A DNA stretch of 64,000 bases from Candidatus Bathyarchaeota archaeon. Its GTDB lineage: Archaea; Thermoproteota; Bathyarchaeia; Bathyarchaeales; SOJC01. The notes under the pieces were generated by a model. That model worked only from the letters and a program-made list of their open reading frames with translations, was not told where the DNA came from and searched no databases. Shown here piece by piece: positions 1-64,000 of this stretch. Position 1 is the first letter of the stretch, and the number at the start of each line of letters is the position of its first letter. The position numbers and the translations under genes were made by a program. The stretch spans positions 745,775 through 809,774 of the forward strand of contig CP070649.1 of assembly GCA_020354575.1 (NCBI GenBank), written 5' to 3'.

Positions 1-700
1 TCAGCGTAGTATCCAGTTTCTTATGACCCATTTGTTGCTTAACTAGTAGAATATCTTTCGTCTTATCGTAAAGTGCGGTTGCGAAGTAGTGTCTGAAGTC
101 ATAGAGCCTTATTGTTTTGAGTGTTGCGTCTTGTAGTTTTTCGGCTAGTCGGTTTCTGAGGTTTCGGTACATCTTTCCGTAGTAATCTAAGTCTCCAGTG
201 AATAGGTTATCGTCTGGTTTTAGGTGTCGTTTCTGTATGTGGTCCCCTAGTCGTTTGGCTAGACTTTGTGATATTCTTAATTGCCTAGAGGCTCCGTATT
301 TGGCAGTTGTTGGGTAAATGATTCTTTGCTCAAGGTCTGCGTCCTTCACTTTTAGGTTGCATAACTCTACGGGTCTTAATCCTGTTTCCATGCTGAGTTG
401 TAGTTTTGTGCTTAATGTGTTGCCTGCTCCTGAGATTATTTTGTGTAACCTTTCGCGGGTTGGGATTCTGATAGGTTTGGCGATGTCGTGGTAAATGGGC
501 TTCTGCCATTGGATGTTGTGAAACTTCACATAGTGCTCATAGGCTCTTATGTAGTTGCGTTTAGTGCCATTGCTTACTTCGCGTCTCGCGATGAATTGCT
601 TAACTTGGTCTGGGTTGTCTATGTCGGTGTGCTCTGCGATGAGTCTTAAGGCTTTGCCTACTGCTTTGATGCTGTGATCGCTTAATCCGTTGTTCTTCAT
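1..700 (-). CDS. Tyrosine recombinase / integrase, partial (C-terminus beyond window)
   Basis: Site-specific recombinase of the tyrosine (phage integrase/XerA) family, which would cut and rejoin DNA at attachment sites. The 233 visible residues contain an N-terminal SAM-like core-binding region (about 1-65) and most of the catalytic domain. The first catalytic arginine is R109 in METGLRPVEL, the box II region is LYDFRHYFAT (R203, with Y200 where a histidine is common), and H226 lies in MGHKKLDTT. The nucleophilic tyrosine would lie just beyond base 1. I used the ATG at 700, but the frame is open upstream to a stop near 808 with recognisable core-binding sequence (FFIEILVRM), so the true N-terminus is probably further upstream or missing. 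That open frame crosses the 3' end of the RNase P RNA gene. It could be a chromosomal Xer protein or the integrase of an integrated element; the window does not decide. Confidence 0.88.
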   Translation of the reverse strand, partial: MKNNGLSDHSIKAVGKALRLIAEHTDIDNPDQVKQFIARREVSNGTKRNYIRAYEHYVKFHNIQWQKPIYHDIAKPIRIPTRERLHKIISGAGNTLSTKLQLSMETGLRPVELCNLKVKDADLEQRIIYPTTAKYGASRQLRISQSLAKRLGDHIQKRHLKPDDNLFTGDLDYYGKMYRNLRNRLAEKLQDATLKTIRLYDFRHYFATALYDKTKDILLVKQQMGHKKLDTTL

Positions 701-746
701 GCGCACTAGGATTTCTATAAAAAAGTGGTCGGGTTTCGGTGTTTTT

Positions 747-1058
747 GGGCTGGTGTGCTGGGCGTAACCCGCCTTTTGTTCAAAGATGGCATTTGGCTAA
801 TCGGGCTACCCTCGCTTCATGCAGTTTTCATAAGCGTCTGTTTGCCCTTGCACCTTGCAGGACAGCCGTTTCAACGCTTCACACCCAGCATCTTCAACAA
901 CTTGAATGTATCATTATCAAGTGCCGGATGGACGTTTCGTTTCTGTTCTGTTGCCAAGACTCTCGCCTTGCATCCTTACGAATGCTGCAAGTCTGCATGG
1001 TGGGCGGAGTTTCCTCAAGCCTTTCTCGGCTCGGAGCCATCCGCCAGCTCACCAGCCC
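747..1058 (-). ncRNA. rnpB: RNase P RNA (archaeal type A)
   Basis: Catalytic RNA of ribonuclease P, which removes the 5' leader of tRNA precursors. On the minus strand the transcript opens with GGGCTGGTG and closes with CACCAGCCC, a perfect 9-bp P1 helix that defines both ends and gives 312 nt. The conserved 5' P4 block reads GAGGAAACTCCGCCC (about 1016-1002). The 3' P4 partner reads ACAAAAGGCGGGTTACGCCC (about 779-760). The internal block GCAACAGAACAGAAACGAAA (about 954-935) and GGGTAGCCCG (near 810-800) match conserved core regions. No protein gene is plausible here; two short open frames on the plus strand are antisense to this RNA. Confidence 0.95.
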
Positions 1059-1080
1059 AGGTTAAACTAAAAATAGGTCT

Positions 1081-1089
1081 CTCTTAAAG
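1081..1089 (-). promoter_or_regulatory. Probable TATA box of the RNase P RNA gene
   Basis: On the minus strand CTTTAAGAG lies 23 to 31 nt upstream of the first base of the P1 helix at 1058. This is the spacing expected for an archaeal TATA box and its transcription start. Confidence 0.45.
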
Positions 1090-1112
1090 CTTCGCTGTTT
1101 AGTTCTTGATTC

Positions 1113-2390
1113 TCAGCTTTTTTTCCTTCTCAGCTTGAAACCTCGGAACTTCAATTTTGCTGTTAGGATTTTCTCCGTAGCAAACAATCTTGAAGCTAGG
1201 TAAAGTAGAGCAACGGTGAAGACGGCCACATACACTACCCCTAGAATTGCCATTAAATAATTTCCTGTGATGCTAGCTTGCGCTGCTAACATTGGATGAG
1301 CGTACGGAATCGCGAGGAACACAATCTTTGCGATTAAGGGTAACGCGTTGAAGTCAGTGAACATGATGACGAACATTGGAAGCATAATCAAAGTGTAAAG
1401 GTAGCCAACAATTGATTGGGCGCCTCTCACATCTTCAGAGAAGGCCGAGATTATGATTGCTAACGCGAGCGCAGAAAGTAAAGCCATGAAAACTGAGGCG
1501 CCTAAAACAACGTATCCCGTCAGGGTGGGCGCCAAACCAAGAGCTGAGGGATCCACAGGGCTGGGTGTGCCTATTAAGGCAAAGGATCCCATGTAATAGT
1601 TGAACCCGAAAATTATGGCAATTGCCCCCACTGCTGCTACGATGATAGATCCTACTAGTTTCCCGGACAAAATGGTGAATCTGCTGATTGGCAAACTTAG
1701 TAGCGTTTCTAAGGTTTTTTCTTCCTTTTCGGAAGCGACGGAAGTTGCTGCGATTTGCATTGAAAAAACAAGTAAGACGCTGATCGTTACCGGTAAAATG
1801 AAAACCTGTGAATAGGCTATTGTGAAAAGTGTCGATGGGGGCACATCCTTGACTTCCCCTTTCACTATCGATTTTACGATTGTTGTAAATGGATCAGGGG
1901 CTAATGTTCTCTTGAAATACTCCAAGTACCCCGTAACAGCTTCAGATCCGGACATTTCGATAATACCTCCAGCTCCTGAAAAGATGCTCAATACTTCGAT
2001 CATAGCGGGAAGTTTTTGAGATACATTTTCTGTCACCCCTTCAGGGATATGTATCAAGTCTGTCGCGTTTGTCTTAGTCTGCAAGAAAATCGCAGCTTCT
2101 GTGAGGTCAGAAGCTGCGATATTAATTATTGATACGTTTACGCTTTGAAGGAAAGTCGTTAAATTTTCAGTAAACGTGCCGTGATCAAAATCAACCAGAC
2201 CTACTTCAAGCTTTTGAAGCCGCTGTTCTACTGATTCCATAGATCCTCTGATTACAAGACCCATTATTGGGAACATTAAAAGAGGGACAACAATCATTCC
2301 GATAAGGATTTTCGGATCACGCAATAGCTCTTTGAGTTCCTTTACCACGACATTAGTCAAACCTTCAAGCAAGGCCAACCACCTTTGCAA
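1113..2390 (-). CDS. ABC-2 type transporter permease
   Basis: Membrane subunit of an ABC-2 (NatB/YhaP-like) exporter, 425 residues. It has an N-terminal membrane segment at about residues 29-50 and a long extracytoplasmic segment (about 55-190). About five further hydrophobic segments follow in the C-terminal half, and the protein ends in a lysine/arginine-rich tail. The start at 2390 lies inside the 3' end of the ATPase gene (26-bp overlap), so the two are translationally coupled and form one transporter. The substrate cannot be read from sequence; NatAB-type systems export sodium, peptides or drugs. The 3' end is 54 bp from the RNase P RNA start, in the same direction. Confidence 0.88.
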   Translation of the reverse strand: MQRWLALLEGLTNVVVKELKELLRDPKILIGMIVVPLLMFPIMGLVIRGSMESVEQRLQKLEVGLVDFDHGTFTENLTTFLQSVNVSIINIAASDLTEAAIFLQTKTNATDLIHIPEGVTENVSQKLPAMIEVLSIFSGAGGIIEMSGSEAVTGYLEYFKRTLAPDPFTTIVKSIVKGEVKDVPPSTLFTIAYSQVFILPVTISVLLVFSMQIAATSVASEKEEKTLETLLSLPISRFTILSGKLVGSIIVAAVGAIAIIFGFNYYMGSFALIGTPSPVDPSALGLAPTLTGYVVLGASVFMALLSALALAIIISAFSEDVRGAQSIVGYLYTLIMLPMFVIMFTDFNALPLIAKIVFLAIPYAHPMLAAQASITGNYLMAILGVVYVAVFTVALLYLASRLFATEKILTAKLKFRGFKLRRKKS

Positions 2391-3102
2391 AAGCCTTCTC
2401 TAAGTTATCAACTTCATTCTTTGCCTTAAGCTCCTCAGGCGAACCTTCAGCTATGATTCTCCCTTGATTGATCAAGGCAACCTTCTCACAAAGATACTCG
2501 ACTTCCAGCATATTATGGCTTGAGAGCAAAACCGCGATACCCTGTTCTTCTGCGTAATGTCTGATAGTTTCCCTCACATGAACCGAATGAAGAACATCCA
2601 ACCCACTAGTAGGTTCATCCAACACCGCCAGCTTAGGTTTTGTCATCAGCGCTCTTGCCACAAGAAGCCGTCGTTTCATTCCTTTACTATAGGTCTTGAT
2701 CTTATCACGCAGGCGATTGCCCAAACCTGAAATCTCCGCAGCAACTCCAACCGTTGCATCAATGGACTTCTTGCTTTTCGAGCTAAACTTCGCCATGAAA
2801 TTCAGATACTCGTCTCCTGACAAGTTTTTATACGCCCCCGCTTCTTCCGGAAGATAAGAGACAAGCTTCCTGACTTCTTCTGGATCTCTGACTACATCAT
2901 AACCATAAACTCTCACCGACCCAGATGTTGGTACAATCAAAGTGGACACAATCCTAAGGGCTGTCGTCTTTCCAGCTCCATTAGGTCCAATGAGTCCGAA
3001 AATATCTCCAGATTTTACCTTAAAATCCAAACCATCCAGCGCTGTAATTTTGCCAAAAACCTTCACGAGATTCTTTGCATCCACGGCAAGGCTCAAATCC
3101 AT
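2365..3102 (-). CDS. ABC transporter ATP-binding protein
   Basis: Cytoplasmic ATPase that powers the ABC-2 permease encoded immediately downstream. All motifs are intact in 245 residues: Walker A GPNGAGKTT (39-47), signature YSKGMKRR (138-145), Walker B LAVLDEP (158-164), D-loop SGLD and H-loop H196 in SSHNM. The degenerate signature with GM is typical of the NatA/CcmA-like exporter group. The ATG follows a TGAGGG Shine-Dalgarno, and a TATA-like ATTTTTAAAGG on the minus strand (about 3132-3142) lies some 35 nt upstream. It is divergent from the GMP synthase gene. Confidence 0.93.
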   Translation of the reverse strand: MDLSLAVDAKNLVKVFGKITALDGLDFKVKSGDIFGLIGPNGAGKTTALRIVSTLIVPTSGSVRVYGYDVVRDPEEVRKLVSYLPEEAGAYKNLSGDEYLNFMAKFSSKSKKSIDATVGVAAEISGLGNRLRDKIKTYSKGMKRRLLVARALMTKPKLAVLDEPTSGLDVLHSVHVRETIRHYAEEQGIAVLLSSHNMLEVEYLCEKVALINQGRIIAEGSPEELKAKNEVDNLEKAFAKVVGLA

Positions 3103-3299
3103 CCCTCATTCTCGATAGCACCCTCTCCCCTTTAAAAATCCTCCTCCATATTTGCATCTAACACATTTCATGGTTTACTAAGGCTCTCTTTCAATCCACC
3201 TAACAGACACACGAGTACGAACCCAAACTAGCGATCGCTGCTTAGATACTTCAATTTGAAAACCGCAAGAGTAAAGTAACAAAGACCTTCTCACTATTC

Positions 3300-4868
3300 A
3301 TGAAAAAGATCTTGGAAATTAACATGAAACCAGATACTGTTCTAGTCCTGGACTTCGGAGGGCAATACTGTCACCTTATAGCGAGACGGATCAGAGAAAA
3401 TAAGGTATACTCAGAGATAGTATCCTCTGAGATCTCTCCAGCTGAAATTAAGCGTTGGCAAAAAAAACTAGACGTCAAAGGGCTAATTTTGTCCGGTGGA
3501 CCCCAAAGCGTTTTCGAACCAACCGCCCTAAAGATTAACCCTGAAATCCTTGACTTTAATCTGCCAGTGTTGGGATTATGCTATGGCCATCAAATCATAG
3601 CTCTTACTGTTGGTGGAACAGTAAAACCATCAGAGAAGAAAGAATTTGGTGTCGCCTATGCAACAATTGATAAACCAGTTGGGGTTCTGAAAGGTTTAGA
3701 GAATCAAGAAAAGGTCTGGATGAGCCACAGTGATACGGTATTCGACCTCCCAAAGCAACATGAGATATTAGCTCACACTGATAATTGCCCCATTGCTGCT
3801 TTCCGCCTTGGAAACCACCCGATTTATGGGCTGCAGTGGCATCCAGAGGTTGTCCACACGGAACATGGAAACAAAATGCTGAAGAATTTTCTATTTGACG
3901 TGTGTGGATGTCAACCAAACTGGACCATGGATGATTTCCTTGAAAAATCCGCTGATGAAATACTATCCGCAGTTGGTGATGAGAAAGTAATAGTGGCGCT
4001 GAGCGGAGGTATAGATTCTAGCACTGCAACAGCCATAGCTGCACGGGCCATAGGAAAAAACCTGACTGCTGTCTTTGTGGACCACGGATTCATGCGGGAA
4101 GACGAGCCAAAATTTGTCAAAGACACATTTGAAAATTTTGATATGCATTTCGTCGCTGTCAACGCTCAACAGAGATTTTTGCAGAGGCTTCAAAACATAA
4201 CAGATCCAGAGAAGAAGCGTACGATTATCGGTGAAGAGTTTGTCCGCGTCTTTGAGGAAGAAGCGAGAAAAGTCAATGCAAACTATCTTTTGCAAGGAAC
4301 CATTTATCCTGACAGAATCGAATCCGGATTTAGGAAGTTCTCCGACAAAATCAAATCCCATCACAATGTTGCTGGACTTCCAACCAAAATAGAATTCAAA
4401 TCAGTAGTAGAACCCTTAAAAGACTTGTACAAAGATGAAGTCCGGGAAGTCGCCAAGAAGCTCGGGCTTCCGAAGGCAATTGTCACAAGACAACCCTTTC
4501 CCGGACCTGGTTTAGCAGTGAGGGTAACAGGCGCGATTACCGAAGCCAAATTAAGCATTTTAAGAAAAGCTGACAAGATTGTCACAGAGGAGATTGAGAA
4601 AGTTGGGTTGGCTGGCGAATTGTGGCAATATTTTGCTGTTCTCTCAAATACAAAAAGTACTGGAATCAAAGGAGACTCGAGAGCGTATGGTCACATGATA
4701 GCATTACGAATTGTGGAGAGTAGAGAAGCTATGACTGCGAGCTTCGCTAAAATTCCCTATGACATTCTTGAGAAAATTTCTTCAAGAATAGTAAATGAGA
4801 TACCTGCTGTAACTAGAGTGGTTTATGATATTACTCACAAGCCTCCTGCCACGATTGAGTGGGAATAA
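3300..4868 (+). CDS. guaA: GMP synthase (glutamine-hydrolysing), two-domain form
   Basis: Converts XMP, ATP and glutamine to GMP, the last step of guanine nucleotide synthesis. The 522 residues hold an N-terminal glutamine amidotransferase with catalytic C94 (LGLCYGHQ), H181 and E183 (WHPE). The ATP-pyrophosphatase domain has P-loop SGGIDS (235-240), and the C-terminal GMP synthase dimerisation domain contains QPFPGPGLAVR and ends KPPATIEWE. Many archaea carry the two halves as separate genes; here they are one chain of normal bacterial/eukaryotic length. A second in-frame Met at 3324 (MKPDTVLVLDFGG) is an equally likely start. A divergent paralogue of the PP-loop half lies at 46933-48132. 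Confidence 0.96.
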   Translation: MKKILEINMKPDTVLVLDFGGQYCHLIARRIRENKVYSEIVSSEISPAEIKRWQKKLDVKGLILSGGPQSVFEPTALKINPEILDFNLPVLGLCYGHQIIALTVGGTVKPSEKKEFGVAYATIDKPVGVLKGLENQEKVWMSHSDTVFDLPKQHEILAHTDNCPIAAFRLGNHPIYGLQWHPEVVHTEHGNKMLKNFLFDVCGCQPNWTMDDFLEKSADEILSAVGDEKVIVALSGGIDSSTATAIAARAIGKNLTAVFVDHGFMREDEPKFVKDTFENFDMHFVAVNAQQRFLQRLQNITDPEKKRTIIGEEFVRVFEEEARKVNANYLLQGTIYPDRIESGFRKFSDKIKSHHNVAGLPTKIEFKSVVEPLKDLYKDEVREVAKKLGLPKAIVTRQPFPGPGLAVRVTGAITEAKLSILRKADKIVTEEIEKVGLAGELWQYFAVLSNTKSTGIKGDSRAYGHMIALRIVESREAMTASFAKIPYDILEKISSRIVNEIPAVTRVVYDITHKPPATIEWE

Positions 4869-4925
4869 AAGATTTTTAGATGTTAATGTAGAAACTAGAA
4901 TCCTACCTGGAGTAAAGAAATAACC

Positions 4926-6050
4926 TTGAAAGCATTAATCTTAGCGGGTGGATTTGGAACGAGACTGCGTCCCCTGAGTTGTACTAGGCCGAAGCATCTT
5001 TTTCCAATAGCCAACAGACCCCTTCTTGAATTGACGCTTGAGAAATTGGCGAATAATGGCATTAAGAAGGCAATATTAGCAGTCAATTTCATGGCTAGGG
5101 AGCTTGAACGAGCTCTCGGCAAATCGAAATATGGAATCAAACTGCACTTCTCTAGCGATCTTCCAGATGAACCTCAAGCAAAGCGAACTTTCAAAGGGGC
5201 TCTAGGAACAGGAGGGCCAATTAAACTAGCTGAAAGGTTGCTAGGCACATCTGATCCATTTTTCGTTTTAAATGGAGACATCTTAACTAATACCAATTAC
5301 TCAAGAATTATGAAGACTCACAGAAAAACTGATGGAATTGCTACTATTGCACTCCGCAGAGTTAAAGATCCTAGTCGTTATGGGGTCGTAGAGCTAGTGG
5401 ACAAGAAGCTCATAAGAAGATTTGTGGAAAAACCTTCTGATAACGCGCCAAGCAATCTGATTAACGCTGGAATTTACATTCTTGAACCCGATATCTTTGA
5501 GTATATTCTCCCGGGTAAAACTTGCTCTTTAGAAAGGGAGATTTTTCCGAAACTAGCACTGGAAAAAGCACTTTTTGGTGTTGAAATCAAGGATTTGTGG
5601 ATTGATGTTGGAGAACCAACTGATTTCATTGAAGCTAATAGACTTTGGTTGAAAGCAGAAAAGGAAACGTCCACCCACTCCCAGAAGACTAGATTAGATG
5701 AAAGGGTGAAAATCAAAGATGCAGTAGCAATTGATGAGAATGTTGTTGTTGGCAATGAGTCAATCATCGGTCCCAACGTGGCTCTTGGAAAAGATGTTTC
5801 CATTGGAAATGCCGTTCGTATCAAAGACTCGATAATCTTTCCCCATACGTCAATCTCCGACCTAACAACTATTGAGAGTGCAATTATTGGAGAATCGGTC
5901 ACGGTTGGAAGACAAGTGAAAATAAAAAATGGGTGTTTAATAGGTGACAATTCAATAATTAGAGACGGCGTTACAATTGCCCCAGACGTTAGGATCTGTC
6001 CAGCAAAAGATATCTCTGAAGACATACTCCGATCAAGATGTGTAGTATGA
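4926..6050 (+). CDS. Nucleotidyltransferase with left-handed beta-helix (NDP-sugar pyrophosphorylase)
   Basis: Activates a sugar-1-phosphate to an NDP-sugar, as in mannose-1-phosphate guanylyltransferase or GlmU/RmlA-like enzymes. The N-terminal Rossmann-like domain carries the signature GGFGTRLRPL (8-17) followed by RPKHLFPIANRPLL, and the metal-binding Asp in LNGDIL. From about residue 250 hexapeptide-repeat sequence (VVVGNESIIGPNV, VSIGNAVRIK) forms a beta-helix. The start is TTG at 4926, which places the signature at the correct distance from the N-terminus; GGAG lies about 12 nt upstream. It leads a same-strand cluster with a phosphohexomutase and two oxidoreductases, so it probably makes a precursor for surface glycans. 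Sugar specificity is not readable. Confidence 0.9.
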   Translation: MKALILAGGFGTRLRPLSCTRPKHLFPIANRPLLELTLEKLANNGIKKAILAVNFMARELERALGKSKYGIKLHFSSDLPDEPQAKRTFKGALGTGGPIKLAERLLGTSDPFFVLNGDILTNTNYSRIMKTHRKTDGIATIALRRVKDPSRYGVVELVDKKLIRRFVEKPSDNAPSNLINAGIYILEPDIFEYILPGKTCSLEREIFPKLALEKALFGVEIKDLWIDVGEPTDFIEANRLWLKAEKETSTHSQKTRLDERVKIKDAVAIDENVVVGNESIIGPNVALGKDVSIGNAVRIKDSIIFPHTSISDLTTIESAIIGESVTVGRQVKIKNGCLIGDNSIIRDGVTIAPDVRICPAKDISEDILRSRCVV

Positions 6051-6058
6051 AGGCATGA

Positions 6059-7432
6059 ATGAAAATGGCGACACGATTGTTTGGCACAAATGGTATTCGA
6101 GGAGTCGTCAATGACGAGTTAACGCCCGAATTTGTCATAAAAATCGCTGAAGCAATCGGCACTTATTTCAAACAAGGACGAATTCTCCTCGGGTATGATG
6201 GAAGAATTAGCAACATCATGATGGCGAACGCAGTCACAAGCGGGCTAGTCTCTACAGGATGCGATGTTTTCAATGCTGGATTGGGCCCTACCCCCTGCAT
6301 TCAGTACACCGTCAAGAACCATAAAATGGATGGTGGAGTGATGATAACGGCTTCTCACAATCCGCCCGAATATAATGGAATAAAGGTTCTATCAAGCGAT
6401 GGTGTAGAGATTTCGAGACGACAAGAAATTCGTATCGAGAACATATTCTTCAAAGACGCTGCGAAACGGGTTGATTGGCAAGGAGTCGGGAACAGTACAG
6501 TTCTACCCAATGCGTTAGACGAATACAAAGAGGCGATAAAGAAACATGTTGATGTGACAGCTATTGAAAAAAATCATTATCATGCGGTAGTGGATGCTGT
6601 CAATGGCGTTGGTGGGCTGGTGGCACCATATCTGCTTAGAGAATTGGGATGTCAAGTTACTTCAATAAATGCAAACATAGATGGCACATTCCCTAATAGA
6701 CCACCCGAACCCCGACCCGAGAACCTGCAAGATCTGATCACCACAGTGATCGCTGTTGGCGCAGACTTTGGTGTTGCCTTTGACGGCGATGCCGACCGGA
6801 CAATTTTCGTTGATGATAAAGGAGAGGTTCAGTGGGGCGATCGCACTTTCGCCTTGATAGAGAAAGCCTTTTTGCAGAACAACCCGGGTGAAACAATAGT
6901 CACGCCAATAAGCTCTTCGCAGGTTGTCAAAGAGGTTGCGGAAGAATATGGTGGCCAATTAGTCTGGACCAGAGTGGGCAGCACAATTGTCTCTCATACT
7001 ATGAAGAAGCTAAAGGCAAAACTAGGAGGAGAAGAGAATGGAGGAGTATTTTACGGACCTCATCAACCTGTAAGGGATGGAGCAATGACAATAGCGTTGA
7101 TGCTCGAAATATTGGCAAGAACTGGGAGGAGCCTGTCTCAACTGCTGCTTGAATTACCTCGCTACCATCTTGAAAAAGACAAGATTGAATGCCCAAATAG
7201 AAAGAAGGCGCAAGTGCTTAAGATGCTGATTCTAAGCGTCAAACGCTTACAACCTGACACAATTGACGGTGTTAAATTATGGTTTTCTGACAAAAGCTCC
7301 ATACTCATCCGACCAAGCGGAACAGAACCAATATATAGATTCTATGCAGAAGCAGCAGAGAAAGAAAGAGCTTCCATGTTAGTTAAAGAATATAAGCGCA
7401 AACTTCAAAAAATGATAAGCGAAAATGCATAG
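6059..7432 (+). CDS. Phosphoglucosamine / phosphomannomutase family enzyme
   Basis: Alpha-D-phosphohexomutase that moves phosphate between C6 and C1 of a hexose or hexosamine. Diagnostic loops are all present in 457 residues: phosphoserine loop TASHNPP with S99, metal loop DGDADR (242-247), sugar loop GEENGG (324-329) and phosphate-binding RPSGTEP near the C-terminus. It begins 8 bp after the nucleotidyltransferase gene, with AAGG just upstream of ATG 6059; ATG 6065 is an alternative. Its product would be the substrate of the preceding enzyme. GlmM-like and ManB-like members cannot be separated by eye. Confidence 0.92.
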   Translation: MKMATRLFGTNGIRGVVNDELTPEFVIKIAEAIGTYFKQGRILLGYDGRISNIMMANAVTSGLVSTGCDVFNAGLGPTPCIQYTVKNHKMDGGVMITASHNPPEYNGIKVLSSDGVEISRRQEIRIENIFFKDAAKRVDWQGVGNSTVLPNALDEYKEAIKKHVDVTAIEKNHYHAVVDAVNGVGGLVAPYLLRELGCQVTSINANIDGTFPNRPPEPRPENLQDLITTVIAVGADFGVAFDGDADRTIFVDDKGEVQWGDRTFALIEKAFLQNNPGETIVTPISSSQVVKEVAEEYGGQLVWTRVGSTIVSHTMKKLKAKLGGEENGGVFYGPHQPVRDGAMTIALMLEILARTGRSLSQLLLELPRYHLEKDKIECPNRKKAQVLKMLILSVKRLQPDTIDGVKLWFSDKSSILIRPSGTEPIYRFYAEAAEKERASMLVKEYKRKLQKMISENA

Positions 7433-7489
7433 AACCTAAGAATCAAGAAACACCATCCGATATACTAACTCGATTCAGATATTATAGAA

Positions 7490-8866
7490 GTGGAAAAGAT
7501 GCCCAGTGTAATGAACATCAAAAACGAAGATATTGAGAATAGGAAAAAATGCGGAAATTACACAATTAGCATCATTGAATGCTCAACATATAGCGCATTT
7601 TATGCGAATCTTTTTGCGAAAGCCGGGTTCAAAGTTGTAGGTGTTAGCACTAATCCTCATACTCTTAAACTATTGAGGAAGGGGCGAGCACCGTTCTTTT
7701 CCAAGGGCGGTATGGAATTACGAAAATTCCAGAGAGAAGGAGACTTGATCACCACTTCTAATCCCCGAGAAGCCGCATCTGAAAGCGACATAATTATTAT
7801 TTCAGGCCAACCATCTATAGATCGAAAAGGAAAACCAGATTATTCACTATTGACGAAAATCTGCAAGGACGTTGGTATGGGATTGCAAAAAGGATCCCTT
7901 GTCATTTTTATCAGCTCAACGGGACCAGGAGTAATTGAAGGTCGTATGCGCGAAATTTTGGAAACAACTTCAGGATTCAAAGCTGGACGTGACTTCGGAA
8001 TAGCTTGCAGTCCAATTCAAACAAATTCGCTGCAACGAGATAAGAAGATTTTCGCCTCCTCAAGGATAGTAGGTGCAAACGATGCCTCTAGCCTTAGAGC
8101 AGCAAGTTTAGTCTTAAGCAAAATTATGCCGAAAATCATCACCGTGAGCGGTATAAAAGCTGCAGAAGCAATCAACATATTTCAAAATCTAAAAAGAGAA
8201 ACTAACACTGCTTTAGGAAATGAACTCGCTCTTTTATGTGAGAAATTTAAGATAGACTTGGCTGAAGCCCTAGATGTCGCTAGCCTAGATAATGCATTTC
8301 AACTACCTAGACCAGGTTTAGTTAGAAATTTAACCAGGGAAGATTTTTACCTTATTCAGGAAGAGGCGGAAAACGTTAATTCAAACCTCCGCTTGTCATC
8401 TTTGGCTAAAAAGATAAATGATGACATTGCAGACTATGCCTTTCGCTTGGTTAGAGATGCATTAAAAATTAGTGGTAAAACTGTAAGGCGAACAAAAATA
8501 TCGATTCTAGGCGTTTCCAACCTCATCGATGCCAAAGAGACACCAAGCCCTCTGATACGAAACATAATCAACCTATTCAAACGCAAGGTTAGAAGGGTGC
8601 AGATCTATGACCCCTTCTTCTCGCAAAAAGAGTTGTTAGAGCTCGGAATCGAGAGTGGAAAACTTAGTAGTGTTGTGGAAAAAACAGATTGCGTTGTTAT
8701 TCTCGTTGGGCATTCAAAATTCAAACGATTGAATTTGAATAAAATCAAATTCTTAGCCAAAAAATCACCAGCTCTTGTTGACATCAGTCTTATGCTAGAT
8801 CCCGCAAAAGCAGAAAAATCCGGTTTTGTATATCGTGGATTGGGGAGAGGGGTTTGGACAAAATGA
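7490..8866 (+). CDS. Nucleotide-sugar dehydrogenase homologue lacking catalytic residues
   Basis: Homologue of UDP-glucose / UDP-ManNAc 6-dehydrogenases (458 residues, normal length) with the usual three-domain plan. Key residues are missing. The Rossmann loop reads SIIECSTYSAFYA (27-39) instead of GxGxxG. The catalytic lysine position is N229. The block that normally reads GGHC reads VRNL, putting L281 where the nucleophilic cysteine belongs; only the Asp at 285 survives. The C-terminal UDP-binding fold is recognisable (KISILGVSN, ETPSPLI). This suggests a non-catalytic or reassigned protein. The start at GTG 7490 is uncertain; ATG 7499 and ATG 7511 are in frame. Its stop overlaps the ATG of the next gene. 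Confidence 0.82.
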   Translation: MEKMPSVMNIKNEDIENRKKCGNYTISIIECSTYSAFYANLFAKAGFKVVGVSTNPHTLKLLRKGRAPFFSKGGMELRKFQREGDLITTSNPREAASESDIIIISGQPSIDRKGKPDYSLLTKICKDVGMGLQKGSLVIFISSTGPGVIEGRMREILETTSGFKAGRDFGIACSPIQTNSLQRDKKIFASSRIVGANDASSLRAASLVLSKIMPKIITVSGIKAAEAINIFQNLKRETNTALGNELALLCEKFKIDLAEALDVASLDNAFQLPRPGLVRNLTREDFYLIQEEAENVNSNLRLSSLAKKINDDIADYAFRLVRDALKISGKTVRRTKISILGVSNLIDAKETPSPLIRNIINLFKRKVRRVQIYDPFFSQKELLELGIESGKLSSVVEKTDCVVILVGHSKFKRLNLNKIKFLAKKSPALVDISLMLDPAKAEKSGFVYRGLGRGVWTK

Positions 8867-9813
8867 GCAAACTTAGGATTGGAGTCATTGGTGTAGGCTT
8901 CTGGGGAAAAAACCATGTTCGAGTTTTTAGTGAACTTCCAGAAACCGAGTTGACCGCAATTTGCGATGTTAGCTTGGAGAGAGCTAAGCAAATTGGTAAC
9001 CAATACGGCGTCAAAGCATACGACGATAGCAAAAAATTACTTAAACGAAAAGATATTGATGCGGTTAGCATCTGCACTTGGACAACAACTCATGCAGCTG
9101 AAGCAATGAAAGCATTGAAAGCTGGGAAACATATACTTGTTGAGAAGCCATTAGCAAGCACAATCCGAGAAGCAAAGAGAATTGTGGACTTGGCTGTTCA
9201 GAAAAACAGACATCTAAGCGTGGGCTTCATAGAAAGGTTCAATCCTGTAATTCGAAGAGCAAAAAACATGCTAAAAAAAGGAGAGATTGGTGAGCTAGTC
9301 TCGGCTACTGCAAAGAGGGTCTCCCAATGGCCTGAGCGGATCGGCGACGTGGGGGTTGTGAAAGATTACGCAATTCATGAGATTGACATTATGAGGAAAA
9401 TTTTTGAAGAGGATCCAACCACGGTTTATGCAAAAGTGGGAAACCTAAGGCACACAAAATTCGAAGACTATGCTCAGATAATGCTTTCCTTCGAAAATGG
9501 AAAAACTGCCTTCATTGAAACGAATTGGCTGACCCCGGATAAAATCAGGAATTTAACCCTTACAGGGAGCGAAGCTATACTGTCTCTAGACTATCTCACG
9601 CAAGAAATTACTGTTGAAACCTCTGAGAAGACTATAAAACCACGTTTTGAATGGAAAGAACCCTTGAAGCTTGAATTGCAGCATTTTGCAAACAGTATAC
9701 TGAACAATGAAGAACTGGAAGTCACAGGCGTTGACGGTCTCAAAGCTCTCGTCATCGCTGATGCTGCGATCAAATCTTCAGAGAGGGATAGGGCAGTTAG
9801 ACTAAAATTCTAG
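8863..9813 (+). CDS. Gfo/Idh/MocA family oxidoreductase
   Basis: NAD(P)-dependent sugar oxidoreductase, 316 residues. The Rossmann motif is GVIGVGFWGKNHVR near the N-terminus, the family EKP motif is in ILVEKPLA, and the C-terminal alpha/beta substrate domain includes KDYAIHEIDIMRKIF, which carries the expected catalytic-region histidine. The ATG at 8863 overlaps the upstream stop as ATGA, so the two genes are translationally coupled. Members of this family in similar clusters oxidise UDP-GlcNAc or related NDP-sugars at C3. With the upstream dehydrogenase homologue probably inactive, this may be the only working oxidoreductase of the cluster. Confidence 0.88.
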   Translation: MSKLRIGVIGVGFWGKNHVRVFSELPETELTAICDVSLERAKQIGNQYGVKAYDDSKKLLKRKDIDAVSICTWTTTHAAEAMKALKAGKHILVEKPLASTIREAKRIVDLAVQKNRHLSVGFIERFNPVIRRAKNMLKKGEIGELVSATAKRVSQWPERIGDVGVVKDYAIHEIDIMRKIFEEDPTTVYAKVGNLRHTKFEDYAQIMLSFENGKTAFIETNWLTPDKIRNLTLTGSEAILSLDYLTQEITVETSEKTIKPRFEWKEPLKLELQHFANSILNNEELEVTGVDGLKALVIADAAIKSSERDRAVRLKF

Positions 9814-9818
9814 AAATT

Positions 9819-10103
9819 TTATTTAGGCTTTTTAATTTTTAAATTAAAAGGTTTGCCGTTTGTAAGGATATTTTTGGGGACCTTTTCCTTCCACTTCTTT
9901 AAGAAGGAAATCTCATCTTTTCTATCGCGAAGCTCATCTGGCAGCATTTCGGGAATTTCTTCACGAATAGGAAACCAGCGAAGGCACTTTGTGCAAATAA
10001 TCATACCATCAATAATCTCTTCTTTTTCTGCAAAAACATGCAGTTCAAGAGGATAGTGCTTATCAATTGGACAGGCGAGGATATCCATCAACTTCTTCTT
10101 CAT
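9819..10103 (-). CDS. Trm112-like zinc protein
   Basis: Small protein (94 residues) of the Trm112 family, which in eukaryotes and archaea acts as an activating partner of several methyltransferases that modify tRNA, rRNA and release factor. The start is the ATG at 10103, preceded by GGGAGG at a 6-nt spacing. Visible features are MDILACPIDKHYPLEL with its CP motif, then IICTKCLRWFPI with a CxxC pair and EIPEMLPDELR. It converges on the Gfo/Idh gene with only 5 bp between stops. A SAM methyltransferase at 14072 is nearby but not adjacent. Confidence 0.85.
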   Translation of the reverse strand: MKKKLMDILACPIDKHYPLELHVFAEKEEIIDGMIICTKCLRWFPIREEIPEMLPDELRDRKDEISFLKKWKEKVPKNILTNGKPFNLKIKKPK

Positions 10104-10247
10104 CAAAAGCCTCCCGGACATCGGAGACATTTTCGTCAAGTTCACATAAAAGACTTGCGTAGCGAACTCTTGAAATATTTGATGAAAGAACGCGCTTCAT
10201 TCAAAAACAGTTTTTACCTGGAGCGCCATAGACAATGTTAGAATAAA

Positions 10248-12155
10248 ATGCTGTTCTTATGGGACGTAGATTTCACAGACACGAGCCGTGAGATCAAGCT
10301 CAAGTTCTATGATTCTTCCAACAGAAAACTTGAGCAGTTCAGTGTTAGCGATTACAGACCCTACTTCTTAGCTGCTCATCCATTATCAAAGGAAGAGGAA
10401 GAAGCCGTGGCAAACATTCAAGGTGAAGTAGAGCTTGTCCAAAGAAAGAACTTGTTCACCAACAGAATGATGACACTTTCAAAAGTCCAAGCCTGGACAC
10501 CTATGCTTCTAAAGAAAGGTCTGAAACATTTTAGATCTGCTTGGGAAAGCGAAATTCAATATGGTCGGAGCTACGTTTATGACAAGGGACTCACCTTCGG
10601 TGCGCCTTACAAACGCGAAGGTAATGACTTCACAATTGTTGACAGCAATAAGCCCCTAAAAATCAGGGAAGAATTGAGTGAGCCTTTTGCACAAGAAAGA
10701 AAAGAATCACCATTGAAATACGCTCAGATCAGAGAGTGGCTGAGCTTATGCAATTATTCAATCCCTAAGATTGACTTGGCTTTCATAAGTGGTAAAAAAG
10801 AGCAAAACGAAAATAGTGAACAGATTTATCTCGGCTTTCTGCTTGCAAGAATTGCCAACATTCCTTTTCCTGAAGCGCATAAAAGCAGAAGAGTGAGTGA
10901 TTGGATAAAATCCATGATCTATACATATCTCCGCCGTAACCAGATTCTAATCCCCACATCCACAGAACTACGATTGGGAGAAAAAACCCATCGGATTCCC
11001 GGAGCTCTCACTCTTGAACCAGAAGCAGGAATATATTTCAACACAATCGTCTGTGACTTTGAGAGTCTGTATCCAAGTTGTATAGATAAATATAACCTCT
11101 CCTACGAAACGATAGACTGCCAACATAAAGAATGCACCCAAAATAAGATGCCTGACACAAAGCACCACATATGCACTAAACGGAAGGGATTCTACTCTCT
11201 CCTAATTGGTGCCTTAAAGGATCTTAGAATCCGCTGGTTCAAACCTTTATCTAGCAAGAAAAGCATTCCAGCAGAAGAAACCCGGAAAGCGAAGGCAGCA
11301 TCCAAACTTCTCAAATTAATAAGCGTCTCCAGCTATGGAGTTACTGTCCGTATTCATGGCGTTGCTTGTCCCCCTCTTGCTGAATCCATAACAGCTTGTG
11401 GTCGCTGGGTCCTCCAAAAAACTTGGAAAATGGCAAAAGAAGCAGGGATGCATCCCACCTACGGAGATACGGACTCGATCTTCTTGAATAACCCAACAAC
11501 TAAGCAAGTTCAAGCACTCATAAACAACGTAAAAGAAAAGCTCAAACTCGACTTAACCATAGAGCAACAATACACTCTTTGTGTATTGCCAAAAGCTAAA
11601 AAAGCATATTTTGGAATCACGAAAGACGGAATTTCTGACTTGAAAGGCTTAACTGCCATAAAATCCAATGCTCCCATGCTCATTCAAAGGGTTTTTCAAG
11701 ATTGTGTCAAAGTCCTTGGGCATGTTCGGAATATGGAACAATATTTGTTAGCGAAAAAAGAAATAGAAGCTCTAGTTAATGCGGCGATAAAAAAATTGCG
11801 AAGACACGAGGTAAATTTTGAGGATTTGGTATATTCGACACGATTATATTACGACCCAAATGAGCGAGCCATTACAACCAAAATTATGCCTCAGCCTTAC
11901 CAATGCGCACTTCAGCTAATCGACGCTGGCGAAAAAGTAAACCGCCGAGACATCGTTCACTTCGTAAAAGTAAAACCATTTACCTATAAAGGTCGGAGCT
12001 TCACAGTGAAGCCCTTTGGTCATGTGAAGAGCGTATCTGAAATCAACGTGGAGGATTATGTTCGCAATCTAAAAACGGCTTTGGAGCAAACTTTCAAGCC
12101 TATGGATATTCAGTTAGAAAGAATGGCGAAAATAACCGACTGGCTAGAGAGTTAG
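10248..12155 (+). CDS. Family B DNA polymerase lacking the 3'-5' exonuclease domain
   Basis: DNA polymerase of family B, 635 residues, against about 780-900 for replicative archaeal PolB. The N-terminal domain runs to about residue 120 (AWESEIQYGRSYVYDKGL). The exonuclease domain that should follow (with a FDIET-type motif) is replaced by about 90 residues without its motifs. The polymerase domain is intact: motif A DFESLYPS (270-277), motif B region KLISVSSYG (356-364, with V360 where Asn is usual) and motif C YGDTDS (405-410). A Cys/His-rich insert after motif A (C291, H293, C296, C309) may bind metal. The thumb resembles crenarchaeal PolB1. It may serve in repair or translesion synthesis; another replicative polymerase is expected elsewhere. 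Confidence 0.9.
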   Translation: MLFLWDVDFTDTSREIKLKFYDSSNRKLEQFSVSDYRPYFLAAHPLSKEEEEAVANIQGEVELVQRKNLFTNRMMTLSKVQAWTPMLLKKGLKHFRSAWESEIQYGRSYVYDKGLTFGAPYKREGNDFTIVDSNKPLKIREELSEPFAQERKESPLKYAQIREWLSLCNYSIPKIDLAFISGKKEQNENSEQIYLGFLLARIANIPFPEAHKSRRVSDWIKSMIYTYLRRNQILIPTSTELRLGEKTHRIPGALTLEPEAGIYFNTIVCDFESLYPSCIDKYNLSYETIDCQHKECTQNKMPDTKHHICTKRKGFYSLLIGALKDLRIRWFKPLSSKKSIPAEETRKAKAASKLLKLISVSSYGVTVRIHGVACPPLAESITACGRWVLQKTWKMAKEAGMHPTYGDTDSIFLNNPTTKQVQALINNVKEKLKLDLTIEQQYTLCVLPKAKKAYFGITKDGISDLKGLTAIKSNAPMLIQRVFQDCVKVLGHVRNMEQYLLAKKEIEALVNAAIKKLRRHEVNFEDLVYSTRLYYDPNERAITTKIMPQPYQCALQLIDAGEKVNRRDIVHFVKVKPFTYKGRSFTVKPFGHVKSVSEINVEDYVRNLKTALEQTFKPMDIQLERMAKITDWLES

Positions 12156-12941
12156 ATTGGATTTTCCATTAACATTCCATTCTTTAGTGGAAAATTTTTC
12201 TCTTTTCAGCTTCCGAGCAAGCTTCAACTCATCTTCCGTTAGGTTCCCTTCAACAAGGTCTCTGCTTAGAACCTTCTCAAATCCTTCAACCACCGCCTTA
12301 CAAACTTTAGCAACTGATACTTGACGACCTAACTCGCCTACAATTGATGTAATCTTTCTCTCTGCGATCTTCTCGAGATCCACTGAAGCTTTGATCCACG
12401 GAACTTTTAGAAAGGTAAACATTTTTCTTAAATCAACATCCACCAAGAACGTGCCATGCTGAAGGACTACACCTTTGCGATTTGCCTGAGAGCTCCCCGA
12501 GAGCTTTCGTCCCCCAATTGTAATATTTGGACATTGTTTGTAATTGCCCTTAGTGAAATCAGCATCTACTCCAAGAATATGAGCGGTCTCTACAATCCCC
12601 CTACAAATATAGTTGAAAATCTCTGCAACATCGTTTATTCCTAAATCTTCCTTCTTCGCTACAATAGAGTAGGTAAGTTCGTTCTCTTCATCATGATAAA
12701 CCGCGCCACCACCAGATATACGTCTTACAACATCAACGCCATGACTACTGCAATTCTCCAAGTTGACCTCACTATAGATATTCTGAAAACGACCAATAGA
12801 AACTGCGGAAGGATGCCATCTATAAAGCCGTAGAGTGTTAGGCGTTTTTTCGCAAATCCTCGATTGTAGTATCGCTTCATCAATTGCCATATTTTTAAAA
12901 GCATCATACGCTTTTGGCTTGAGCAACCGCCAAGGCATCAT
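12144..12941 (-). CDS. lplA: Lipoate-protein ligase A family protein
   Basis: Attaches lipoate (or a related biotin-like cofactor) to the lysine of acceptor domains such as the E2 or GcvH proteins. About 265 residues, with family motifs RRISGGGAVYHDE and ITIGGRKLSGSSQ, the lysine of the latter being the conserved ligand-binding residue. I chose the ATG at 12941 (MMPWRLL). The open frame continues 89 codons upstream but there lies antisense to the threonine dehydratase promoter and gene and has no family similarity. A TATA-like TTTATAAG on the minus strand (about 12975-12982) is about 35 nt upstream. The 3' end overlaps the polymerase gene by 12 bp. Confidence 0.88.
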   Translation of the reverse strand: MMPWRLLKPKAYDAFKNMAIDEAILQSRICEKTPNTLRLYRWHPSAVSIGRFQNIYSEVNLENCSSHGVDVVRRISGGGAVYHDEENELTYSIVAKKEDLGINDVAEIFNYICRGIVETAHILGVDADFTKGNYKQCPNITIGGRKLSGSSQANRKGVVLQHGTFLVDVDLRKMFTFLKVPWIKASVDLEKIAERKITSIVGELGRQVSVAKVCKAVVEGFEKVLSRDLVEGNLTEDELKLARKLKREKFSTKEWNVNGKSNLTL

Positions 12942-13079
12942 TGCAAGTTCAAGTCGTCCATTATCAAATCGATCCTTATAAATTTGAACAAGAATTGTAG
13001 GAGAAGTTTTTTTGAATCCCAGGCAAAATCGTTTGCATCTATTATTTATTTGCTGAAGTGCTACCTTCTCTCGATATGT

Positions 13080-14042
13080 ATGTTGGAAGAGATAGAGCGC
13101 GCTTATCAGCGAATAAAAGCAATTGCTAATCCAACTCCCATTATGACTTCGTCTACACTCGACAAAAAAACTGGAAGTAAATGTTTTCTGAAATGTGAAA
13201 ACTTTCAAAAAACTGGAAGCTTCAAATTTCGGGGTGCTTATAATGCTTTATCACAATTACCTCAAGCGCAAAAGAAGAAGGGTGTAATAACTCATTCCTC
13301 TGGAAATCATGCACAAGCACTTGCTTTGGCTGCGAAGCTCCTAGAAATAGAAGCAACAATCGCCATGCCTGAGCATGCTTCACAAGTGAAAGTAACAGCT
13401 ACACGAAATTATGGAGCAAAAATCATTACTTGTGGACCTCAACCAACTGATAGAGAAAGGGCAGTCATCCCCCTAATTAGGAAACATGGTTACGTACTTG
13501 TGCATCCTTCCAATGATTTGCGAATCATTGCTGGTGCTGGAACAGTTGCTTACGAAATGATAAAAAACGTAGGGGAATTAGATTATATATTCGGTCCTGT
13601 TGGTGGTGGGGGATTGATAAGCGGAACAGCAATCGCCACCAAAAGTCTTCTTCCTTCATCGAAAGTAATTGGAGTAGAACCTGAAAAAGCAAATGACGCT
13701 TATCAATCTTTTAGAGTCGGGAAAATAATCCCGGTGAAAGACCCGGATACCATAGCAGATGGATTGCGAACCTCTCTTGGAAACAATACTTTCAAGATTA
13801 TCATGAAAAACGTAGATCAGATAATTACTGTTTCAGAAGAAGAAATCATCGATGCAATGCAGTTTCTTTGGGAAAGATTGAAACTAGTAGTCGAGCCCTC
13901 AGGAGCCGTCTCTTTGGCTGGAGTATTCTCAAATCAAATAAACTTGTCATCAAAAAGAGTAGGAATCATAATTAGTGGAGGAAACATCGATCTAACCGAC
14001 TTCTTTGCGAGAATTCGTAAGCGAGCTGGCGTGATTGGTTAG
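13080..14042 (+). CDS. Threonine dehydratase / serine-threonine racemase family, PLP enzyme
   Basis: Fold-type II PLP enzyme of 320 residues, related to threonine ammonia-lyase (IlvA/TdcB) and serine racemase. The PLP lysine is K49 in TGSFKFRGAY, and the glycine-rich phosphate loop is GPVGGGGLISG in the middle of the protein. There is no C-terminal ACT regulatory domain, so it is the short catabolic form. ATG 13080 (MLEEIERAYQR) is chosen because the frame upstream runs through promoter DNA with poor coding character; a TATA-like TATTATTTATT (about 13040-13050) precedes it. It could be catabolic threonine deaminase or a racemase; the family does not separate these by motif. Confidence 0.88.
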   Translation: MLEEIERAYQRIKAIANPTPIMTSSTLDKKTGSKCFLKCENFQKTGSFKFRGAYNALSQLPQAQKKKGVITHSSGNHAQALALAAKLLEIEATIAMPEHASQVKVTATRNYGAKIITCGPQPTDRERAVIPLIRKHGYVLVHPSNDLRIIAGAGTVAYEMIKNVGELDYIFGPVGGGGLISGTAIATKSLLPSSKVIGVEPEKANDAYQSFRVGKIIPVKDPDTIADGLRTSLGNNTFKIIMKNVDQIITVSEEEIIDAMQFLWERLKLVVEPSGAVSLAGVFSNQINLSSKRVGIIISGGNIDLTDFFARIRKRAGVIG

Positions 14043-14071
14043 AATCACATTGCATACCCGCAATTTTGCTG

Positions 14072-14644
14072 CTAGGCTGCAGTGAACTTTCTGCATATCG
14101 CAATGTGGCATTTGATATTATTGTCAGTTTCTAGTAGTTCTGCTTTCAACCCTGCAGATTTTAGATGCTTTATGAAACGGCGTTCGGAATACTTCTTCTT
14201 TAAACCTGTGACAACTATGACTCCATCAGCCTTAATTATACGTCGCATTTCAAGGAGAGTATTTAGCGGATTTGGCATATTTTGCAGGAGCGTTACTGCG
14301 AATAGTATGTCAAAACAGCTTTGCTGCAGAGGAGTCTGATCTGCATCTGCTAGAATTAGATGAATGTTAGCGCCTCGCTTCTTTCGGAGTTCTATCTTTC
14401 TCAGCATGGTCCTCGAGATATCAAGACCAACGACCTGTCTTGTACTTCTCTGAATTTTTGGGAGAAGTAATCCTGTTCCACAGCCTAAGTCAATAATGGA
14501 GCCTTGATTTTTGAGTTCTAGGTGTTTTAAAGCTGTCTCGATTTTGGCATTTTGCTCATTCAAATATCGGTCATCGTAGATATCTGCGGTATTATTGTAA
14601 TGATTTCGATGTTCGCGTTTTTGTTCCCAATCCGCCATGCTCAT
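14072..14644 (-). CDS. Class I SAM-dependent methyltransferase
   Basis: Small methyltransferase (190 residues) of the UbiE/type 11 group. SAM-binding motif I is IIDLGCGTGLLLP, motif II includes VVGLDISRTML, and the post-motif region FDILFAVTLLQNM is typical. The substrate is unknown. It is transcribed divergently from NucS across a 50-bp gap and stands alone between two genes on the other strand. In-frame starts are 14644 and 14638 (MSMADWEQ). Confidence 0.85.
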   Translation of the reverse strand: MSMADWEQKREHRNHYNNTADIYDDRYLNEQNAKIETALKHLELKNQGSIIDLGCGTGLLLPKIQRSTRQVVGLDISRTMLRKIELRKKRGANIHLILADADQTPLQQSCFDILFAVTLLQNMPNPLNTLLEMRRIIKADGVIVVTGLKKKYSERRFIKHLKSAGLKAELLETDNNIKCHIAICRKFTAA

Positions 14645-14693
14645 CAGAAGTTTTATGTAAAAATGATCCTACTAAGGGTTGCTGGTGAGCTTC

Positions 14694-15482
14694 ATGTCCA
14701 TTCGAAAAAGCGTTATCACCTATGAAAATCCCGAAGTAAATGAAGAAATTGTGATGGCGATAAAGGATGGACTCCAGAAACGTAGGACTCTGCTTCTGAT
14801 TGGAAACTGCTGGGTCGATTATAAAGGCAGAGCAAGTAGTCGGCTGGAGCCAGGAGAGCGTCTTCTGATCATTAAAGAGGACGGCTCTGTTCTAGTTCAT
14901 AGACCAAGTGGCTACGAAGCAGTAAATTGGCAACCTCCGGGCTGCATTTTTCAAGCATCTGTTCGTGACAACTCTCTAAAGATTAAAGCCCTGCGTCGTA
15001 AACCTCGCGAATCACTAGACATATTCTTTGACCATCTCTATCTTCTTTCGATAATGAAACTAGATGACGCAGGAGAATTCTCGCTTCATGCAAGCGAAAA
15101 AGACATGCAAAAAGCAGTGCTTCTGAAACCTTCCATAATTGAGGAAGGCTTAAAGCCAATAAGTTTTGAGAAAAGAGTTGATCCAGGGTTTGTGGATATT
15201 TATGCTATAGACAAAGATGGCAAATTTGTAGTCGTGGAGATTAAGCGAAAAGTTGCTGGACGCAATGCTGTTTTGCAATTATCGAAGTATGTGAAAGCAG
15301 TGCAAGCTATTGTTAACCGTGAAGTAAGGGGGGTCCTTGCAGCACCAGCCCTCGCAAAAGGAACACATAAACTATTAGTCACACTTGGATTAACCTTCAA
15401 ATCCCTAGATCCTCAAAAATGTGCCAGAATTCTGCATAAATCTCAAACAAGAAGGCTTTCGGATTTCTTTGCCACGTCTTAG
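14694..15482 (+). CDS. nucS: Endonuclease NucS / EndoMS
   Basis: Endonuclease that in archaea and actinobacteria cuts mismatched or branched DNA and works with the sliding clamp. It has 262 residues from ATG 14694, preceded by GGTGA at a 5-nt spacing. The N-terminal DNA-binding domain covers about 1-120. The RecB-like nuclease domain carries the active-site pattern GFVDIYAID and VVVEIKRK (D...ExK). The C-terminus TRRLSDFFATS resembles a PCNA-interacting peptide (LxxFF). NreA, another PCNA-binding repair protein, is encoded 1.6 kb away. Confidence 0.94.
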   Translation: MSIRKSVITYENPEVNEEIVMAIKDGLQKRRTLLLIGNCWVDYKGRASSRLEPGERLLIIKEDGSVLVHRPSGYEAVNWQPPGCIFQASVRDNSLKIKALRRKPRESLDIFFDHLYLLSIMKLDDAGEFSLHASEKDMQKAVLLKPSIIEEGLKPISFEKRVDPGFVDIYAIDKDGKFVVVEIKRKVAGRNAVLQLSKYVKAVQAIVNREVRGVLAAPALAKGTHKLLVTLGLTFKSLDPQKCARILHKSQTRRLSDFFATS

Positions 15483-15531
15483 TAGTCGTAATACTTATGT
15501 ATCAATTTTAATGGTGTTGACTGCGAGAATT

Positions 15532-16749
15532 ATGCTAAAGCTAACTATAAGTGAAAGTGAGTACAGAACACGGATCGATCGAGTTAAAGAAATACTTGTT
15601 AATAGAGGTCTTGATGCACTTTATCTGACAAATGGTATCAGCTTCTTCTATTTAACGGGCTTTTCATATATCGCTACTGAACGTCCTGCAGCCTTAGTTA
15701 TTCCTGTTGAAGGTGAAATCACTTTTATGGGACCATTATTGGAAATCGACCATATTCCAATGAAAACTCGCCTTATTCAAAACATAAAAACTTACTTCGA
15801 TTATCCGGGGAAGAAACACCCTATCGACCACTTTGCAAAAATCTTGGGAGACATGGGCTTGGCTAATAAACCAATAGGCATTGATAACCTAGCTGGCGCG
15901 GCTGGAATTTGGGGATATAGTGGGCCTGCTATTACAGAAGTGTTGCCTAAGGCCAAGTTTGTTGTGGCAAAGGACATTATCCAGAATATGCGACTAATAA
16001 AATCTGAAGGCGAAATCGCACTTATTCGTGAAAGTGCAAAGTGGGCGAACTTGGCTCACTCACTATTGCAGGAATATACCTCCCCTGGATTATGGGATTT
16101 TGATGTTGCCACCGCAGCAAGTCACGAGGCCTCACTGATCATGAAGAAAACCCTAGGTCATGACTACGAACCTCAACGCTGGGGGCGATATCCCGCAAGC
16201 GCTGGTTTCCGTGGACAAGTCGGTGAAATGGCTGCCATTCCCCACTCAATAGCTACAAGGCGACCTATGAAAGAGGGTGATGTTCTTGTAACTGGAGCAG
16301 GTGCCGATGTCGGTGGTTATAGCTGTGAACTCGAGCGAACTCTATTTTTAGGCAAACCAATGCCCAAACAACAAAGATATTTCAAAGCGATGGTGAAAGC
16401 TCAAGAAAAAGCATTTGAAGTTATCAAGCCAGGAGCGAAATGTAGTAGCGTGGACAAGGCAACGACACGGGTCTTTAAACAAACTGGATTTGGGCAGCTC
16501 ATGCGACATCATACAGGTCATGGCATAGGATTAGAAGGTCATGAACCACCCTGGTTGGATGTTGGGAATGATGCCATTCTCAAACCAGGAATGGTCATAA
16601 GCTGTGAGCCCGGAATTTATGAGCAGGGCTTTGGTGGGTTTAGGCATTCTGATTCGATTCTTGTAACCCAAGATGGGGCCGAAATTATAACATATTATCC
16701 AAGAGGTCTAGACGCACTCACAATTTTGAGTAGCCAATCAATTTCGTGA
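15532..16749 (+). CDS. M24 (creatinase / aminopeptidase P) family protein with altered metal ligands
   Basis: Pita-bread fold protein of the Xaa-Pro peptidase family, about 405 residues from ATG 15532 (MLKLTISESEYRTRIDR); ATG 15511 is an alternative. The creatinase N-terminal domain (NGISFFYLTGFSYIATERP) and C-terminal catalytic domain are recognisable. Of the five metal ligands, the first Asp is Gly (VTGAGA), the second Asp is Glu (SCELERT), the His is kept (HHTGHGIG), the first Glu is kept (CEPGIYE), and the last Glu is Ser (GGFRHSDS). Loss of three of five suggests it is not a canonical metallopeptidase; a creatinase-like metal-free hydrolase is possible. Confidence 0.85.
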   Translation: MLKLTISESEYRTRIDRVKEILVNRGLDALYLTNGISFFYLTGFSYIATERPAALVIPVEGEITFMGPLLEIDHIPMKTRLIQNIKTYFDYPGKKHPIDHFAKILGDMGLANKPIGIDNLAGAAGIWGYSGPAITEVLPKAKFVVAKDIIQNMRLIKSEGEIALIRESAKWANLAHSLLQEYTSPGLWDFDVATAASHEASLIMKKTLGHDYEPQRWGRYPASAGFRGQVGEMAAIPHSIATRRPMKEGDVLVTGAGADVGGYSCELERTLFLGKPMPKQQRYFKAMVKAQEKAFEVIKPGAKCSSVDKATTRVFKQTGFGQLMRHHTGHGIGLEGHEPPWLDVGNDAILKPGMVISCEPGIYEQGFGGFRHSDSILVTQDGAEIITYYPRGLDALTILSSQSIS

Positions 16750-16760
16750 TTCGCGCAAAC

Positions 16761-16768
16761 TATTTAAA
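16761..16768 (+). promoter_or_regulatory. TATA box of the zinc-ribbon gene, leaderless spacing
   Basis: TATTTAAATC (about 16760-16769) is centred about 28 nt upstream of ATG 16793. This predicts transcription starting at or next to the start codon, that is, a leaderless mRNA. Confidence 0.5.
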
Positions 16769-16792
16769 TCCATTTTGGTTTCCTACCTTGGG

Positions 16793-17119
16793 ATGCTTAT
16801 GACATTTTGTACTGATTGTGGTGAAAAGCTTCCAGAGAACGCCTATTTTTGTCCTAAATGTGGGCAAAGAACCCGAAGTGGAGCTGAAGCTGGAATCTCA
16901 ACTCCGTGGGAGGATCTGCGCGAGACCTTTTCTAAAATGGGAGAAGAAATAGAGAACGCATTTTCAATAGCTGGCAAAGAAATGGAAAAAGCCCTTAAAA
17001 TTGCACGCGATAAAATTGTGGAAGCAACCAGTAAAGAGCCCATTATCTGTCCCGATTGCGAAGAAAAGAATCCAGCCTCTACACGCTTTTGTTACAACTG
17101 TGGAAAGAAGCTAAAATAA
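16793..17119 (+). CDS. Double zinc-ribbon protein with central helix
   Basis: Small protein of 108 residues made of two four-cysteine zinc ribbons joined by a charged helix. The first ribbon is FCTDCGEKLP...YFCPKCGQR and the second IICPDCEEKN...RFCYNCGKK. The linker (about 40-85) is rich in Glu, Lys and Ala and probably forms a helix or coiled coil. ATG 16793 fits the leaderless promoter; ATG 16799 is the alternative. Such proteins are common in archaea and usually of unknown role. It has no operon partner; the next gene converges on it. Confidence 0.75.
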   Translation: MLMTFCTDCGEKLPENAYFCPKCGQRTRSGAEAGISTPWEDLRETFSKMGEEIENAFSIAGKEMEKALKIARDKIVEATSKEPIICPDCEEKNPASTRFCYNCGKKLK

Positions 17120-17123
17120 AAAC

Positions 17124-18479
17124 TTAGGCATACTGAGTAAGTTTTCTTTGAATTCTAGCGTTGGTTATCAGCTCGCTTTTGTTAACCCACTGATTCCTAG
17201 GTATGAGGAATTTTTCAGATAGCCTTGATAGGGCTTCTTCTAGATTGTTGAATTTCATTGGTTGTTGGCACATAGCGTTCCGTACATTTTCCCTTACTTG
17301 CCATACGCCAACAGGCATTATATAGCCAGGTCGAGCTTCACGCAACACGATTACGGTTGCTTGGCGTTGTTCTTTCATTAGAAGTTCACACACAGCTAGT
17401 CTAGCTGCATAATAGCACCCCCCGATGCCTGCATAGGTAGTTCGTCCATCGAAGTCTTCCCAGTCTCCATACATGACAATTTTTCTACCATCTGGATTCC
17501 ATACTGTGCCAGGATACCACGCCTCAATAGCTTCGTAGCTCCAAGAATCAGGAATCATTAAGACTTCAAATTGATTCTCCAAATATGAAGACTCGTAAAG
17601 CCGATATTCATTGATTAACGGAAAGGTTTTAATTTGCTTCATCATGTCTTTGGAAACGATACTATCAACGGCTGTGATACTCCAACGTGTCGGAACCAAT
17701 CGGCGCTGTTTTTCGATTCCGAAAGCTCCAACACTGAAGGCTTTCTGAATTTTCGTCACCATTACTCCTTTATCATATAATTCCAAAACGGCTGGAGAAG
17801 CCTTTAAATCAGTGTCATAGAAAGCCTTCTCAATGTGCTGATCCCAACGTGCAGCATTAACTCTTAGGTCTCTTATGGGGGCAGAGGGGCCAAAAGGTTG
17901 GATGTCATCATTCAAAACTATAAAACCTTTGGGCCGTTTCTTCAAAGCTAGCTCTACATCCGTGGAAGATGACGCCAAAGCTAACTCACGCGTCATATCC
18001 ATTATCTTACCCGCATCTTCATAACGCTGCACATGCACTCTATGTTTTCCCCTGATAAGCATAGAGCGGAAGCCAATTATTTCGTCAATTGGTTTACCAA
18101 ACCACAATTCTGGCAAGTCATACAGACTTGTATCCTCATACACTGGAGGAACCAGTGGACCCGCATAAACATATGGATAACCGATTCGCCCCACAAAAAC
18201 GCTGGGCGGTGAAGCTCCGGCGATTTCTAGGCCCTTAATTGCAGGTATGGTTCGTACAAATGAGTTCAAACGCACCATTAATGAACAACGCGTCTTGCCA
18301 CACAGCATTCGTGAGCCTTTGCATGCGACACATAAACCAGCGCGTTGACCAAAAGCCCACATGTCTCGGTTATCGTATAAATCCTTGGTAAGATTCTTAT
18401 TATCGATTAGGTCTAATATCCAAAGGTTTTCTTTGGTTTTTGATGCGAACTTTTGTGTTTTGATGAACCGCTTTTTCAA
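17124..18479 (-). CDS. nreA: NreA family DNA repair protein
   Basis: Member of the archaeal Nre family, which protects against DNA damage in Haloferax and binds PCNA. The sequence has the N-terminal cysteine cluster (GLCVACKGSRMLCGKTRCS), the long conserved middle (VFVGRIGYPYVYAGPLVPP) and the C-terminal block (ARPGYIMPVGVWQVREN). The last residues, QRKLTQYA, resemble a PCNA-interacting peptide. At 451 residues it has about 45 more at the N-terminus than I expect before the cysteine cluster, so a start nearer MWAFGQRAG is possible. The stop lies 4 bp from that of the zinc-ribbon gene on the other strand. Confidence 0.9.
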   Translation of the reverse strand: MKKRFIKTQKFASKTKENLWILDLIDNKNLTKDLYDNRDMWAFGQRAGLCVACKGSRMLCGKTRCSLMVRLNSFVRTIPAIKGLEIAGASPPSVFVGRIGYPYVYAGPLVPPVYEDTSLYDLPELWFGKPIDEIIGFRSMLIRGKHRVHVQRYEDAGKIMDMTRELALASSSTDVELALKKRPKGFIVLNDDIQPFGPSAPIRDLRVNAARWDQHIEKAFYDTDLKASPAVLELYDKGVMVTKIQKAFSVGAFGIEKQRRLVPTRWSITAVDSIVSKDMMKQIKTFPLINEYRLYESSYLENQFEVLMIPDSWSYEAIEAWYPGTVWNPDGRKIVMYGDWEDFDGRTTYAGIGGCYYAARLAVCELLMKEQRQATVIVLREARPGYIMPVGVWQVRENVRNAMCQQPMKFNNLEEALSRLSEKFLIPRNQWVNKSELITNARIQRKLTQYA

Positions 18480-18561
18480 TATTTGGCACTACGTAAAAAT
18501 GACAAAGGTTCCATAAAAACAAAGTTGAAATCAACGTGCTAATTCGACAGATGAAAAGGCA

Positions 18562-19845
18562 TTAAGGATAACTTCTCCGCATTGTTCGGGGAAATGGGAT
18601 GGTGTCAATTATGTTGTTCAAGCCTAGCATCCACATGAGCAATCGCTCTACACCGAGTCCGAAACCTACATGAGGAACTGTACCATATCTACGCATGTCG
18701 ACATACCATTCATAATCCTCCAAACTCAAGCCTGACTCCTCAATTCTTTTAGTCAACTCCGTTCCATCATCTTCTCTTGCGCCTCCTGTTGTCAACTCTC
18801 CTATTTTGGGCACTAGCATGTCAACTGACATGGCAATTCCTGGCTTGTCCCGGTATGTTTTGCAGTAAAATGCCTTTATCTCCTTTGGATAATCATACAC
18901 GAAAAATGGACCTTGAAAGTCTTCAGCTAAAGCCTTCTCTTCATCAAAACCCATATCTGTACCCCAAGTTATATCAAAACCCTTTCTCTGGAGCCTTTCA
19001 ACTGCTTCTTCATACGTTATTCTGGGAAAGGGTGGTTTTATTTTTATTAACTCTCCAGGGTCAACCTTCAACTCCTCAAGTTCTTTGCTGCAACCCTCTG
19101 CTATTCTTTTGCAGACGAAGCTAACGAGTTCTTCCTCAATTTGCATAACATCGTTTAGGTCTGCGAAGGCCCACTCAGGTTCTACATGCCAATACTCTGT
19201 AAGATGGCGAATAGTTCTGCTCTTCTCTGCTCTAAAAGAGGGTGCGCAAGTGTAGACCTTCTCCAAGGAATAAATTAGAATCTCGGAATATAATTGGGCG
19301 CTTTGTGTCAGATACAGATCTCGATCAAAATATTTGGCACTAAACAGAGTAGCGCCACCTTCACATGCACTAGTTATGAACATGGGAGGCGAGATTTCTA
19401 TAAATCCCCTTTCTCTGAAGAAGCTATGCATAGCCCAAAGAACCTCGCTCCTAATTCGCATGATAAGGTTCATTTTCCTACTTCGAAGCCACAAGTGTCT
19501 AACATCTCTAAGGAACTCCTCGCTAAGATCTTTGGCAATTGGGAATTTCTCAGCTAACCCGATTATAGCAATTTCATCCACAGTAATTTCGTATTCCCCT
19601 GGGGCACGCTTTTCTTTTCTCACAGTCCCACTAAGAGAAGCAGAGGATTCAATTGTAATTCTCTGCGCTTCTTTCCAAGCCTTTGAGCCTTCCTTTATGG
19701 TGGATTGGATTATTCCAGTTGCATCTCGTATAAGGAGGAAAATGGTTTTCTTGCTTTCTCGTTTCCTGTAAACCCATCCCCGCATAAACACATGTTCATC
19801 TTCATAATTGCCCGTAAGAATCTCTTTTACTGTTGTGAAGGACAT
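18562..19845 (-). CDS. asnS: Asparaginyl-tRNA synthetase
   Basis: Class IIb aminoacyl-tRNA synthetase that charges tRNA-Asn. The OB-fold anticodon-binding domain occupies about residues 1-105 (VFMRGWVYRKRESKK). Class II motif 2 (FRAEKSRTIRHLTEYWHVE) and motif 3 (GFGLGVERLLMW) follow, ending IDTIPFPRTMRRSYP. AsnRS rather than AspRS is favoured by the 427-residue length and by the pocket sequences SACEGGATLF, EIKAFYCK and MLVPKIGELTTGGARED. The N-terminus MSFTTVKEIL fits the family. It has a 105-bp gap to the prenyltransferase gene and no operon partner. Confidence 0.92.
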   Translation of the reverse strand: MSFTTVKEILTGNYEDEHVFMRGWVYRKRESKKTIFLLIRDATGIIQSTIKEGSKAWKEAQRITIESSASLSGTVRKEKRAPGEYEITVDEIAIIGLAEKFPIAKDLSEEFLRDVRHLWLRSRKMNLIMRIRSEVLWAMHSFFRERGFIEISPPMFITSACEGGATLFSAKYFDRDLYLTQSAQLYSEILIYSLEKVYTCAPSFRAEKSRTIRHLTEYWHVEPEWAFADLNDVMQIEEELVSFVCKRIAEGCSKELEELKVDPGELIKIKPPFPRITYEEAVERLQRKGFDITWGTDMGFDEEKALAEDFQGPFFVYDYPKEIKAFYCKTYRDKPGIAMSVDMLVPKIGELTTGGAREDDGTELTKRIEESGLSLEDYEWYVDMRRYGTVPHVGFGLGVERLLMWMLGLNNIIDTIPFPRTMRRSYP

Positions 19846-19950
19846 AGCATTTCTCCTTCTAATTCTTCATTGCTAACCTAAATATTTACAGTTTGAACCT
19901 CTAAACAGAGTCCTTGCTGAGCGCCCCTACTGAGCGATTATTGTCCTAGT

Positions 19951-20814
19951 TTACGTGAAAGTCCCCAGAAGGAAAGCTAATAATCCACTGAAAAACCAAA
20001 GCAAATTACGATTCTTAATATTCCTAGCATTTTCTTTTGAAGGATTTAGTAAAAGCAGCATTGAAGCTAAACCTAACCCAATATCCGTAAGAACCACAAA
20101 AGGAAGATACCAAAAGGACGCAATACCTAAAATCCGTGGCAACGGGGTCAATGAAACAGCAGAAAGATAGAATGCTGCAGCTGCTATCGCTGCCTTTTTC
20201 TCTCCTAAAGATACAGCAATTGTTTTTATTTGATTCTCTCTGTCACCTTGAACGTCAACAATTCCCTTTGTGATTTCCCGTCCAGTATTTGAAAGAAAAA
20301 CCATTGCTGCAAAGATGCTCATTGATGGAATAAGACCTTGACCGATCGCATAACTTCCATAAACAAAGGGTATTGCAATACAGATACTTACCAATAAATT
20401 TCCAGGTAACCCAGTGCTTTTACCCTTTGTTACATACAATATGACAATGATCCAAGAAACTGAAGCGATAGCTAGACATTCCCAATTAGCAATCCCCCCC
20501 GTCAAAAAGGCAGCTGATAAGCCAGCCAAAGTCAAAAGGAAAGCGATTCCTAACGCTTCTCTGGGGCTGATTAAACCACTTGGGATCGGTCGACTCGGTT
20601 CATTTAAAGAATCAATCTTTCTATCGTAATAGTCATTTATCGCCATGGCTGCAGCAGTCAGAAGAAAACCTGTGGAGAAACCTAATAATAAACTTTGGAC
20701 CTGCTGTAAAAGTATGTTTTTGTTGGCGAGCGCAGCTCCTACAATTACCGCAAATCCCATCATTATACAATTAACTGGTCGGATTAATCGAACTAAAGCT
20801 CCCATTTTTTTCAT
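19951..20814 (-). CDS. UbiA prenyltransferase, probably digeranylgeranylglyceryl phosphate synthase
   Basis: Integral membrane prenyltransferase of 287 residues with about eight hydrophobic segments. The first Asp-rich motif is NDYYDRKID, followed by NEPSRPIPSG, and the second is DVQGDRENQIKT. In archaea this subfamily usually adds the second geranylgeranyl chain to geranylgeranylglyceryl phosphate during membrane lipid synthesis. ATG 20814 follows GGAGAT at a 3-nt spacing; the frame extends 11 codons further upstream but without a ribosome site. Related UbiA enzymes make quinones or haem, so the exact substrate is inferred. Confidence 0.85.
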   Translation of the reverse strand: MKKMGALVRLIRPVNCIMMGFAVIVGAALANKNILLQQVQSLLLGFSTGFLLTAAAMAINDYYDRKIDSLNEPSRPIPSGLISPREALGIAFLLTLAGLSAAFLTGGIANWECLAIASVSWIIVILYVTKGKSTGLPGNLLVSICIAIPFVYGSYAIGQGLIPSMSIFAAMVFLSNTGREITKGIVDVQGDRENQIKTIAVSLGEKKAAIAAAAFYLSAVSLTPLPRILGIASFWYLPFVVLTDIGLGLASMLLLLNPSKENARNIKNRNLLWFFSGLLAFLLGTFT

Positions 20815-20911
20815 GTAATCTCCAGCCCGCAATCTCCAAAGTCGCATCTAAATTGTACAATAGAGAAGGATATGCGTGCTCATTCTAATTATTTTTACGA
20901 GTCCGCATCCA

Positions 20912-22348
20912 TTATTCAACGTGTACTCGATATAAATCGATGTCTTCTCTCATTACCCTTGTTAATTCCAAGAACTCTCTTACGGATCGCTTTACATCTT
21001 TTGATTGAGTTACATACCGACCTACAACTAGAATGTCAGCACCTTTTTCCAGAGCTTCTACTGCAACTTCAGGAACTATACCACCCGCAACAGCAACTAA
21101 GAACTTTTGACCTGCAAAAGCCTGCTTTAGCTCTTGTATGCGCTCTAAACCATGCGTCCGACCCGTTTCTGTATCGATACCACGATGTAATACGACAATG
21201 TTTGGTAATTCTTTAAGCGTCGTGAGTTTACTAACTGGATCCTCCACATTCATCATATCAACTACAGCATATATCCCCAGTTTTTTGGCTTCGTAAATGA
21301 ATTTGTTTAAAGTCTCCTTTGCTGCAACTCCCGCAGCTACGACAGCATCTGCTGTTTCTTCAAAAGCCAAATCAACCTCGACTTTTCCGACATCTAATGT
21401 CTTCAAGTCCGCAATGATGAATATATCCTTGGCAATCTCTCTAAGCTCTTGAACCACCCTGACCCCATACTTTTTCAGTAGGGGAGTACCAACTTCCAGA
21501 ATTATTCTGTCACTATCTGGAAGATTTTTTATTATGCTTTTAGTTCTTTCAAGGCTTGGAATATCCAAGGCAATCTGCAAGTATGGGGGTCTCCATAACC
21601 TAGGCACTTTAAAGCCCATTATGGGGTGTTTTGCCCTGTCCTTGTCGTACATAATCTTATCGAGCGGTGGATATTTATCTAAGGCCCTCCTTAGCGCCAA
21701 TCTTGTCGCGCCATAATTGTAGTGATATATCTTTCTGTAATCTTTAGCATTGGGATGAATAAACGCGCTACATACAACAACCCAATCTTCCACCTTATCT
21801 TTGGGAATAACTCCATCCTCAACAGAATCTGCCACTGCTTTTGCTGCTGCTGCTTGTGCTGGACCAAATATTTTACCCACTTGTTCAAGGTTTTTCACCG
21901 TTACCTTTGGAATCAAAAGGGTGTACGGTTTTGGAGGAAGGTTCGGTCTTATAACTGCAAGAAGAGGAGTGTGCCCTGCAGATAGATTCAACATGCCAAA
22001 AGCGAAAGCATCTCCAACTGGTCCATGTTTGTCTCCAACTAATAGATCAATATGGGCCACCTCATCTCCTTCGCCAACCAAGGCTTCTCCGATAAGATAT
22101 GCGGGTTGAACCATTTCCTTATCCGCACTGCTTTTAGAGGTTACTATTTCTCTATATATGTGATTGAACTTCACGTCAAAATCCTTCATCCATTCATACA
22201 AAGTATCTCGATGGATCTTTAGATGCTTAGCAGTGCCTGCTATTGTCGGTTTTTTCTGAGTTTTGCGAAGCTGCGTGATGATTGCTTCGCGTAACTGTCG
22301 GATAAACTGCTCTTTATTTGCTGGTTTTTTGCTAGTTATTGTCGACAT
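20912..22348 (-). CDS. HTH-Fae-Hps: formaldehyde-activating enzyme / hexulose-6-phosphate synthase with N-terminal HTH
   Basis: Bifunctional C1 enzyme. The Fae domain joins formaldehyde to tetrahydromethanopterin (residues about 79-245, EALVGEGDEVAHIDLL with catalytic H99). The Hps domain (about 255-478; LEVGTPLLKKYG, DLKTLDVG, VAGGIVPE) interconverts ribulose-5-phosphate plus formaldehyde with hexulose-6-phosphate. Fae-Hps fusions are known in archaea at about 390-410 residues. This one has about 80 extra N-terminal residues with a helix-turn-helix (about 35-58: IAGTAKHLKIHRDTLYEWMK). The ATG at 22348 is chosen over a TTG four codons upstream. An inverted repeat flanks the promoter, so self-regulation is plausible. 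Confidence 0.92.
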   Translation of the reverse strand: MSTITSKKPANKEQFIRQLREAIITQLRKTQKKPTIAGTAKHLKIHRDTLYEWMKDFDVKFNHIYREIVTSKSSADKEMVQPAYLIGEALVGEGDEVAHIDLLVGDKHGPVGDAFAFGMLNLSAGHTPLLAVIRPNLPPKPYTLLIPKVTVKNLEQVGKIFGPAQAAAAKAVADSVEDGVIPKDKVEDWVVVCSAFIHPNAKDYRKIYHYNYGATRLALRRALDKYPPLDKIMYDKDRAKHPIMGFKVPRLWRPPYLQIALDIPSLERTKSIIKNLPDSDRIILEVGTPLLKKYGVRVVQELREIAKDIFIIADLKTLDVGKVEVDLAFEETADAVVAAGVAAKETLNKFIYEAKKLGIYAVVDMMNVEDPVSKLTTLKELPNIVVLHRGIDTETGRTHGLERIQELKQAFAGQKFLVAVAGGIVPEVAVEALEKGADILVVGRYVTQSKDVKRSVREFLELTRVMREDIDLYRVHVE

Positions 22349-22380
22349 AATCTTGCTCAAAGAAATCTACTGTCTTAGTC

Positions 22381-22428
22381 GTATTTAAAAATGTCGGATT
22401 TTAAATCAATTAAGCTATATATCCGACA
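22381..22428 (-). promoter_or_regulatory. Promoter of HTH-Fae-Hps with inverted repeat TGTCGGAT / ATCCGACA
   Basis: On the minus strand a TATA-like TTTTTAAATAC (22381-22391) sits about 35-40 nt upstream of ATG 22348. Immediately upstream of it an 8-bp perfect inverted repeat, TGTCGGAT (22392-22399) and ATCCGACA (22421-22428), is separated by 21 bp. A related CCCGACA (22464-22470) lies further upstream and a GTCGAC palindrome overlaps the start codon. The position next to the TATA/BRE suits an operator or activator site, plausibly bound by the HTH domain of the gene product. Confidence 0.5.
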
Positions 22429-22574
22429 ACTTATACTGCGCTGTATGTTGCCATGCCATGATGCCCGACACCCTTTGCATACAAACATGTTACAAAGAGT
22501 ACATAATAACATCGCATGCATACAATATACTGGTAGAACTCTCAAATCATAGAAGAGGAGGAAGAGAGATGATA

Positions 22575-23048
22575 TCATTCTCTCGGTTTGAAGTACTTGA
22601 TGTCGTTAATGTTTCCTTTCCTATTAGGCTGAGGCTTAAACACAGCTTCGACTTTCATCCCGATTCTAACCTGGCTGGGTCTTACCTCGCCTAATTTATG
22701 AACCAGACCACCTTCTGCACCATTAAATTTTATTAGGGCATATATTTCTGGATCTTTGAGTTCAGTGCCATTGATATCAATATGGGCTACCGTAAACGTA
22801 TGAACGACACCTTGTATTCCTAGATCTACCCACTCAGCAAGTTTTGCAAAGCATTTTTCACAATAGAGTTTTGGTGGGACAAAGACGTAATTGCAATGTT
22901 TGCATTTTGCACCGAGGATGCGTCCGTTTTCTTTTATCTCAATGAAGAACTTCTCACAAGCAATGCCTAAGGTATAGATATAGTCTGTCTCCATGTGTCC
23001 CGGCCAATGAAGCATCTGTCTAGTATCTGTTATTTTTTCAATCGCCAT
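22575..23048 (-). CDS. DUF35 OB-fold / zinc-ribbon protein (second of pair)
   Basis: Accessory protein of 157 residues with a rubredoxin-like zinc ribbon (CKHCNYVFVPPKLYCEKC) followed by a DUF35 OB fold ending in NDIKYFKPRE. DUF35 proteins form complexes with thiolase-fold enzymes, where they bind the CoA moiety, as in archaeal thiolase/HMG-CoA synthase and bacterial steroid-degrading aldolases. ATG 23048 follows GGAGTG that overlaps the upstream stop. It is the last of four tightly spaced genes (5-6 bp gaps) with two thiolase-like proteins. It shares the C-terminal DIKYFKP signature with the preceding DUF35 gene. Confidence 0.88.
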   Translation of the reverse strand: MAIEKITDTRQMLHWPGHMETDYIYTLGIACEKFFIEIKENGRILGAKCKHCNYVFVPPKLYCEKCFAKLAEWVDLGIQGVVHTFTVAHIDINGTELKDPEIYALIKFNGAEGGLVHKLGEVRPSQVRIGMKVEAVFKPQPNRKGNINDIKYFKPRE

Positions 23049-23053
23049 GTTTA

Positions 23054-23566
23054 TCACTCCATAGGTTTGAAATATTTTATATCTGTGATCGTGCCCGTTC
23101 GTTCTTCTGGAAGCTTCCAAACAGCTTTAACCTTCATACCGAATTTAATCGTCTTCCAATCGTCAATTTCACCCAACAAGTGTAATATCCCCATTCCCTT
23201 TGATGCGCCATCCAAGTCGATTACTGCAACGAGTATTGGCTCTTTGATGCGACTGGCGTCCCCTGCCACATAGGAGACCGAATACGTGTTGATGGTGCCG
23301 GTATCTTTGACGTTAGTGTATCCATCGACTGGTCTGAAGCATTCTTCACAGAAGGCTCGGGGAGGAACCATGATTCGTTGACATTTCTTACAGGAGGAAC
23401 CTACAATCTTACCTTTTTTTAGTCCCTCTAAGAAGCGACTCATGGCAACACCTGCGCTCCACAAGTATTTTACATTGGGTCGATGCTTGATTGTTGGTAC
23501 TCTTCCTTCTCTGATATCGCGACCTTTCAGCGATTCGCCAGGAAAATGCTTAATCTTCTCACTCAT
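23054..23566 (-). CDS. DUF35 OB-fold / zinc-ribbon protein (first of pair)
   Basis: Paralogue of the next gene in the operon, 170 residues. An N-terminal extension of about 45 residues precedes the zinc ribbon (CKKCQRIMVPPRAFCEEC) and OB fold (TITDIKYFKPME). ATG 23566 is preceded by GAGGAG and lies 5 bp from the stop of the thiolase-like gene. Two DUF35 proteins matched with two thiolase-like proteins suggest either two heteromeric complexes or one mixed complex. Confidence 0.88.
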   Translation of the reverse strand: MSEKIKHFPGESLKGRDIREGRVPTIKHRPNVKYLWSAGVAMSRFLEGLKKGKIVGSSCKKCQRIMVPPRAFCEECFRPVDGYTNVKDTGTINTYSVSYVAGDASRIKEPILVAVIDLDGASKGMGILHLLGEIDDWKTIKFGMKVKAVWKLPEERTGTITDIKYFKPME

Positions 23567-23571
23567 CTTTT

Positions 23572-24738
23572 TCAACTCCTCATTACAACAACTGAACCAT
23601 ATTGCATCAAGTCGCCCCAAGCCTGAGCAAGACCTGTTCTTGGATCTCCCTTTACCTGTCTTTTACCGGCTTCGCCTCTTAATTGCCAGAAGATTTCGCA
23701 GCATTTCATCAAACCTGCAGCAGCTATAGGGTTTCCAACACCCAACAATCCACCCGATGGATTAATAGGTAGATCACCATCCCTTTGAGTCACGCCTTCT
23801 GCTGTTAGTTTAGGTGCTTGTCCTTTGCGAGCGAGCATTAGACCTTCCATATGATGCAATTCCTTGTAGTCAAAGGGGTCATACACCTCGGCAACGTCAA
23901 TTTCTTTTGGGGGGTTTTTAATCCCTGCCATCTTGTAAGCCATTTGTGCTGCACCTTGCACGTATTTGGGATAGTACAGATCTCGATTTGTCCAGAAAGT
24001 TGTATCGATGCACCAGCCTACACCATCTATCCAAACTGGGTTATCAGTTATTTTCTTGGCAACATCCTCAGAAGCCAAGATTAAGGCTGCACCGCCATCG
24101 CTTGTTGGGCTGATATCAAGCCTCTGAACGGGCCAACACATCACTTCTGAATTGAGAACATCTTCTATCGTTATGTTGGCTCCTAACTGGGCACAAGGAT
24201 GATCTAGGGCATTGCGTTTGTTCTTTACGGAGACCCGTGCAATATCTTCTTTCTTTATTCCATGAACGTGCATGTACCTATGCATTTCGAGAGCAAATAT
24301 CCAGATTAATGTCACCCCAAGAGGTCTGCTATAGATTGGATCAAAGATAGTTGTAAAGGCGTATGCAGGATGGGGATAACAAGACGACATCTTCTCCTCT
24401 GCCACCACCATGCATGTATCAAACTGACCCGAGGCAATATGCCACCACCCAGCATCGATCGCAAAAACACCAGTCCCTCCGCCTACAAATACCCTTGAGT
24501 AGGGTTTCCGCCATGCCCCCGCACCATCAGCAAGATATTCGCCTTTCATGTGAACGCCATCAAAGGCATCTGGGGCTGTCCCCATAACAACGCTTTCGAT
24601 ATCTTTTAACTCAAGTCCTGCTTGATCTAAAGCCATATTTGAGGCTTCCCAAGCTAGTTCTTTTCCCGTCTCTTTCAAGTTACGTCTAAACAACGTCATA
24701 CCTGCGCCAATTACGGCCACTCTTTTCTTTCCAAACAC
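23572..24738 (-). CDS. Thiolase-fold protein without the catalytic Cys and His
   Basis: SCP-x-type thiolase homologue, 388 residues. The nucleophile region reads FVGGGTGVFAID (about 84-95), with glycine in place of the cysteine. The C-terminal block reads NPSGGLLGVGNP, with N336 in place of the catalytic histidine. The third conserved site, usually VHDCF, reads VYDPF (Y286). It therefore cannot be a standard acetyl-CoA acetyltransferase. The best-known thiolase-fold proteins with lost Cys/His and DUF35 partners are Ltp2-type retro-aldolases that use tyrosines. GTG 24738 starts the gene, with GGGTGA overlapping the upstream stop. It is in an operon with a second degenerate thiolase and two DUF35 genes. 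Confidence 0.88.
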   Translation of the reverse strand: MFGKKRVAVIGAGMTLFRRNLKETGKELAWEASNMALDQAGLELKDIESVVMGTAPDAFDGVHMKGEYLADGAGAWRKPYSRVFVGGGTGVFAIDAGWWHIASGQFDTCMVVAEEKMSSCYPHPAYAFTTIFDPIYSRPLGVTLIWIFALEMHRYMHVHGIKKEDIARVSVKNKRNALDHPCAQLGANITIEDVLNSEVMCWPVQRLDISPTSDGGAALILASEDVAKKITDNPVWIDGVGWCIDTTFWTNRDLYYPKYVQGAAQMAYKMAGIKNPPKEIDVAEVYDPFDYKELHHMEGLMLARKGQAPKLTAEGVTQRDGDLPINPSGGLLGVGNPIAAAGLMKCCEIFWQLRGEAGKRQVKGDPRTGLAQAWGDLMQYGSVVVMRS

Positions 24739-24744
24739 TTCATT

Positions 24745-25905
24745 TCACCCTTTGTAATTGCTCAAAACTGCTACTGCACCCGTGGCTGTTGGAATGCCTC
24801 GCCATGATTGTGCTACCCCAATTTCTACATCGGACAATTGTCTATTTCCTGCCTGTCCTCTTAACTGAAGTACAACTTCCTGCAAACGCTGCAAACCCGC
24901 TGCTTCCAAGGGCCACCCCATTCCAAGCATTCCCCCTGAAGGGTTTATCGGAAGATAACCATCAAGCTGAGTGATGCCTTCTTCAGTTAATTTACCTGCT
25001 TCGCCAGATCTACAAAGCTTTAAAGCTTCCATGTGCTGAAGTTCCTTGTAAGAAAATAGGTCATCCACTTCTGCAAAATCAACCTCAACGCTAGGAGTCA
25101 TAATTCCCGCTTTCTTGTAGGCCATTTCTGCAGCAAGGCGTGCGTAGATTGCCTTGCTCCAACATCTAGTCTCTAATGATGGAGTCTCGCTTGCCCAACC
25201 AACGCCTTTTATCCACACTGGATTTTCATTGAGTTTTGTAGCGACTTTATCAGACGCCAGTATTATTACTATGCCCCCATCTGCTGGTTTGCTGATTTCA
25301 ATCTTTTTTAGAGGATAAAACTGCATGTCAGAATTCAATACATCCTCAACATCAACATTTGCACCATAAGCTGCAAAAGCGTTTGATAATGCGTTTCCTT
25401 TATTCTTGGCAACGATCATTGCACATTGGTCTCTAGTATTTCCTGTTGTGCATAGGAAGCGGTTCATTTCCATCCCTGCAACGTAAAATGGGTGTCCTCC
25501 AAGGGGTCGGTTGAGTATTGGATCCATCGCAAATGAAACAATGTCATGTAGTGTAAGTATGTCGGAAGGTTTGCCATGTGACTCCAATGCTACTGTGTTG
25601 AAGTAGCCTGTTTTTATAAGCATATACGCTGTGGCTAGTCCAATGATGCTATCCCCTGAAACTGTGAATAAGTGGCGTAGTACTGCTCCCAATTGGTCGG
25701 GGACAAATTCGTCGAAAATGCTGAAACCTTCCCAATAGTCTTCAGCAACAGAGATAAAGGCATCAATGTCTTTCCGAGGATTAATGTTTCCAGCATCCTG
25801 GTAAGCTCTTGTAGCTGCTTCGAACATCATTTCCTTGTAAGAAATCTCTGGCGTTACAGATTTGAAACCTGTACATCCAACGCCGACAATAGCAACTTCT
25901 CTCAT
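24745..25905 (-). CDS. Thiolase-fold protein without the catalytic Cys and His (first gene of operon)
   Basis: Second degenerate thiolase, 386 residues, alignable over its length with its downstream neighbour (for example DVEDVLNSDM versus TIEDVLNSEV). The nucleophile region is FTVSGDSIIGLAT (80-92) with no cysteine at the expected place, the HDCF site is VDDLF (D281), and the glycine-rich block is GGMLGMGWP with W331 replacing His. The two proteins differ at all three sites, so a heteromer with one structural partner is possible. It heads the four-gene operon; a TATA-like CTTTATAATTCC on the minus strand lies about 45-55 nt upstream. Confidence 0.87.
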   Translation of the reverse strand: MREVAIVGVGCTGFKSVTPEISYKEMMFEAATRAYQDAGNINPRKDIDAFISVAEDYWEGFSIFDEFVPDQLGAVLRHLFTVSGDSIIGLATAYMLIKTGYFNTVALESHGKPSDILTLHDIVSFAMDPILNRPLGGHPFYVAGMEMNRFLCTTGNTRDQCAMIVAKNKGNALSNAFAAYGANVDVEDVLNSDMQFYPLKKIEISKPADGGIVIILASDKVATKLNENPVWIKGVGWASETPSLETRCWSKAIYARLAAEMAYKKAGIMTPSVEVDFAEVDDLFSYKELQHMEALKLCRSGEAGKLTEEGITQLDGYLPINPSGGMLGMGWPLEAAGLQRLQEVVLQLRGQAGNRQLSDVEIGVAQSWRGIPTATGAVAVLSNYKG

Positions 25906-26009
25906 TTTTCTACCTCTTTTAACGAAAGAAATAGTTTAGTAGTAACAAGGAATTATAAAGTCTTTGCGAAAGATATGAAAAAATATGCGTATTGAATTGG
26001 TGAGACTTA

Positions 26010-26672
26010 ATGACTCAAATGAGCAGAGTAATTGCCTTGACTGGTTTTGAAGCCTTCGCAAATTTTAAGGTGAATCCATCATGGGAAGCAGTCAGAACCT
26101 TCGATGGCAAAAATTTTTCCTCTTGTGAAGTGAAATCCTTTAAGATTCCTCTGGTATTCGAGAAAATTAAGCCCAGTATAGCTGAAATAATAAAAACCCA
26201 AAGACCCGCAGCTGTGGTCGGACTGGGCCAGTCTTATCGTCCCTTAATATCTCTGGAGAAGATAGCCATAAATCTCGCAGATCTAACAGGATCCACTGTT
26301 CTCTATAATTGTGGAACTCGACCCAGGGATAAGATTCTGGAGCCAAACGCCCCTGCAGCATACTTTACAAGATTGCCTCTACTAGGCATTCTCACTAGAC
26401 TTGGACAAATAGATATTCCTGCGGAAATTTCCTACACTGCAGGAACATTTGGTTGCAATCAATTATTCTTTCATATGATGCACGAACTGCATTGTGAAAG
26501 ATCGAAGACGCTGGCTGGATTTATCCATGTTCCCTGCTTACCAGAACAAGCAGCTCAACTGCAGAGAGCTGGAAAGCCTAGAGTTCCAAGCATGAATTTA
26601 AAAATGACAATTCAAGCGCTTGATGTAGCAATCAAAGCAACCGTCGACAACCTGGAAGAAACAAATCTCTAG
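26010..26672 (+). CDS. pcp: Pyroglutamyl-peptidase I
   Basis: Cytosolic cysteine peptidase (family C15) that removes N-terminal pyroglutamate from peptides. It has 220 residues, close to the usual 200-220. The catalytic triad is visible: E83 (SLEKIAIN), C149 (YTAGTFGCNQLF) and H173 (FIHVPCLPEQ). GGTGAG lies 5 nt upstream of ATG 26010. It is a lone gene, divergent from the thiolase/DUF35 operon across about 100 bp. Confidence 0.92.
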   Translation: MTQMSRVIALTGFEAFANFKVNPSWEAVRTFDGKNFSSCEVKSFKIPLVFEKIKPSIAEIIKTQRPAAVVGLGQSYRPLISLEKIAINLADLTGSTVLYNCGTRPRDKILEPNAPAAYFTRLPLLGILTRLGQIDIPAEISYTAGTFGCNQLFFHMMHELHCERSKTLAGFIHVPCLPEQAAQLQRAGKPRVPSMNLKMTIQALDVAIKATVDNLEETNL

Positions 26673-26748
26673 ATGCACGCATTTTTTGAGGAGGTATCAT
26701 TTATGCTGATTTTTACTTGGAATGCATAATTGCTTATTTCTGAAAACC

Positions 26749-26757
26749 TTTTTATAC
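26749..26757 (+). promoter_or_regulatory. TATA box upstream of candidate ncRNA
   Basis: CTTTTTATAC (about 26748-26757) is centred about 26 nt before the GG that opens a predicted terminal stem at 26779. This is the standard archaeal TATA-to-start distance. Confidence 0.45.
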
Positions 26758-26778
26758 AACTTGTCCAATACCAATTTT

Positions 26779-26875
26779 GGAGAGAGCATTATATTTTTAA
26801 AGGAAGAGGCTGGGCGATGCCTTTCTCCTTTCTCCACATTAAGACATGCCCTAGCTTCTCTCTCCTTCTTTTTCT
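26779..26875 (+). ncRNA. Candidate structured small RNA, unknown family
   Basis: A possible RNA of about 95 nt. GGAGAGAG (26779-26786) pairs perfectly with CTCTCTCC (26858-26865), closing the molecule. Inside, GCTGGGC (26809-26815) can pair with GCCCTAGC (26848-26855) with one bulged base, and AAAGGA with TCCTTT may add a third helix. A T-rich tract follows (26866-26875), as at archaeal terminators. I do not recognise a C/D, H/ACA, SRP or riboswitch signature. The case rests on the promoter spacing and nested pairing; purine/pyrimidine-rich DNA could pair by chance. Confidence 0.4.
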
Positions 26876-26988
26876 CCTTCTCCTTTCAATAGGGCAGCTT
26901 AATTATCCAAAACGCACACTTAAATGGATATGAAAGCATCTTCTATAATAGACCTCTATTCATTTTTGCAATACCGAACTTACATCCT

Positions 26989-27081
26989 GCATGCACGCTT
27001 TAATCGACTCCCCTTGTGTATTTGGGTAAGCCAATTCATTTTTTTAGCAAAAAGGAAGCTGAAATTTACGTGCGTGCATGC
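26989..27081. repeat. 10-bp inverted repeat GCATGCACGC / GCGTGCATGC
   Basis: GCATGCACGC (26989-26998) and its exact reverse complement (27072-27081) are separated by 73 bp. The core octamer also occurs as a direct copy at 26673. The position upstream of the NAD-kinase-like gene suggests protein-binding sites. Confidence 0.5.
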
Positions 27082-27170
27082 AATACGTCGACCGTAAAGC
27101 GAACATTCATAAAACGAGCTGACTAATAAAGAAAATCTAAGGCAAGACGTGAAAATGAGGTCTTTGACAC

Positions 27171-27887
27171 TTGACTACTGGAGATACATTTAAAAATCTT
27201 GAAAAAGCGCTAGTGATTTCGCAGTCTGAGACACTTGAAATCAATAAACTGCTAGCACGAAATGGCTTTAGAATTGTAAGCAGAGACCCAGATTTCATAT
27301 TATGTTATGGGGGCGATGGAACCATTTTATTTGCAGAAAGGAAACTCCCACAAATTCCTAAGCTTATCATTAAAAAATCAGAAATTTGCAGAAAATGTGA
27401 TTACACCTTTCATGACTTAGCCAAGATCTTACGAAAAATCAGGAATCGGGAATTCATAATAAATAAAAAGATGAAACTAGAGACAATGTTTAAGCAAAAG
27501 AGGCTTGTTGGGCTAAACGAAATTCAAGTTCATACGAGGCTCCCTATACAAGCGATTAGGTTCTCGTTGGCAGTTAACGGTAGGGAATATAAAGATTTAA
27601 TTGGCGATGGAGTTATCGTTGCAACGCCATTTGGATCGACAGGCTATTATCAATCAACCGGAGGAAGGAAGTTCAAAAAAGGTATAGGCGTTTCATTCAA
27701 TAATTTGCACAAGAAAAAAATAAGAAGTTTCATTGCGCCAGAACAAGCTGAGATTAATATCACAGTCAATCGAGGACGGGCTTGGATATCAGCTGATAAC
27801 AACGAAAACCTTCTTGAATTGAAAGACTTCGGAATCGTCGCTATTAGAAAATCCAGAAGTGTAGCAAATTTCATTAGTATTCGATAA
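27171..27887 (+). CDS. Divergent NAD kinase-like protein
   Basis: Homologue of ATP-NAD kinase / diacylglycerol kinase-fold proteins, 238 residues from TTG 27171. The nucleotide-binding motif YGGDGTILFAE and the second signature GDGVIVATPFGSTGYYQSTGG are present, as is LNEIQVHTR (the NE motif). After GGDGT the segment normally reading GxNxGxLGFL is absent and replaced by basic sequence with a CRKC pair. The N-terminal Rossmann strand is also short. It may phosphorylate NAD or a different substrate. No neighbour helps; both flanks are long intergenic regions. Confidence 0.75.
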   Translation: MTTGDTFKNLEKALVISQSETLEINKLLARNGFRIVSRDPDFILCYGGDGTILFAERKLPQIPKLIIKKSEICRKCDYTFHDLAKILRKIRNREFIINKKMKLETMFKQKRLVGLNEIQVHTRLPIQAIRFSLAVNGREYKDLIGDGVIVATPFGSTGYYQSTGGRKFKKGIGVSFNNLHKKKIRSFIAPEQAEINITVNRGRAWISADNNENLLELKDFGIVAIRKSRSVANFISIR

Positions 27888-28124
27888 TATGAAAGCGAAT
27901 GGAAAACTCGAACTCCATATCTAAACACATAATTGTCCGTCATTAATAGCAAGCTAAAGATTCAGGGCAAAGGCTGTGGTTATCTTCCGGTCAAAGGCAA
28001 CTTGCACTTTTCATTCAATCATTTATGTAAAAGAGGCCTCACTATGAATTACAGAAACTTTAAATGACAATTTTGGGCAATATAACTTGTTGGGAGATTA
28101 GGAGATAGGAGAATAGCTGCGCAA

Positions 28125-30026
28125 TTGCATAGGTGCAAATACAAGTCAGTAATAGTGATAATGCTATTTTTTGCTCTATTTTGTACGATAATCATAGCTT
28201 TTACCAATGCAACTTCCGTAAGCATATATCCCAGTGATGATTCGTGGGTCGATTTTGAGTTTCCGGATGTGAATTTTGGCTGGCAAGACATGATCCATGT
28301 GATGGCAGGGGCAACGGTTCGTCGATCTTACTTGAAGTTTGATTTGAGTATAGTGCCACCGGAGAATGTGTTAACAGCAGTGACATTGCACTTGTATTGT
28401 ACAGCTGATGGCAGTCACAACTTTACCGTGAATGCCCATGAGACCGTGGACAACTGGAATGAAAGCAATATTACGTGGAATAACGCGCCTCCCGTTGGGA
28501 CACTTGTCTCTAGTACGATCGTGGGAAACATCTACACTTACTATTCGTGGGATATTACAACGTATGCCCAAGCTCAATACGAGGGCGACCAAGTGTTGAG
28601 CCTCGTCTTGAAATCTCCCCTCGATGATCCCGCTGGATTACCCTATGATCCAATCTCCCATCGGGACTTTAGTAGCAAAGAGATGTCGGGGACGGAGTAT
28701 GACCCTTACCTAGAAATCACCTATGAGCCTATCCAATATTATCTGTCGGTGGTTTCTCCTTATGGTGTTCCTGCTGGAGAAGGCTGGTATGAAAGTGGCA
28801 GCACAGCTTATGCCATGCTTGACACCAATGCTATCGATCACGGAAACGGCACTCGCCGAGTTTTTGTATCTTGGATCAACGATGCCTCAGGAACTGACTA
28901 TGCTCAAAGCGACCCAATCATAATGGACAGCTCGAAAACAGCTATGGCAAGCTGGAAAACGGAATATTATCTGTCGGTAGTTTCTCCTTATGGTGTTCCT
29001 GCTGGAGAAGGCTGGTATGAAAGTGGCAGCACAGCTTATGCTTCGCTGGACACCAATACCATAGATCATGTTAACGGAACTCGTAGAGTATTTACTTCAT
29101 GGAGTGGAGATGGTTCAGGTTCAGATTATGCTCAAAGCGACCCAATCATAATGGACAGGCCGAAAATTGTTGAAGCAAACTGGAACACGCAGCACCGCTT
29201 AACAATAGCGGTGATTCCTAATGGAGTCACCACGCCTTCAGGTGAAGGCTGGTACGATGCTGACACATATGCCTCAGTTTCCACAGATGGCTCAATTGAA
29301 ATCATAACAGATTCTTCTCGTCACATGTTCATTGACTGGACAACCGCTGACATATCTGAAATAACGGATCCTCTCTCGCCTTCAACGACTGTTTTGATGG
29401 ACAAAGCCAAGACTATAACTGCGAACTACAAGACACAATATTATCTAACAGTAATCTCACCATACAATTCTCCCACACCAACTAGCAACTGGTTCGACGC
29501 TGGAACTTACATCACTGCATCTGTTACCTCACCTGCCCTCGGATCTATTGGAACGCGACACTTATGCACTGGATGGATAGGGAATGGAAGCGTTCCTAGT
29601 TCTGGAACAACGATATCCATAGCTTTCACAATTGATGAGCCATCAACTATTACCTGGAATTGGGAAAACCAATATTACTTAACAGTAAACTCCAACCCTT
29701 TGGGTCTGGGACCTATACCCGGCGAAGGGTGGTATGACGAGTCTGAGAGCGTAAATCTCGATGCACCCTATTTCTTTGGATTCGAGTTTCTTCATTGGGA
29801 TTTGGATGGCGTTTCACAAGGAGATGAAATCAAGCAAATTATAGTCGATATGGACAAGCCTTATACTGCTACTGCTAACTATGCAAGGCGTCCGTCTATT
29901 GTCGGAGGGTCATCGACCTCTATAAAATCTCCCTCTCTCCCAACATGGATAAGCTTGAACATAACTCTAATCGCTGCAATACTAACAGCAGCATTTTGGA
30001 GGAAAGGGCGGAAAGATAACTACTAG
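28125..30026 (+). CDS. Secreted, membrane-anchored repeat protein (DNRLRE-like domain plus repeats)
   Basis: Predicted surface protein of 633 residues. A signal peptide (about 1-28, core VIVIMLFFALFCTIIIAF) is followed by a beta-rich domain (about 33-200; RRSYLKFDLS, TVDNWNESNITWNNAP) resembling the DNRLRE/CBM96 group. Then come five units of about 75-85 residues beginning YYLSVVSPYG or similar and containing GEGWYE or a variant. A C-terminal membrane helix (ISLNITLIAAILTAAFW) ends in a KGRKD-type basic tail. Two of the repeats are nearly identical at DNA level. TTG 28125 is chosen because it supplies the basic n-region, with AGGAG in front. It is probably a cell-surface adhesin or polysaccharide-binding protein. 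Confidence 0.82.
   Translation: MHRCKYKSVIVIMLFFALFCTIIIAFTNATSVSIYPSDDSWVDFEFPDVNFGWQDMIHVMAGATVRRSYLKFDLSIVPPENVLTAVTLHLYCTADGSHNFTVNAHETVDNWNESNITWNNAPPVGTLVSSTIVGNIYTYYSWDITTYAQAQYEGDQVLSLVLKSPLDDPAGLPYDPISHRDFSSKEMSGTEYDPYLEITYEPIQYYLSVVSPYGVPAGEGWYESGSTAYAMLDTNAIDHGNGTRRVFVSWINDASGTDYAQSDPIIMDSSKTAMASWKTEYYLSVVSPYGVPAGEGWYESGSTAYASLDTNTIDHVNGTRRVFTSWSGDGSGSDYAQSDPIIMDRPKIVEANWNTQHRLTIAVIPNGVTTPSGEGWYDADTYASVSTDGSIEIITDSSRHMFIDWTTADISEITDPLSPSTTVLMDKAKTITANYKTQYYLTVISPYNSPTPTSNWFDAGTYITASVTSPALGSIGTRHLCTGWIGNGSVPSSGTTISIAFTIDEPSTITWNWENQYYLTVNSNPLGLGPIPGEGWYDESESVNLDAPYFFGFEFLHWDLDGVSQGDEIKQIIVDMDKPYTATANYARRPSIVGGSSTSIKSPSLPTWISLNITLIAAILTAAFWRKGRKDNY
28735..29190 (+). repeat. Tandem 228-bp duplication within the surface-protein gene
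   Basis: Bases 28735-28813 and 28963-29041 are 79-bp blocks differing at one position. The blocks at 28899-28930 and 29127-29158 are identical 32-mers at the same 228-bp offset. The period equals 76 codons, one protein repeat. The near-identity beside diverged middle sections indicates a recent duplication or gene conversion. Confidence 0.85.
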
Positions 30027-30051
30027 ACATGTGAATGGAATTTATGGCGTT

Positions 30052-30492
30052 TTACTTCCGCTTCTTTTGAACGCCTATTGCCCTTAATGAATCCGTTAGC
30101 TTTCTTGGTAGTTCAGTCTTTTCGTGTAGTCTGTCATCATACGCAACAATTGTCACCTCTGCCTTGGCTGCTAGAATTCGCTTTCCTTCCTTTCTATTCT
30201 TTTTAAAGAAGCTATGTTGCAGCGTGAGCGATGTTGTTCCAACTCTTTTGATCTCTGTCTTTAGATCTATTAGGTTTTCTGGAGAGACAGGAGAGACGTA
30301 TTCGAAGTGAGCTGCCCTTCTAGGAAAGGATATTCTATGGATTTTTTGGAAGTACATAGATGGAAACCCTAGATTCTCCATTAGACCAGCTTCTCCTTGT
30401 TCGCAATACCGACAGTACACTCTCCAATTTAGTCTGCCAAAAGCGTCAGTATCCTCGGGGAGTACTCTTATATTCTTCTCTTCGTATGCCAT
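30052..30492 (-). CDS. Acyl-CoA thioesterase, hot-dog fold (4HBT/YbgC family)
   Basis: Hot-dog-fold thioesterase of 146 residues that would hydrolyse an acyl-CoA. The YbgC-type active-site block is PEDTDAFGRLNWRVYCRYCE, with the conserved Asp. Asparagine stands where many members have histidine. The C-terminal half has the usual pattern ILAAKAEVTIVAYD, and the protein ends in a basic tail. It is a lone gene convergent with the surface-protein gene (25-bp gap). The physiological acyl group is unknown; the thiolase-like genes nearby make a role in acyl-CoA turnover plausible. Confidence 0.82.
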   Translation of the reverse strand: MAYEEKNIRVLPEDTDAFGRLNWRVYCRYCEQGEAGLMENLGFPSMYFQKIHRISFPRRAAHFEYVSPVSPENLIDLKTEIKRVGTTSLTLQHSFFKKNRKEGKRILAAKAEVTIVAYDDRLHEKTELPRKLTDSLRAIGVQKKRK

Positions 30493-30597
30493 GATGTCAA
30501 GATAGATGAGTCTCTCCTAAAAACCATCTGTTTGTTAATCGACTTGACAAGACAATCAAATCAATGCATACATTTTTCCCTTTTCAATTCTTGCATA

Positions 30598-31263
30598 TCA
30601 TGAAAACATCTGTAGAAAATATGGAATCAGAAAAATTATGAGAAAGAGATAGATGAGAAATAACCCTATTGTAATAAGCAAATTCTTGACCCAGTCTTTG
30701 CTCCATGCTATTCCCAAAACCACTCCAATTAAGAATCCAATCACATGTGAAAGGTATGCAACATTTCCCTGCGTACCAAAGTAAACAGCAAATAAATTGT
30801 AAATGAAATAGATGATTGCTACAAGTCCTTGAGGCATTAGAAAGAGAAACGAGAACTTCATTGGTTTAGTAAGCATGACAATGGCGGTTAAAGTAAAGAT
30901 GGATGCAGAGGCACCAATCAAGAAAGTTGCTGGGTCATAGAAGAAAGTTCCTGCAATGAAGGTTACAATTCCCCCTCCTAAGAAAGCCAAATAAGTTTTC
31001 TGGGCCTTCAGTTCATTTTCCAAGGTATTTCCAAATACGAAAAGAAACACCATATTTCCGACCAAATGGGTGGGGTCGGCGTGAAGAAACAAGGCTGAAA
31101 TCAAAGTCCACACTCTACCCTTCAGTAGGTTCTCCCCGCTGAATGCCAAATATTCGGTGATCAACTCAGTGCTTTCAGTATACCAATAAAGTAGAGAAGC
31201 TACAATGCAAATGACTATTACCAGATTAATCCTGTTCAAATGCATTGAATCTCTGAATAGCAA
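30598..31263 (-). CDS. Rhomboid family intramembrane serine protease
   Basis: Membrane protease that cleaves transmembrane helices, 221 residues with about six to seven hydrophobic segments. The catalytic dyad is visible: S119 in LIGASASIF and H173 in YLSHVIGF. The conserved HLVGNM (66-71, N70 oxyanion site) and the loop sequence GRVWTLISALFLHADPTH are also present. ATG 31245 (MHLNRINL) is an alternative start. The substrate is unknown. It is a lone gene. Confidence 0.9.
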   Translation of the reverse strand: MLFRDSMHLNRINLVIVICIVASLLYWYTESTELITEYLAFSGENLLKGRVWTLISALFLHADPTHLVGNMVFLFVFGNTLENELKAQKTYLAFLGGGIVTFIAGTFFYDPATFLIGASASIFTLTAIVMLTKPMKFSFLFLMPQGLVAIIYFIYNLFAVYFGTQGNVAYLSHVIGFLIGVVLGIAWSKDWVKNLLITIGLFLIYLFLIIFLIPYFLQMFS

Positions 31264-31404
31264 TTATCAATATATTAAAACTATCGTTGAAGGTAGAGAT
31301 AGCCCATGATTAAACGCTGCTGAGGTCTTTAGGGTAGAATATTGATTTCTGCTTCACAAAAGATTTTACTTCTCTGGCTCTTCCTGTTTCATGGATGATG
31401 AGTT

Positions 31405-31593
31405 TTGTCAATTCAAAGACGTTTAATTGTTCTCATGTTCTTTCCGATCATGGTATTGTTATGGTTTTTAGGGTGGAGTCTTTATTGGATCGGAGATGAC
31501 AACCGATCTCGAAGAACCACGCAAAGTATCGATGATGGTATTTCTCTAGTAACTGGTCTATACGAGGAAGCTGTCATTGTTTCTCAGAATTAA
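31405..31593 (+). CDS. Small single-pass membrane protein, unknown function
   Basis: A 62-residue frame from TTG 31405. It has a basic N-terminus (MSIQRRL), one strong hydrophobic helix (VLMFFPIMVLLWFLGWSLYWIG) and a polar C-terminal tail. Short archaeal membrane proteins of this plan with FLGWSLYW-type cores occur widely, but I know no function. It has no clear operon partner: the rhomboid gene is divergent and the thiolase gene has its own promoter. Confidence 0.55.
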   Translation: MSIQRRLIVLMFFPIMVLLWFLGWSLYWIGDDNRSRRTTQSIDDGISLVTGLYEEAVIVSQN

Positions 31594-31636
31594 GACAAGT
31601 TGAACGAGACCAACGCAAGCGTGTGAGAACTGCATA

Positions 31637-31758
31637 AACGCTGAAAGAAGCTTATAAGCTTTCTGAAGCAAGGTTTTAATATTTCACGATTATCAAAGCT
31701 AGTTCAGCGTTCACAACATCGCGTATATTTCGATGTGAACAAAATGCTGTTTATATAT
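31637..31758 (+). promoter_or_regulatory. Promoter region of thiolase/DUF35 pair with nested inverted repeats
   Basis: A TATA box TTTATATAT (31750-31758) precedes the thiolase gene. Upstream are three symmetric elements. AACGCTGAA (31637-31645) pairs with TTCAGCGTT (31703-31711). A 14-bp palindrome AAGCTTATAAGCTT lies at 31648-31661. GTTCACAACATCG (31709-31721) opposes CGATGTGAAC (31731-31740). Such dense symmetry next to a TATA box suggests regulator binding. Confidence 0.5.
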
Positions 31759-31819
31759 TCCTTCGGACTATACTATGCCTCTTCAATTCACATTTGATCA
31801 CTTATTTGGAGGCAAAAAC

Positions 31820-32992
31820 TTGTCTGGAAATGCACTAGTTTCTATCGTATCTGCCGGAATGTCGAAGTTTGGGAGACGAGAAGGACTTTATGGTCGAGAG
31901 CTTTTTGTGGAAGCAGCAAGCGAAGCTTTTGAAAGATGCCCTAACCTTGACCCCCAAAAAGACATCAAAGCAGCCTTCATTGGCATGATGGGAGAATCCT
32001 TTGAACATCAAGGACATACAGGGCCAACTATTCTAGATTGGATAGGTTTGCTGCCAACTCAAGCATTTAGAACTGAAGGGGCATGTGGGTCTTCAGCAAC
32101 TGCTATTCGTTGTGGAATTTTTGCAGTTCTATCTAACCTAGCAGATGTTGTATTGGTCGGTGGCGTAGAGAAAATGACTCATAGAGCTACAGCTGATGTT
32201 ACTGAATACCTAGCTATGGCGTGTGACTTCCCCTTCGAGCAATGGAATGGATTGACTTTTCCCGGGCTTTTCGCAATGGTTGCGACTGCTCACATGCATA
32301 AATATGGTACAACCGAAGAACAGCTAGCCTCAGTAGCAGTAAAGAATCACCATCACGGTTGTATGAACCCTAAAGCACATATGCAGAAGGAAATTACATT
32401 GGAAAAAGCGCTGTCATCGCGAGTTGTTGCCTGGCCTCTTAAGCTTTACGATTGCTCGCTAATAACTGATGGAGCCAGCTGCTTGATCCTTACGAAACCT
32501 GAACTTGCCAGGAAATTCACAGATACTCCCGTTCACATTATTGGTTCAGGTCAAGCAAGTGATACCATTGGATTGTATGAAAGGAGGGAACTAACCTCTC
32601 TCAAAGTCGGGAAACTTGCAGCGAAAGAAGCGTACAGAATGGCAGGGCTTGACAGCCTGGATATTGATGTTGCAGAAGTACACGATTGCTTCACTATTGC
32701 AGAAATTGTTGCCTATGAAGATTTGGGCTTTTGCAAGCAAGGTGAAGGTGGACGCTTCGTGGAAGAAGGACAAAGCCAAATCGGTGGTAAGGTGGCTGTT
32801 TGTACAAGCGGAGGATTGAAATCCAAAGGCCATCCCGTAGGCGCGACTGGGGCAGCTCAAGCGTATGAAATCTTCCTTCAACTAACTGAACAAGCAGGAA
32901 AAAGACAGGTTAAAGGCGCGGAGGTAGGCTTAACTCACAACGTGGGTGGCTTAGGAGCAACAGGTGTGGTAAATGTTTATAGTAGAGGATGA
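31820..32992 (+). CDS. Thiolase, SCP-x/acetyl-CoA C-acetyltransferase type (catalytic residues intact)
   Basis: Condenses or cleaves acyl-CoAs, 390 residues from TTG 31820. It has nucleophile C89 in FRTEGACGSSATA, H288 in VHDCFTIAE and H338 in GGLKSKGHPVGATG. In archaea this type with a DUF35 partner makes acetoacetyl-CoA for the mevalonate pathway, or acts in acyl-CoA degradation. TTG 31820 is preceded by GGAGG at a 7-nt spacing; an ATG 45 bp upstream (31775) is an alternative but begins too close to the TATA box for a leader. The DUF35 gene follows with an ATGA overlap. No HMG-CoA synthase gene is present here. Confidence 0.92.
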   Translation: MSGNALVSIVSAGMSKFGRREGLYGRELFVEAASEAFERCPNLDPQKDIKAAFIGMMGESFEHQGHTGPTILDWIGLLPTQAFRTEGACGSSATAIRCGIFAVLSNLADVVLVGGVEKMTHRATADVTEYLAMACDFPFEQWNGLTFPGLFAMVATAHMHKYGTTEEQLASVAVKNHHHGCMNPKAHMQKEITLEKALSSRVVAWPLKLYDCSLITDGASCLILTKPELARKFTDTPVHIIGSGQASDTIGLYERRELTSLKVGKLAAKEAYRMAGLDSLDIDVAEVHDCFTIAEIVAYEDLGFCKQGEGGRFVEEGQSQIGGKVAVCTSGGLKSKGHPVGATGAAQAYEIFLQLTEQAGKRQVKGAEVGLTHNVGGLGATGVVNVYSRG

Positions 32993-33399
32993 AAATGGCA
33001 GAAACATCCATCCCCTTTACAATTGAAGGATTCTACAAATTCATTCAAAACGGACAGCTTATGGGAGCTGTATGCAATAAATGCGGAAAGCTTTCATTAC
33101 CTCCCAAGCCGATTTGCACCAAGTGTCTTTCTAGAGACTTGAAATGGAAAGAACTTCCACAACAAGGAAAACTCCTGACTTATACAATAATCCACATCTC
33201 GCCAAAACAATTTCAGTCCATGACACCCTATGTTGTTGGAATTGTCCAATTGGGTGATGGTGCCCAACTGCCAGGGATGATAAGAGATATTGACTTGGAC
33301 AATGTTAAAATCGGGATGAATTTAACAATGGAATTCGAAAAAGAAATAATATCCAAGGATTGGCCCCAATGGCCAAGATACTATTTCAAACCAATATGA
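32989..33399 (+). CDS. DUF35 OB-fold / zinc-ribbon protein, thiolase partner
   Basis: Partner of the preceding thiolase, 136 residues. The zinc ribbon CNKCGKLSLPPKPICTKC is followed by a DUF35 OB fold ending RYYFKPI. Its ATG overlaps the thiolase stop (ATGA), so the two are co-translated. In characterised archaeal complexes such proteins bridge thiolase and HMG-CoA synthase and shape the CoA-binding site. ATG 32995 is an alternative start. Confidence 0.9.
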   Translation: MKMAETSIPFTIEGFYKFIQNGQLMGAVCNKCGKLSLPPKPICTKCLSRDLKWKELPQQGKLLTYTIIHISPKQFQSMTPYVVGIVQLGDGAQLPGMIRDIDLDNVKIGMNLTMEFEKEIISKDWPQWPRYYFKPI

Positions 33400-33432
33400 T
33401 CCCCCTAACACTTGTTTTCCATTGATAAAAAA

Positions 33433-34020
33433 ATGGTGACTTTGATGACATACGAGAATATAATCAAGCGACGAACCATCAGAAAGTTCAAGCAAACAAT
33501 TGTGCCTGAAGCCCTTCTAATTAAATGTGTTGATGCAGCGAGACTTTCACCTTCCGCTATGAATCGACAGCCACTAGAATATTTAATAGTAAATGAGGTT
33601 GGTTTGCTTGAAGAGGTTTTTAGTACGACAAATTGGGCAGGGCTCTTGCCTGAATATTTTCCTACGAAAAAAGAAATGCCAAGAGCATACATTATAATTC
33701 TTTTAAATAAAAAAATTAGCCAGAGCTGCGGACATGACTGTGGAATTGCAGCAATGGCTATTTCAATGGTCGCCCATGATGAGGGTTTGGGGTCATGTAT
33801 TTTGGGCGCTATTAACAGATCTGCACTAAGGAAAATTCTAAGAATTTCAGGGCAATATGACATAATGCTTGCAGTTGCTTTGGGCTATCCAGCAGAAGAG
33901 CCGATGACTGATGAAGTCCAGAATGGTAATACTGAGTATTGGCTTGACAAAGAAGGCACACTCCATGTTCCAAAGAGAAAACTCGACCATATAATTGGGT
34001 GGAACAAAATAGGCCACTGA
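33433..34020 (+). CDS. Nitroreductase family FMN protein
   Basis: Flavin oxidoreductase of the nitroreductase fold, about 195 residues. The N-terminal signature is RRTIRKFKQTIVPEALL with the FMN phosphate-binding arginines, followed by ARLSPSAMNRQPLEYLIV. The C-terminal VALGYPAEEP is typical. A hydrophobic middle segment (CGHDCGIAAMAISMVAHDEGLGS) forms the dimer-interface helix. The physiological substrate is not predictable. The start is uncertain: ATG 33433 or 33445. It follows the DUF35 gene on the same strand and may be co-transcribed. Confidence 0.85.
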   Translation: MVTLMTYENIIKRRTIRKFKQTIVPEALLIKCVDAARLSPSAMNRQPLEYLIVNEVGLLEEVFSTTNWAGLLPEYFPTKKEMPRAYIIILLNKKISQSCGHDCGIAAMAISMVAHDEGLGSCILGAINRSALRKILRISGQYDIMLAVALGYPAEEPMTDEVQNGNTEYWLDKEGTLHVPKRKLDHIIGWNKIGH

Positions 34021-34139
34021 AAATTTGCACATTTGTACAAGCCAAGTAATTATTGAAAGAATATTTTAAATCTGAATCTACTATTCATAACTCTTTTCAA
34101 TATTTAGAAAGCTTTTCGTTAATAGTCTAGGTATGGAAA

Positions 34140-35771
34140 ATGTCTATACAAACATATTTATCGAAAAAAGTATCTATAGCGATTTTCATTGCACTTAATA
34201 TCAGCATAGCTATTCTCGCAAGTTCACTGGTTATTTCTGTTAAGGCAATTCCTCTAACTATCACAGTTTCACCAACCAATGGGCCAGTTGGCACGCTAAC
34301 AACTGTAACTGGAACCAACGCTACCCCTTTTGGCGAGATTAGAATATACTTATCCATGTTGGTCCTTGGATTTTTCGCAGCCACAACAACTGCAAACTCC
34401 ACTGGCGGATTCTCTGCAAGCTTTTCAATCCCCACTCTACCTGCTGGCGACTATTTTGTAATGGCCCTTGATGTTACAACGGGTGATACTGGTTTAGCTT
34501 CGTTTATAGTCGAACCACAGATTACCCTAATTATGATAGAAGGATCAAGTGGCGAGAAAATAGACATAGAAGGCCATGGATTTGATAGTTCTACCTCCTT
34601 GAAATTAGCATTTGATGGAGACGATGTGACACCCACGCCCCAACCGTTTACTGGAAATCTCGGCTCCTTTAAAACCAACTTTGTAGTCCCTGACAAGCCA
34701 AGAGGAACCTATTTAGTCGAGGTTAATGACGGCTCAAACACAGTTTCAGCACGATTCGAAGTAATTCCCAAGATAACATTAAACCCAACGAGTGGGAGTA
34801 CAGCTACGATCGTTATGGTGACTGGAACAGGGTTTGCCCCCTCTGTTTCCATGTCAATTGAAATCAACGCTATCAACGTAACAATGTATCCCTCATTCCC
34901 AACGACTCCAGACGGTTCATTCACACAATTTTTCCTTGTTCCTGAAATCCCAGATGGAACCCATGTAGTCACAGCAACAGATGAAATTGGTAATTCAGCA
35001 CTCGCACCCTTCGCCCTCCCCTCTCCTTCTATGTCTTTAACCCCAAATGTAACGTCGGGTCCTTGCATGGTCACTGCAAATGGAGTGGGCTTTCCACCCA
35101 GCACTCCCATAGCGTTATACATAGAGGGCAATTCCGCGATAGATTTCATAGATCTGATGACTGACAGTCAAGAAATATATACAGACGAATTCGGATCATA
35201 CGAGTTTTCCTTTATTGCTCCACTTGCGAAACCTGGATTATACCACGTTATAGCTCATTCCATTACTGGAGGACCTGGCTTTATTGGTGAACAAATAGCA
35301 TCAGCTTGGCTTGAAATTACCGAAGATGCGCTTCTGATCGAGATCAATAACATGATAGCCACAATCCTAATCCCTGATCTTGGATCGATAAAGACCGATT
35401 TGTCAGGGCTTGACGCCAAATTAATTGAAATCGAAGGAAATATAGCAACAATGAATTCAACCATTGGACTAATCCAAGCGGATTTGACAGACCTAAACCT
35501 CAATGTTACTTCAATCAACGGAAACCTCGTGACAATTCAGACGGTTATGGGAACCATCGAGGGAGAAATTGCGTCAATCGAAGGAGACACCGTGACCATA
35601 ATGACCGACATTGGAGCAATCGAGACTGACATATCACGGCTCCAGGATGGGCAAGCTGGATTCACCATACCTCTCTATGGCACCCTGATCTTGGGGGCTA
35701 TATCAGCCATTGCAGCAGTTGTGCTCTTAGCCATGCATATCCAAGTGATGCGAAAGACAAAGAAAGCATGA
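34140..35771 (+). CDS. Surface protein with Ig-like/TIG repeats, coiled coil and C-terminal membrane anchor
   Basis: Predicted cell-surface protein of 543 residues. The N-terminal signal anchor (about 10-35) precedes four Ig-like units of about 80-90 residues, each opening like LTITVSPTNGPVGTLTTVTG or ITLNPTSGSTATIVMVTG. A region of heptad-like repeats follows (about 390-500: IATMNSTIGLIQADL, IASIEGDTVTIMTDIGAIE). It ends in a transmembrane helix (YGTLILGAISAIAAVVLLAM) and a short basic tail. The plan suits an S-layer or stalk protein. A TATA-like TATTTTAAAT lies about 75 nt upstream. Confidence 0.82.
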   Translation: MSIQTYLSKKVSIAIFIALNISIAILASSLVISVKAIPLTITVSPTNGPVGTLTTVTGTNATPFGEIRIYLSMLVLGFFAATTTANSTGGFSASFSIPTLPAGDYFVMALDVTTGDTGLASFIVEPQITLIMIEGSSGEKIDIEGHGFDSSTSLKLAFDGDDVTPTPQPFTGNLGSFKTNFVVPDKPRGTYLVEVNDGSNTVSARFEVIPKITLNPTSGSTATIVMVTGTGFAPSVSMSIEINAINVTMYPSFPTTPDGSFTQFFLVPEIPDGTHVVTATDEIGNSALAPFALPSPSMSLTPNVTSGPCMVTANGVGFPPSTPIALYIEGNSAIDFIDLMTDSQEIYTDEFGSYEFSFIAPLAKPGLYHVIAHSITGGPGFIGEQIASAWLEITEDALLIEINNMIATILIPDLGSIKTDLSGLDAKLIEIEGNIATMNSTIGLIQADLTDLNLNVTSINGNLVTIQTVMGTIEGEIASIEGDTVTIMTDIGAIETDISRLQDGQAGFTIPLYGTLILGAISAIAAVVLLAMHIQVMRKTKKA

Positions 35772-35851
35772 CTTTCACCACCCTTCATCTTTTTATCATA
35801 TCTTCGTCACATAGGAAACCTCTTTTAGAGTAAAAACCCTCAGAATAAATT

Positions 35852-36409
35852 ATGCTTAGAGACTTCAATCTTCTCGTAACTACAACTCGGGGAAACGAAG
35901 TCGATGCTTGCTCAGAGATTTGGTACCTATTAAATGAAATTGGAGACAATACCGCAAAAGTCGACAAAACAGGTGTTTCAGGATTGATATCAGCGAAAAC
36001 AATTTTTGGTCCATTAAAGACGATCAGAAAGCTTCGTGACATGCTTAGAAAGCGGCCTTACGAGTTTCGTTTCAGCCTACGCATAATTCCTATACAACAG
36101 GTCACACAAACCAGCTTGACGGATATCAAAAGTGTCATTGCAAAACTTGCTTCCGAAATTGACGAAAAGGAGACTTTTCGCATAACTGTTGAGAAACGCT
36201 TTTCCCAAATACCCAGCAAGGATATAATCGAAGCTTCTGCAGAAAGCATTGAACGAAAAGTGAATCTAACTAAACCAGACAAGATCGTGCTAATCGAGGT
36301 CATAGGTGGATTTACAGGAATTTCCGTCATTCAACCATCTGATATTATCTCCGTAATGAAAGAAAAATTCGAATCTGGCTCCAATACGCATGCGCCTGAC
36401 TACCGCTGA
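35852..36409 (+). CDS. THUMP domain protein (Tan1-like)
   Basis: RNA-binding protein of 185 residues consisting mainly of a THUMP domain (about 55-165; FRITVEKRFSQIPSKDII, KPDKIVLIEVIGGFTGISV). In eukaryotes the Tan1 protein of this type assists acetylation of cytidine-12 in tRNA; archaeal homologues are taken to have similar roles. There is no fused methyltransferase or sulfurtransferase domain. The 3' end overlaps the Cgi121 gene on the other strand by 10 bp. Confidence 0.86.
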   Translation: MLRDFNLLVTTTRGNEVDACSEIWYLLNEIGDNTAKVDKTGVSGLISAKTIFGPLKTIRKLRDMLRKRPYEFRFSLRIIPIQQVTQTSLTDIKSVIAKLASEIDEKETFRITVEKRFSQIPSKDIIEASAESIERKVNLTKPDKIVLIEVIGGFTGISVIQPSDIISVMKEKFESGSNTHAPDYR

Positions 36410-36963
36410 GTAACCAGAAGAGCAATGTGTTCAATCACCAAGTCACAAATTGCCTGTTTCTCTCCATTCTCCTCTAATTTGGATCTCAACTCCCCGTTCG
36501 ATATCCTAAAAAGCCTTTTAATTTGATCCATTTTTTCATCTGACAATTCAAGGACCCCATCTTCTCGTATTCCAGGAATCAGCTTTGAAATATTTGTCAA
36601 CGCTGTATTCGCGATTCTCTCGTCATCTGTTATTGCCAATACGGCAATTTCTGAAGTATCCGGCTTGATTCCAATGAGATTCACAGCGTTCTTAATCTGT
36701 CTTTGAGCAGAGGCATAGAGGAGACATTCAATAGAGAGCTTTTTTGAAATATTTGTCCCATTTTTGAAAGCTTTCAAAGCATTTACGGCAGTAAAAAAAA
36801 GATGTTGCCATCCCGCTATAAGCTGGGCATCAAAGAACTGAATACCCCCACTTCGGAATCCTTTTTGGGAAATGGTCAAAATTTGTTCAATATCAACTAG
36901 GCGTACATCTCTGAAACCTGCAATCGCCACATATTTTCCATATTCTTCAACTTGTCTTATCAT
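36400..36963 (-). CDS. cgi121: KEOPS complex subunit Cgi121
   Basis: Component of the KEOPS complex (Kae1-Bud32-Cgi121-Pcc1) that makes t6A37 in tRNAs reading ANN codons. Its 187 residues include the conserved block FFDAQLIAGWQHLFFTAVNA and SIECLLYASAQRQIKNAV, with IGIKPDTSEIAVLAI after it. Cgi121 binds the tRNA CCA end and the Bud32 kinase. ATG 36963 directly follows the stop of the phosphoribosyltransferase gene, whose last codons contain AAGGAG as its ribosome site. The tRNA-modification theme matches the THUMP gene opposite. Confidence 0.9.
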   Translation of the reverse strand: MIRQVEEYGKYVAIAGFRDVRLVDIEQILTISQKGFRSGGIQFFDAQLIAGWQHLFFTAVNALKAFKNGTNISKKLSIECLLYASAQRQIKNAVNLIGIKPDTSEIAVLAITDDERIANTALTNISKLIPGIREDGVLELSDEKMDQIKRLFRISNGELRSKLEENGEKQAICDLVIEHIALLVTQR

Positions 36964-37548
36964 TCAAATCTCCTTGGAAAAACGATTGATCAATTCTCGA
37001 TGGAAGCCATACTTCATCAGTACCTGCTTTGCGTCTTCAGTCGATTTTCCCTTTCTCTGATACTGTTTAACAACTTTCCTCAAGGCTTCCTTTCTCTCCC
37101 ATGGAAAAATTATCCAACTACGAGTCATTTTTTCGTAGTAGTCTGGTTTTGTTATACTCCAAGGTTTCATGTAGAGTGTTGCAATCTTAAGAATTTTAGG
37201 ATCTCTTCTAATAAGATGAGTCCTAACTAATTGAAGGCTTTTACCTGTATCAGAAACGTCATCTACAGCCAAGACTTTCTTACCCTTTACATTAGCTGAC
37301 ACAGACTGGGTTATTATGGGGTACTTCTTTCTTTCTGATACTCCTAAATAGAATTCTGCTTTAATGTTGGCGATTTCTGGATTTTCAAGTAAATCGGACA
37401 AGATTCTCGCAGGAGTCCAGCCGCCTCTTGAGACTCCAACTATGATATCAGGACTGTATTTATCCCCCTTTATCCTGTCCCCCAAATCTAAAAGCATCGC
37501 GTAGATTTCTTCCCAAGTAGGAATTTCAAACTTCTCACTTTGTTCCAT
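36964..37548 (-). CDS. Purine phosphoribosyltransferase family protein
   Basis: Transfers phosphoribose from PRPP to a purine base, 194 residues. The PRPP-binding loop is VLAVDDVSDTGKSL and the N-terminal loop IIVGVSRGGWTPAR. Overall plan and length fit the xanthine/hypoxanthine phosphoribosyltransferase group of archaea. It is co-transcribed with cgi121, whose start abuts its stop. A TATA-like ATATATAAATCG on the minus strand (about 37591-37602) lies about 45 nt upstream. It is divergent from the hut operon. Confidence 0.86.
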   Translation of the reverse strand: MEQSEKFEIPTWEEIYAMLLDLGDRIKGDKYSPDIIVGVSRGGWTPARILSDLLENPEIANIKAEFYLGVSERKKYPIITQSVSANVKGKKVLAVDDVSDTGKSLQLVRTHLIRRDPKILKIATLYMKPWSITKPDYYEKMTRSWIIFPWERKEALRKVVKQYQRKGKSTEDAKQVLMKYGFHRELINRFSKEI

Positions 37549-37612
37549 CTTCTCATCTCTCTTCCATGCTGGAAAATCGGGACAAATGTTTCGATTTATA
37601 TATTTGCCGTTC

Positions 37613-37679
37613 TGACATTTCTTACATATAAATGAGATTTAATAATCTTAGTTGCAGAAATGTCAATAGCAGTACTGCT
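37613..37679 (+). promoter_or_regulatory. Hut operon promoter with flanking inverted repeats
   Basis: TGACATTTCT (37613-37622) and its exact reverse complement AGAAATGTCA (37656-37665) flank a TATA-like ATATAAAT (37626-37633). A perfect 12-bp palindrome AGCAGTACTGCT (37668-37679) follows, 17 nt before the first start codon. The arrangement suits repression of histidine degradation in the absence of inducer. The regulator is not encoded nearby. Confidence 0.55.
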
Positions 37680-37695
37680 CTAAAAGGAAAGATCC

Positions 37696-38640
37696 TTGTT
37701 GAGAAATATAATTGAAGCTGTGCCTAATTTTAGCACTTCTAATCCCACGGTTGTAAAAGCTATTCTGAACGAGCTAAAGAAAATTGCAAATGTGTATCTA
37801 CTCGACTATACCTATGACGATTATTATAATCGACTTGTGGTTTCATTCGTAGGGAATGAAAACTCGATTTTACAGGCTTCTTTGAAAATGGCTGCTAAAG
37901 GGATTGAGCTCATAGACATGAACCAACATAAAGGACAGCATCCACGCATTGGTGCAGTTGACGTTTTTCCCTTCATACCGCTTCGACACATTTCAATCGA
38001 AACGTGTGTTAGAATTGCCAAGAAATTTGGCAAATCTTTGGCAGAAAAGCATCAAGTTCCTGTTTATCTCTACGGAATGGCTGCGGAACCAGAAAGAAGC
38101 GACCTAGATTGGATCAGAAAGGGAGAGTACGAAGCCTTATTTGAAATGATCCGAAAACCTGAACGCAAACCTGATTATGGTCCTGCAGTGCCTCATCCCA
38201 CAGCAGGTGCAACCATCACAGGTGCTCGGAAGGTGATGGCAGGTTTCAATGTGAATTTAAATACTTCAGATTTAAAAGTCGCCAAAAAAATCGCGAGAAC
38301 CTTACATGCAAAGAAAGGAGGCTTTGCGACAGTTAAGGCTATGGCTGCTAGTGTTCCCAAAAAAAAGATTACTCAGATTGGCATGAGCATCACCAACTTC
38401 GACCAAACACCTTTGTACCGAGTCTTTGAAGTTCTAAAGCTGGAGGCAGCAAGGCATAATGTATCCATTATGAGCTCAGAGTTTTGCGGCATGACCCCAA
38501 TAAAATCTCTGATAGATATCGCAGCTTATTATCTAAAGATTGACAATTTATCAGAGGATAGGGTTCTCGAGATCGCCATACAAAAGGCAATGGAAAAGGA
38601 TTTACAGCATGATCAAAGAAAAAGCAGACTTGGTAATTGA
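37696..38640 (+). CDS. ftcD: Glutamate formimidoyltransferase
   Basis: Transfers the formimino group of N-formimino-glutamate, the product of the Hut pathway, to tetrahydrofolate or another pterin, releasing glutamate. Its 314 residues cover both subdomains of the transferase (VPNFSTSNPTVVKAIL, QHKGQHPRIGAVDVFPFIP, VMAGFNVNLNT). The cyclodeaminase domain of the bifunctional mammalian FTCD is absent. TTG 37696 is the first codon that fits the family N-terminus (IIEAVPNFS); TTG 37699 is adjacent. It is the first gene of the hut operon, overlapping hutI by 32 bp. Confidence 0.94.
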   Translation: MLRNIIEAVPNFSTSNPTVVKAILNELKKIANVYLLDYTYDDYYNRLVVSFVGNENSILQASLKMAAKGIELIDMNQHKGQHPRIGAVDVFPFIPLRHISIETCVRIAKKFGKSLAEKHQVPVYLYGMAAEPERSDLDWIRKGEYEALFEMIRKPERKPDYGPAVPHPTAGATITGARKVMAGFNVNLNTSDLKVAKKIARTLHAKKGGFATVKAMAASVPKKKITQIGMSITNFDQTPLYRVFEVLKLEAARHNVSIMSSEFCGMTPIKSLIDIAAYYLKIDNLSEDRVLEIAIQKAMEKDLQHDQRKSRLGN

Positions 38641-39865
38641 AAAAGCCAACGAACTCATAACGTTGTGTCACACAAATGCGACTCCCATCAAAAAAGAAAG
38701 AATGCAGAACCTAGGTATAATAAAAAGCGGATCAATAGCCATTCGCAACGGAAAAATAATATCAGTGGGCAATGCGCGCACAATTAAGCATAAGTTCAAA
38801 CCTAAAAGAATTATTGATGCTTCCGGAAAAACCGTTATGCCTGGGTTTGTTGATTCCCATACCCACTTGATTTTTGCAGGTTCTCGGGAAGAAGAATTTA
38901 AAAAGCAGCTGCAAGGTGCAAGCTACCTAGAAATTCTGGAGAAAGGTGGAGGAATTCTAAGTACCGTAAGAGAAACAAGAAAGGCTTCTAAAGCAGAACT
39001 TGTTAGCTCTGGAAGGAAAACACTTGATGTTATGCTAAAACATGGCACAACTACTGTGGAGGCCAAAAGTGGCTATGGACTTACGACGAAAGATGAGATC
39101 AAATGCTTACAAACCATGAAAGAATTAAGCATAGCCCATCCCATTGATATTGTGCCTACTTTTCTCGGGGCGCACGCTCTTCCAATCGAGTATGCCGGCA
39201 AATCAGATGAGTATGTATCATTAGTGACTGATGAAATGATTCCCGCAATCACTGAGAGAAGACTTGCTGAATTCTGCGATGTTTTCTGCGAGAAAGGCGC
39301 CTTTGATTTCATGCAATCCAAGAAAATCTTGCTGAAAGGCAAAAAATGCGGTCTGAAGCTGAAAATCCATGCAGACGAGCTGACAAATCAGAATGGAGCT
39401 GAATTAGCAGCAGAAGTTGGGTGCGTATCAGCTGAACATTTGTTATTTTCTTCTGAAACTGGATTGAAGGCGATGGCAAAGAAGGGAGTAATTGCGATTT
39501 TACTCCCAGCAGCTTCATTTTCATTATCAACTAAGAGATTTGCAAATGCCAAAGAGATTTTAGAATTGGGAGTTCCCATGGCCTTAGGCACTGATTTTAA
39601 TCCGATTTGTTGGACAGAAAACATGCAAGAAATAATTACCCTTGCCTGTAGACTGATGCATATCGCTCCCGCTGAAGCAATCGTTGCATCCACCATAAAT
39701 GCAGCATATGCAATAGACCGCGGGCAAGAGGTTGGCAGTCTGGAGAAAGGAAAAAAAGCGGATATAATAGTGCTCGATATTCCCAATCATGAGCATTTAG
39801 GTTATAGATTCGGAGTGAATCTTGTGGATAAAGTTGTCAAAGGAGGATGTGTAGTAGTAGACTAA
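38609..39865 (+). CDS. hutI: Imidazolonepropionase
   Basis: Metal-dependent amidohydrolase that opens the imidazolone ring of 4-imidazolone-5-propionate to give formiminoglutamate. It has 418 residues from ATG 38609, which is preceded by AAGGA and lies inside the end of ftcD. The metal site [15 protein letters not shown], the substrate-site [12 protein letters not shown] region, HADEL and the C-terminal LGTDFNP are all present. It is the third reaction of the pathway, encoded between ftcD and hutU. Confidence 0.95.
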
Positions 39866-39878
39866 GGGAGAAGTGAAT

Positions 39879-41546
39879 ATGTCAGAGAGAATATTGAGAT
39901 CCATTACTGGAAAGGAACTTCACTGCAAGAATTGGCAAATCGAAGGTATTTACCGTATGCTTCATCACGTTCTTGATCCAGAAGTGGCCAAAGATCCCGA
40001 CCATCTAATTGTTTATGGGGGAACTGGAAAAGCTGCCAGAAATTGGAGTTGTTTTGAACAGATTGTCCAGACCCTAGAGCAACTGGAACCAGACGAAACT
40101 ATGCTCATCCAAAGCGGTAAACCAGTAGCAGTTTTTAAAACACACAAGTGGGCGCCAAGAACATTGATCGTCAACTCCATGCTAGTTCCGAAATGGGCTA
40201 CTTGGAGTCATTTTTACGAATTAGAGCAAAAGGGTTTGATAATGTTTGGTCAAATGACTGCAGGCTCTTGGGCCTATATTGGCACTCAAGGAATTTTACA
40301 GGGTACCTATGAAACCTTGGCAGCAGTTGCTCGAGAGCATTTTGATGGAAGTTTGCGAGGCAAGCTTGTCTTGACAGCAGGGCTGGGTGAGATGGGTGGT
40401 GCTCAACCACTAGCAGTGACCATGAATGAAGGTGTGGCGTTGGTGGTCGAGATTGATAAGAGAGCCATTGAAAGACGCATTGAACACAAATACCTGCAAA
40501 CTTGGACTGACAACCTTGATGATGCAGTTGGCTTGGTTATCGAAGCCAAACAAGACGGAGAACCACGGAGTATTGGTCTTCTTGGAAATTCTGCAGAAGT
40601 GCATCACGAACTGGTTGCAAGAAACATCATTCCAGACGTTTTGACAGATCAAACATCAGCTCATGATCCACTCAATGGTTATTATCCCCATGGACTTTCC
40701 AAGGAAGAAGCTGACGAGTTGAGGAAAGAGGAGCCAACATCCTATATTAAGAAAGCTTGTGAAAGCATGAAATTTCAAGTCAAAGCTATGGTTGAAATGA
40801 TGCGGAAAGGTGCAGTAACTTTTGAATATGGCAACAATCTAAGACAACAGGCTTATGATGCTGGTTGTCTTGACGCTTTTAGTTTTCCAGGCTTTGTACA
40901 ACGTTATATTCGACCCAACTTCTGTGAAGGACGGGGACCTTTCCGTTGGACCTCGCTTATCGGCATCTCCGAAGACATCTATAAACTCGACGATCTAATT
41001 CTCACGGAATTCGCTCATAATAAAGAGCTATGCCGTTGGATCCGAAAGGCAAAAGAAGAAGTGACCTTCCAAGGATTACCTGCTCGTGTTTGCTGGTTAG
41101 GATTTGGAGAGAGAGCTCGATTTGGCAAGCTTGTGAATGAAATGGTACATAAAGGCGAACTTTCTGGACCTATATGGATAGGACGCGACCATCTAGATTG
41201 CGGAAGTGTCGCTTCACCAAACCGCGAAACAGAAGGCATGATGGATGGCAGTGATGCCATTGCAGACTGGCCTATCTTAAACGCCCTACTAAATGCTGTG
41301 GGAGGAGCAACTTGGGTTTCAGTTCATCATGGCGGTGGCGTGGGCATAGGTTATAGTATTCATGCAGGTATGTGTCTTGTAGCAGATGGCACACGAGAAT
41401 CCGAAAAGCGATTGGTAACAGTTCTGACAACCGATCCCGGAATAGGAATTGTTAGACACGCCGATGCAGGTTATCAGAAAGCTCAAAAAATGGCAAAAGC
41501 GAACGCAATCAAGATGCCCATGCTAAATAGAAAAGCAAATGATTGA
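39879..41546 (+). CDS. hutU: Urocanate hydratase
   Basis: Hydrates urocanate to 4-imidazolone-5-propionate using tightly bound NAD as an electrophile. It is 555 residues long, the usual urocanase length. The family signature and NAD region are [30 protein letters not shown] and [12 protein letters not shown]; the C-terminal block is [21 protein letters not shown] 39879 follows GGGAG at an 8-nt spacing, and GTG 39873 is in frame. It is third in the hut operon. Confidence 0.96.
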
Positions 41547-41584
41547 AATCTGTCTATGTATCTACCTGACAACTGGGGAAGATT

Positions 41585-43138
41585 ATGGAAAAAGTAGTTA
41601 TTGACGGTGACGCGTTGAATATTGATGACGTAGTTTCTGTTGCTCGATTTGATGCAAGAGTAGTGATTTCCAAGAAGGCGAAAAATAAAGTCAGAAAGGC
41701 ACGAGATACTTTGGATCACCTCTTGAAAGAAAAAAAACCTATTTACGGAGTGACAACGGGTTTCGGAGCATTAGGAAACGTGCCAATCGCACCCAAAGAC
41801 TTCAAAAAGCTTCAGGTAAACCTCATCCGAAGTCATTCTTCAGGTGTTGGAAAACCTTTAAGCAGGGACATAATTCGGGCATTAATGCTTTTGCGTGCAA
41901 ACACGTTAGCAAAGGGCTATTCAGGAGTGCGTCTGACAACTTTAGAGACGCTTGTGAAGATGATCAACAAAAGGGTGCATCCAATTGTTCCGGAGAAAGG
42001 TTCTGTGGGCGCCAGCGGCGATTTGACCCCTCTCTCCCATATGGTTTTAGTGATGATTGGAGAAGGTGAAGCAGAATTTCAGGGTATTACCATGAGCGGA
42101 AAAGAAGCTATGGAAAAATCGAACATTTCTCCGGTAGTTCTTGACGTTAAAGAAGGCGTTGCTTTGAATAATGGTACGCAGATGATGACTGCCATTGCTG
42201 CCTTGCTGGTTTATGATGCCGAGAATTTAGTAAAAACGGCGGAGGTCGCAGCCTCGCTGAGCCTTGAAGCCTTATGTGGAATAACGGAGGCTTTCGACGA
42301 CCGAATTCACCGTGTCAAACCTCACAGAGGGCAAATGGAAAGCGCTAGAAATGTTCTCACCCTTTTATCTGGTAGCAAACTAGTGAAGGCAAATGTCAAA
42401 ATAGGCAAAGGAAACAAGTATCCACAAGATCCCTATTCTCTGCGATGCATCCCACAAGTCTTAGGTTCGGTCCGTGATATTGCAAAATATGTGAAGAGCA
42501 TAGTGAATATCGAGATTAACTCTGCTACCGACAATCCTCTCGTTTTTGCTGAAGATGGGGTATGTCTTTCAGGAGGCAACTTTCATGGACAATATATTTC
42601 AGCTGCTATGGATTATCTTGCAATTGCATTAGCCACAATAGGAAACCTTTCTGAACGACGAATTGCCAGGTTGATTGATGAGAGCTTGAGCCAAGGGCTT
42701 CCTCCATTTCTCATTTCGAAGAAAGCCAAGAGTGGTGTGCAAAGTGGCTTCATGACACTTCAATACACAGCTGCCGCGTTGGCTTCAGAAAACAAATCCT
42801 TGTCTCACCCAGCGAGTGTTGATTCGATTCCCACATCAGCGAATTTTGAGGATTTTGTGAGTATGGGACCTTTTGCAGCGACAAAAGCTCTTGAAATTCT
42901 CAGTAACGTCCAATATATCGTTGCAATTGAACTACTATCAGCAGCACAAGGCGTCGAATTTCGAGGAGTGCAGAGTCTCGGCAAAGGTACAAGGCAAGCC
43001 TACGATATTATAAGGAGTAAAATCTCTACCTTGAAAGAGGATAGAGCAGTTTCTAGAGACATTGAGATAATGAAGGGAATGATTGGAAATTGTGAGCTTG
43101 GTGATGTGGGCGTAAATAAAGGTGGCCTTCTATCATAA
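41585..43138 (+). CDS. hutH: Histidine ammonia-lyase
   Basis: Removes ammonia from histidine to give urocanate, the entry step of the Hut pathway. The internal Ala-Ser-Gly (143-145 in GSVGASGDLTPLSHM) cyclises to the MIO prosthetic group. Y54 in IYGVTTGFG, NNGTQ and the INSATDNPL block are also present in 517 residues. GGGGAAG precedes ATG 41585. It is the last gene of the operon, although it acts first. Confidence 0.96.
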   Translation: MEKVVIDGDALNIDDVVSVARFDARVVISKKAKNKVRKARDTLDHLLKEKKPIYGVTTGFGALGNVPIAPKDFKKLQVNLIRSHSSGVGKPLSRDIIRALMLLRANTLAKGYSGVRLTTLETLVKMINKRVHPIVPEKGSVGASGDLTPLSHMVLVMIGEGEAEFQGITMSGKEAMEKSNISPVVLDVKEGVALNNGTQMMTAIAALLVYDAENLVKTAEVAASLSLEALCGITEAFDDRIHRVKPHRGQMESARNVLTLLSGSKLVKANVKIGKGNKYPQDPYSLRCIPQVLGSVRDIAKYVKSIVNIEINSATDNPLVFAEDGVCLSGGNFHGQYISAAMDYLAIALATIGNLSERRIARLIDESLSQGLPPFLISKKAKSGVQSGFMTLQYTAAALASENKSLSHPASVDSIPTSANFEDFVSMGPFAATKALEILSNVQYIVAIELLSAAQGVEFRGVQSLGKGTRQAYDIIRSKISTLKEDRAVSRDIEIMKGMIGNCELGDVGVNKGGLLS

Positions 43139-43145
43139 TTCCATT

Positions 43146-44114
43146 TTAGTTAGATTTCTTCAGGATCCTTAATCTTTTTACGATGTTTGGATGCGTTGAG
43201 AATAACTCTAGAAACTTGTCTACACCCGTAACATTTCTCTGAAGAAGCTCATCGACTAGTCTACTATCACTCACTCCAAAATTCGCTATCGCTTTGGCAT
43301 CTGCCAGTGCTCTATCAGGATCGGATATGAATAGAGCCTTAAACGAGTTAAGATGACCCGCCTTTGGTTTCTTTTTCTTTATTCGTTCGCTTTCGTTGAC
43401 AATTTTCGCCAGTCCTTCTGAGAGTTTTCTGGAGCCATCTTCTACAATGGAAGTGCTATGATCATCCGCATAATACTCTCGCAAGCGACTCAAGTACAGT
43501 GTGAACAGGGTTAATACCCAATATAGGAAGATGCTGACTAATCCAATGGCGATTGCAGCTCCACCGCTATTGTCTCGACTTCTTCCACTCCCAAACATTG
43601 ATGAAAGCATAAAGGAATAGCCAACGTAGTAAAAGATCGCAGGCAATATGGACACAAACATCATAACTTGTACATCACGATGTTTTAGATGACCTAATTC
43701 GTGACCGATGACAGCTTCAACTTCTTCATCCTCGAGTGTTTTCATAAGTCCTTCAGTTACAGCAATTCGGGTCCCTGCAATTGGAGAACCATAGGCAAAA
43801 GCGTTTGGAATTGGAATGCGCGCCATCATTAGCTTTGGTTTCTTAATGCCACTTTTCTGGCTTAATTGGTCTACAACAGCATGTAATTTTGGATTGTCTG
43901 ATCGTGATATCTTACGTACTCTATAAATGGCATCAATTAGATATGGAGCAATCAGCCATTGCAGAATGTTGAAGCCAATTATGAATACAATGAGCCAGGT
44001 AAAGCTGAAGGTTCCTGTCAGATGCAATATGATTGTGAAAAATAGAGTGGAAAGGCCTATAATGATAGCTAATGTCCCAACCATGGACGCTCGGAGCCTT
44101 AATAGGGAACTCAC
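43146..44114 (-). CDS. htpX: HtpX-like membrane zinc metalloprotease (M48)
   Basis: Membrane-bound zinc protease implicated in degrading misfolded membrane proteins. Its 322 residues have two N-terminal helices (about 14-60), the zinc site IGHELGHLKHRD (HELGH 138-142), two further helices (about 153-205) and the third-ligand region LREYYADDHS. PNAFAYGSPIAGTRIAVTEG upstream of the active site is typical of HtpX. It is a lone gene converging on hutH with only 7 bp between stops. Confidence 0.92.
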   Translation of the reverse strand: MSSLLRLRASMVGTLAIIIGLSTLFFTIILHLTGTFSFTWLIVFIIGFNILQWLIAPYLIDAIYRVRKISRSDNPKLHAVVDQLSQKSGIKKPKLMMARIPIPNAFAYGSPIAGTRIAVTEGLMKTLEDEEVEAVIGHELGHLKHRDVQVMMFVSILPAIFYYVGYSFMLSSMFGSGRSRDNSGGAAIAIGLVSIFLYWVLTLFTLYLSRLREYYADDHSTSIVEDGSRKLSEGLAKIVNESERIKKKKPKAGHLNSFKALFISDPDRALADAKAIANFGVSDSRLVDELLQRNVTGVDKFLELFSTHPNIVKRLRILKKSN

Positions 44115-44216
44115 GTTTGTATCCCAGAGAATTCCAGTCCTGTGACCTCTTATATTCTTTACTATTTTATCTAATACTAACTGGTATTTGAGTTCGGAAA
44201 TTGTGAATTCATACTC

Positions 44217-45266
44217 TCAATTTGCGAGTTTCCTTACTCTATAGAGATTACCAATTTTTGATGTATGAAATTTGGCATCAAAGATTTCTTTGGCAAGCCA
44301 AATATTGGTTTCTGTGTGATCAGTCATTAGGCGTGTAAAGAAGACTGATTCGCCTTTTGCCAGGGCCATGTATGGTACAACCATATCTGCAAGGTACATG
44401 TCAACGGTAGCGTTTGCTTCTATTTCCTGCAATAACTTCTTCGCAGCCTCTCTGCCTACAATCTCGCTAGGTTTTCCTAATTCACCTATACCATCGCTGC
44501 CCAAAATAATGTCAGTACTAGTCTGTGCCCAGAGTGTAATAGAGCTTCCTCTCTGGGATTTTGTCGAGAAATCATTGAGAACTTCTATATTGGCTTCGAC
44601 TCCTTGTTTTTTCATGAAATAATTGGCTGCCTTTGCTTGACGTTCAGCCACCTTTCGTTCAGCTAAAAAAGTGCACACTGAGATGCCTCTCACGGACTCC
44701 AGCTGTTCGAATCTTTCAAGGCGGAGGGGTACAAGATTCTGATTAGGTTGAACCCGCACAGAGACCTTGCCCATCCCTTTTGGATAGTAGCCATATTTGT
44801 GAACCTCCAAAGAGACGTCGAGCCCCATCTTTTTCAGAGTTGCAAGAAATATCTGGCTTAAATAATTTATTGTAGGTGAGTGAGAAACATCTGTGCCCCC
44901 TTTGGATATTTGTAGAGACACGGGGCTCTTAGCGAAGGCACAAAGGGGAAGAACCGTAATGATTAGCATTGGAATGCTCCCAGCTGTACCAATTTCCGCT
45001 TTTATTTTTCCACCAACAATTTCATTTGGGTAGAACCAAAGTTCTTTTGAACCAAGTTTAGCTCCTTTTATAGTGGCATTGCAGAGCTTTGCAGCAGTCA
45101 GTACTGCCTCCAAATGTTGGGGTTTTAGACCTGGTTGTGGACGTTTTTGGCGGATGTTGTAGATATGCAAAGGCTCGTTTAGAATTCCAGCCATGGCAAT
45201 TGCTATGCGAAGTATGGTGCCACTACCGCTTTTCCGACTCCCGTCGATTCTTAACAATTTTTCCAC
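44217..45266 (-). CDS. rtcA: RNA 3'-terminal phosphate cyclase
   Basis: Converts RNA 3'-phosphates to 2',3'-cyclic phosphates through a covalent AMP-histidine. Its 349 residues begin LLRIDGSRKSGSGTILRIA, the family N-terminus, with KPQHLEAV and SKGGTDVSHSPT further on. The catalytic histidine is in LMTDHTETN near the C-terminus. Length and motifs support RtcA rather than the Rcl1 group, which lacks that histidine. It is a lone gene divergent from the small coiled-coil gene. Confidence 0.93.
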   Translation of the reverse strand: MEKLLRIDGSRKSGSGTILRIAIAMAGILNEPLHIYNIRQKRPQPGLKPQHLEAVLTAAKLCNATIKGAKLGSKELWFYPNEIVGGKIKAEIGTAGSIPMLIITVLPLCAFAKSPVSLQISKGGTDVSHSPTINYLSQIFLATLKKMGLDVSLEVHKYGYYPKGMGKVSVRVQPNQNLVPLRLERFEQLESVRGISVCTFLAERKVAERQAKAANYFMKKQGVEANIEVLNDFSTKSQRGSSITLWAQTSTDIILGSDGIGELGKPSEIVGREAAKKLLQEIEANATVDMYLADMVVPYMALAKGESVFFTRLMTDHTETNIWLAKEIFDAKFHTSKIGNLYRVRKLAN

Positions 45267-45353
45267 CTTAGAAGCTATCTACATTGTGGCAAGTCGCAGG
45301 GATAAAATAAATGAGGAACTAAGCTAGATAAGTAAATAGGGAGAAAGCGGGAT

Positions 45354-45743
45354 TTGAACGAAGTAAAACCAAGCACTGAAGAAACACTACACAGATTGAA
45401 TGAAGTTCTTGATGTTTTGAAGAGAATCTCAGAAGATTTACAGGATATCTCAGAATCACTTAAATCAGCAGAACCCTCTAAGCCCCCGGCAATTATGCCT
45501 GCAACCACGCCAACAGTGCCAACTCCCGAATCTGTAGGGAAGGAGATCGAAGATATTCGGATGATGTTCACAAAAGAACTAGAGGAAATGCTCATTTTTG
45601 AAGATAAGGGGAATTTCATACAGATAACACCTCGCCAATATCTGGGCTCTGAGAACTTCGCAAAGATTGCATCCGTAATTCGAGAGGCTGGTGGTGAATA
45701 CATTAGTGCTGGAAGGAACTCTCACTTCCGAGTTCCTAAATAA
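45354..45743 (+). CDS. Small coiled-coil protein, unknown function
   Basis: A 129-residue protein that I do not recognise. An N-terminal helix (about 8-40; LHRLNEVLDVLKRISEDL) has coiled-coil character and is followed by a proline/threonine-rich linker (about 45-60). A compact C-terminal domain (about 85-129; FIQITPRQYLGSENFAKI, GGEYISAGRNSHFRV) follows. TTG 45354 is preceded by GGGAG. The C-terminal pattern looks like a small ligand- or nucleic-acid-binding module. It converges on acylphosphatase with adjacent stops. Confidence 0.68.
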   Translation: MNEVKPSTEETLHRLNEVLDVLKRISEDLQDISESLKSAEPSKPPAIMPATTPTVPTPESVGKEIEDIRMMFTKELEEMLIFEDKGNFIQITPRQYLGSENFAKIASVIREAGGEYISAGRNSHFRVPK

Positions 45744-46019
45744 CTACCAATTTATTCGAAAATCGGTGAATTCACCGATGTAAGGTTTAAATGTAGTTTT
45801 AGTTTTCGTTACCCTAGCCCCTCGTGGACCTCTTTTGCAAAATTCTACCAATCTTTCAATGTCCTCCCTTTCCCCTTCAGCCATAACTTCAACGCTTCCA
45901 TCTGCCAGATTCCTCACCCAGCCCTTCAATTTGCGTCTACGTGCTTCTCTGCAAGTTTCAGACCTAAAGAAAACTCCTTGCACTCTTCCGTAAATGAAAA
46001 CGTGAACCCTAACCTTCAC
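45744..46019 (-). CDS. acyP: Acylphosphatase
   Basis: Small enzyme that hydrolyses acyl phosphates, 91 residues, the usual length. Catalytic Arg lies in GRVQGVFFR and catalytic Asn in GWVRNLADGSVEV. GTG 46019 is chosen because GGTGG lies 5 nt upstream and the family begins right there; the frame runs 16 codons further upstream without a ribosome site. Confidence 0.93.
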   Translation of the reverse strand: MKVRVHVFIYGRVQGVFFRSETCREARRRKLKGWVRNLADGSVEVMAEGEREDIERLVEFCKRGPRGARVTKTKTTFKPYIGEFTDFRINW

Positions 46020-46231
46020 AAGATCCACCACAATAGCCCAATAATGCCCTCCTTTTTCGGGATGCACATCACAGCGATTCAGACTTTGGACCAGCCCTCA
46101 TTATCTAGATTAATACCCACATTTATCTATAGCATAAAACAGTTTCACTACTCTCTCACCACTCCAATTTAAGACATTGCCCCGAGGGTCTTAAAAGGAC
46201 TTGAACAACATTTTTTGGAAGAGGCTAACGG

Positions 46232-46555
46232 ATGGAAAACATTGGAAAATTCCTAATCTATGCTTCTAAGAAACCAAGCCTTGAACGTTTGAGAATTGTT
46301 GGCTCGGCAGTTGCAAAAATTGCCAATTCCTTAAAACTTGACGCTGAGCTCTCAGCAAAGAGAAAATTACTCTCTATCTACGTCTATTATAAAAGCAATA
46401 GAGGCGATGAAATCCCTATATATTGTGATTGGGGCAAAAGATGGAAGGAAAAAGAAGTCTACAAAGCCATTAGAAACATGATGTTTGTCCTTTCTTTTCA
46501 TCCACATCATTCAAGATTAAGAACGATAAGAAAAGAAGTTTGTACTCCAGCCTAG
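46232..46555 (+). CDS. Conserved-looking hypothetical protein
   Basis: A 107-residue basic protein without motifs that I recognise. It begins MENIGKFLIYASKKPSLERL, has an Ala/Ile-rich helix (VGSAVAKIANSLKLDAE), then beta-like sequence (RKLLSIYVYYKSNRG) and a basic, Trp-containing C-terminal region (WGKRWKEKEVYKAIRNM). Good codon structure and a clear ATG support it as real. Its stop overlaps the next gene's stop by 4 bp on the opposite strand. Confidence 0.62.
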   Translation: MENIGKFLIYASKKPSLERLRIVGSAVAKIANSLKLDAELSAKRKLLSIYVYYKSNRGDEIPIYCDWGKRWKEKEVYKAIRNMMFVLSFHPHHSRLRTIRKEVCTPA

Positions 46556-46878
46556 GTAGTCTTACTGAACTTGATAGTTTCACTTGAGAGATCTATTTCA
46601 TAGACTTGGTTAACATCAAATTTAATGCCAAGTTGATCGTATTCTTGCTCGGTTAAGAATAGAATGATTTTTGGCAAGTTTAGGCCTGTACGGATAGTTT
46701 GCATAGGGAGCTGTTGTTGCAAGGCCTGAACTACGCTTTGCACCATACGTGCCTCTTCTGTGGCTGGTTGAATGGAGAATCGAGGTATCTTCCGTTCCTC
46801 TATAAGCTCGATCCGCTTACCTAGGACTCCTTCAGGATCTCGAATTGATTCAATACGTTGAACTCTTACAAGCACCAT
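46552..46878 (-). CDS. Small conserved archaeal protein, possibly arcadin-1-like
   Basis: A 108-residue protein. An N-terminal beta strand region (MVLVRVQRIESIRDP, GKRIELIEER) is followed by a helical middle (ARMVQSVVQALQQQLP) and a C-terminal domain ending QLGIKFDVNQVYEIDL. Size and pattern remind me of arcadin-1 proteins found with actin homologues in TACK archaea, but I cannot confirm this by eye, and no actin gene is present here. It is transcribed in the same direction as the PP-loop protein upstream, with a 54-bp gap. Confidence 0.6.
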   Translation of the reverse strand: MVLVRVQRIESIRDPEGVLGKRIELIEERKIPRFSIQPATEEARMVQSVVQALQQQLPMQTIRTGLNLPKIILFLTEQEYDQLGIKFDVNQVYEIDLSSETIKFSKTT

Positions 46879-46932
46879 TTCAGAGCGTTCCTCACTCTAT
46901 TTGATATTTGATTGAATTTTATACGTTTTGGG

Positions 46933-48132
46933 CTATTCCATTTCAACAGTTGCAGGTGGTTTGGAAGTAACGTCATAATATATCGCAGAGACGTTTTTGC
47001 ACGAGTCTAATATCATATCTGCAGTCTCGTTTAGCGTATTCCATGGGATATCAGCTACTTTTGCTGTCAGAAAATCCTGTGTCTGGATTGCTCTCAAAAT
47101 GACAACATAAGGTAACCTCTTTGGGACTTCTTTTAAGAGGTATAGTATTCGAGTGAAGTAAGGATCTCCAGAAGTAATCTTAGTTTGAAGAGCAACTAAA
47201 TTTGACATCGAAGGGTTATAAAGATTGCCAGTTTCATTCTGAATCTTTAATGATGCAACTCCACCATACATTCTCTTTCCATCCTTGACGCCTGTTGCTT
47301 TTGCTTCGAAAATTTGCACAGTTACATGTCTTGAAGGAACATTGAGTACACGGGCAGCTGTCTCCTTGATGTGCATGCAGCTTGCATGAGGAATTTTATT
47401 GTCTTCAATGATTGCAGGGAAATACTGGCTAGGTTTGTGCCTTGCAAAATTTCTTTCGACAATTACAGTTGCTTTTTTCACAGAATCTAGCTTTTCTCCT
47501 GTGATTTTGCCTACGACTCTTACAGATAAGCCAGGACCTGGAAAAGGCTGTCTATCGGAAATTTCTAAAGGAATCTCAAGATATTTAGCTACAATACGAA
47601 CCTGATCCTTATATAGTGAGACTAAAGGTTCAACGACTTTGAAGCCATAGCGTTCGACTGTATTAATGCCTATTTGCTCAAGGACATTGTGCTGAGTCTT
47701 CACACCACCTGCTGTCTCTACTATATCCGCCTTTATGGTCCCCTGAACAAGTACTCTGCACTCTTCCTTCTCAGCAGTTCTACCTAGGATATTGTAAAAA
47801 GTTTCACGAAAGGCTTTTCGTTTTTCCTCTGCATCCTTCAATCCATCTAAAGCATTCAAAAATTGTTCTTGAACATTCAGTATTCTAATTGGCAATCTTA
47901 TAGGTGGCTTAGATGCTAGCTGAGCGATATATTGGGCTTCTCCTTCCCTCATAAAAGCATCATCCAGCATTACGCACACAAGGTTATCGCCAATTGCCTT
48001 GTAGGTTAAAATGGCGCTTGTAGTACTGTCAACACCTCCTGAAACTGCAACTAACGCCTTTTCACGTCCCACAAACCTTTTGATCTGCCTAACTTGGGTC
48101 TCCACGAATTTCTGGGGATTAAACTCGTTCAA
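46933..48132 (-). CDS. GMP synthase subunit B-like PP-loop protein (divergent paralogue)
   Basis: Homologue of the ATP-pyrophosphatase plus C-terminal half of GMP synthase, 399 residues from TTG 48132. GGAGG lies 10 nt upstream, and the N-terminus MNEFNPQKFVETQV matches stand-alone archaeal GuaAb. The P-loop is VAVSGGVDSTT, the QPFPGPGLSVRV motif is kept, and the end is SKPPATVEME. It has no glutaminase domain and is about 90 residues longer than normal GuaAb, with inserted sequence between the PP-loop and C-terminal regions. The XMP-binding GIKSHHN-type motif reads GVKTQHN. Because a complete guaA exists at 3300, this paralogue may act on another substrate or with a separate glutaminase. Confidence 0.85.
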   Translation of the reverse strand: MNEFNPQKFVETQVRQIKRFVGREKALVAVSGGVDSTTSAILTYKAIGDNLVCVMLDDAFMREGEAQYIAQLASKPPIRLPIRILNVQEQFLNALDGLKDAEEKRKAFRETFYNILGRTAEKEECRVLVQGTIKADIVETAGGVKTQHNVLEQIGINTVERYGFKVVEPLVSLYKDQVRIVAKYLEIPLEISDRQPFPGPGLSVRVVGKITGEKLDSVKKATVIVERNFARHKPSQYFPAIIEDNKIPHASCMHIKETAARVLNVPSRHVTVQIFEAKATGVKDGKRMYGGVASLKIQNETGNLYNPSMSNLVALQTKITSGDPYFTRILYLLKEVPKRLPYVVILRAIQTQDFLTAKVADIPWNTLNETADMILDSCKNVSAIYYDVTSKPPATVEME

Positions 48133-48455
48133 CCAAGAACATCCTCCAACAACTGATACAGTCCTTTTGCTTAAATATTTACCACCTTCTTTATGGTCAT
48201 GATACCTCCACTCAATATTGGCAAAGAAAACGACAGTCAAAGCTCTCCCATTTTACCTTGCAATACATTCCAGGAATAAGTAATTTTTTCTATATTTCTT
48301 TCAAAAATCATTTAATGGCTTTTTCTTTTTTGCCGGTAATATTGTCGCTATTCACTATAACTGCAGTACACACACCTCTCGACGTCATCAATTTTAAATG
48401 CCAAGATTTTTGTTCTGTAAGCCTTAGTCTCTTATGACAATAAGGAGACAGTTTT

Positions 48456-48806
48456 TTGGAAGAGGTTGAAGAATTAAAAAAAACCGTCGAGTTGTTGCAA
48501 GAACTAGGTGAAGATTGGAAGAAGAACATCTCCATCTTGAAGGAGACTAAATCGGAAGAAGATGTGCTTTCGTCCATAAAGCGTCTTTGCAGGGAGAATA
48601 ACCAAGGTAACTTGGCTAAAATCGGTTTGACATTAATTGCCTTTCCTTTTCCAATCGTAATTGACGACGTACTCGGTTGGTCATTCTTGGCTGCAGGTCT
48701 GATCCAGAGAAGAATAAAAAACTCTGCCTTATACCTGGAAGACATTAATAAAACAATTCCGCAGCTCCTTAAAGAACTAGGTGAAATTAAACGAGAAGTA
48801 ATTTAG
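48456..48806 (+). CDS. Hypothetical protein with coiled-coil ends and one hydrophobic segment
   Basis: A 116-residue protein that I do not recognise. The N-terminal helix (VEELKKTVELLQELGEDWKK) and C-terminal helix (PQLLKELGEIKREVI) are heptad-like. The middle has a hydrophobic stretch (IGLTLIAFPFPIVI, GWSFLAAGLIQ) that could be one membrane helix or hairpin. TTG 48456 follows AAGGAGA about 11 nt upstream, and a TATA-like TTTTAAAT lies at about 48392-48399. Confidence 0.6.
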   Translation: MEEVEELKKTVELLQELGEDWKKNISILKETKSEEDVLSSIKRLCRENNQGNLAKIGLTLIAFPFPIVIDDVLGWSFLAAGLIQRRIKNSALYLEDINKTIPQLLKELGEIKREVI

Positions 48807-48858
48807 CTCACGGAGGCTTAATGTGCACCAAAATATTAGCGCAAATTCTATATTATCA

Positions 48859-48878
48859 CATAACATGTACATAACATG
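48859..48878 (+). promoter_or_regulatory. Direct repeat CATAACATG x2, candidate operator
   Basis: CATAACATG occurs at 48859-48867 and 48870-48878, an 11-bp period placing both copies on one face of the helix. They lie 14 nt upstream of the start codon of a ribbon-helix-helix protein. Tandem half-sites are how such regulators bind, so autoregulation is likely. Confidence 0.5.
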
Positions 48879-48891
48879 ATAGGTGACTTAT

Positions 48892-49047
48892 TTGAAATTG
48901 GTAACAGTTCTATTGCCCGAGGCCTATCTTGAAGGACTAGACGAGCTTGTCAGAGCCAATATGTACCCCAGCCGAAGCTCAGCGATCCGCTCCGCGGTTA
49001 GAGACCTGTTGAAAAAAGAGTTGTGGAGACGAGAAGAAAGACGTTAA
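48892..49047 (+). CDS. Ribbon-helix-helix (CopG/Arc-type) transcription regulator
   Basis: A 51-residue DNA-binding protein. The N-terminal strand is MKLVTVLLPEAYLEGLDEL, which would insert into the major groove as a dimer. The two helices include RSSAIRSAVRDLLKKEL, the typical SRSEAIRxAxRxxL pattern. It ends REERR. The start is TTG 48892, with GGTGA 7 nt upstream. Tandem CATAACATG repeats just upstream are probable binding sites. Confidence 0.82.
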   Translation: MKLVTVLLPEAYLEGLDELVRANMYPSRSSAIRSAVRDLLKKELWRREERR

Positions 49048-49082
49048 CACTTTTACCTGTCCTGGGATAGCTAATCTTATTT

Positions 49083-49829
49083 TCATTTTGCACTTTTATG
49101 AGCTATACGCTTTAATTCTATGGCAATTCGCAAAGGATTTTCAGCTTGCGTAATTGCCCTGCCGACAATAAGATAGGTTGCCCCATTCTTGATAGTAATT
49201 TCAGTATTCCCACCTTGGATTCCTATTCCAGGCGAATAGATGGGTACTTTTTCCTTAAGAACCAAATTTAATTCTTTGATCTTTTCTGGATAAGTAGAAC
49301 CTACAACTGCGCCTGCAGCACCCCATTTCAATGCTCTTTCTGCGAAGAGTCTATACTGAAATTGTGGTTTTTCTCTTTCTTCACCGATAATTTTCTGACC
49401 GTATCCCTCCGATGCCCCTTTGTGACTCATATATACAAGCAACAATACTCCTCGATTCATCCTCTTTGCTTTGTTAAAAACTGGACATAATCCATCTTCC
49501 CAACCTACAAAAGGATTTGCTGTCACAGCATCAAAACCTGCTTCGAAATAGTATTCAGCAATCGTCTGGTTTGTGCTGCCGATATCGTTGATTTTACAAT
49601 CCATGATAGTTGGCAATCCAAAGCCCTTTGCTTGATTCAACAAGTCTTGTAAATCACCAAATAGGCCTAAAGGTAGAGTCAAATGATGATTGAATTTCAC
49701 TGCACAAACATGTGGATGAACAGCTTCAAGGATTTTCTTTGCTTGGAAAAGTAATTTCTTAGGTTTCCCGAGTGGCAAATCAAGAGCAAGAACGATATTG
49801 GACCCTGCTTTCCTTGACACCTGCTCCAT
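49083..49829 (-). CDS. pyrF: Orotidine 5'-phosphate decarboxylase
   Basis: Final step of UMP synthesis, decarboxylating OMP. TIM barrel of 248 residues. The first strand is NIVLALDLPLG, the catalytic array is IMDCKINDIGSTN (K and both D of DxKxxD), and phosphate-binding sequence near the C-terminus is IYSPGIGIQGG and LIVGRAIT. ATG 49829 is chosen; an in-frame TTG lies six codons upstream. It belongs to the archaeal/PyrF type II-like subgroup by length. No other pyrimidine gene is adjacent. Confidence 0.9.
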   Translation of the reverse strand: MEQVSRKAGSNIVLALDLPLGKPKKLLFQAKKILEAVHPHVCAVKFNHHLTLPLGLFGDLQDLLNQAKGFGLPTIMDCKINDIGSTNQTIAEYYFEAGFDAVTANPFVGWEDGLCPVFNKAKRMNRGVLLLVYMSHKGASEGYGQKIIGEEREKPQFQYRLFAERALKWGAAGAVVGSTYPEKIKELNLVLKEKVPIYSPGIGIQGGNTEITIKNGATYLIVGRAITQAENPLRIAIELKRIAHKSAK

Positions 49830-50169
49830 TTTAAGCTTGAAAGACAAACAAGAGCACCCAACTAACCTCTGATATGTTGATAAAATGCTTTTCGGTTAGG
49901 ATAATGCTTGGAATGCTCGTGTCTTTCTACAAATCGGTGATGATCGACATTTGGCAATATTTAGCATAACTGCCTTCACTCTGATTTGAGAGTTTTGTAC
50001 GTTAATTTTTTTGTTAGTCGAAGACGAGCAGAGCCTGAAGATTTGGTCTTCACATACATGCTTATACCACAGGTTTATAGTCTATTTGGTTTCCAATTAG
50101 ATGGGGCACTCCGACTAAGCTTAAAGCTTTCTACAAGCATTTATCGGAGACTCCTGCTGAGGTCATCAT
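49830..50169. other. Intergenic region without a convincing gene
   Basis: A 340-bp gap between pyrF and the kinase-like gene. A 65-codon frame (49986-50183) overlaps the kinase start and has no recognisable features. A GTGATGA (49937-49943) and CTGA (49981-49984) pair at C/D-box distance lacks internal D'/C' boxes. I see nothing firm. Confidence 0.5.
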
Positions 50170-50937
50170 ATGCAGCGCACTGATAAGGTTAGACTGAAAT
50201 CACTAGGTAAAGAGCATGGACATGTTATTTGCTATCCTGTGTATCGGGAAGATGAATTCAGCTGCCGTCTTAAAGAACTCGAAAAGCTACGGATAGACGC
50301 AATTGAGTTTGTAGGTAAGAGAATGATTGATCACCTGCCGGTCTTAGGAAAAGGCTGTGTAGGGATTGTAGTTGTCGCTTATATTAAAGACGAAAAAGTA
50401 GCTCTTAAGATTCGTCGAACTGATGCAAGCAGATTAACAATGGAACATGAAGCACAGATGCTGAAAAAAGCAAATGCAATCAATGTTGGCCCGCGATTGA
50501 TGATGGTGACCAAAAATTTTCTGATAATGGAGTACATTGAAGGCACCTTGTTTCCAGAATGGATTCAAGCTCCCAATAGAAAATATTTTAGAAGTGACCT
50601 TATTCGCATTCTGAAGTCAATTCTAGAACAGGCTTGGCGGTTGGATAGAGCCAAATTAGATCACGGAGAACTAAGCCATGCACCCAAACACATAATAATT
50701 AAATTAAACAATGAGCCCTGCCTTTTAGATTTCGAGACTGCAAGTGAATCTCGAAATGTATCTAATGTAACTTCACTTTGCCAATACCTTTTCATCGGAA
50801 GCTCATTTGCTAAGATACTTCGGAGAAAACTTGGCGGTATTAAAAAAACCGACTTGATTAAAGCCTTGAAGCTTTACAAGATGAGTCTGAATAGAGAAAG
50901 TTTCGAGAATGTTCTTAAGAAATGTGGGATATTATAA
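50170..50937 (+). CDS. Small protein-kinase-like (Rio/AQ578-like) protein
   Basis: A 255-residue protein of the archaeal kinase-fold group. The glycine loop is LGKGCVGIVVVAYI, the ATP-binding lysine is in VALKIRRTD, and the hinge is FLIMEYIEGTLF. The catalytic loop is DHGELSHAPKHIII, an HGxLxxxNI-like variant, and the metal-binding DFG appears as LDFETAS. These archaeal proteins usually lack the large C-lobe elements of eukaryotic kinases. Substrates are unknown. ATG 50170 gives the full N-lobe. It is a lone gene upstream of the RNA polymerase operon. Confidence 0.8.
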   Translation: MQRTDKVRLKSLGKEHGHVICYPVYREDEFSCRLKELEKLRIDAIEFVGKRMIDHLPVLGKGCVGIVVVAYIKDEKVALKIRRTDASRLTMEHEAQMLKKANAINVGPRLMMVTKNFLIMEYIEGTLFPEWIQAPNRKYFRSDLIRILKSILEQAWRLDRAKLDHGELSHAPKHIIIKLNNEPCLLDFETASESRNVSNVTSLCQYLFIGSSFAKILRRKLGGIKKTDLIKALKLYKMSLNRESFENVLKKCGIL

Positions 50938-51286
50938 CATCAGCCATAGAACACCCATAGGCTGAAAGATTACACTATGCTGTGCGTTCACTCTTTGTTG
51001 CAGAGGGAATCATTGCCTGATCATATTGTACGAATGGAAATGAAGTATTTTATTGTGCCAAAAAGGATCTAGAATCAAATCTTGATTCTATAAGATAAGG
51101 TTTATTAGACACGACCATGACTCTATGGCTTTAGCCCCAAACTATGTCACCAAAAATAGGGAGACCCATCTTTCGGGTCGGATGACACTGGCCTTTTGGA
51201 GGAATTTCCGAATTTGGAAGAAAAACATCCAAACCCTTCTCTCAAGCTATGTCAAATAATAAACTCATTCGAGGTAAGTTTAAGTT
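50938..51286. other. Leader/promoter region of the RNA polymerase operon
   Basis: This 349-bp region has no protein gene; in particular I find no rpoH frame, which precedes rpoB in many archaea. It contains a perfect hairpin AGAATCAA-ATC-TTGATTCT (51071-51089), a TATA-like GTTTATTAG (about 51100-51108), and a GACCC/GGGTC hairpin (about 51163-51180) in the predicted leader. GAGGT precedes ATG 51287. The hairpins may be a terminator for the kinase gene and a leader structure, respectively. Confidence 0.5.
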
Positions 51287-54200
51287 ATGTCTGAAATCAC
51301 GCAGGATGAGCTTCTGCTTCTTCAAAAATCTTTCTTCAGGGAGAAAGGATTAGTTAGACAACACCTGGATTCTTATAACGAATTCATAGATCATGGTTTG
51401 CAACAAATAATAGATGAAACGGGTGCAATCAATATCGAAATCCCTGAAAATCCCTACAAAATAAAGCTTGGTCAGGCGTGGATAATTGATCCACAGAGTC
51501 GAATCAGTGGCCCTTATGTGACAGAGGTTGATGGAACAAAACACGAAATGTTCCCAATGGAAGCAAGATTCCGAAATCTCTCTTATATTGCTCCCATAGC
51601 TGTTGAAATGACTCCCATAATTGATGGAAGAGAGATGGATACAGAACTCGTATTAATTGGCGATATTCCAGTTATGCTTAAATCAAAGTTATGTGTTCTC
51701 TCGCAACTACAACCTGAGGAGTTGGTCCTCTACAGTGAAGACCCAAACGATCCCGGTGGCTACTTCATTATCAATGGTTCGGAACGTGTAACGGTCGCCC
51801 TTGAAGATCTGGCCCCAAATAGAATACTTGTGGATATTGATACAAGAGGAGCCCATCCTGTATATCAAGCAAAAATCTTCTCAACAACTGTTGGGTTTAG
51901 AGCGAGAATAGAATTACGCCTTAAATCAGATGGAACTATTTATGTAACTATCCCTGGTGTCCCATCAGAAATTCCCTTCATAATTGTGATGAGAGCTCTT
52001 GGACTGGAATCCGATAAAGAAATCGCTGAAGCCGTCTCACCTGACCCACTTATGCAAGATTTACTTGAACCCTCATTTGAGAAAGCTCTAGGGGCAGAAA
52101 GTATTAACGAAGCTCTTGAATATATTGGAAACCGCGTTGCGCATGGACAAGTTTTAGAATATCGTCTTCAAAGAGCTCAAACCATTTTGGATAAAAACTT
52201 TCTCCCTCACTTAGAACGCTCTCCTGAAAAACGTAAAGATAAAGCCATTTTTCTTGGAGAGATGACTTCTCGAATCATTGAGCTCAAGCTTCGAAAACGA
52301 GTGCCAGATGATAAGGACCACTTCAAGAATAAGAGACTTAAACTGGCAGGCCCTCTTTTAGCAGATCTTTTCCGTGTTGCATTTAGAAATTTATGTAGAG
52401 ATATAAAGTACCAACTAGAGAGAATGGGCTTTAAACGACAAATGATTACTGTGTCAGCAGCTGTTCGTCCTGGAATAATCTCAGAGCGTCTTCAACATGC
52501 TTTAGCAACGGGCAATTGGGGTAGAGGAAGAGTAGGTATTACTCAGCTTCTAGACCGGACCAATGTTGTTTCAACCCTCAGCCACCTGCGTAGACTGCAA
52601 TCTCCTCTTAGTCGTAGTCAACCAAACTTTGAAGCACGCGATTTACATCCGACCCATTGGGGACGTCTATGTCCGAACGAAACACCTGAAGGTTCTAATT
52701 GTGGATTAGTGAAAAATCTTGCTCTTTCAGCATGTATATCTGTAGCTGTGGGCGTTGAAAAGGTGAGAAATATAATTTACGCTATGGGCGTTGCACCTGC
52801 TCAAGAGGCAAATCGAGAACTTCGTCTTTCAGGAGCGAAGATTTTCATTAATGGTTCCATTATGGGATATCATCCTTATCCCCCAGAATTTGTCGCTGAG
52901 CTAAGAAACAAGCGGAGAGAAGGTGATATTTCCTCAGAGATTAACATTGCTCATTTTAAAACTACTGGTGGAAGAGCGGAGATTTACATTAATTGCGATG
53001 AAGGCCGAGTTCGACGTCCTCTCATTTTAATTGAGAATGCTGTTTCCAAGCTTCAGCCTGAGGGCATTGACAAGATTCGCTCAGGAGAATGGTCCTGGGA
53101 AGATCTTATCAAGAATATGATCATCGAATATATTGATGCGGAAGAAGAAGAGAATATATACGTGGCTTTAAGCTTGGACGAGATATCGACTAAACACACC
53201 CACGCAGAACTATCAACCTATTCAATCCTTGGTATATGCGCTTCTTTAATACCGTACCCAGAACATAACCAGTCACCTCGAAACTCCTACGAAGCTGCCA
53301 TGGCAAAACAAGCTCTCGGCGTTTACGCAACTAATTTCATCTATCGAGTCGACTCTCGTTCTCACGTTTTACATTATCCCCAAACTCCATTAGTCAAGAC
53401 AAAACCTATGGAGATTCTGGGCTATAATGAAAGACCTTCGGGGCAGAACTGTGTAGTTGCAGTTATATCTTTCGAGGGGTACAATATGGAAGATGCGCTT
53501 ATCTTCAATAAAGCTTCAATAGAACGAGGTTTAAGCAGATCTACATTTTATAGGATTTACGAGGCTGAATGCCGTCAATATCTAGGAGGCCTAAAAGATC
53601 GCTTTGTAATCCCTGAAGCAGGTATAAGAGGTTTTAGAGGTGAACGCTACTATCGTTTGCTTGAACCTGATGGAATCGTGAGTCTTGAAGCAAACACAAT
53701 TGGAGGAGACGTTCTTATAGGAAGGACAAGCCCTCCTCGATTCCTCGAGGAGTATAAAGAATTTGAGGTTAAAGGCCCATCAATGCGTGATACTTCTGTA
53801 GATGTAAGACAATCAGAAACTGGCATTGTTGACGATGTGTTTATTACAGAATCTAGCGAAGGGAGCAAATTAGTAAAGGTTAGGGTACGAGATCAACGCA
53901 TTCCCGAACTTGGCGATAAATTCGCTTCGCGCCACGGACAGAAAGGAGTTATTGGAATGATAATACCGCAAGAAGACCTACCCTTCACTGAATCAGGTAT
54001 CGTTCCAGACATAATAATCAACCCACATGCAATACCCTCTCGGATGACCATAGGCCAATTTCTCGAATCTATGGCAGGAAAGATGGCTGCGGCTCGTGGC
54101 CGACCTGCTGATGGTACGCCCTTCATAAATGAAGAATCCGGTGACATCAAGCGGACACTGATTGATTGCGGTTATAGTCACACAGGTCGAGAAGTTTTTT

Positions 54201-54649
54201 ATAGTGGCATTACAGGTGAAAAGTTCTTTGCTGATATTTTTGTAGGAGTTGTTTACTATCAGAAACTTCACCACATGGTTTCTGACAAGATTCATGCTAG
54301 AGCACGTGGACAAGTTCAGATGCTAACAAGACAACCAACTGAAGGTCGAGCCCGAGGTGGTGGATTAAGGTTTGGCGAAATGGAGCGAGACTGCCTAATT
54401 GGTCATGGCGCAGCGATGCTTCTACGAGATCGGCTCCTCGAGGAGTCAGATAAGTACCTTCTCTATATTTGCGAGAACTGTGGCTATATAGCCTATTATG
54501 ACATAAAACAGAGGACGTACGTTTGCCGTATATGCGAAGAAGATGCGCAAATCACACCTGTAGTTATTTCGTATGCATTTAAGCTTCTGCTACAAGAACT
54601 TATGAGCCTATGCGTTGCACCTCGCTTGGAATTAAAGGAGCGTGCATAA
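51287..54649 (+). CDS. rpoB: DNA-directed RNA polymerase subunit B (unsplit)
   Basis: Second-largest RNA polymerase subunit, 1120 residues, not divided into B' and B'' as in several euryarchaea. The order is protrusion, lobe, fork, hybrid-binding and wall regions, for example GYFIINGSERV, RPTHWGRLCPNETPEGSNCG, GYNMEDALIFNKAS, and the C-terminal clamp with GEMERDCLIGHGAA. The zinc ribbon (CENCGYIAYY...YVCRIC) is near the end. ATG 51287 begins about 180 nt after a TATA-like element. It is co-transcribed with rpoA, starting 2 bp after its stop. Confidence 0.98.
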   Translation: MSEITQDELLLLQKSFFREKGLVRQHLDSYNEFIDHGLQQIIDETGAINIEIPENPYKIKLGQAWIIDPQSRISGPYVTEVDGTKHEMFPMEARFRNLSYIAPIAVEMTPIIDGREMDTELVLIGDIPVMLKSKLCVLSQLQPEELVLYSEDPNDPGGYFIINGSERVTVALEDLAPNRILVDIDTRGAHPVYQAKIFSTTVGFRARIELRLKSDGTIYVTIPGVPSEIPFIIVMRALGLESDKEIAEAVSPDPLMQDLLEPSFEKALGAESINEALEYIGNRVAHGQVLEYRLQRAQTILDKNFLPHLERSPEKRKDKAIFLGEMTSRIIELKLRKRVPDDKDHFKNKRLKLAGPLLADLFRVAFRNLCRDIKYQLERMGFKRQMITVSAAVRPGIISERLQHALATGNWGRGRVGITQLLDRTNVVSTLSHLRRLQSPLSRSQPNFEARDLHPTHWGRLCPNETPEGSNCGLVKNLALSACISVAVGVEKVRNIIYAMGVAPAQEANRELRLSGAKIFINGSIMGYHPYPPEFVAELRNKRREGDISSEINIAHFKTTGGRAEIYINCDEGRVRRPLILIENAVSKLQPEGIDKIRSGEWSWEDLIKNMIIEYIDAEEEENIYVALSLDEISTKHTHAELSTYSILGICASLIPYPEHNQSPRNSYEAAMAKQALGVYATNFIYRVDSRSHVLHYPQTPLVKTKPMEILGYNERPSGQNCVVAVISFEGYNMEDALIFNKASIERGLSRSTFYRIYEAECRQYLGGLKDRFVIPEAGIRGFRGERYYRLLEPDGIVSLEANTIGGDVLIGRTSPPRFLEEYKEFEVKGPSMRDTSVDVRQSETGIVDDVFITESSEGSKLVKVRVRDQRIPELGDKFASRHGQKGVIGMIIPQEDLPFTESGIVPDIIINPHAIPSRMTIGQFLESMAGKMAAARGRPADGTPFINEESGDIKRTLIDCGYSHTGREVFYSGITGEKFFADIFVGVVYYQKLHHMVSDKIHARARGQVQMLTRQPTEGRARGGGLRFGEMERDCLIGHGAAMLLRDRLLEESDKYLLYICENCGYIAYYDIKQRTYVCRICEEDAQITPVVISYAFKLLLQELMSLCVAPRLELKERA

Positions 54650-54650
54650 A

Positions 54651-57600
54651 TTGGCAGTTGAAGCAGTTTCTCATAAAGTAATAAATGAACTTCGATTTGG
54701 CCTATTCTCACCACAGAAATTAAGAAGACTTTCTGTCGTCGAAATACAAACCGCAGACACCTACGATGAAGATGGCGCTCCTATTACTTCAGGATTAATG
54801 GATGGCAGATTGGGTACTCTTGAACCTAGACAAAGATGCAAAACATGTGGTAATACCGCTATCCGATGTCCTGGTCATTTTGGCCATGTTGAGCTTGCAG
54901 TTCCTATTGTTCACATAGAATTCACAAAAATCGTTCACAATCTTTTAAATGCTACATGTAGAAACTGTGGACGAATAACACTACCGGAAGATCAAATTAA
55001 GATAATTAGAAAAAGAATTCAACGTGCTCAGAAGCTCTTAGGTGAGGTTCCTGAAAGAATCTATAAGAAAGTCATAAAAGATGCAAAATCAAAAGAGTGC
55101 TCTCATTGTGGAACACCTCAATATAAGATTGTTTTTGAAAAGCCAACGCGTTTTCGAGAAGAAATAGCCGAAGGAGGTTCGCACCAACTTACTCCAAGCA
55201 TGGTTCGTGAGAGACTCGAAAGAATAGCGGATGAAGATTTAGAGCTATTTGGCATCAATCCCAGAATTGCTAGACCCGAATGGATGGTTCTTCAGGTCCT
55301 CCCGGTTCCACCTGTCTATGTCCGACCTTCGATTACTCTAGAATCTGGAATCCGTTCTGAAGACGATCTCACACATAAGCTTGTTGATATCATCCGAATT
55401 AATCAGCGGCTAAAAGAAAATATGGAAGCAGGAGCACCTACATTAATTATCCAAGATCTCTCAGAATTGCTACAATATCATGTAACCACATATTTTAACA
55501 ATGAAGCATCTGGAATTCCTCCAGCTAGGCATCGTTCTGGAAGAGCATTAAAAACTCTATCTCAGCGTCTCAAAGGGAAGGAAGGGCGTTTCAGAAGTAA
55601 TCTTTCCGGGAAACGAGTGGATTTTTCTGCAAGAACAGTCATTTCTCCAGACCCGAATGTGGATATTAGCGAAGTAGGAGTTCCGCTAAATATTGCCATG
55701 AAACTTTCAATCCCAGAAAAAGTAACTGAGTGGAACTTGGAGGAGATGCATACATTTGTCGAGAATGGCCCCTATGAATACCCCGGAGCCCTTTATGTAG
55801 TAAGACCTGATGGCAAGCGAATTCGCCTAGAATTTGTGGTGGATCGAGAAAAAGTCGCTGAAGCAATTGAACCAGGATATATCGTAGAGCGCCACCTCAA
55901 AAATGGCGATATAGCAATCTTCAATCGTCAACCATCTCTTCACAGAATGTCAATTATGGCGCACTATGTGAAGGTTTTACCATATAAAACATTTCGTTTG
56001 CATCTTTGTGTTTGTCCACCTTACAACGCTGACTTTGATGGAGATGAAATGAACCTCCATATACCCCAAAGCGAAGAAGCGCAGACAGAAGCGCTTCTAC
56101 TGATGCAAGTCCAAGACCAAATCCTCTCCCCTCGATTCGGAGGACCTATAATCGGTGCCATTCGAGATTTCATAACCTCCGCATATCTCCTCACCAAAAA
56201 ATCAACTGTTCTAACAAAAGAGGAAGTTTGCAGATTGCTAACAGCTGCGGGTTACGAAGGACCCTTACCAAACCCAACTGTTAGAAAACCAAAGCCCATG
56301 TGGACAGGAAAACAGCTCTTTAGTCTCTTTCTACCCAAGGATTTTAACTATTCATTAAAGGCTACTATTTGTCAAAGCTGCGTAAAATGCGAAGAAGAGA
56401 ATTGCCCTCATGACTCCTTTGTCGTTATTAAAAATGGCATCTTAAAATCAGGCATAATTGACAGACGTTCCATAGGCGCAGAACAGTCCGAAAGCATTCT
56501 TCATAGGATTATAAAAGACTATGGCGCTAAACGGGGGCGAGAATTTCTAAATCAAATTTGCCAATTCTTAAAGCTCTTCATGTCCATTCGTGGTTTTACA
56601 TATTCTTTTGATGAGTTGGAATTATCAAAAAAAGCACAGAGTAAGATTGCTAAAACCTTGGGAAAATATGAGAAGAATGTGCAAGAGCTTATTGCAGCGT
56701 ATAGAAAAGGGACTCTTCAAAGACTTCCAGGCCAGTCTATTCAAGATTCATTTGAAATTTATGTCATGAATGAGCTTGCAAAAGCAAGAGATGACGCAGG
56801 AAAAATCGCTGACGAGGATTTCACACTCGAAAATGCAGGCATAATTATGACAAGAACAGGAGCACGAGGTTCTAACCTCAACATCGGTCAAATGACAGCT
56901 TCTGTCGGGCAACAATCTGTCCGAGGAAAGCGGATAATGCGTGGCTATGTGCAGCGAGCATTGCCTCATTTTGAACCAGGCGATCCTTCTCCCAAAGCGA
57001 GAGGTTTCGTTTATTCTTCTTATCAATCGGGGTTGGATCCAGTGGAATTCTTCTTTCACGCCATGGGTGGTCGTGAAGGTCTAGTTGATACAGCTGTACG
57101 AACACAGCAAAGTGGCTATATGCAGCGGCGATTGATAAATGCACTTGAACATCTGCGAGTGGAGTACGACGGAACAGTTCGCAATTCGGTGGGTGAAATT
57201 GTACAATTCCGCTACGGGGAAGATGGAGTAGACCCCGCAAAAAGTGATCATGGGAAAGCCGTGAATGTTGGTAGATTAGTTAACCAAGTTACTATTATGA
57301 TGGGAACTGGCAGGGCAGCTTCTGAAAAATACATCAATGAGAAATTAAAGGATGCTCAGCGTCAACTTACCCCAATATTAATTGATGAATTGAGGAGAGA
57401 AATAAAGAAAGCAAAACTAAGCAGGAAAGCCGTTGATCATACAATTGAGTTAACTTTGAACCATTACAAACATGCCCTAGTCGAGCCCGGAGAGGCTGTT
57501 GGTATAGTTGCAGCGCAATCCATAGGAGAACCTGGTACGCAAATGACGTTGCGTACTTTTCACTATGCAGGTGTGAGAGAGCAGAATGTTACATTGGGTT

Positions 57601-58475
57601 TGCCACGACTAATCGAGATCGTAGACGCTAGACGAGTTCCATCTACACCAATTATGTCAATTTATCTTGATAGCAAACACCGAAAGAGTAAGGAGAAGGC
57701 TACCGAGGTAGCTCGTAACATTATCTGCACGACTGTTGGAGACATCGCAAAAGCCATTTATGATGACCCGAAGAACGGAGAAATCGTTGTAGACTTGAAT
57801 CGAAATTTAATGGAGAATAGAGGGATTCAAATTAGTGAAGTGAAAAGCGAGTTGGCGCTTCCAGGATGCACTATCCGATCTAGAGGGAAGAAAATTTATG
57901 TTAAGCCAAAGAAGCCTGAGGACCGCAAAAAGCTGTTAGGTAAAGTCATCTCCCATCATTTAAGGGGAATTCTAGGTATTAGCCGTGTTTTGGTCGCGGA
58001 AGAAAAGGGAGAATGGGTTATTAGAACTGATGGGTCAAATCTGCCAAATGCCTTTGATGTTTCTGGCATTGATCCAACTCGTACTGCGACTAACCATGTG
58101 CATGAAATTGCGAAAACCTTGGGTATAGAGGCGGCTCGGAATTCGCTTGTCAAAGAAGCCCTTGGTGTTCTGGAAGAGCAAGGCCTGGATGTTGACATTC
58201 GTCATATCATGCTGGTTTCAGATATTATGACTGCTAGAGGCGAAGTTCGGCAAATCGGTCGACACGGCATTAGCGGAGCTAAATCTAGTGTTTTAGCTCG
58301 TGCTGCGTTTGAAATTACGGTTCCCAATATTGTTGCTGCTGCAATTAAAGGTGAGGCAGATCCATTGCAAGGCGTAACCGAAAATGTTATAGTGGGGCAA
58401 TCCATACCCATTGGCACCGGACTTGTGAACCTATATATGTCTACATTGAGAGAAAGGCGGAAGAAACGCAAATGA
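54651..58475 (+). CDS. rpoA: DNA-directed RNA polymerase subunit A, A' and A'' fused
   Basis: Largest RNA polymerase subunit as one chain of 1274 residues. Most euryarchaea and crenarchaea carry it as two genes, A' and A''. The N-terminal zinc sites (RCKTCGNTAIRCPGHFGH), the catalytic NADFDGDEMNLH and the bridge helix are followed without a break by the A'' region (VGIVAAQSIGEPGTQMTLRTFHYAG) and the C-terminal jaw. TTG 54651 is the better start: AAGGAGC lies about 11 nt upstream, whereas GTG 54642 overlaps rpoB and is too close. Its last codons overlap the L30e start (ATGA). Confidence 0.97.
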   Translation: MAVEAVSHKVINELRFGLFSPQKLRRLSVVEIQTADTYDEDGAPITSGLMDGRLGTLEPRQRCKTCGNTAIRCPGHFGHVELAVPIVHIEFTKIVHNLLNATCRNCGRITLPEDQIKIIRKRIQRAQKLLGEVPERIYKKVIKDAKSKECSHCGTPQYKIVFEKPTRFREEIAEGGSHQLTPSMVRERLERIADEDLELFGINPRIARPEWMVLQVLPVPPVYVRPSITLESGIRSEDDLTHKLVDIIRINQRLKENMEAGAPTLIIQDLSELLQYHVTTYFNNEASGIPPARHRSGRALKTLSQRLKGKEGRFRSNLSGKRVDFSARTVISPDPNVDISEVGVPLNIAMKLSIPEKVTEWNLEEMHTFVENGPYEYPGALYVVRPDGKRIRLEFVVDREKVAEAIEPGYIVERHLKNGDIAIFNRQPSLHRMSIMAHYVKVLPYKTFRLHLCVCPPYNADFDGDEMNLHIPQSEEAQTEALLLMQVQDQILSPRFGGPIIGAIRDFITSAYLLTKKSTVLTKEEVCRLLTAAGYEGPLPNPTVRKPKPMWTGKQLFSLFLPKDFNYSLKATICQSCVKCEEENCPHDSFVVIKNGILKSGIIDRRSIGAEQSESILHRIIKDYGAKRGREFLNQICQFLKLFMSIRGFTYSFDELELSKKAQSKIAKTLGKYEKNVQELIAAYRKGTLQRLPGQSIQDSFEIYVMNELAKARDDAGKIADEDFTLENAGIIMTRTGARGSNLNIGQMTASVGQQSVRGKRIMRGYVQRALPHFEPGDPSPKARGFVYSSYQSGLDPVEFFFHAMGGREGLVDTAVRTQQSGYMQRRLINALEHLRVEYDGTVRNSVGEIVQFRYGEDGVDPAKSDHGKAVNVGRLVNQVTIMMGTGRAASEKYINEKLKDAQRQLTPILIDELRREIKKAKLSRKAVDHTIELTLNHYKHALVEPGEAVGIVAAQSIGEPGTQMTLRTFHYAGVREQNVTLGLPRLIEIVDARRVPSTPIMSIYLDSKHRKSKEKATEVARNIICTTVGDIAKAIYDDPKNGEIVVDLNRNLMENRGIQISEVKSELALPGCTIRSRGKKIYVKPKKPEDRKKLLGKVISHHLRGILGISRVLVAEEKGEWVIRTDGSNLPNAFDVSGIDPTRTATNHVHEIAKTLGIEAARNSLVKEALGVLEEQGLDVDIRHIMLVSDIMTARGEVRQIGRHGISGAKSSVLARAAFEITVPNIVAAAIKGEADPLQGVTENVIVGQSIPIGTGLVNLYMSTLRERRKKRK

Positions 58476-58813
58476 TTGACGTGGACAGGGCTATTTCAAA
58501 TGCAGTTAAAACAGGCAAGGTAGCTTTTGGCCTGAGCGAGGCTATGAGAAGTGCCAAAAATGGCAAAGCACGTATGATAGTCTTGGCTTCTTATCTTCCT
58601 TCGAGAATACGTGAAAATCTTGAATATTATACGAAATTATCTCAAACTCCCCTATTTGTGTATAAAGGCAGGAACGTTGATTTAGGCATGATCTGTAAAA
58701 AACGGTTTGCCGTTGCAGCGTTGACCGTAAAGGAATTTGGTGATTCTGATATGCAAAAATTAATTGAGAAGCCCAGAGAACTAGCAACTTCGCAGGAGGA
58801 GACTGATCTCTAA
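58472..58813 (+). CDS. rpl30e: Ribosomal protein L30e-like protein
   Basis: Ribosomal protein of the L7Ae/L30e fold, 113 residues. It has the family pattern (MIDVDRAISNAVKTGKV, MIVLASYLPSRIRENLEYY, VYKGRNVDLG). The gene occupies its standard archaeal position between rpoA and nusA, with ATGA overlap upstream and no gap downstream. A C-terminal tail (PRELATSQEETDL) extends about ten residues beyond the core. Confidence 0.93.
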   Translation: MIDVDRAISNAVKTGKVAFGLSEAMRSAKNGKARMIVLASYLPSRIRENLEYYTKLSQTPLFVYKGRNVDLGMICKKRFAVAALTVKEFGDSDMQKLIEKPRELATSQEETDL

Positions 58814-59251
58814 ATGACAAGCGGAATCAAATTGACTAGCAAAGAAATGCGATATATTGCCCTATTTGAGAGCATTACTGGAGCTGCGGTCAAGGATTGC
58901 ATTCTTGACGAAAGTGGAAATCGAGCCATCTTCATTGTTAAAGAAGGTGACATAGGTATGGCTATAGGAAAAGGTGGCAAGAACATTCATCTTCTTGAAC
59001 GAATGACAAATAAAAAACACGAGATTGTCGAATACTCTGATGATCCTAACCAATTCATTAAAAACGCACTGAAACCAGCTCATGTAACCGAGATTAGGAT
59101 AACAGAGAAACCTGATGGAAAATCCATTGCTGTTGTCGCAGTTAACCCCCGAGATAAAGGCGTAGCCATTGGCAAAAATGGCAGAAATGCTGAACGCATA
59201 CGCTTCTTAGCCAAAAGGTACTTCCAAATTCAGAATGTTTCAATAATGTAG
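58814..59251 (+). CDS. nusA: NusA-like transcription factor (two KH domains)
   Basis: Archaeal NusA-like protein, 145 residues, made only of the two KH RNA-binding domains. KH1 includes GDIGMAIGKGGKNIHLLE and KH2 DKGVAIGKNGRNAERIRF. It lacks the N-terminal and S1 domains of bacterial NusA, as expected. The ATG follows the L30e stop directly. In many archaea rps12 and rps7 come next; here the operon ends and an Hdr operon converges from the other strand. Confidence 0.94.
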   Translation: MTSGIKLTSKEMRYIALFESITGAAVKDCILDESGNRAIFIVKEGDIGMAIGKGGKNIHLLERMTNKKHEIVEYSDDPNQFIKNALKPAHVTEIRITEKPDGKSIAVVAVNPRDKGVAIGKNGRNAERIRFLAKRYFQIQNVSIM

Positions 59252-59352
59252 TTCCTCAAAGAGGAAATTGCAGAAGGCATTTGATATCAAAGCCCTAATC
59301 TACAGGTGCTTACATATACAAGCAAATTATAATTGTCTGTGAATATCTATGG

Positions 59353-61788
59353 TTATTTGCTCTTTCGTTGCTTCTTAGCCAACATTTTTTCCAAAATTGG
59401 CTTCAGCATCGCATTCTCTCTCTTAATGGTCTCAGGTCCTAGCTCTTTAAGTTGTATTCCCATCTCTTTCATCAATTCTGCGAATTTTAATCCTTCAGCA
59501 GCTGAAACATACTCCACCCGAAACCGTTGAGGGCTCAATCCAAGCTTTTGTAGCATCGGAGCTAAGGCATCCATGCGTGCCTTCATTCTGGCATTACCAC
59601 TAATATAATGACAATCGTAAGGAAGATGGCAAGCACCGATCAGCACCATACCGGCTCCGAGCTTAAATGCCTCTAATACAAAATCTCTATCCACGCGACC
59701 TGAACACATCACTCGGATGGGTCTAATTAGAGGAGGATACTCAAAGCGACTCGTCCCAGCTAAATCTGCACCGGCATAACAGCACCAATTACATAAAATT
59801 CCCAGGATTTTACCTTCCGGATTATCTTTTAAAGCAGTTTTTATCTGGGCAGAAATTTGTTCATCGGTAAAATGATTCTGTATGATAGCATCAGCTGGGC
59901 ATTCAGCCACGCAAGTGCCGCAACCATGGCACATGGCAGTGATAACCTCTGCAGGTTGATTTTCGGGGGCTTCTATAGAGCCATAAGGACACCGCTTAGC
60001 GCAAATACCGCATTTTACTTTTGTATTTCTGCATAATTCAGTATTCACTTCTGCAACAATAGGCTCAATTTTCCATTTTTTCTTCGAGAGAATCGTAGCA
60101 GCTCGTGCTGCTGCCCCACTTCCTTGGGAAACACTATATGGAATGTCCTTAGGTCCTTGACAGGCACCTGCCACAAACACGCCATCTACGGGCGTGTCAA
60201 TGGGTTTGAGTTTGGGGTGGCTCTCCATGAAGAAGCCATCCATTCCTCTCGAGATGTTCAAGATTCTCGCTACATTTCCTGCATCGGCTTTTGGAATGGC
60301 AGCAGTGCACAAGACGACCATTTCAACAGGAAGTTCAACAGGTTGGCTCAAAGTTGTATCTTCTGCTCGTATAACTAGGTTTTTGGTTTCGGGCGTTTCG
60401 ATCACGTGACTGGCTCTTCCTCGGATAAATGTGATTCCCAAATTTCGAGCTCTTCTATAGAATTCCTCGTATCCTTTGAAAGGGGTTCTCATGTCCATGT
60501 ACAAGATGTAAACTTCTACCTCATCTTTGTATTTCTCCTTGATTAGAATGGCGTTTTTAAGTGTGTACATGCAACAGAAACCTGAGCAGTACTCATATTT
60601 TTTTAGGTCTCGTGATCCTACGCATTGTATGAATGCTATGCTGTGAGGTTTTTTGCCGTCTGAGGCGCGGATTACTTTTCCCCCCGTTGGACCCGCTGCC
60701 AAGATAAGCCGTTCAAACTCTAATGCTGTTATAACATTGTCATATTTGCCATATCCATATAAGGGATTATCATAAGGCAAGTAGATGTCAAAACCGGTTG
60801 CTAATACTATGGCGCCTACCTCTAACTCAACTTCGTTGGGTTCTTGATCAAAATTTATGGCTTGTCTGGCTCCACAAGCGTCAACACATTTGTAGCACTC
60901 GATACAGTGGTCCAGATTGATAGTATATATTAGTGGAACAGCCTGCTCAAAGGGAACCGATATGGCTTTTCTGACGCCCATATTCATGTCCCATTCGTTG
61001 GGAAATTCAATTGGACAAACTTCTTTGCATTCGCCACATCCTGTACAATTATCCGCAATTATGTATCTAGGCTTCTTTTTGATTTTTACTTTGAAGTTGC
61101 CGACATAGCCTGAAACGCTGACAAGTTCTGCGTATGATAATATTTCTATGTTGGGATGACGTCCTACATCAACCATTTTGGGACCTTCGATGCAAATGCT
61201 GCAGTCCAGCGTTGGAAAGGTTTTATCAAGTTGGGCCATATGACCGCCTATGCTTTCAGTCTTTTCTAGCAAGAAAACTTTGAAGCCCATTTCCGCTAGG
61301 TCCAAGGCTGTATTAATTCCAGCTATACCTCCTCCAACCACGAGCGCTTTATTTGTGACTGGAACTTCGATTTCTTTAAGTGGTTGCAGTAACCTAGCTT
61401 TTGCAATGGCCATCCTCACGATTTCTTTAGCTTTATCTGTTGCTTCTTTGGGAGTGCTGGGATGGCACCACGAAGAGAATTCGCGGATATTGGCCATCTC
61501 AAAAAAGTATGGGTTCAAGTCCGCTTCAGCACAGGTTTTGCGGAAAGTTGGTTCATGCATGCGTGGTGAACATGCAGCGACGACAACTCGATTGAGCTTG
61601 TGCTCTTTGATGGCTTTTCTAATTTCATCTTGTCCAGGGTCAGCGCAAGTGTATCGATTGTCCTTTGTGTGAACTACATCTGGTAGCGTTTTTGCATATT
61701 CAGCTACTTCTTTTACGTCAATTACTCCTGCAATGTTAAGTCCACAGTGACAAATGAAAACTCCGATTCGTGGGATATCTTCAACCAT
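59353..61788 (-). CDS. hdrA: HdrA with C-terminal MvhD domain (heterodisulfide-reductase-type flavoprotein)
   Basis: Flavin- and iron-sulfur-containing electron-transfer subunit, 811 residues. In order: an N-terminal cysteine domain (GVFICHCGLNIAG), FAD-binding ALVVGGGIAGINTA (about 149-162), a CSICI-type cysteine site, ferredoxin clusters (CTGCGECKEVCP, CIECYKCVDACG, CHGCGTCVAECP) and a C-terminal MvhD domain (about 660-811; ILCNWCCYAGAD, IRVMCSGRVD, GACHLPYDCHY). MvhD is normally a separate hydrogenase-linked subunit that passes electrons to HdrA, so this chain fuses donor and bifurcating modules. ATG 61788 follows GAGGGG at the hdrB end. The physiological partners are unknown. Confidence 0.95.
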   Translation of the reverse strand: MVEDIPRIGVFICHCGLNIAGVIDVKEVAEYAKTLPDVVHTKDNRYTCADPGQDEIRKAIKEHKLNRVVVAACSPRMHEPTFRKTCAEADLNPYFFEMANIREFSSWCHPSTPKEATDKAKEIVRMAIAKARLLQPLKEIEVPVTNKALVVGGGIAGINTALDLAEMGFKVFLLEKTESIGGHMAQLDKTFPTLDCSICIEGPKMVDVGRHPNIEILSYAELVSVSGYVGNFKVKIKKKPRYIIADNCTGCGECKEVCPIEFPNEWDMNMGVRKAISVPFEQAVPLIYTINLDHCIECYKCVDACGARQAINFDQEPNEVELEVGAIVLATGFDIYLPYDNPLYGYGKYDNVITALEFERLILAAGPTGGKVIRASDGKKPHSIAFIQCVGSRDLKKYEYCSGFCCMYTLKNAILIKEKYKDEVEVYILYMDMRTPFKGYEEFYRRARNLGITFIRGRASHVIETPETKNLVIRAEDTTLSQPVELPVEMVVLCTAAIPKADAGNVARILNISRGMDGFFMESHPKLKPIDTPVDGVFVAGACQGPKDIPYSVSQGSGAAARAATILSKKKWKIEPIVAEVNTELCRNTKVKCGICAKRCPYGSIEAPENQPAEVITAMCHGCGTCVAECPADAIIQNHFTDEQISAQIKTALKDNPEGKILGILCNWCCYAGADLAGTSRFEYPPLIRPIRVMCSGRVDRDFVLEAFKLGAGMVLIGACHLPYDCHYISGNARMKARMDALAPMLQKLGLSPQRFRVEYVSAAEGLKFAELMKEMGIQLKELGPETIKRENAMLKPILEKMLAKKQRKSK

Positions 61789-61789
61789 T

Positions 61790-62704
61790 TTATTTCCCCT
61801 CAGCTCTGTCCGATACTTGAGAGATTATCGGGGTCGGGTCAACGCGCAAGCCCTTTAGGTTGAGTTCTTCTGATGAGAATCCCATTGCCAGGCCTAACAA
61901 TTGGGGATAGTGGAGAACTGGAATTTTGAAAGTTTCGTTAAACATTCTCTCTATTCTAGGTTGGTTGGTGTCGAACATCATGTGGCAGAAAGGGCAAACA
62001 GTTATTAGGGCTTGGGCTCCTGCGTCTTTCACGTGAATAAGCTTTTCTTTAGTTAATTGTAAGGGGATTTTATCATTTACCCCTGCGATTGGGGCACCAC
62101 AACAAGCTGACTTGTCAATATAATCTACATACTTTGCGCCAGTTACTTCAATCAACTTCTTTAACGCTTCAGGGTTTTCGGGATTATCAAAATCAACAGC
62201 TCCTGTAGGTCGAGTCACATGGCATCCCATATGCTCAGATACTTGTAAATTGAATAAGGGCTTTTTTACCGCGCTTCTTATCTTTTCCAAACCAACATCT
62301 TCAATGAGAAGCTGAAGAAGATGTTTAGCTTCTATAGTTCCTTTAAATTCCCGCCCGGTTTCTTTCAAGTAACTGTTAATTTTTTCTCTGAGCATTTTGC
62401 TCTCTTTAAGTTTCTTGTTTACTTTGCGAAGTGTTCCAGCACATCCAGGGCATAAGACAACAAGGTTGAGTCCTTTCTCTTCAGCTAGGGTAAGATTCCT
62501 CGCTGCGAGAATGAGCATCATCTCGTGATCTATGGGATCTATAGGAAGACCACAGCAATTGTACTCTGGCATTTCAACTAGTTTTATATCGAGTTCTGCA
62601 AGCACTTTTCGTGTTGAGATTTCATAGCTTGAGACTCTGTACGGTACAGCACAGCCAAGAAATAGTAGCCATGCCTTTTGGTTGGAATCCTTATTTACAT
62701 CCAA
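61790..62704 (-). CDS. hdrB: HdrB-like CCG-domain protein
   Basis: Disulfide-reducing subunit of the Hdr complex, 304 residues. It has two CCG domains that bind noncubane [4Fe-4S] clusters (MPEYNCCGLPID and SACCGAPIAG), with the partner cysteines LGCAVPYR, LCPGCAG, MGCHVTRP and VCPFCHMMF. It begins at TTG 62704, 3 bp after the hdrC stop, and ends 1 bp before hdrA. In methanogens HdrBC reduces CoM-S-S-CoB; in non-methanogens the acceptor is unsettled. Confidence 0.94.
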   Translation of the reverse strand: MDVNKDSNQKAWLLFLGCAVPYRVSSYEISTRKVLAELDIKLVEMPEYNCCGLPIDPIDHEMMLILAARNLTLAEEKGLNLVVLCPGCAGTLRKVNKKLKESKMLREKINSYLKETGREFKGTIEAKHLLQLLIEDVGLEKIRSAVKKPLFNLQVSEHMGCHVTRPTGAVDFDNPENPEALKKLIEVTGAKYVDYIDKSACCGAPIAGVNDKIPLQLTKEKLIHVKDAGAQALITVCPFCHMMFDTNQPRIERMFNETFKIPVLHYPQLLGLAMGFSSEELNLKGLRVDPTPIISQVSDRAEGK

Positions 62705-62707
62705 AAG

Positions 62708-63349
62708 TCATCCGCTCCCCTTGAGTTTCTTCAAGAATCCTGTTTCTTTGGCTAGTTTTTCCAAAGCTTTGGGATTTCTTTTCGGCAATGGTGGCAATCC
62801 TGTCTGCTCTCTCTTCTTAAGTCTCAATTCTGGTATTTTGTAAGCGATGCCATTTTCCAGGATGTTCGAACCTAACTCTTTGAAAATCTGAGGAATAACT
62901 CCTCTTTTCACTGCAATGTTTCTAAATATTCGTATCACACTAGCAACTTCTACATCTTGGGGACAGCGATCAGTGCATGTGAAACAGGCTGCACATAGCC
63001 ACAATGTATCACTAGAGAGCACTCTATCCTTCAATCCAAGCAAAGCCATTCGTATAAGTGATCTGGGTCTATATGAATCGCTGAATCTTGCAATGGGGCA
63101 ATCGGATGTACAAGTGCCACATTGAAAACACTGCTTTAGTTTCTCGCCTCCATGGAAATTGCTGATTTCATGCTTAAAGTGGGGATCAAACTCGTGAGCT
63201 TTGATTGAAGCCGTTTCCGAGCCCCTTCTTTCGGAGGTTTTGTCTTTAGTCATGTCAGACAGAGGTTCTTCTGAAGATGTACTGGTTGCTTTAGTGAATT
63301 CTCTTTCTGGTTCTACTTTTTCCTTTTGTCTTGGTTTACTTTCTGACAT
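62708..63349 (-). CDS. hdrC: HdrC-like iron-sulfur subunit
   Basis: Electron carrier between HdrA and HdrB, 213 residues. Two [4Fe-4S] motifs: CFQCGTCTSDCPIARF and CAACFTCTDRCPQDVEV. A charged, probably disordered N-terminal region of about 70 residues precedes them, longer than in typical HdrC. ATG 63349 is chosen over an ATG 22 codons upstream because it follows AAGGAAGAAGG and leaves only a 14-bp overlap with the polyferredoxin gene. It precedes hdrB directly. Confidence 0.92.
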   Translation of the reverse strand: MSESKPRQKEKVEPEREFTKATSTSSEEPLSDMTKDKTSERRGSETASIKAHEFDPHFKHEISNFHGGEKLKQCFQCGTCTSDCPIARFSDSYRPRSLIRMALLGLKDRVLSSDTLWLCAACFTCTDRCPQDVEVASVIRIFRNIAVKRGVIPQIFKELGSNILENGIAYKIPELRLKKREQTGLPPLPKRNPKALEKLAKETGFLKKLKGSG

Positions 63350-64000
63350 TTTCCTTCTTCCTTGGTTCAAGGAGTTTTCGTACTGCTTCCATAGTTCTCT
63401 TTTTTCCCTTTCCACGCAATTCCTTCGTCATGCCCGGGGTAGAAGCTAACTTTTCAAGAGCTTTGTTCCACGCTCCTGAACGAACAGGAGTGTGTCGAAT
63501 TGTTGAGCGCGAAAGTTCTAATGCACCTTCCTTTGGACAGACTATTCTGCAAACGCCACAATATGTACAGAAAAGCTCGTTAACGTAGATCTTACCATCT
63601 TCTTCCGAAAGAAATAGAGCACCAACTATTGGACAAACATCTAAGCAATCTTGACATCCCGAAGGGCATTTTTCTTTGTTGACTTTTAGGTTTCCAGTTA
63701 GAATACTTCGTACGCGCAGGGCATCTTCTGGGCACTTGATTTCACAAATCCGACAACACGGACATTGGGCTTTCTTGATGTCTATTGTGACTTTCTTAGT
63801 TTTGGGATGAGTTGAGACACTTATGAGATTCAATGGGCAAACAATTTCGCAATCATTACAGTCACTTGGGCACATTGTAGCATCTGCAGTTATTTCTCGA
63901 ATTATTTGTGGAAAACTCTCCTTTTCCACCACTGAAGCAATATTCTCCCCATCTATGGTTACTTGCGCTGCCCCATATGGACATATCGTAGTACATATCC
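63336..64000 (-). CDS. Polyferredoxin, partial (N-terminus beyond window)
   Basis: Ferredoxin-like protein with several [4Fe-4S] clusters; about 221 residues are visible. The frame continues through the window end: ICTTICPYGAAQV is encoded by the last bases, so the Met near 63932 is internal. Cysteine clusters, in order, are CTTICP, CPSDCNDCEIVCP, CPCCRICEIKCP, CPSGCQDCLDVCP and CTYCGVCRIVCP. It is first in the visible part of the Hdr operon and probably delivers electrons to HdrA or takes them from it. The C-terminal tail is basic (RGKGKKRTMEA). Confidence 0.88.
   Translation of the reverse strand, partial: ICTTICPYGAAQVTIDGENIASVVEKESFPQIIREITADATMCPSDCNDCEIVCPLNLISVSTHPKTKKVTIDIKKAQCPCCRICEIKCPEDALRVRSILTGNLKVNKEKCPSGCQDCLDVCPIVGALFLSEEDGKIYVNELFCTYCGVCRIVCPKEGALELSRSTIRHTPVRSGAWNKALEKLASTPGMTKELRGKGKKRTMEAVRKLLEPRKKENVRK

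Follow-up and report, generated by a model that had tools for sequence, protein, structure and literature searches.

The 64,000-nucleotide stretch of Candidatus Bathyarchaeota DNA analysed here (the window; assembly GCA_020354575.1, contig CP070649.1, positions 745,775 to 809,774) very probably begins within an integrated genetic element. At a probability of roughly 0.83, its first bases represent the left attachment site (attL) and the C-terminal integrase fragment, int(C), of an SSV-like ("suicidal") integrase element residing in rnpB, the single-copy and essential gene for RNase P RNA. In the proposed mechanism, a PF00589 XerA-like tyrosine recombinase would join an element core of ~22 bp (CGGGTTACNNCCARCACRCCAG) to the identical 3' strand of P1 in rnpB, and the RNase P RNA would stay whole because the element brings its own copy of this strand. 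As the integrase gene of the element would contain the core close to its 5' end, integration would leave int(C) without a start, reading out of rnpB, while a short int(N) that carries the start would end up at the far edge of the element. That the window copy, whose far edge is unassembled, is such an element is inferred from relatives, as are the exact crossover point and the activity. The features of the junction in the window are as follows.

753..1052, minus strand: rnpB, the archaeal RNase P RNA gene (Rfam RNaseP_arch, RF00373; 206.4 bits, gathering threshold 84, complete model 1-288)
748..771, minus strand: att core CGGGTTACGCCCAGCACACCAGCC, the 3' strand of rnpB P1; putative attL crossover region, with further copies at the distal edges of elements in relatives
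2..796, minus strand: integrase reading frame, putative int(C); 265 codons visible, PF00589 at E=2.7e-18, matching PHROG integrases
692..727, minus strand: first helix of the core-binding domain (codons for residues 24-35), from the AlphaFold2 model and XerA alignment; partly upstream of the ATG
698..706, minus strand: first in-frame starts, GTG at 706-704 and ATG at 700-698, from the sequence; both within helix 1
1..1, no strand: end of an assembly contig, with base 1 directly after a 100-N spacer

The integrase frame runs on the minus strand with rnpB directly upstream and is free of stops from 796 to the window edge, while the outer P1 pairing of rnpB reaches about 745 and 1059, with 12 of 13 pairs formed. 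A first-pass annotation of this DNA had the frame open from the ATG at 700 back to a stop near 808, overlapping the last 60 bp of rnpB. The frame is indeed open upstream of the ATG, but the nearest in-frame stop is at 797-799, with another at 806-808, and the overlap shrinks to 44 nt (753-796) by the Rfam ends or to ~52 nt when the outer P1 is counted to 745. The same annotation recognized core-binding sequence (FFIEILVRM) encoded before the ATG, and this reading holds. Homologues align in frame from about residues 14-25 of the window integrase onward, and in the AlphaFold2 model helix 1 begins before M33, the residue of ATG 700, with block-mean pLDDT values of 75-87 in this region and below 50 for residues 1-17. 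The helix 1 stretch aligns with XerA from residue 13 onward and matches helix 1 of that protein. M33 is replaced by leucine in 3 of 10 aligned rows, so that ATG 700 is not a universal start. Because homologues align in frame, M33 is variable and the available starts fall inside helix 1, the sequence upstream of ATG 700 is coding rather than open by chance. No ribosome-binding motif is evident in the window sequence before GTG 706 or ATG 700, and the frame holds no start codon between att and helix 1. Residues R141, K166, R235 and H258 are invariant in the integrase alignment; the tyrosine is present in relatives and, in the window, lies past the contig end. We take the series R..K..R..H..Y to be the catalytic residues of a Phage_integrase (PF00589) tyrosine recombinase.

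A survey of relatives revealed how often this junction occurs. Public records place the related sequences in Candidatus Bathyarchaeota, and some related integrase is present in 81 of 101 genomes. A match to rnpB was obtained in 119 of 162 genomes, 118 of them above the cut-off, and the survey comprised 109 rnpB genes from 108 of these 118; left out were genomes in which rnpB is partial or cut at or near a contig end (G001, G009, G044, G071, G093, G135, G142, G146, G155 and G159; here and below G000 is the window genome, other G numbers are relatives and C numbers their contigs). A same-strand integrase starts within 200 nt of the end of 14 of the 109 genes, an opposite-strand integrase is found at the 3' end of seven, and 81 have none; the flank is shorter than 200 nt in the remaining 7/109. 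Two of the 14 same-strand integrases (G002, G049) are short, weak remnants with E values of 5e-5 and 1e-3; among the seven opposite-strand ones, G143:C108 is also weak (7e-4). When 20 integrase loci were scanned with Rfam, RNaseP_arch was found directly upstream and in the same orientation at six, and tRNAs at others. The opposite-strand integrases at the rnpB 3' end constitute a second type, seen at L296 (G104:C49, 843-1766), at L305 (G143:C120, 855-1790) and also in G134, G136, G140 and G116; those of G104 and G143 are intact, have a cysteine-rich N-terminus and face rnpB with their 3' ends. RF00373 also matches partial rnpB copies (22.8-72.7 bits, about 67-150 nt long) in G108, G111, G055 and G109, with loci at L291 (G108:C27:115978-116089), L306 (G111:C75) and L290 (G055:C3). 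The copy in G108 lies 3.5 kb from the full rnpB, and such copies are perhaps longer att duplications.

Searches for the attachment site itself revealed direct repeats in the relatives. The 24-mer CGGGTTACGACCAGCACACCAGCC, allowing up to 3 mismatches, matched in 84 of 162 genomes, and a reversed-pattern control matched in none of the 162. Most matches are rnpB itself, and many genomes carry additional copies. Second copies of the core on the same contig form seven att pairs spanning 1.2-8.0 kb (G017, 4,909 bp apart; G008, 6,570; G051, 6,678; G036:C12, 5,055; G036:C19, 7,954; G045, 3,288; G146, 1,184). Far-edge copies in G051, G127 and G156 have a core variant identical to that of their own genome's rnpB, and a recurrent motif, (A)ATTACTAAGG..(ATGA), lies upstream of most far copies, though not all. 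An empty site is represented by G063, where rnpB is followed by genes that, judged by their sequences, appear to be tsr3/DUF367-like, nnr-like and, further on, tiaS-like. The DNA past the far copy of G051 is colinear with the DNA past the empty rnpB of G063 (68.8% over 2,013 nt), and a colinear empty-site flank also follows the far att copy in G156, G008:C24, G054, G087 and G097. Because rnpB, int(C) and the tsr3-nnr flank past the far att all lie on one contig, G051 is a complete specimen, arranged as rnpB, int(C), 6.7 kb of further DNA, int(N), att and tsr3-nnr.

Several observations concern the content of these elements. In the 4.9-kb rnpB element of G017 (L061, on C1), a TATA-binding protein is encoded between the att copies (PF00352, E 9.7e-62), an unusual cargo for an element so small. 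G017 also has orphan int(N)-att sites off the rnpB contig (G017:C31:67361 and G017:C36:2480), each followed by an apparently decayed int(C); these are possibly rearranged or relic arrays. Rep-like ORFs of G051 and G008 presumably carry HUH-like motifs, as seen by eye; Pfam assigned no Rep family to either ORF, nor did PHROGs to that of G051. A search of IMG/VR for a free element gave no exact pattern match, and the integrase profile retrieved distant integrases only, as did phage and plasmid records, in which no free element was found.

The window genome is a metagenome-assembled genome (MAG) with contigs concatenated by 100-N spacers, one of which (G000:C1:745675-745774) immediately precedes window base 1, so that the contig end truncates the integrase. 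The element interior, int(N) and attR are absent from the window because base 1 is that end, and adjacency on the left is meaningless since the DNA there consists of other MAG contigs joined by spacers. The first-pass annotation had proposed rnpB as the attachment site and the window integrase as an int(C) remnant, to be recognized by a second copy of the rnpB 3' sequence with an int(N) fragment at a far edge. This arrangement exists in relatives, where it is seen as repeats, int(N)-like ORFs and, in G051 among others, displaced host flank; in G000 itself, patterns with up to 3 mismatches gave a single core site, and a k-mer comparison covering the window and the 60 kb on its left gave only chance matches of 12-14 bases. 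The nnr and tsr3 genes of G000 are on another contig, which ends 562 bp past tsr3. A contig end on the tsr3 side is expected if an insert broke the assembly, and the arrangement fits an insert separating these genes from rnpB, although it is no proof.

Two further integrases of the family are encoded in G000 (G000:C1:596981-597697 and 973843-974595; L366, L358), their frames beginning in apparent tRNA 3' ends, at which ARAGORN called no tRNA. Elsewhere in the window, a 228-bp tandem repeat (28735-29166; 1.9 copies, 84%) lies within an ORF of 633 aa (28125-30026). Four successive ORFs at 37696-43138 resemble, by eye, a histidine-degradation cluster, presumably formiminotransferase, imidazolonepropionase, urocanase and histidine ammonia-lyase. 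Two ORFs appear by eye to be GMP-synthase-like, the first (3300-4868) with an amidotransferase part and the second (46933-48240) consisting of the ATP-pyrophosphatase part only.

Whether integration splits the integrase gene was approached by joining the two ends of elements in relatives. Short ATG-started ORFs, the putative int(N)s, run into far att copies, several of them with purine-rich leaders. Full-length integrase was restored in part: when int(N) was joined through the core to int(C), two intact elements, G036:C12 (321 aa from its ATG) and G051 (also from an ATG), yielded a single ORF of some 320-350 aa, to which int(N) contributes about 14 to 37 codons from the first ATG to the core. 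The frame was also restored in G146, as a decayed ORF. It was not restored in the contiguous pairs of G017, G008 and G036:C19, and the G045 pair is decayed. Joins across contigs are open in G036, G008, G017 and G153, as well as in G156, which has no ATG on its contig, and fail in G127. Frame matching as stand-alone proof of a split gene was dropped: where both sides of a contiguous pair have an identifiable frame (six pairs), it is restored in 3, about as often as chance (1 in 3) would give. The split is the less well supported half of the proposal. The int(C)s of relatives read the att core in all three frames, and in three of them (G036 first copy, G010 and G051) att is followed by an in-frame ATG from which a nearly full protein might still be made. 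Mismatched int(N)/int(C) pairs can be read as chimeric or decayed arrays because G036 and G008 each hold several att copies and because recombination between integrated elements is described as yielding chimeric int genes in a review of archaeal integrases (PMC8371274).

The RNase P RNA appears to survive these insertions. In the 12 filled genes tested, outer P1 retains 10-12 of its 13 pairs, compared with 12 pairs in four empty ones; because this pairing persists in filled genes, rnpB appears to be rebuilt on integration in the manner of tRNA genes.

Comparison of integrases with their hosts bears on whether the junction was inherited or formed repeatedly. In a tree of 51 chosen integrases, made by a quick method without bootstrap, 12 rnpB-site integrases cluster with five others (SH-aLRT 99), and the hosts within this group are a mixture of families f1, f6 and f7. 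Three att-linked integrases of G036 belong to two distant subgroups of this group. The integrases of G153 and G156 fall outside it, beside the intact, opposite-strand integrase of G104, and therefore at least two integrase lineages have reached the rnpB site. G045 is filled, while G024, G030, G033 and G039, which share its genus label, are empty. From the integrase tree, the differing frames through att, the same-genus empty sites and the divergent integrases of G036, we conclude on sequence grounds that insertion at rnpB is repeated and independent rather than vertically inherited. Conservation of the rnpB-recombinase junction across diverse relatives had been named beforehand as an observation that would speak against an element; literally, the junction does recur, in 14 of 109 rnpB genes, yet tree, frames and empty sites identify this recurrence as repeated insertion.

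An unlikely alternative, though the most serious, is classical (pNOB8-like) integration, in which att would lie just outside the coding part and the integrase would be whole, starting at a non-ATG codon or at GTG 706 or ATG 700. The three int(C)s with an ATG just after att agree with it, as do the contiguous pairs in which the frame through att is not restored (three of six) and the intact integrases whose 3' ends abut rnpB in G104 and G143. Against this, the window frame offers no start between att and helix 1, its first starts lying inside that helix with no evident ribosome-binding motif, and the residue of the ATG is leucine in 3 of 10 rows. A whole integrase also leaves unaccounted for the ATG-started short ORFs that enter far att copies, some behind purine-rich leaders, and the single ORF across att in two intact elements.

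Two other explanations carry little weight. A resident chromosomal recombinase, inherited vertically beside rnpB with a misannotated start, would agree with recurrence of the junction in several families, but is highly improbable and was rejected: 81 of 109 rnpB genes have no integrase, among them those of the four empty congeners of G045, the integrase tree disagrees with host families, and direct repeats are accompanied by displaced host flank. Slightly less credible still is a chimeric assembly in which an integrase was misjoined to rnpB; the junction does lie less than 800 bp from a contig end of a MAG, but the same architecture is present in independent MAGs of named public records.

Beyond this locus, we lean towards the view that the 3' P1 strand of archaeal rnpB is a standing integration hotspot, reached independently by two or more lineages of tyrosine recombinases, of which one is self-splitting, unrelated in domain to SSV, pTN3 and pT26-2 integrases, and also uses tRNA 3' ends. 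If this is true, self-splitting integrases would have arisen more than once, and also outside the elements of hyperthermophiles. Because int(N) would be only a few dozen codons long, integration would in effect remove the start of the integrase gene. With rnpB, the strategy of targeting the 3' end of a structured RNA gene and rebuilding it, known for tRNA and tmRNA, would extend to a ribozyme, and these elements lend themselves to studying how many times self-splitting integrases have arisen and what makes them persist. Insertion may also account for breaks in these MAG assemblies at rnpB, and the att core provides a simple search key for new plasmids or viruses of Bathyarchaeota.

Reports of rnpB as an integration target were not found in the PMC open-access literature, a scope that takes in few subscription papers; where rnpB occurred there together with integrase terms, its promoter was used as a tool. 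A survey of Thaumarchaeota gives tRNA genes, protein genes and intergenic sites as targets, and the review of archaeal tyrosine recombinases names tRNA, protein-coding and intergenic targets, with no mention of RNase P (PMC8371274). The closest solved relative is XerA (4a8e, E=6.4e-21; 5hxy, 1.7e-19), an archaeal chromosome recombinase, whereas the rnpB integrases are multi-copy, element-borne and situated beside RNA-gene 3' ends. Other Bathyarchaeota integrases of the same family have frames running out of tRNA-Ala, tRNA-Thr and tRNA-Gln genes, most without an ATG before the domain; they differ in target, and the tree places them apart from the main rnpB group. Classical pNOB8-type integration is represented at the same target by the intact opposite-strand integrases of G104 and G143, which are uninterrupted with the 3' end facing rnpB, unlike the window integrase, in which no start codon lies between att and the first helix.

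The closest likeness is to the suicidal modules of SSV1, pTN3 and pT26-2, in which att lies inside int near an RNA target, integration splits int into int(N) and int(C), and int(C) overlaps the 3' end of the target (PMC8371274); the rnpB elements have the overlap and would probably share the position of att and the split. Of the corresponding features, flanking direct repeats were found in relatives (G051) and same-strand overlap of int(C) with the RNA gene in the window itself; the integrase would presumably catalyse integration at the rnpB site. Arrays and mixed N/C pairs are likewise common to both, in keeping with the recombination model of Badel et al. 2021 (PMC8371274). The rnpB elements differ from these modules in target, which is a tRNA gene there and rnpB here, and in their short int(N), of about 14 to 37 codons in the two restored intact elements. 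They differ also in domain: PF00589 was detected in all 10 family members examined and PF16795 (Phage_integr_3), the domain given for the suicidal families in the review (PMC8371274), in none of them at E<=0.01. Finally, where the same review speaks of hyperthermophilic archaea, the hosts here are Bathyarchaeota (PMC8371274).
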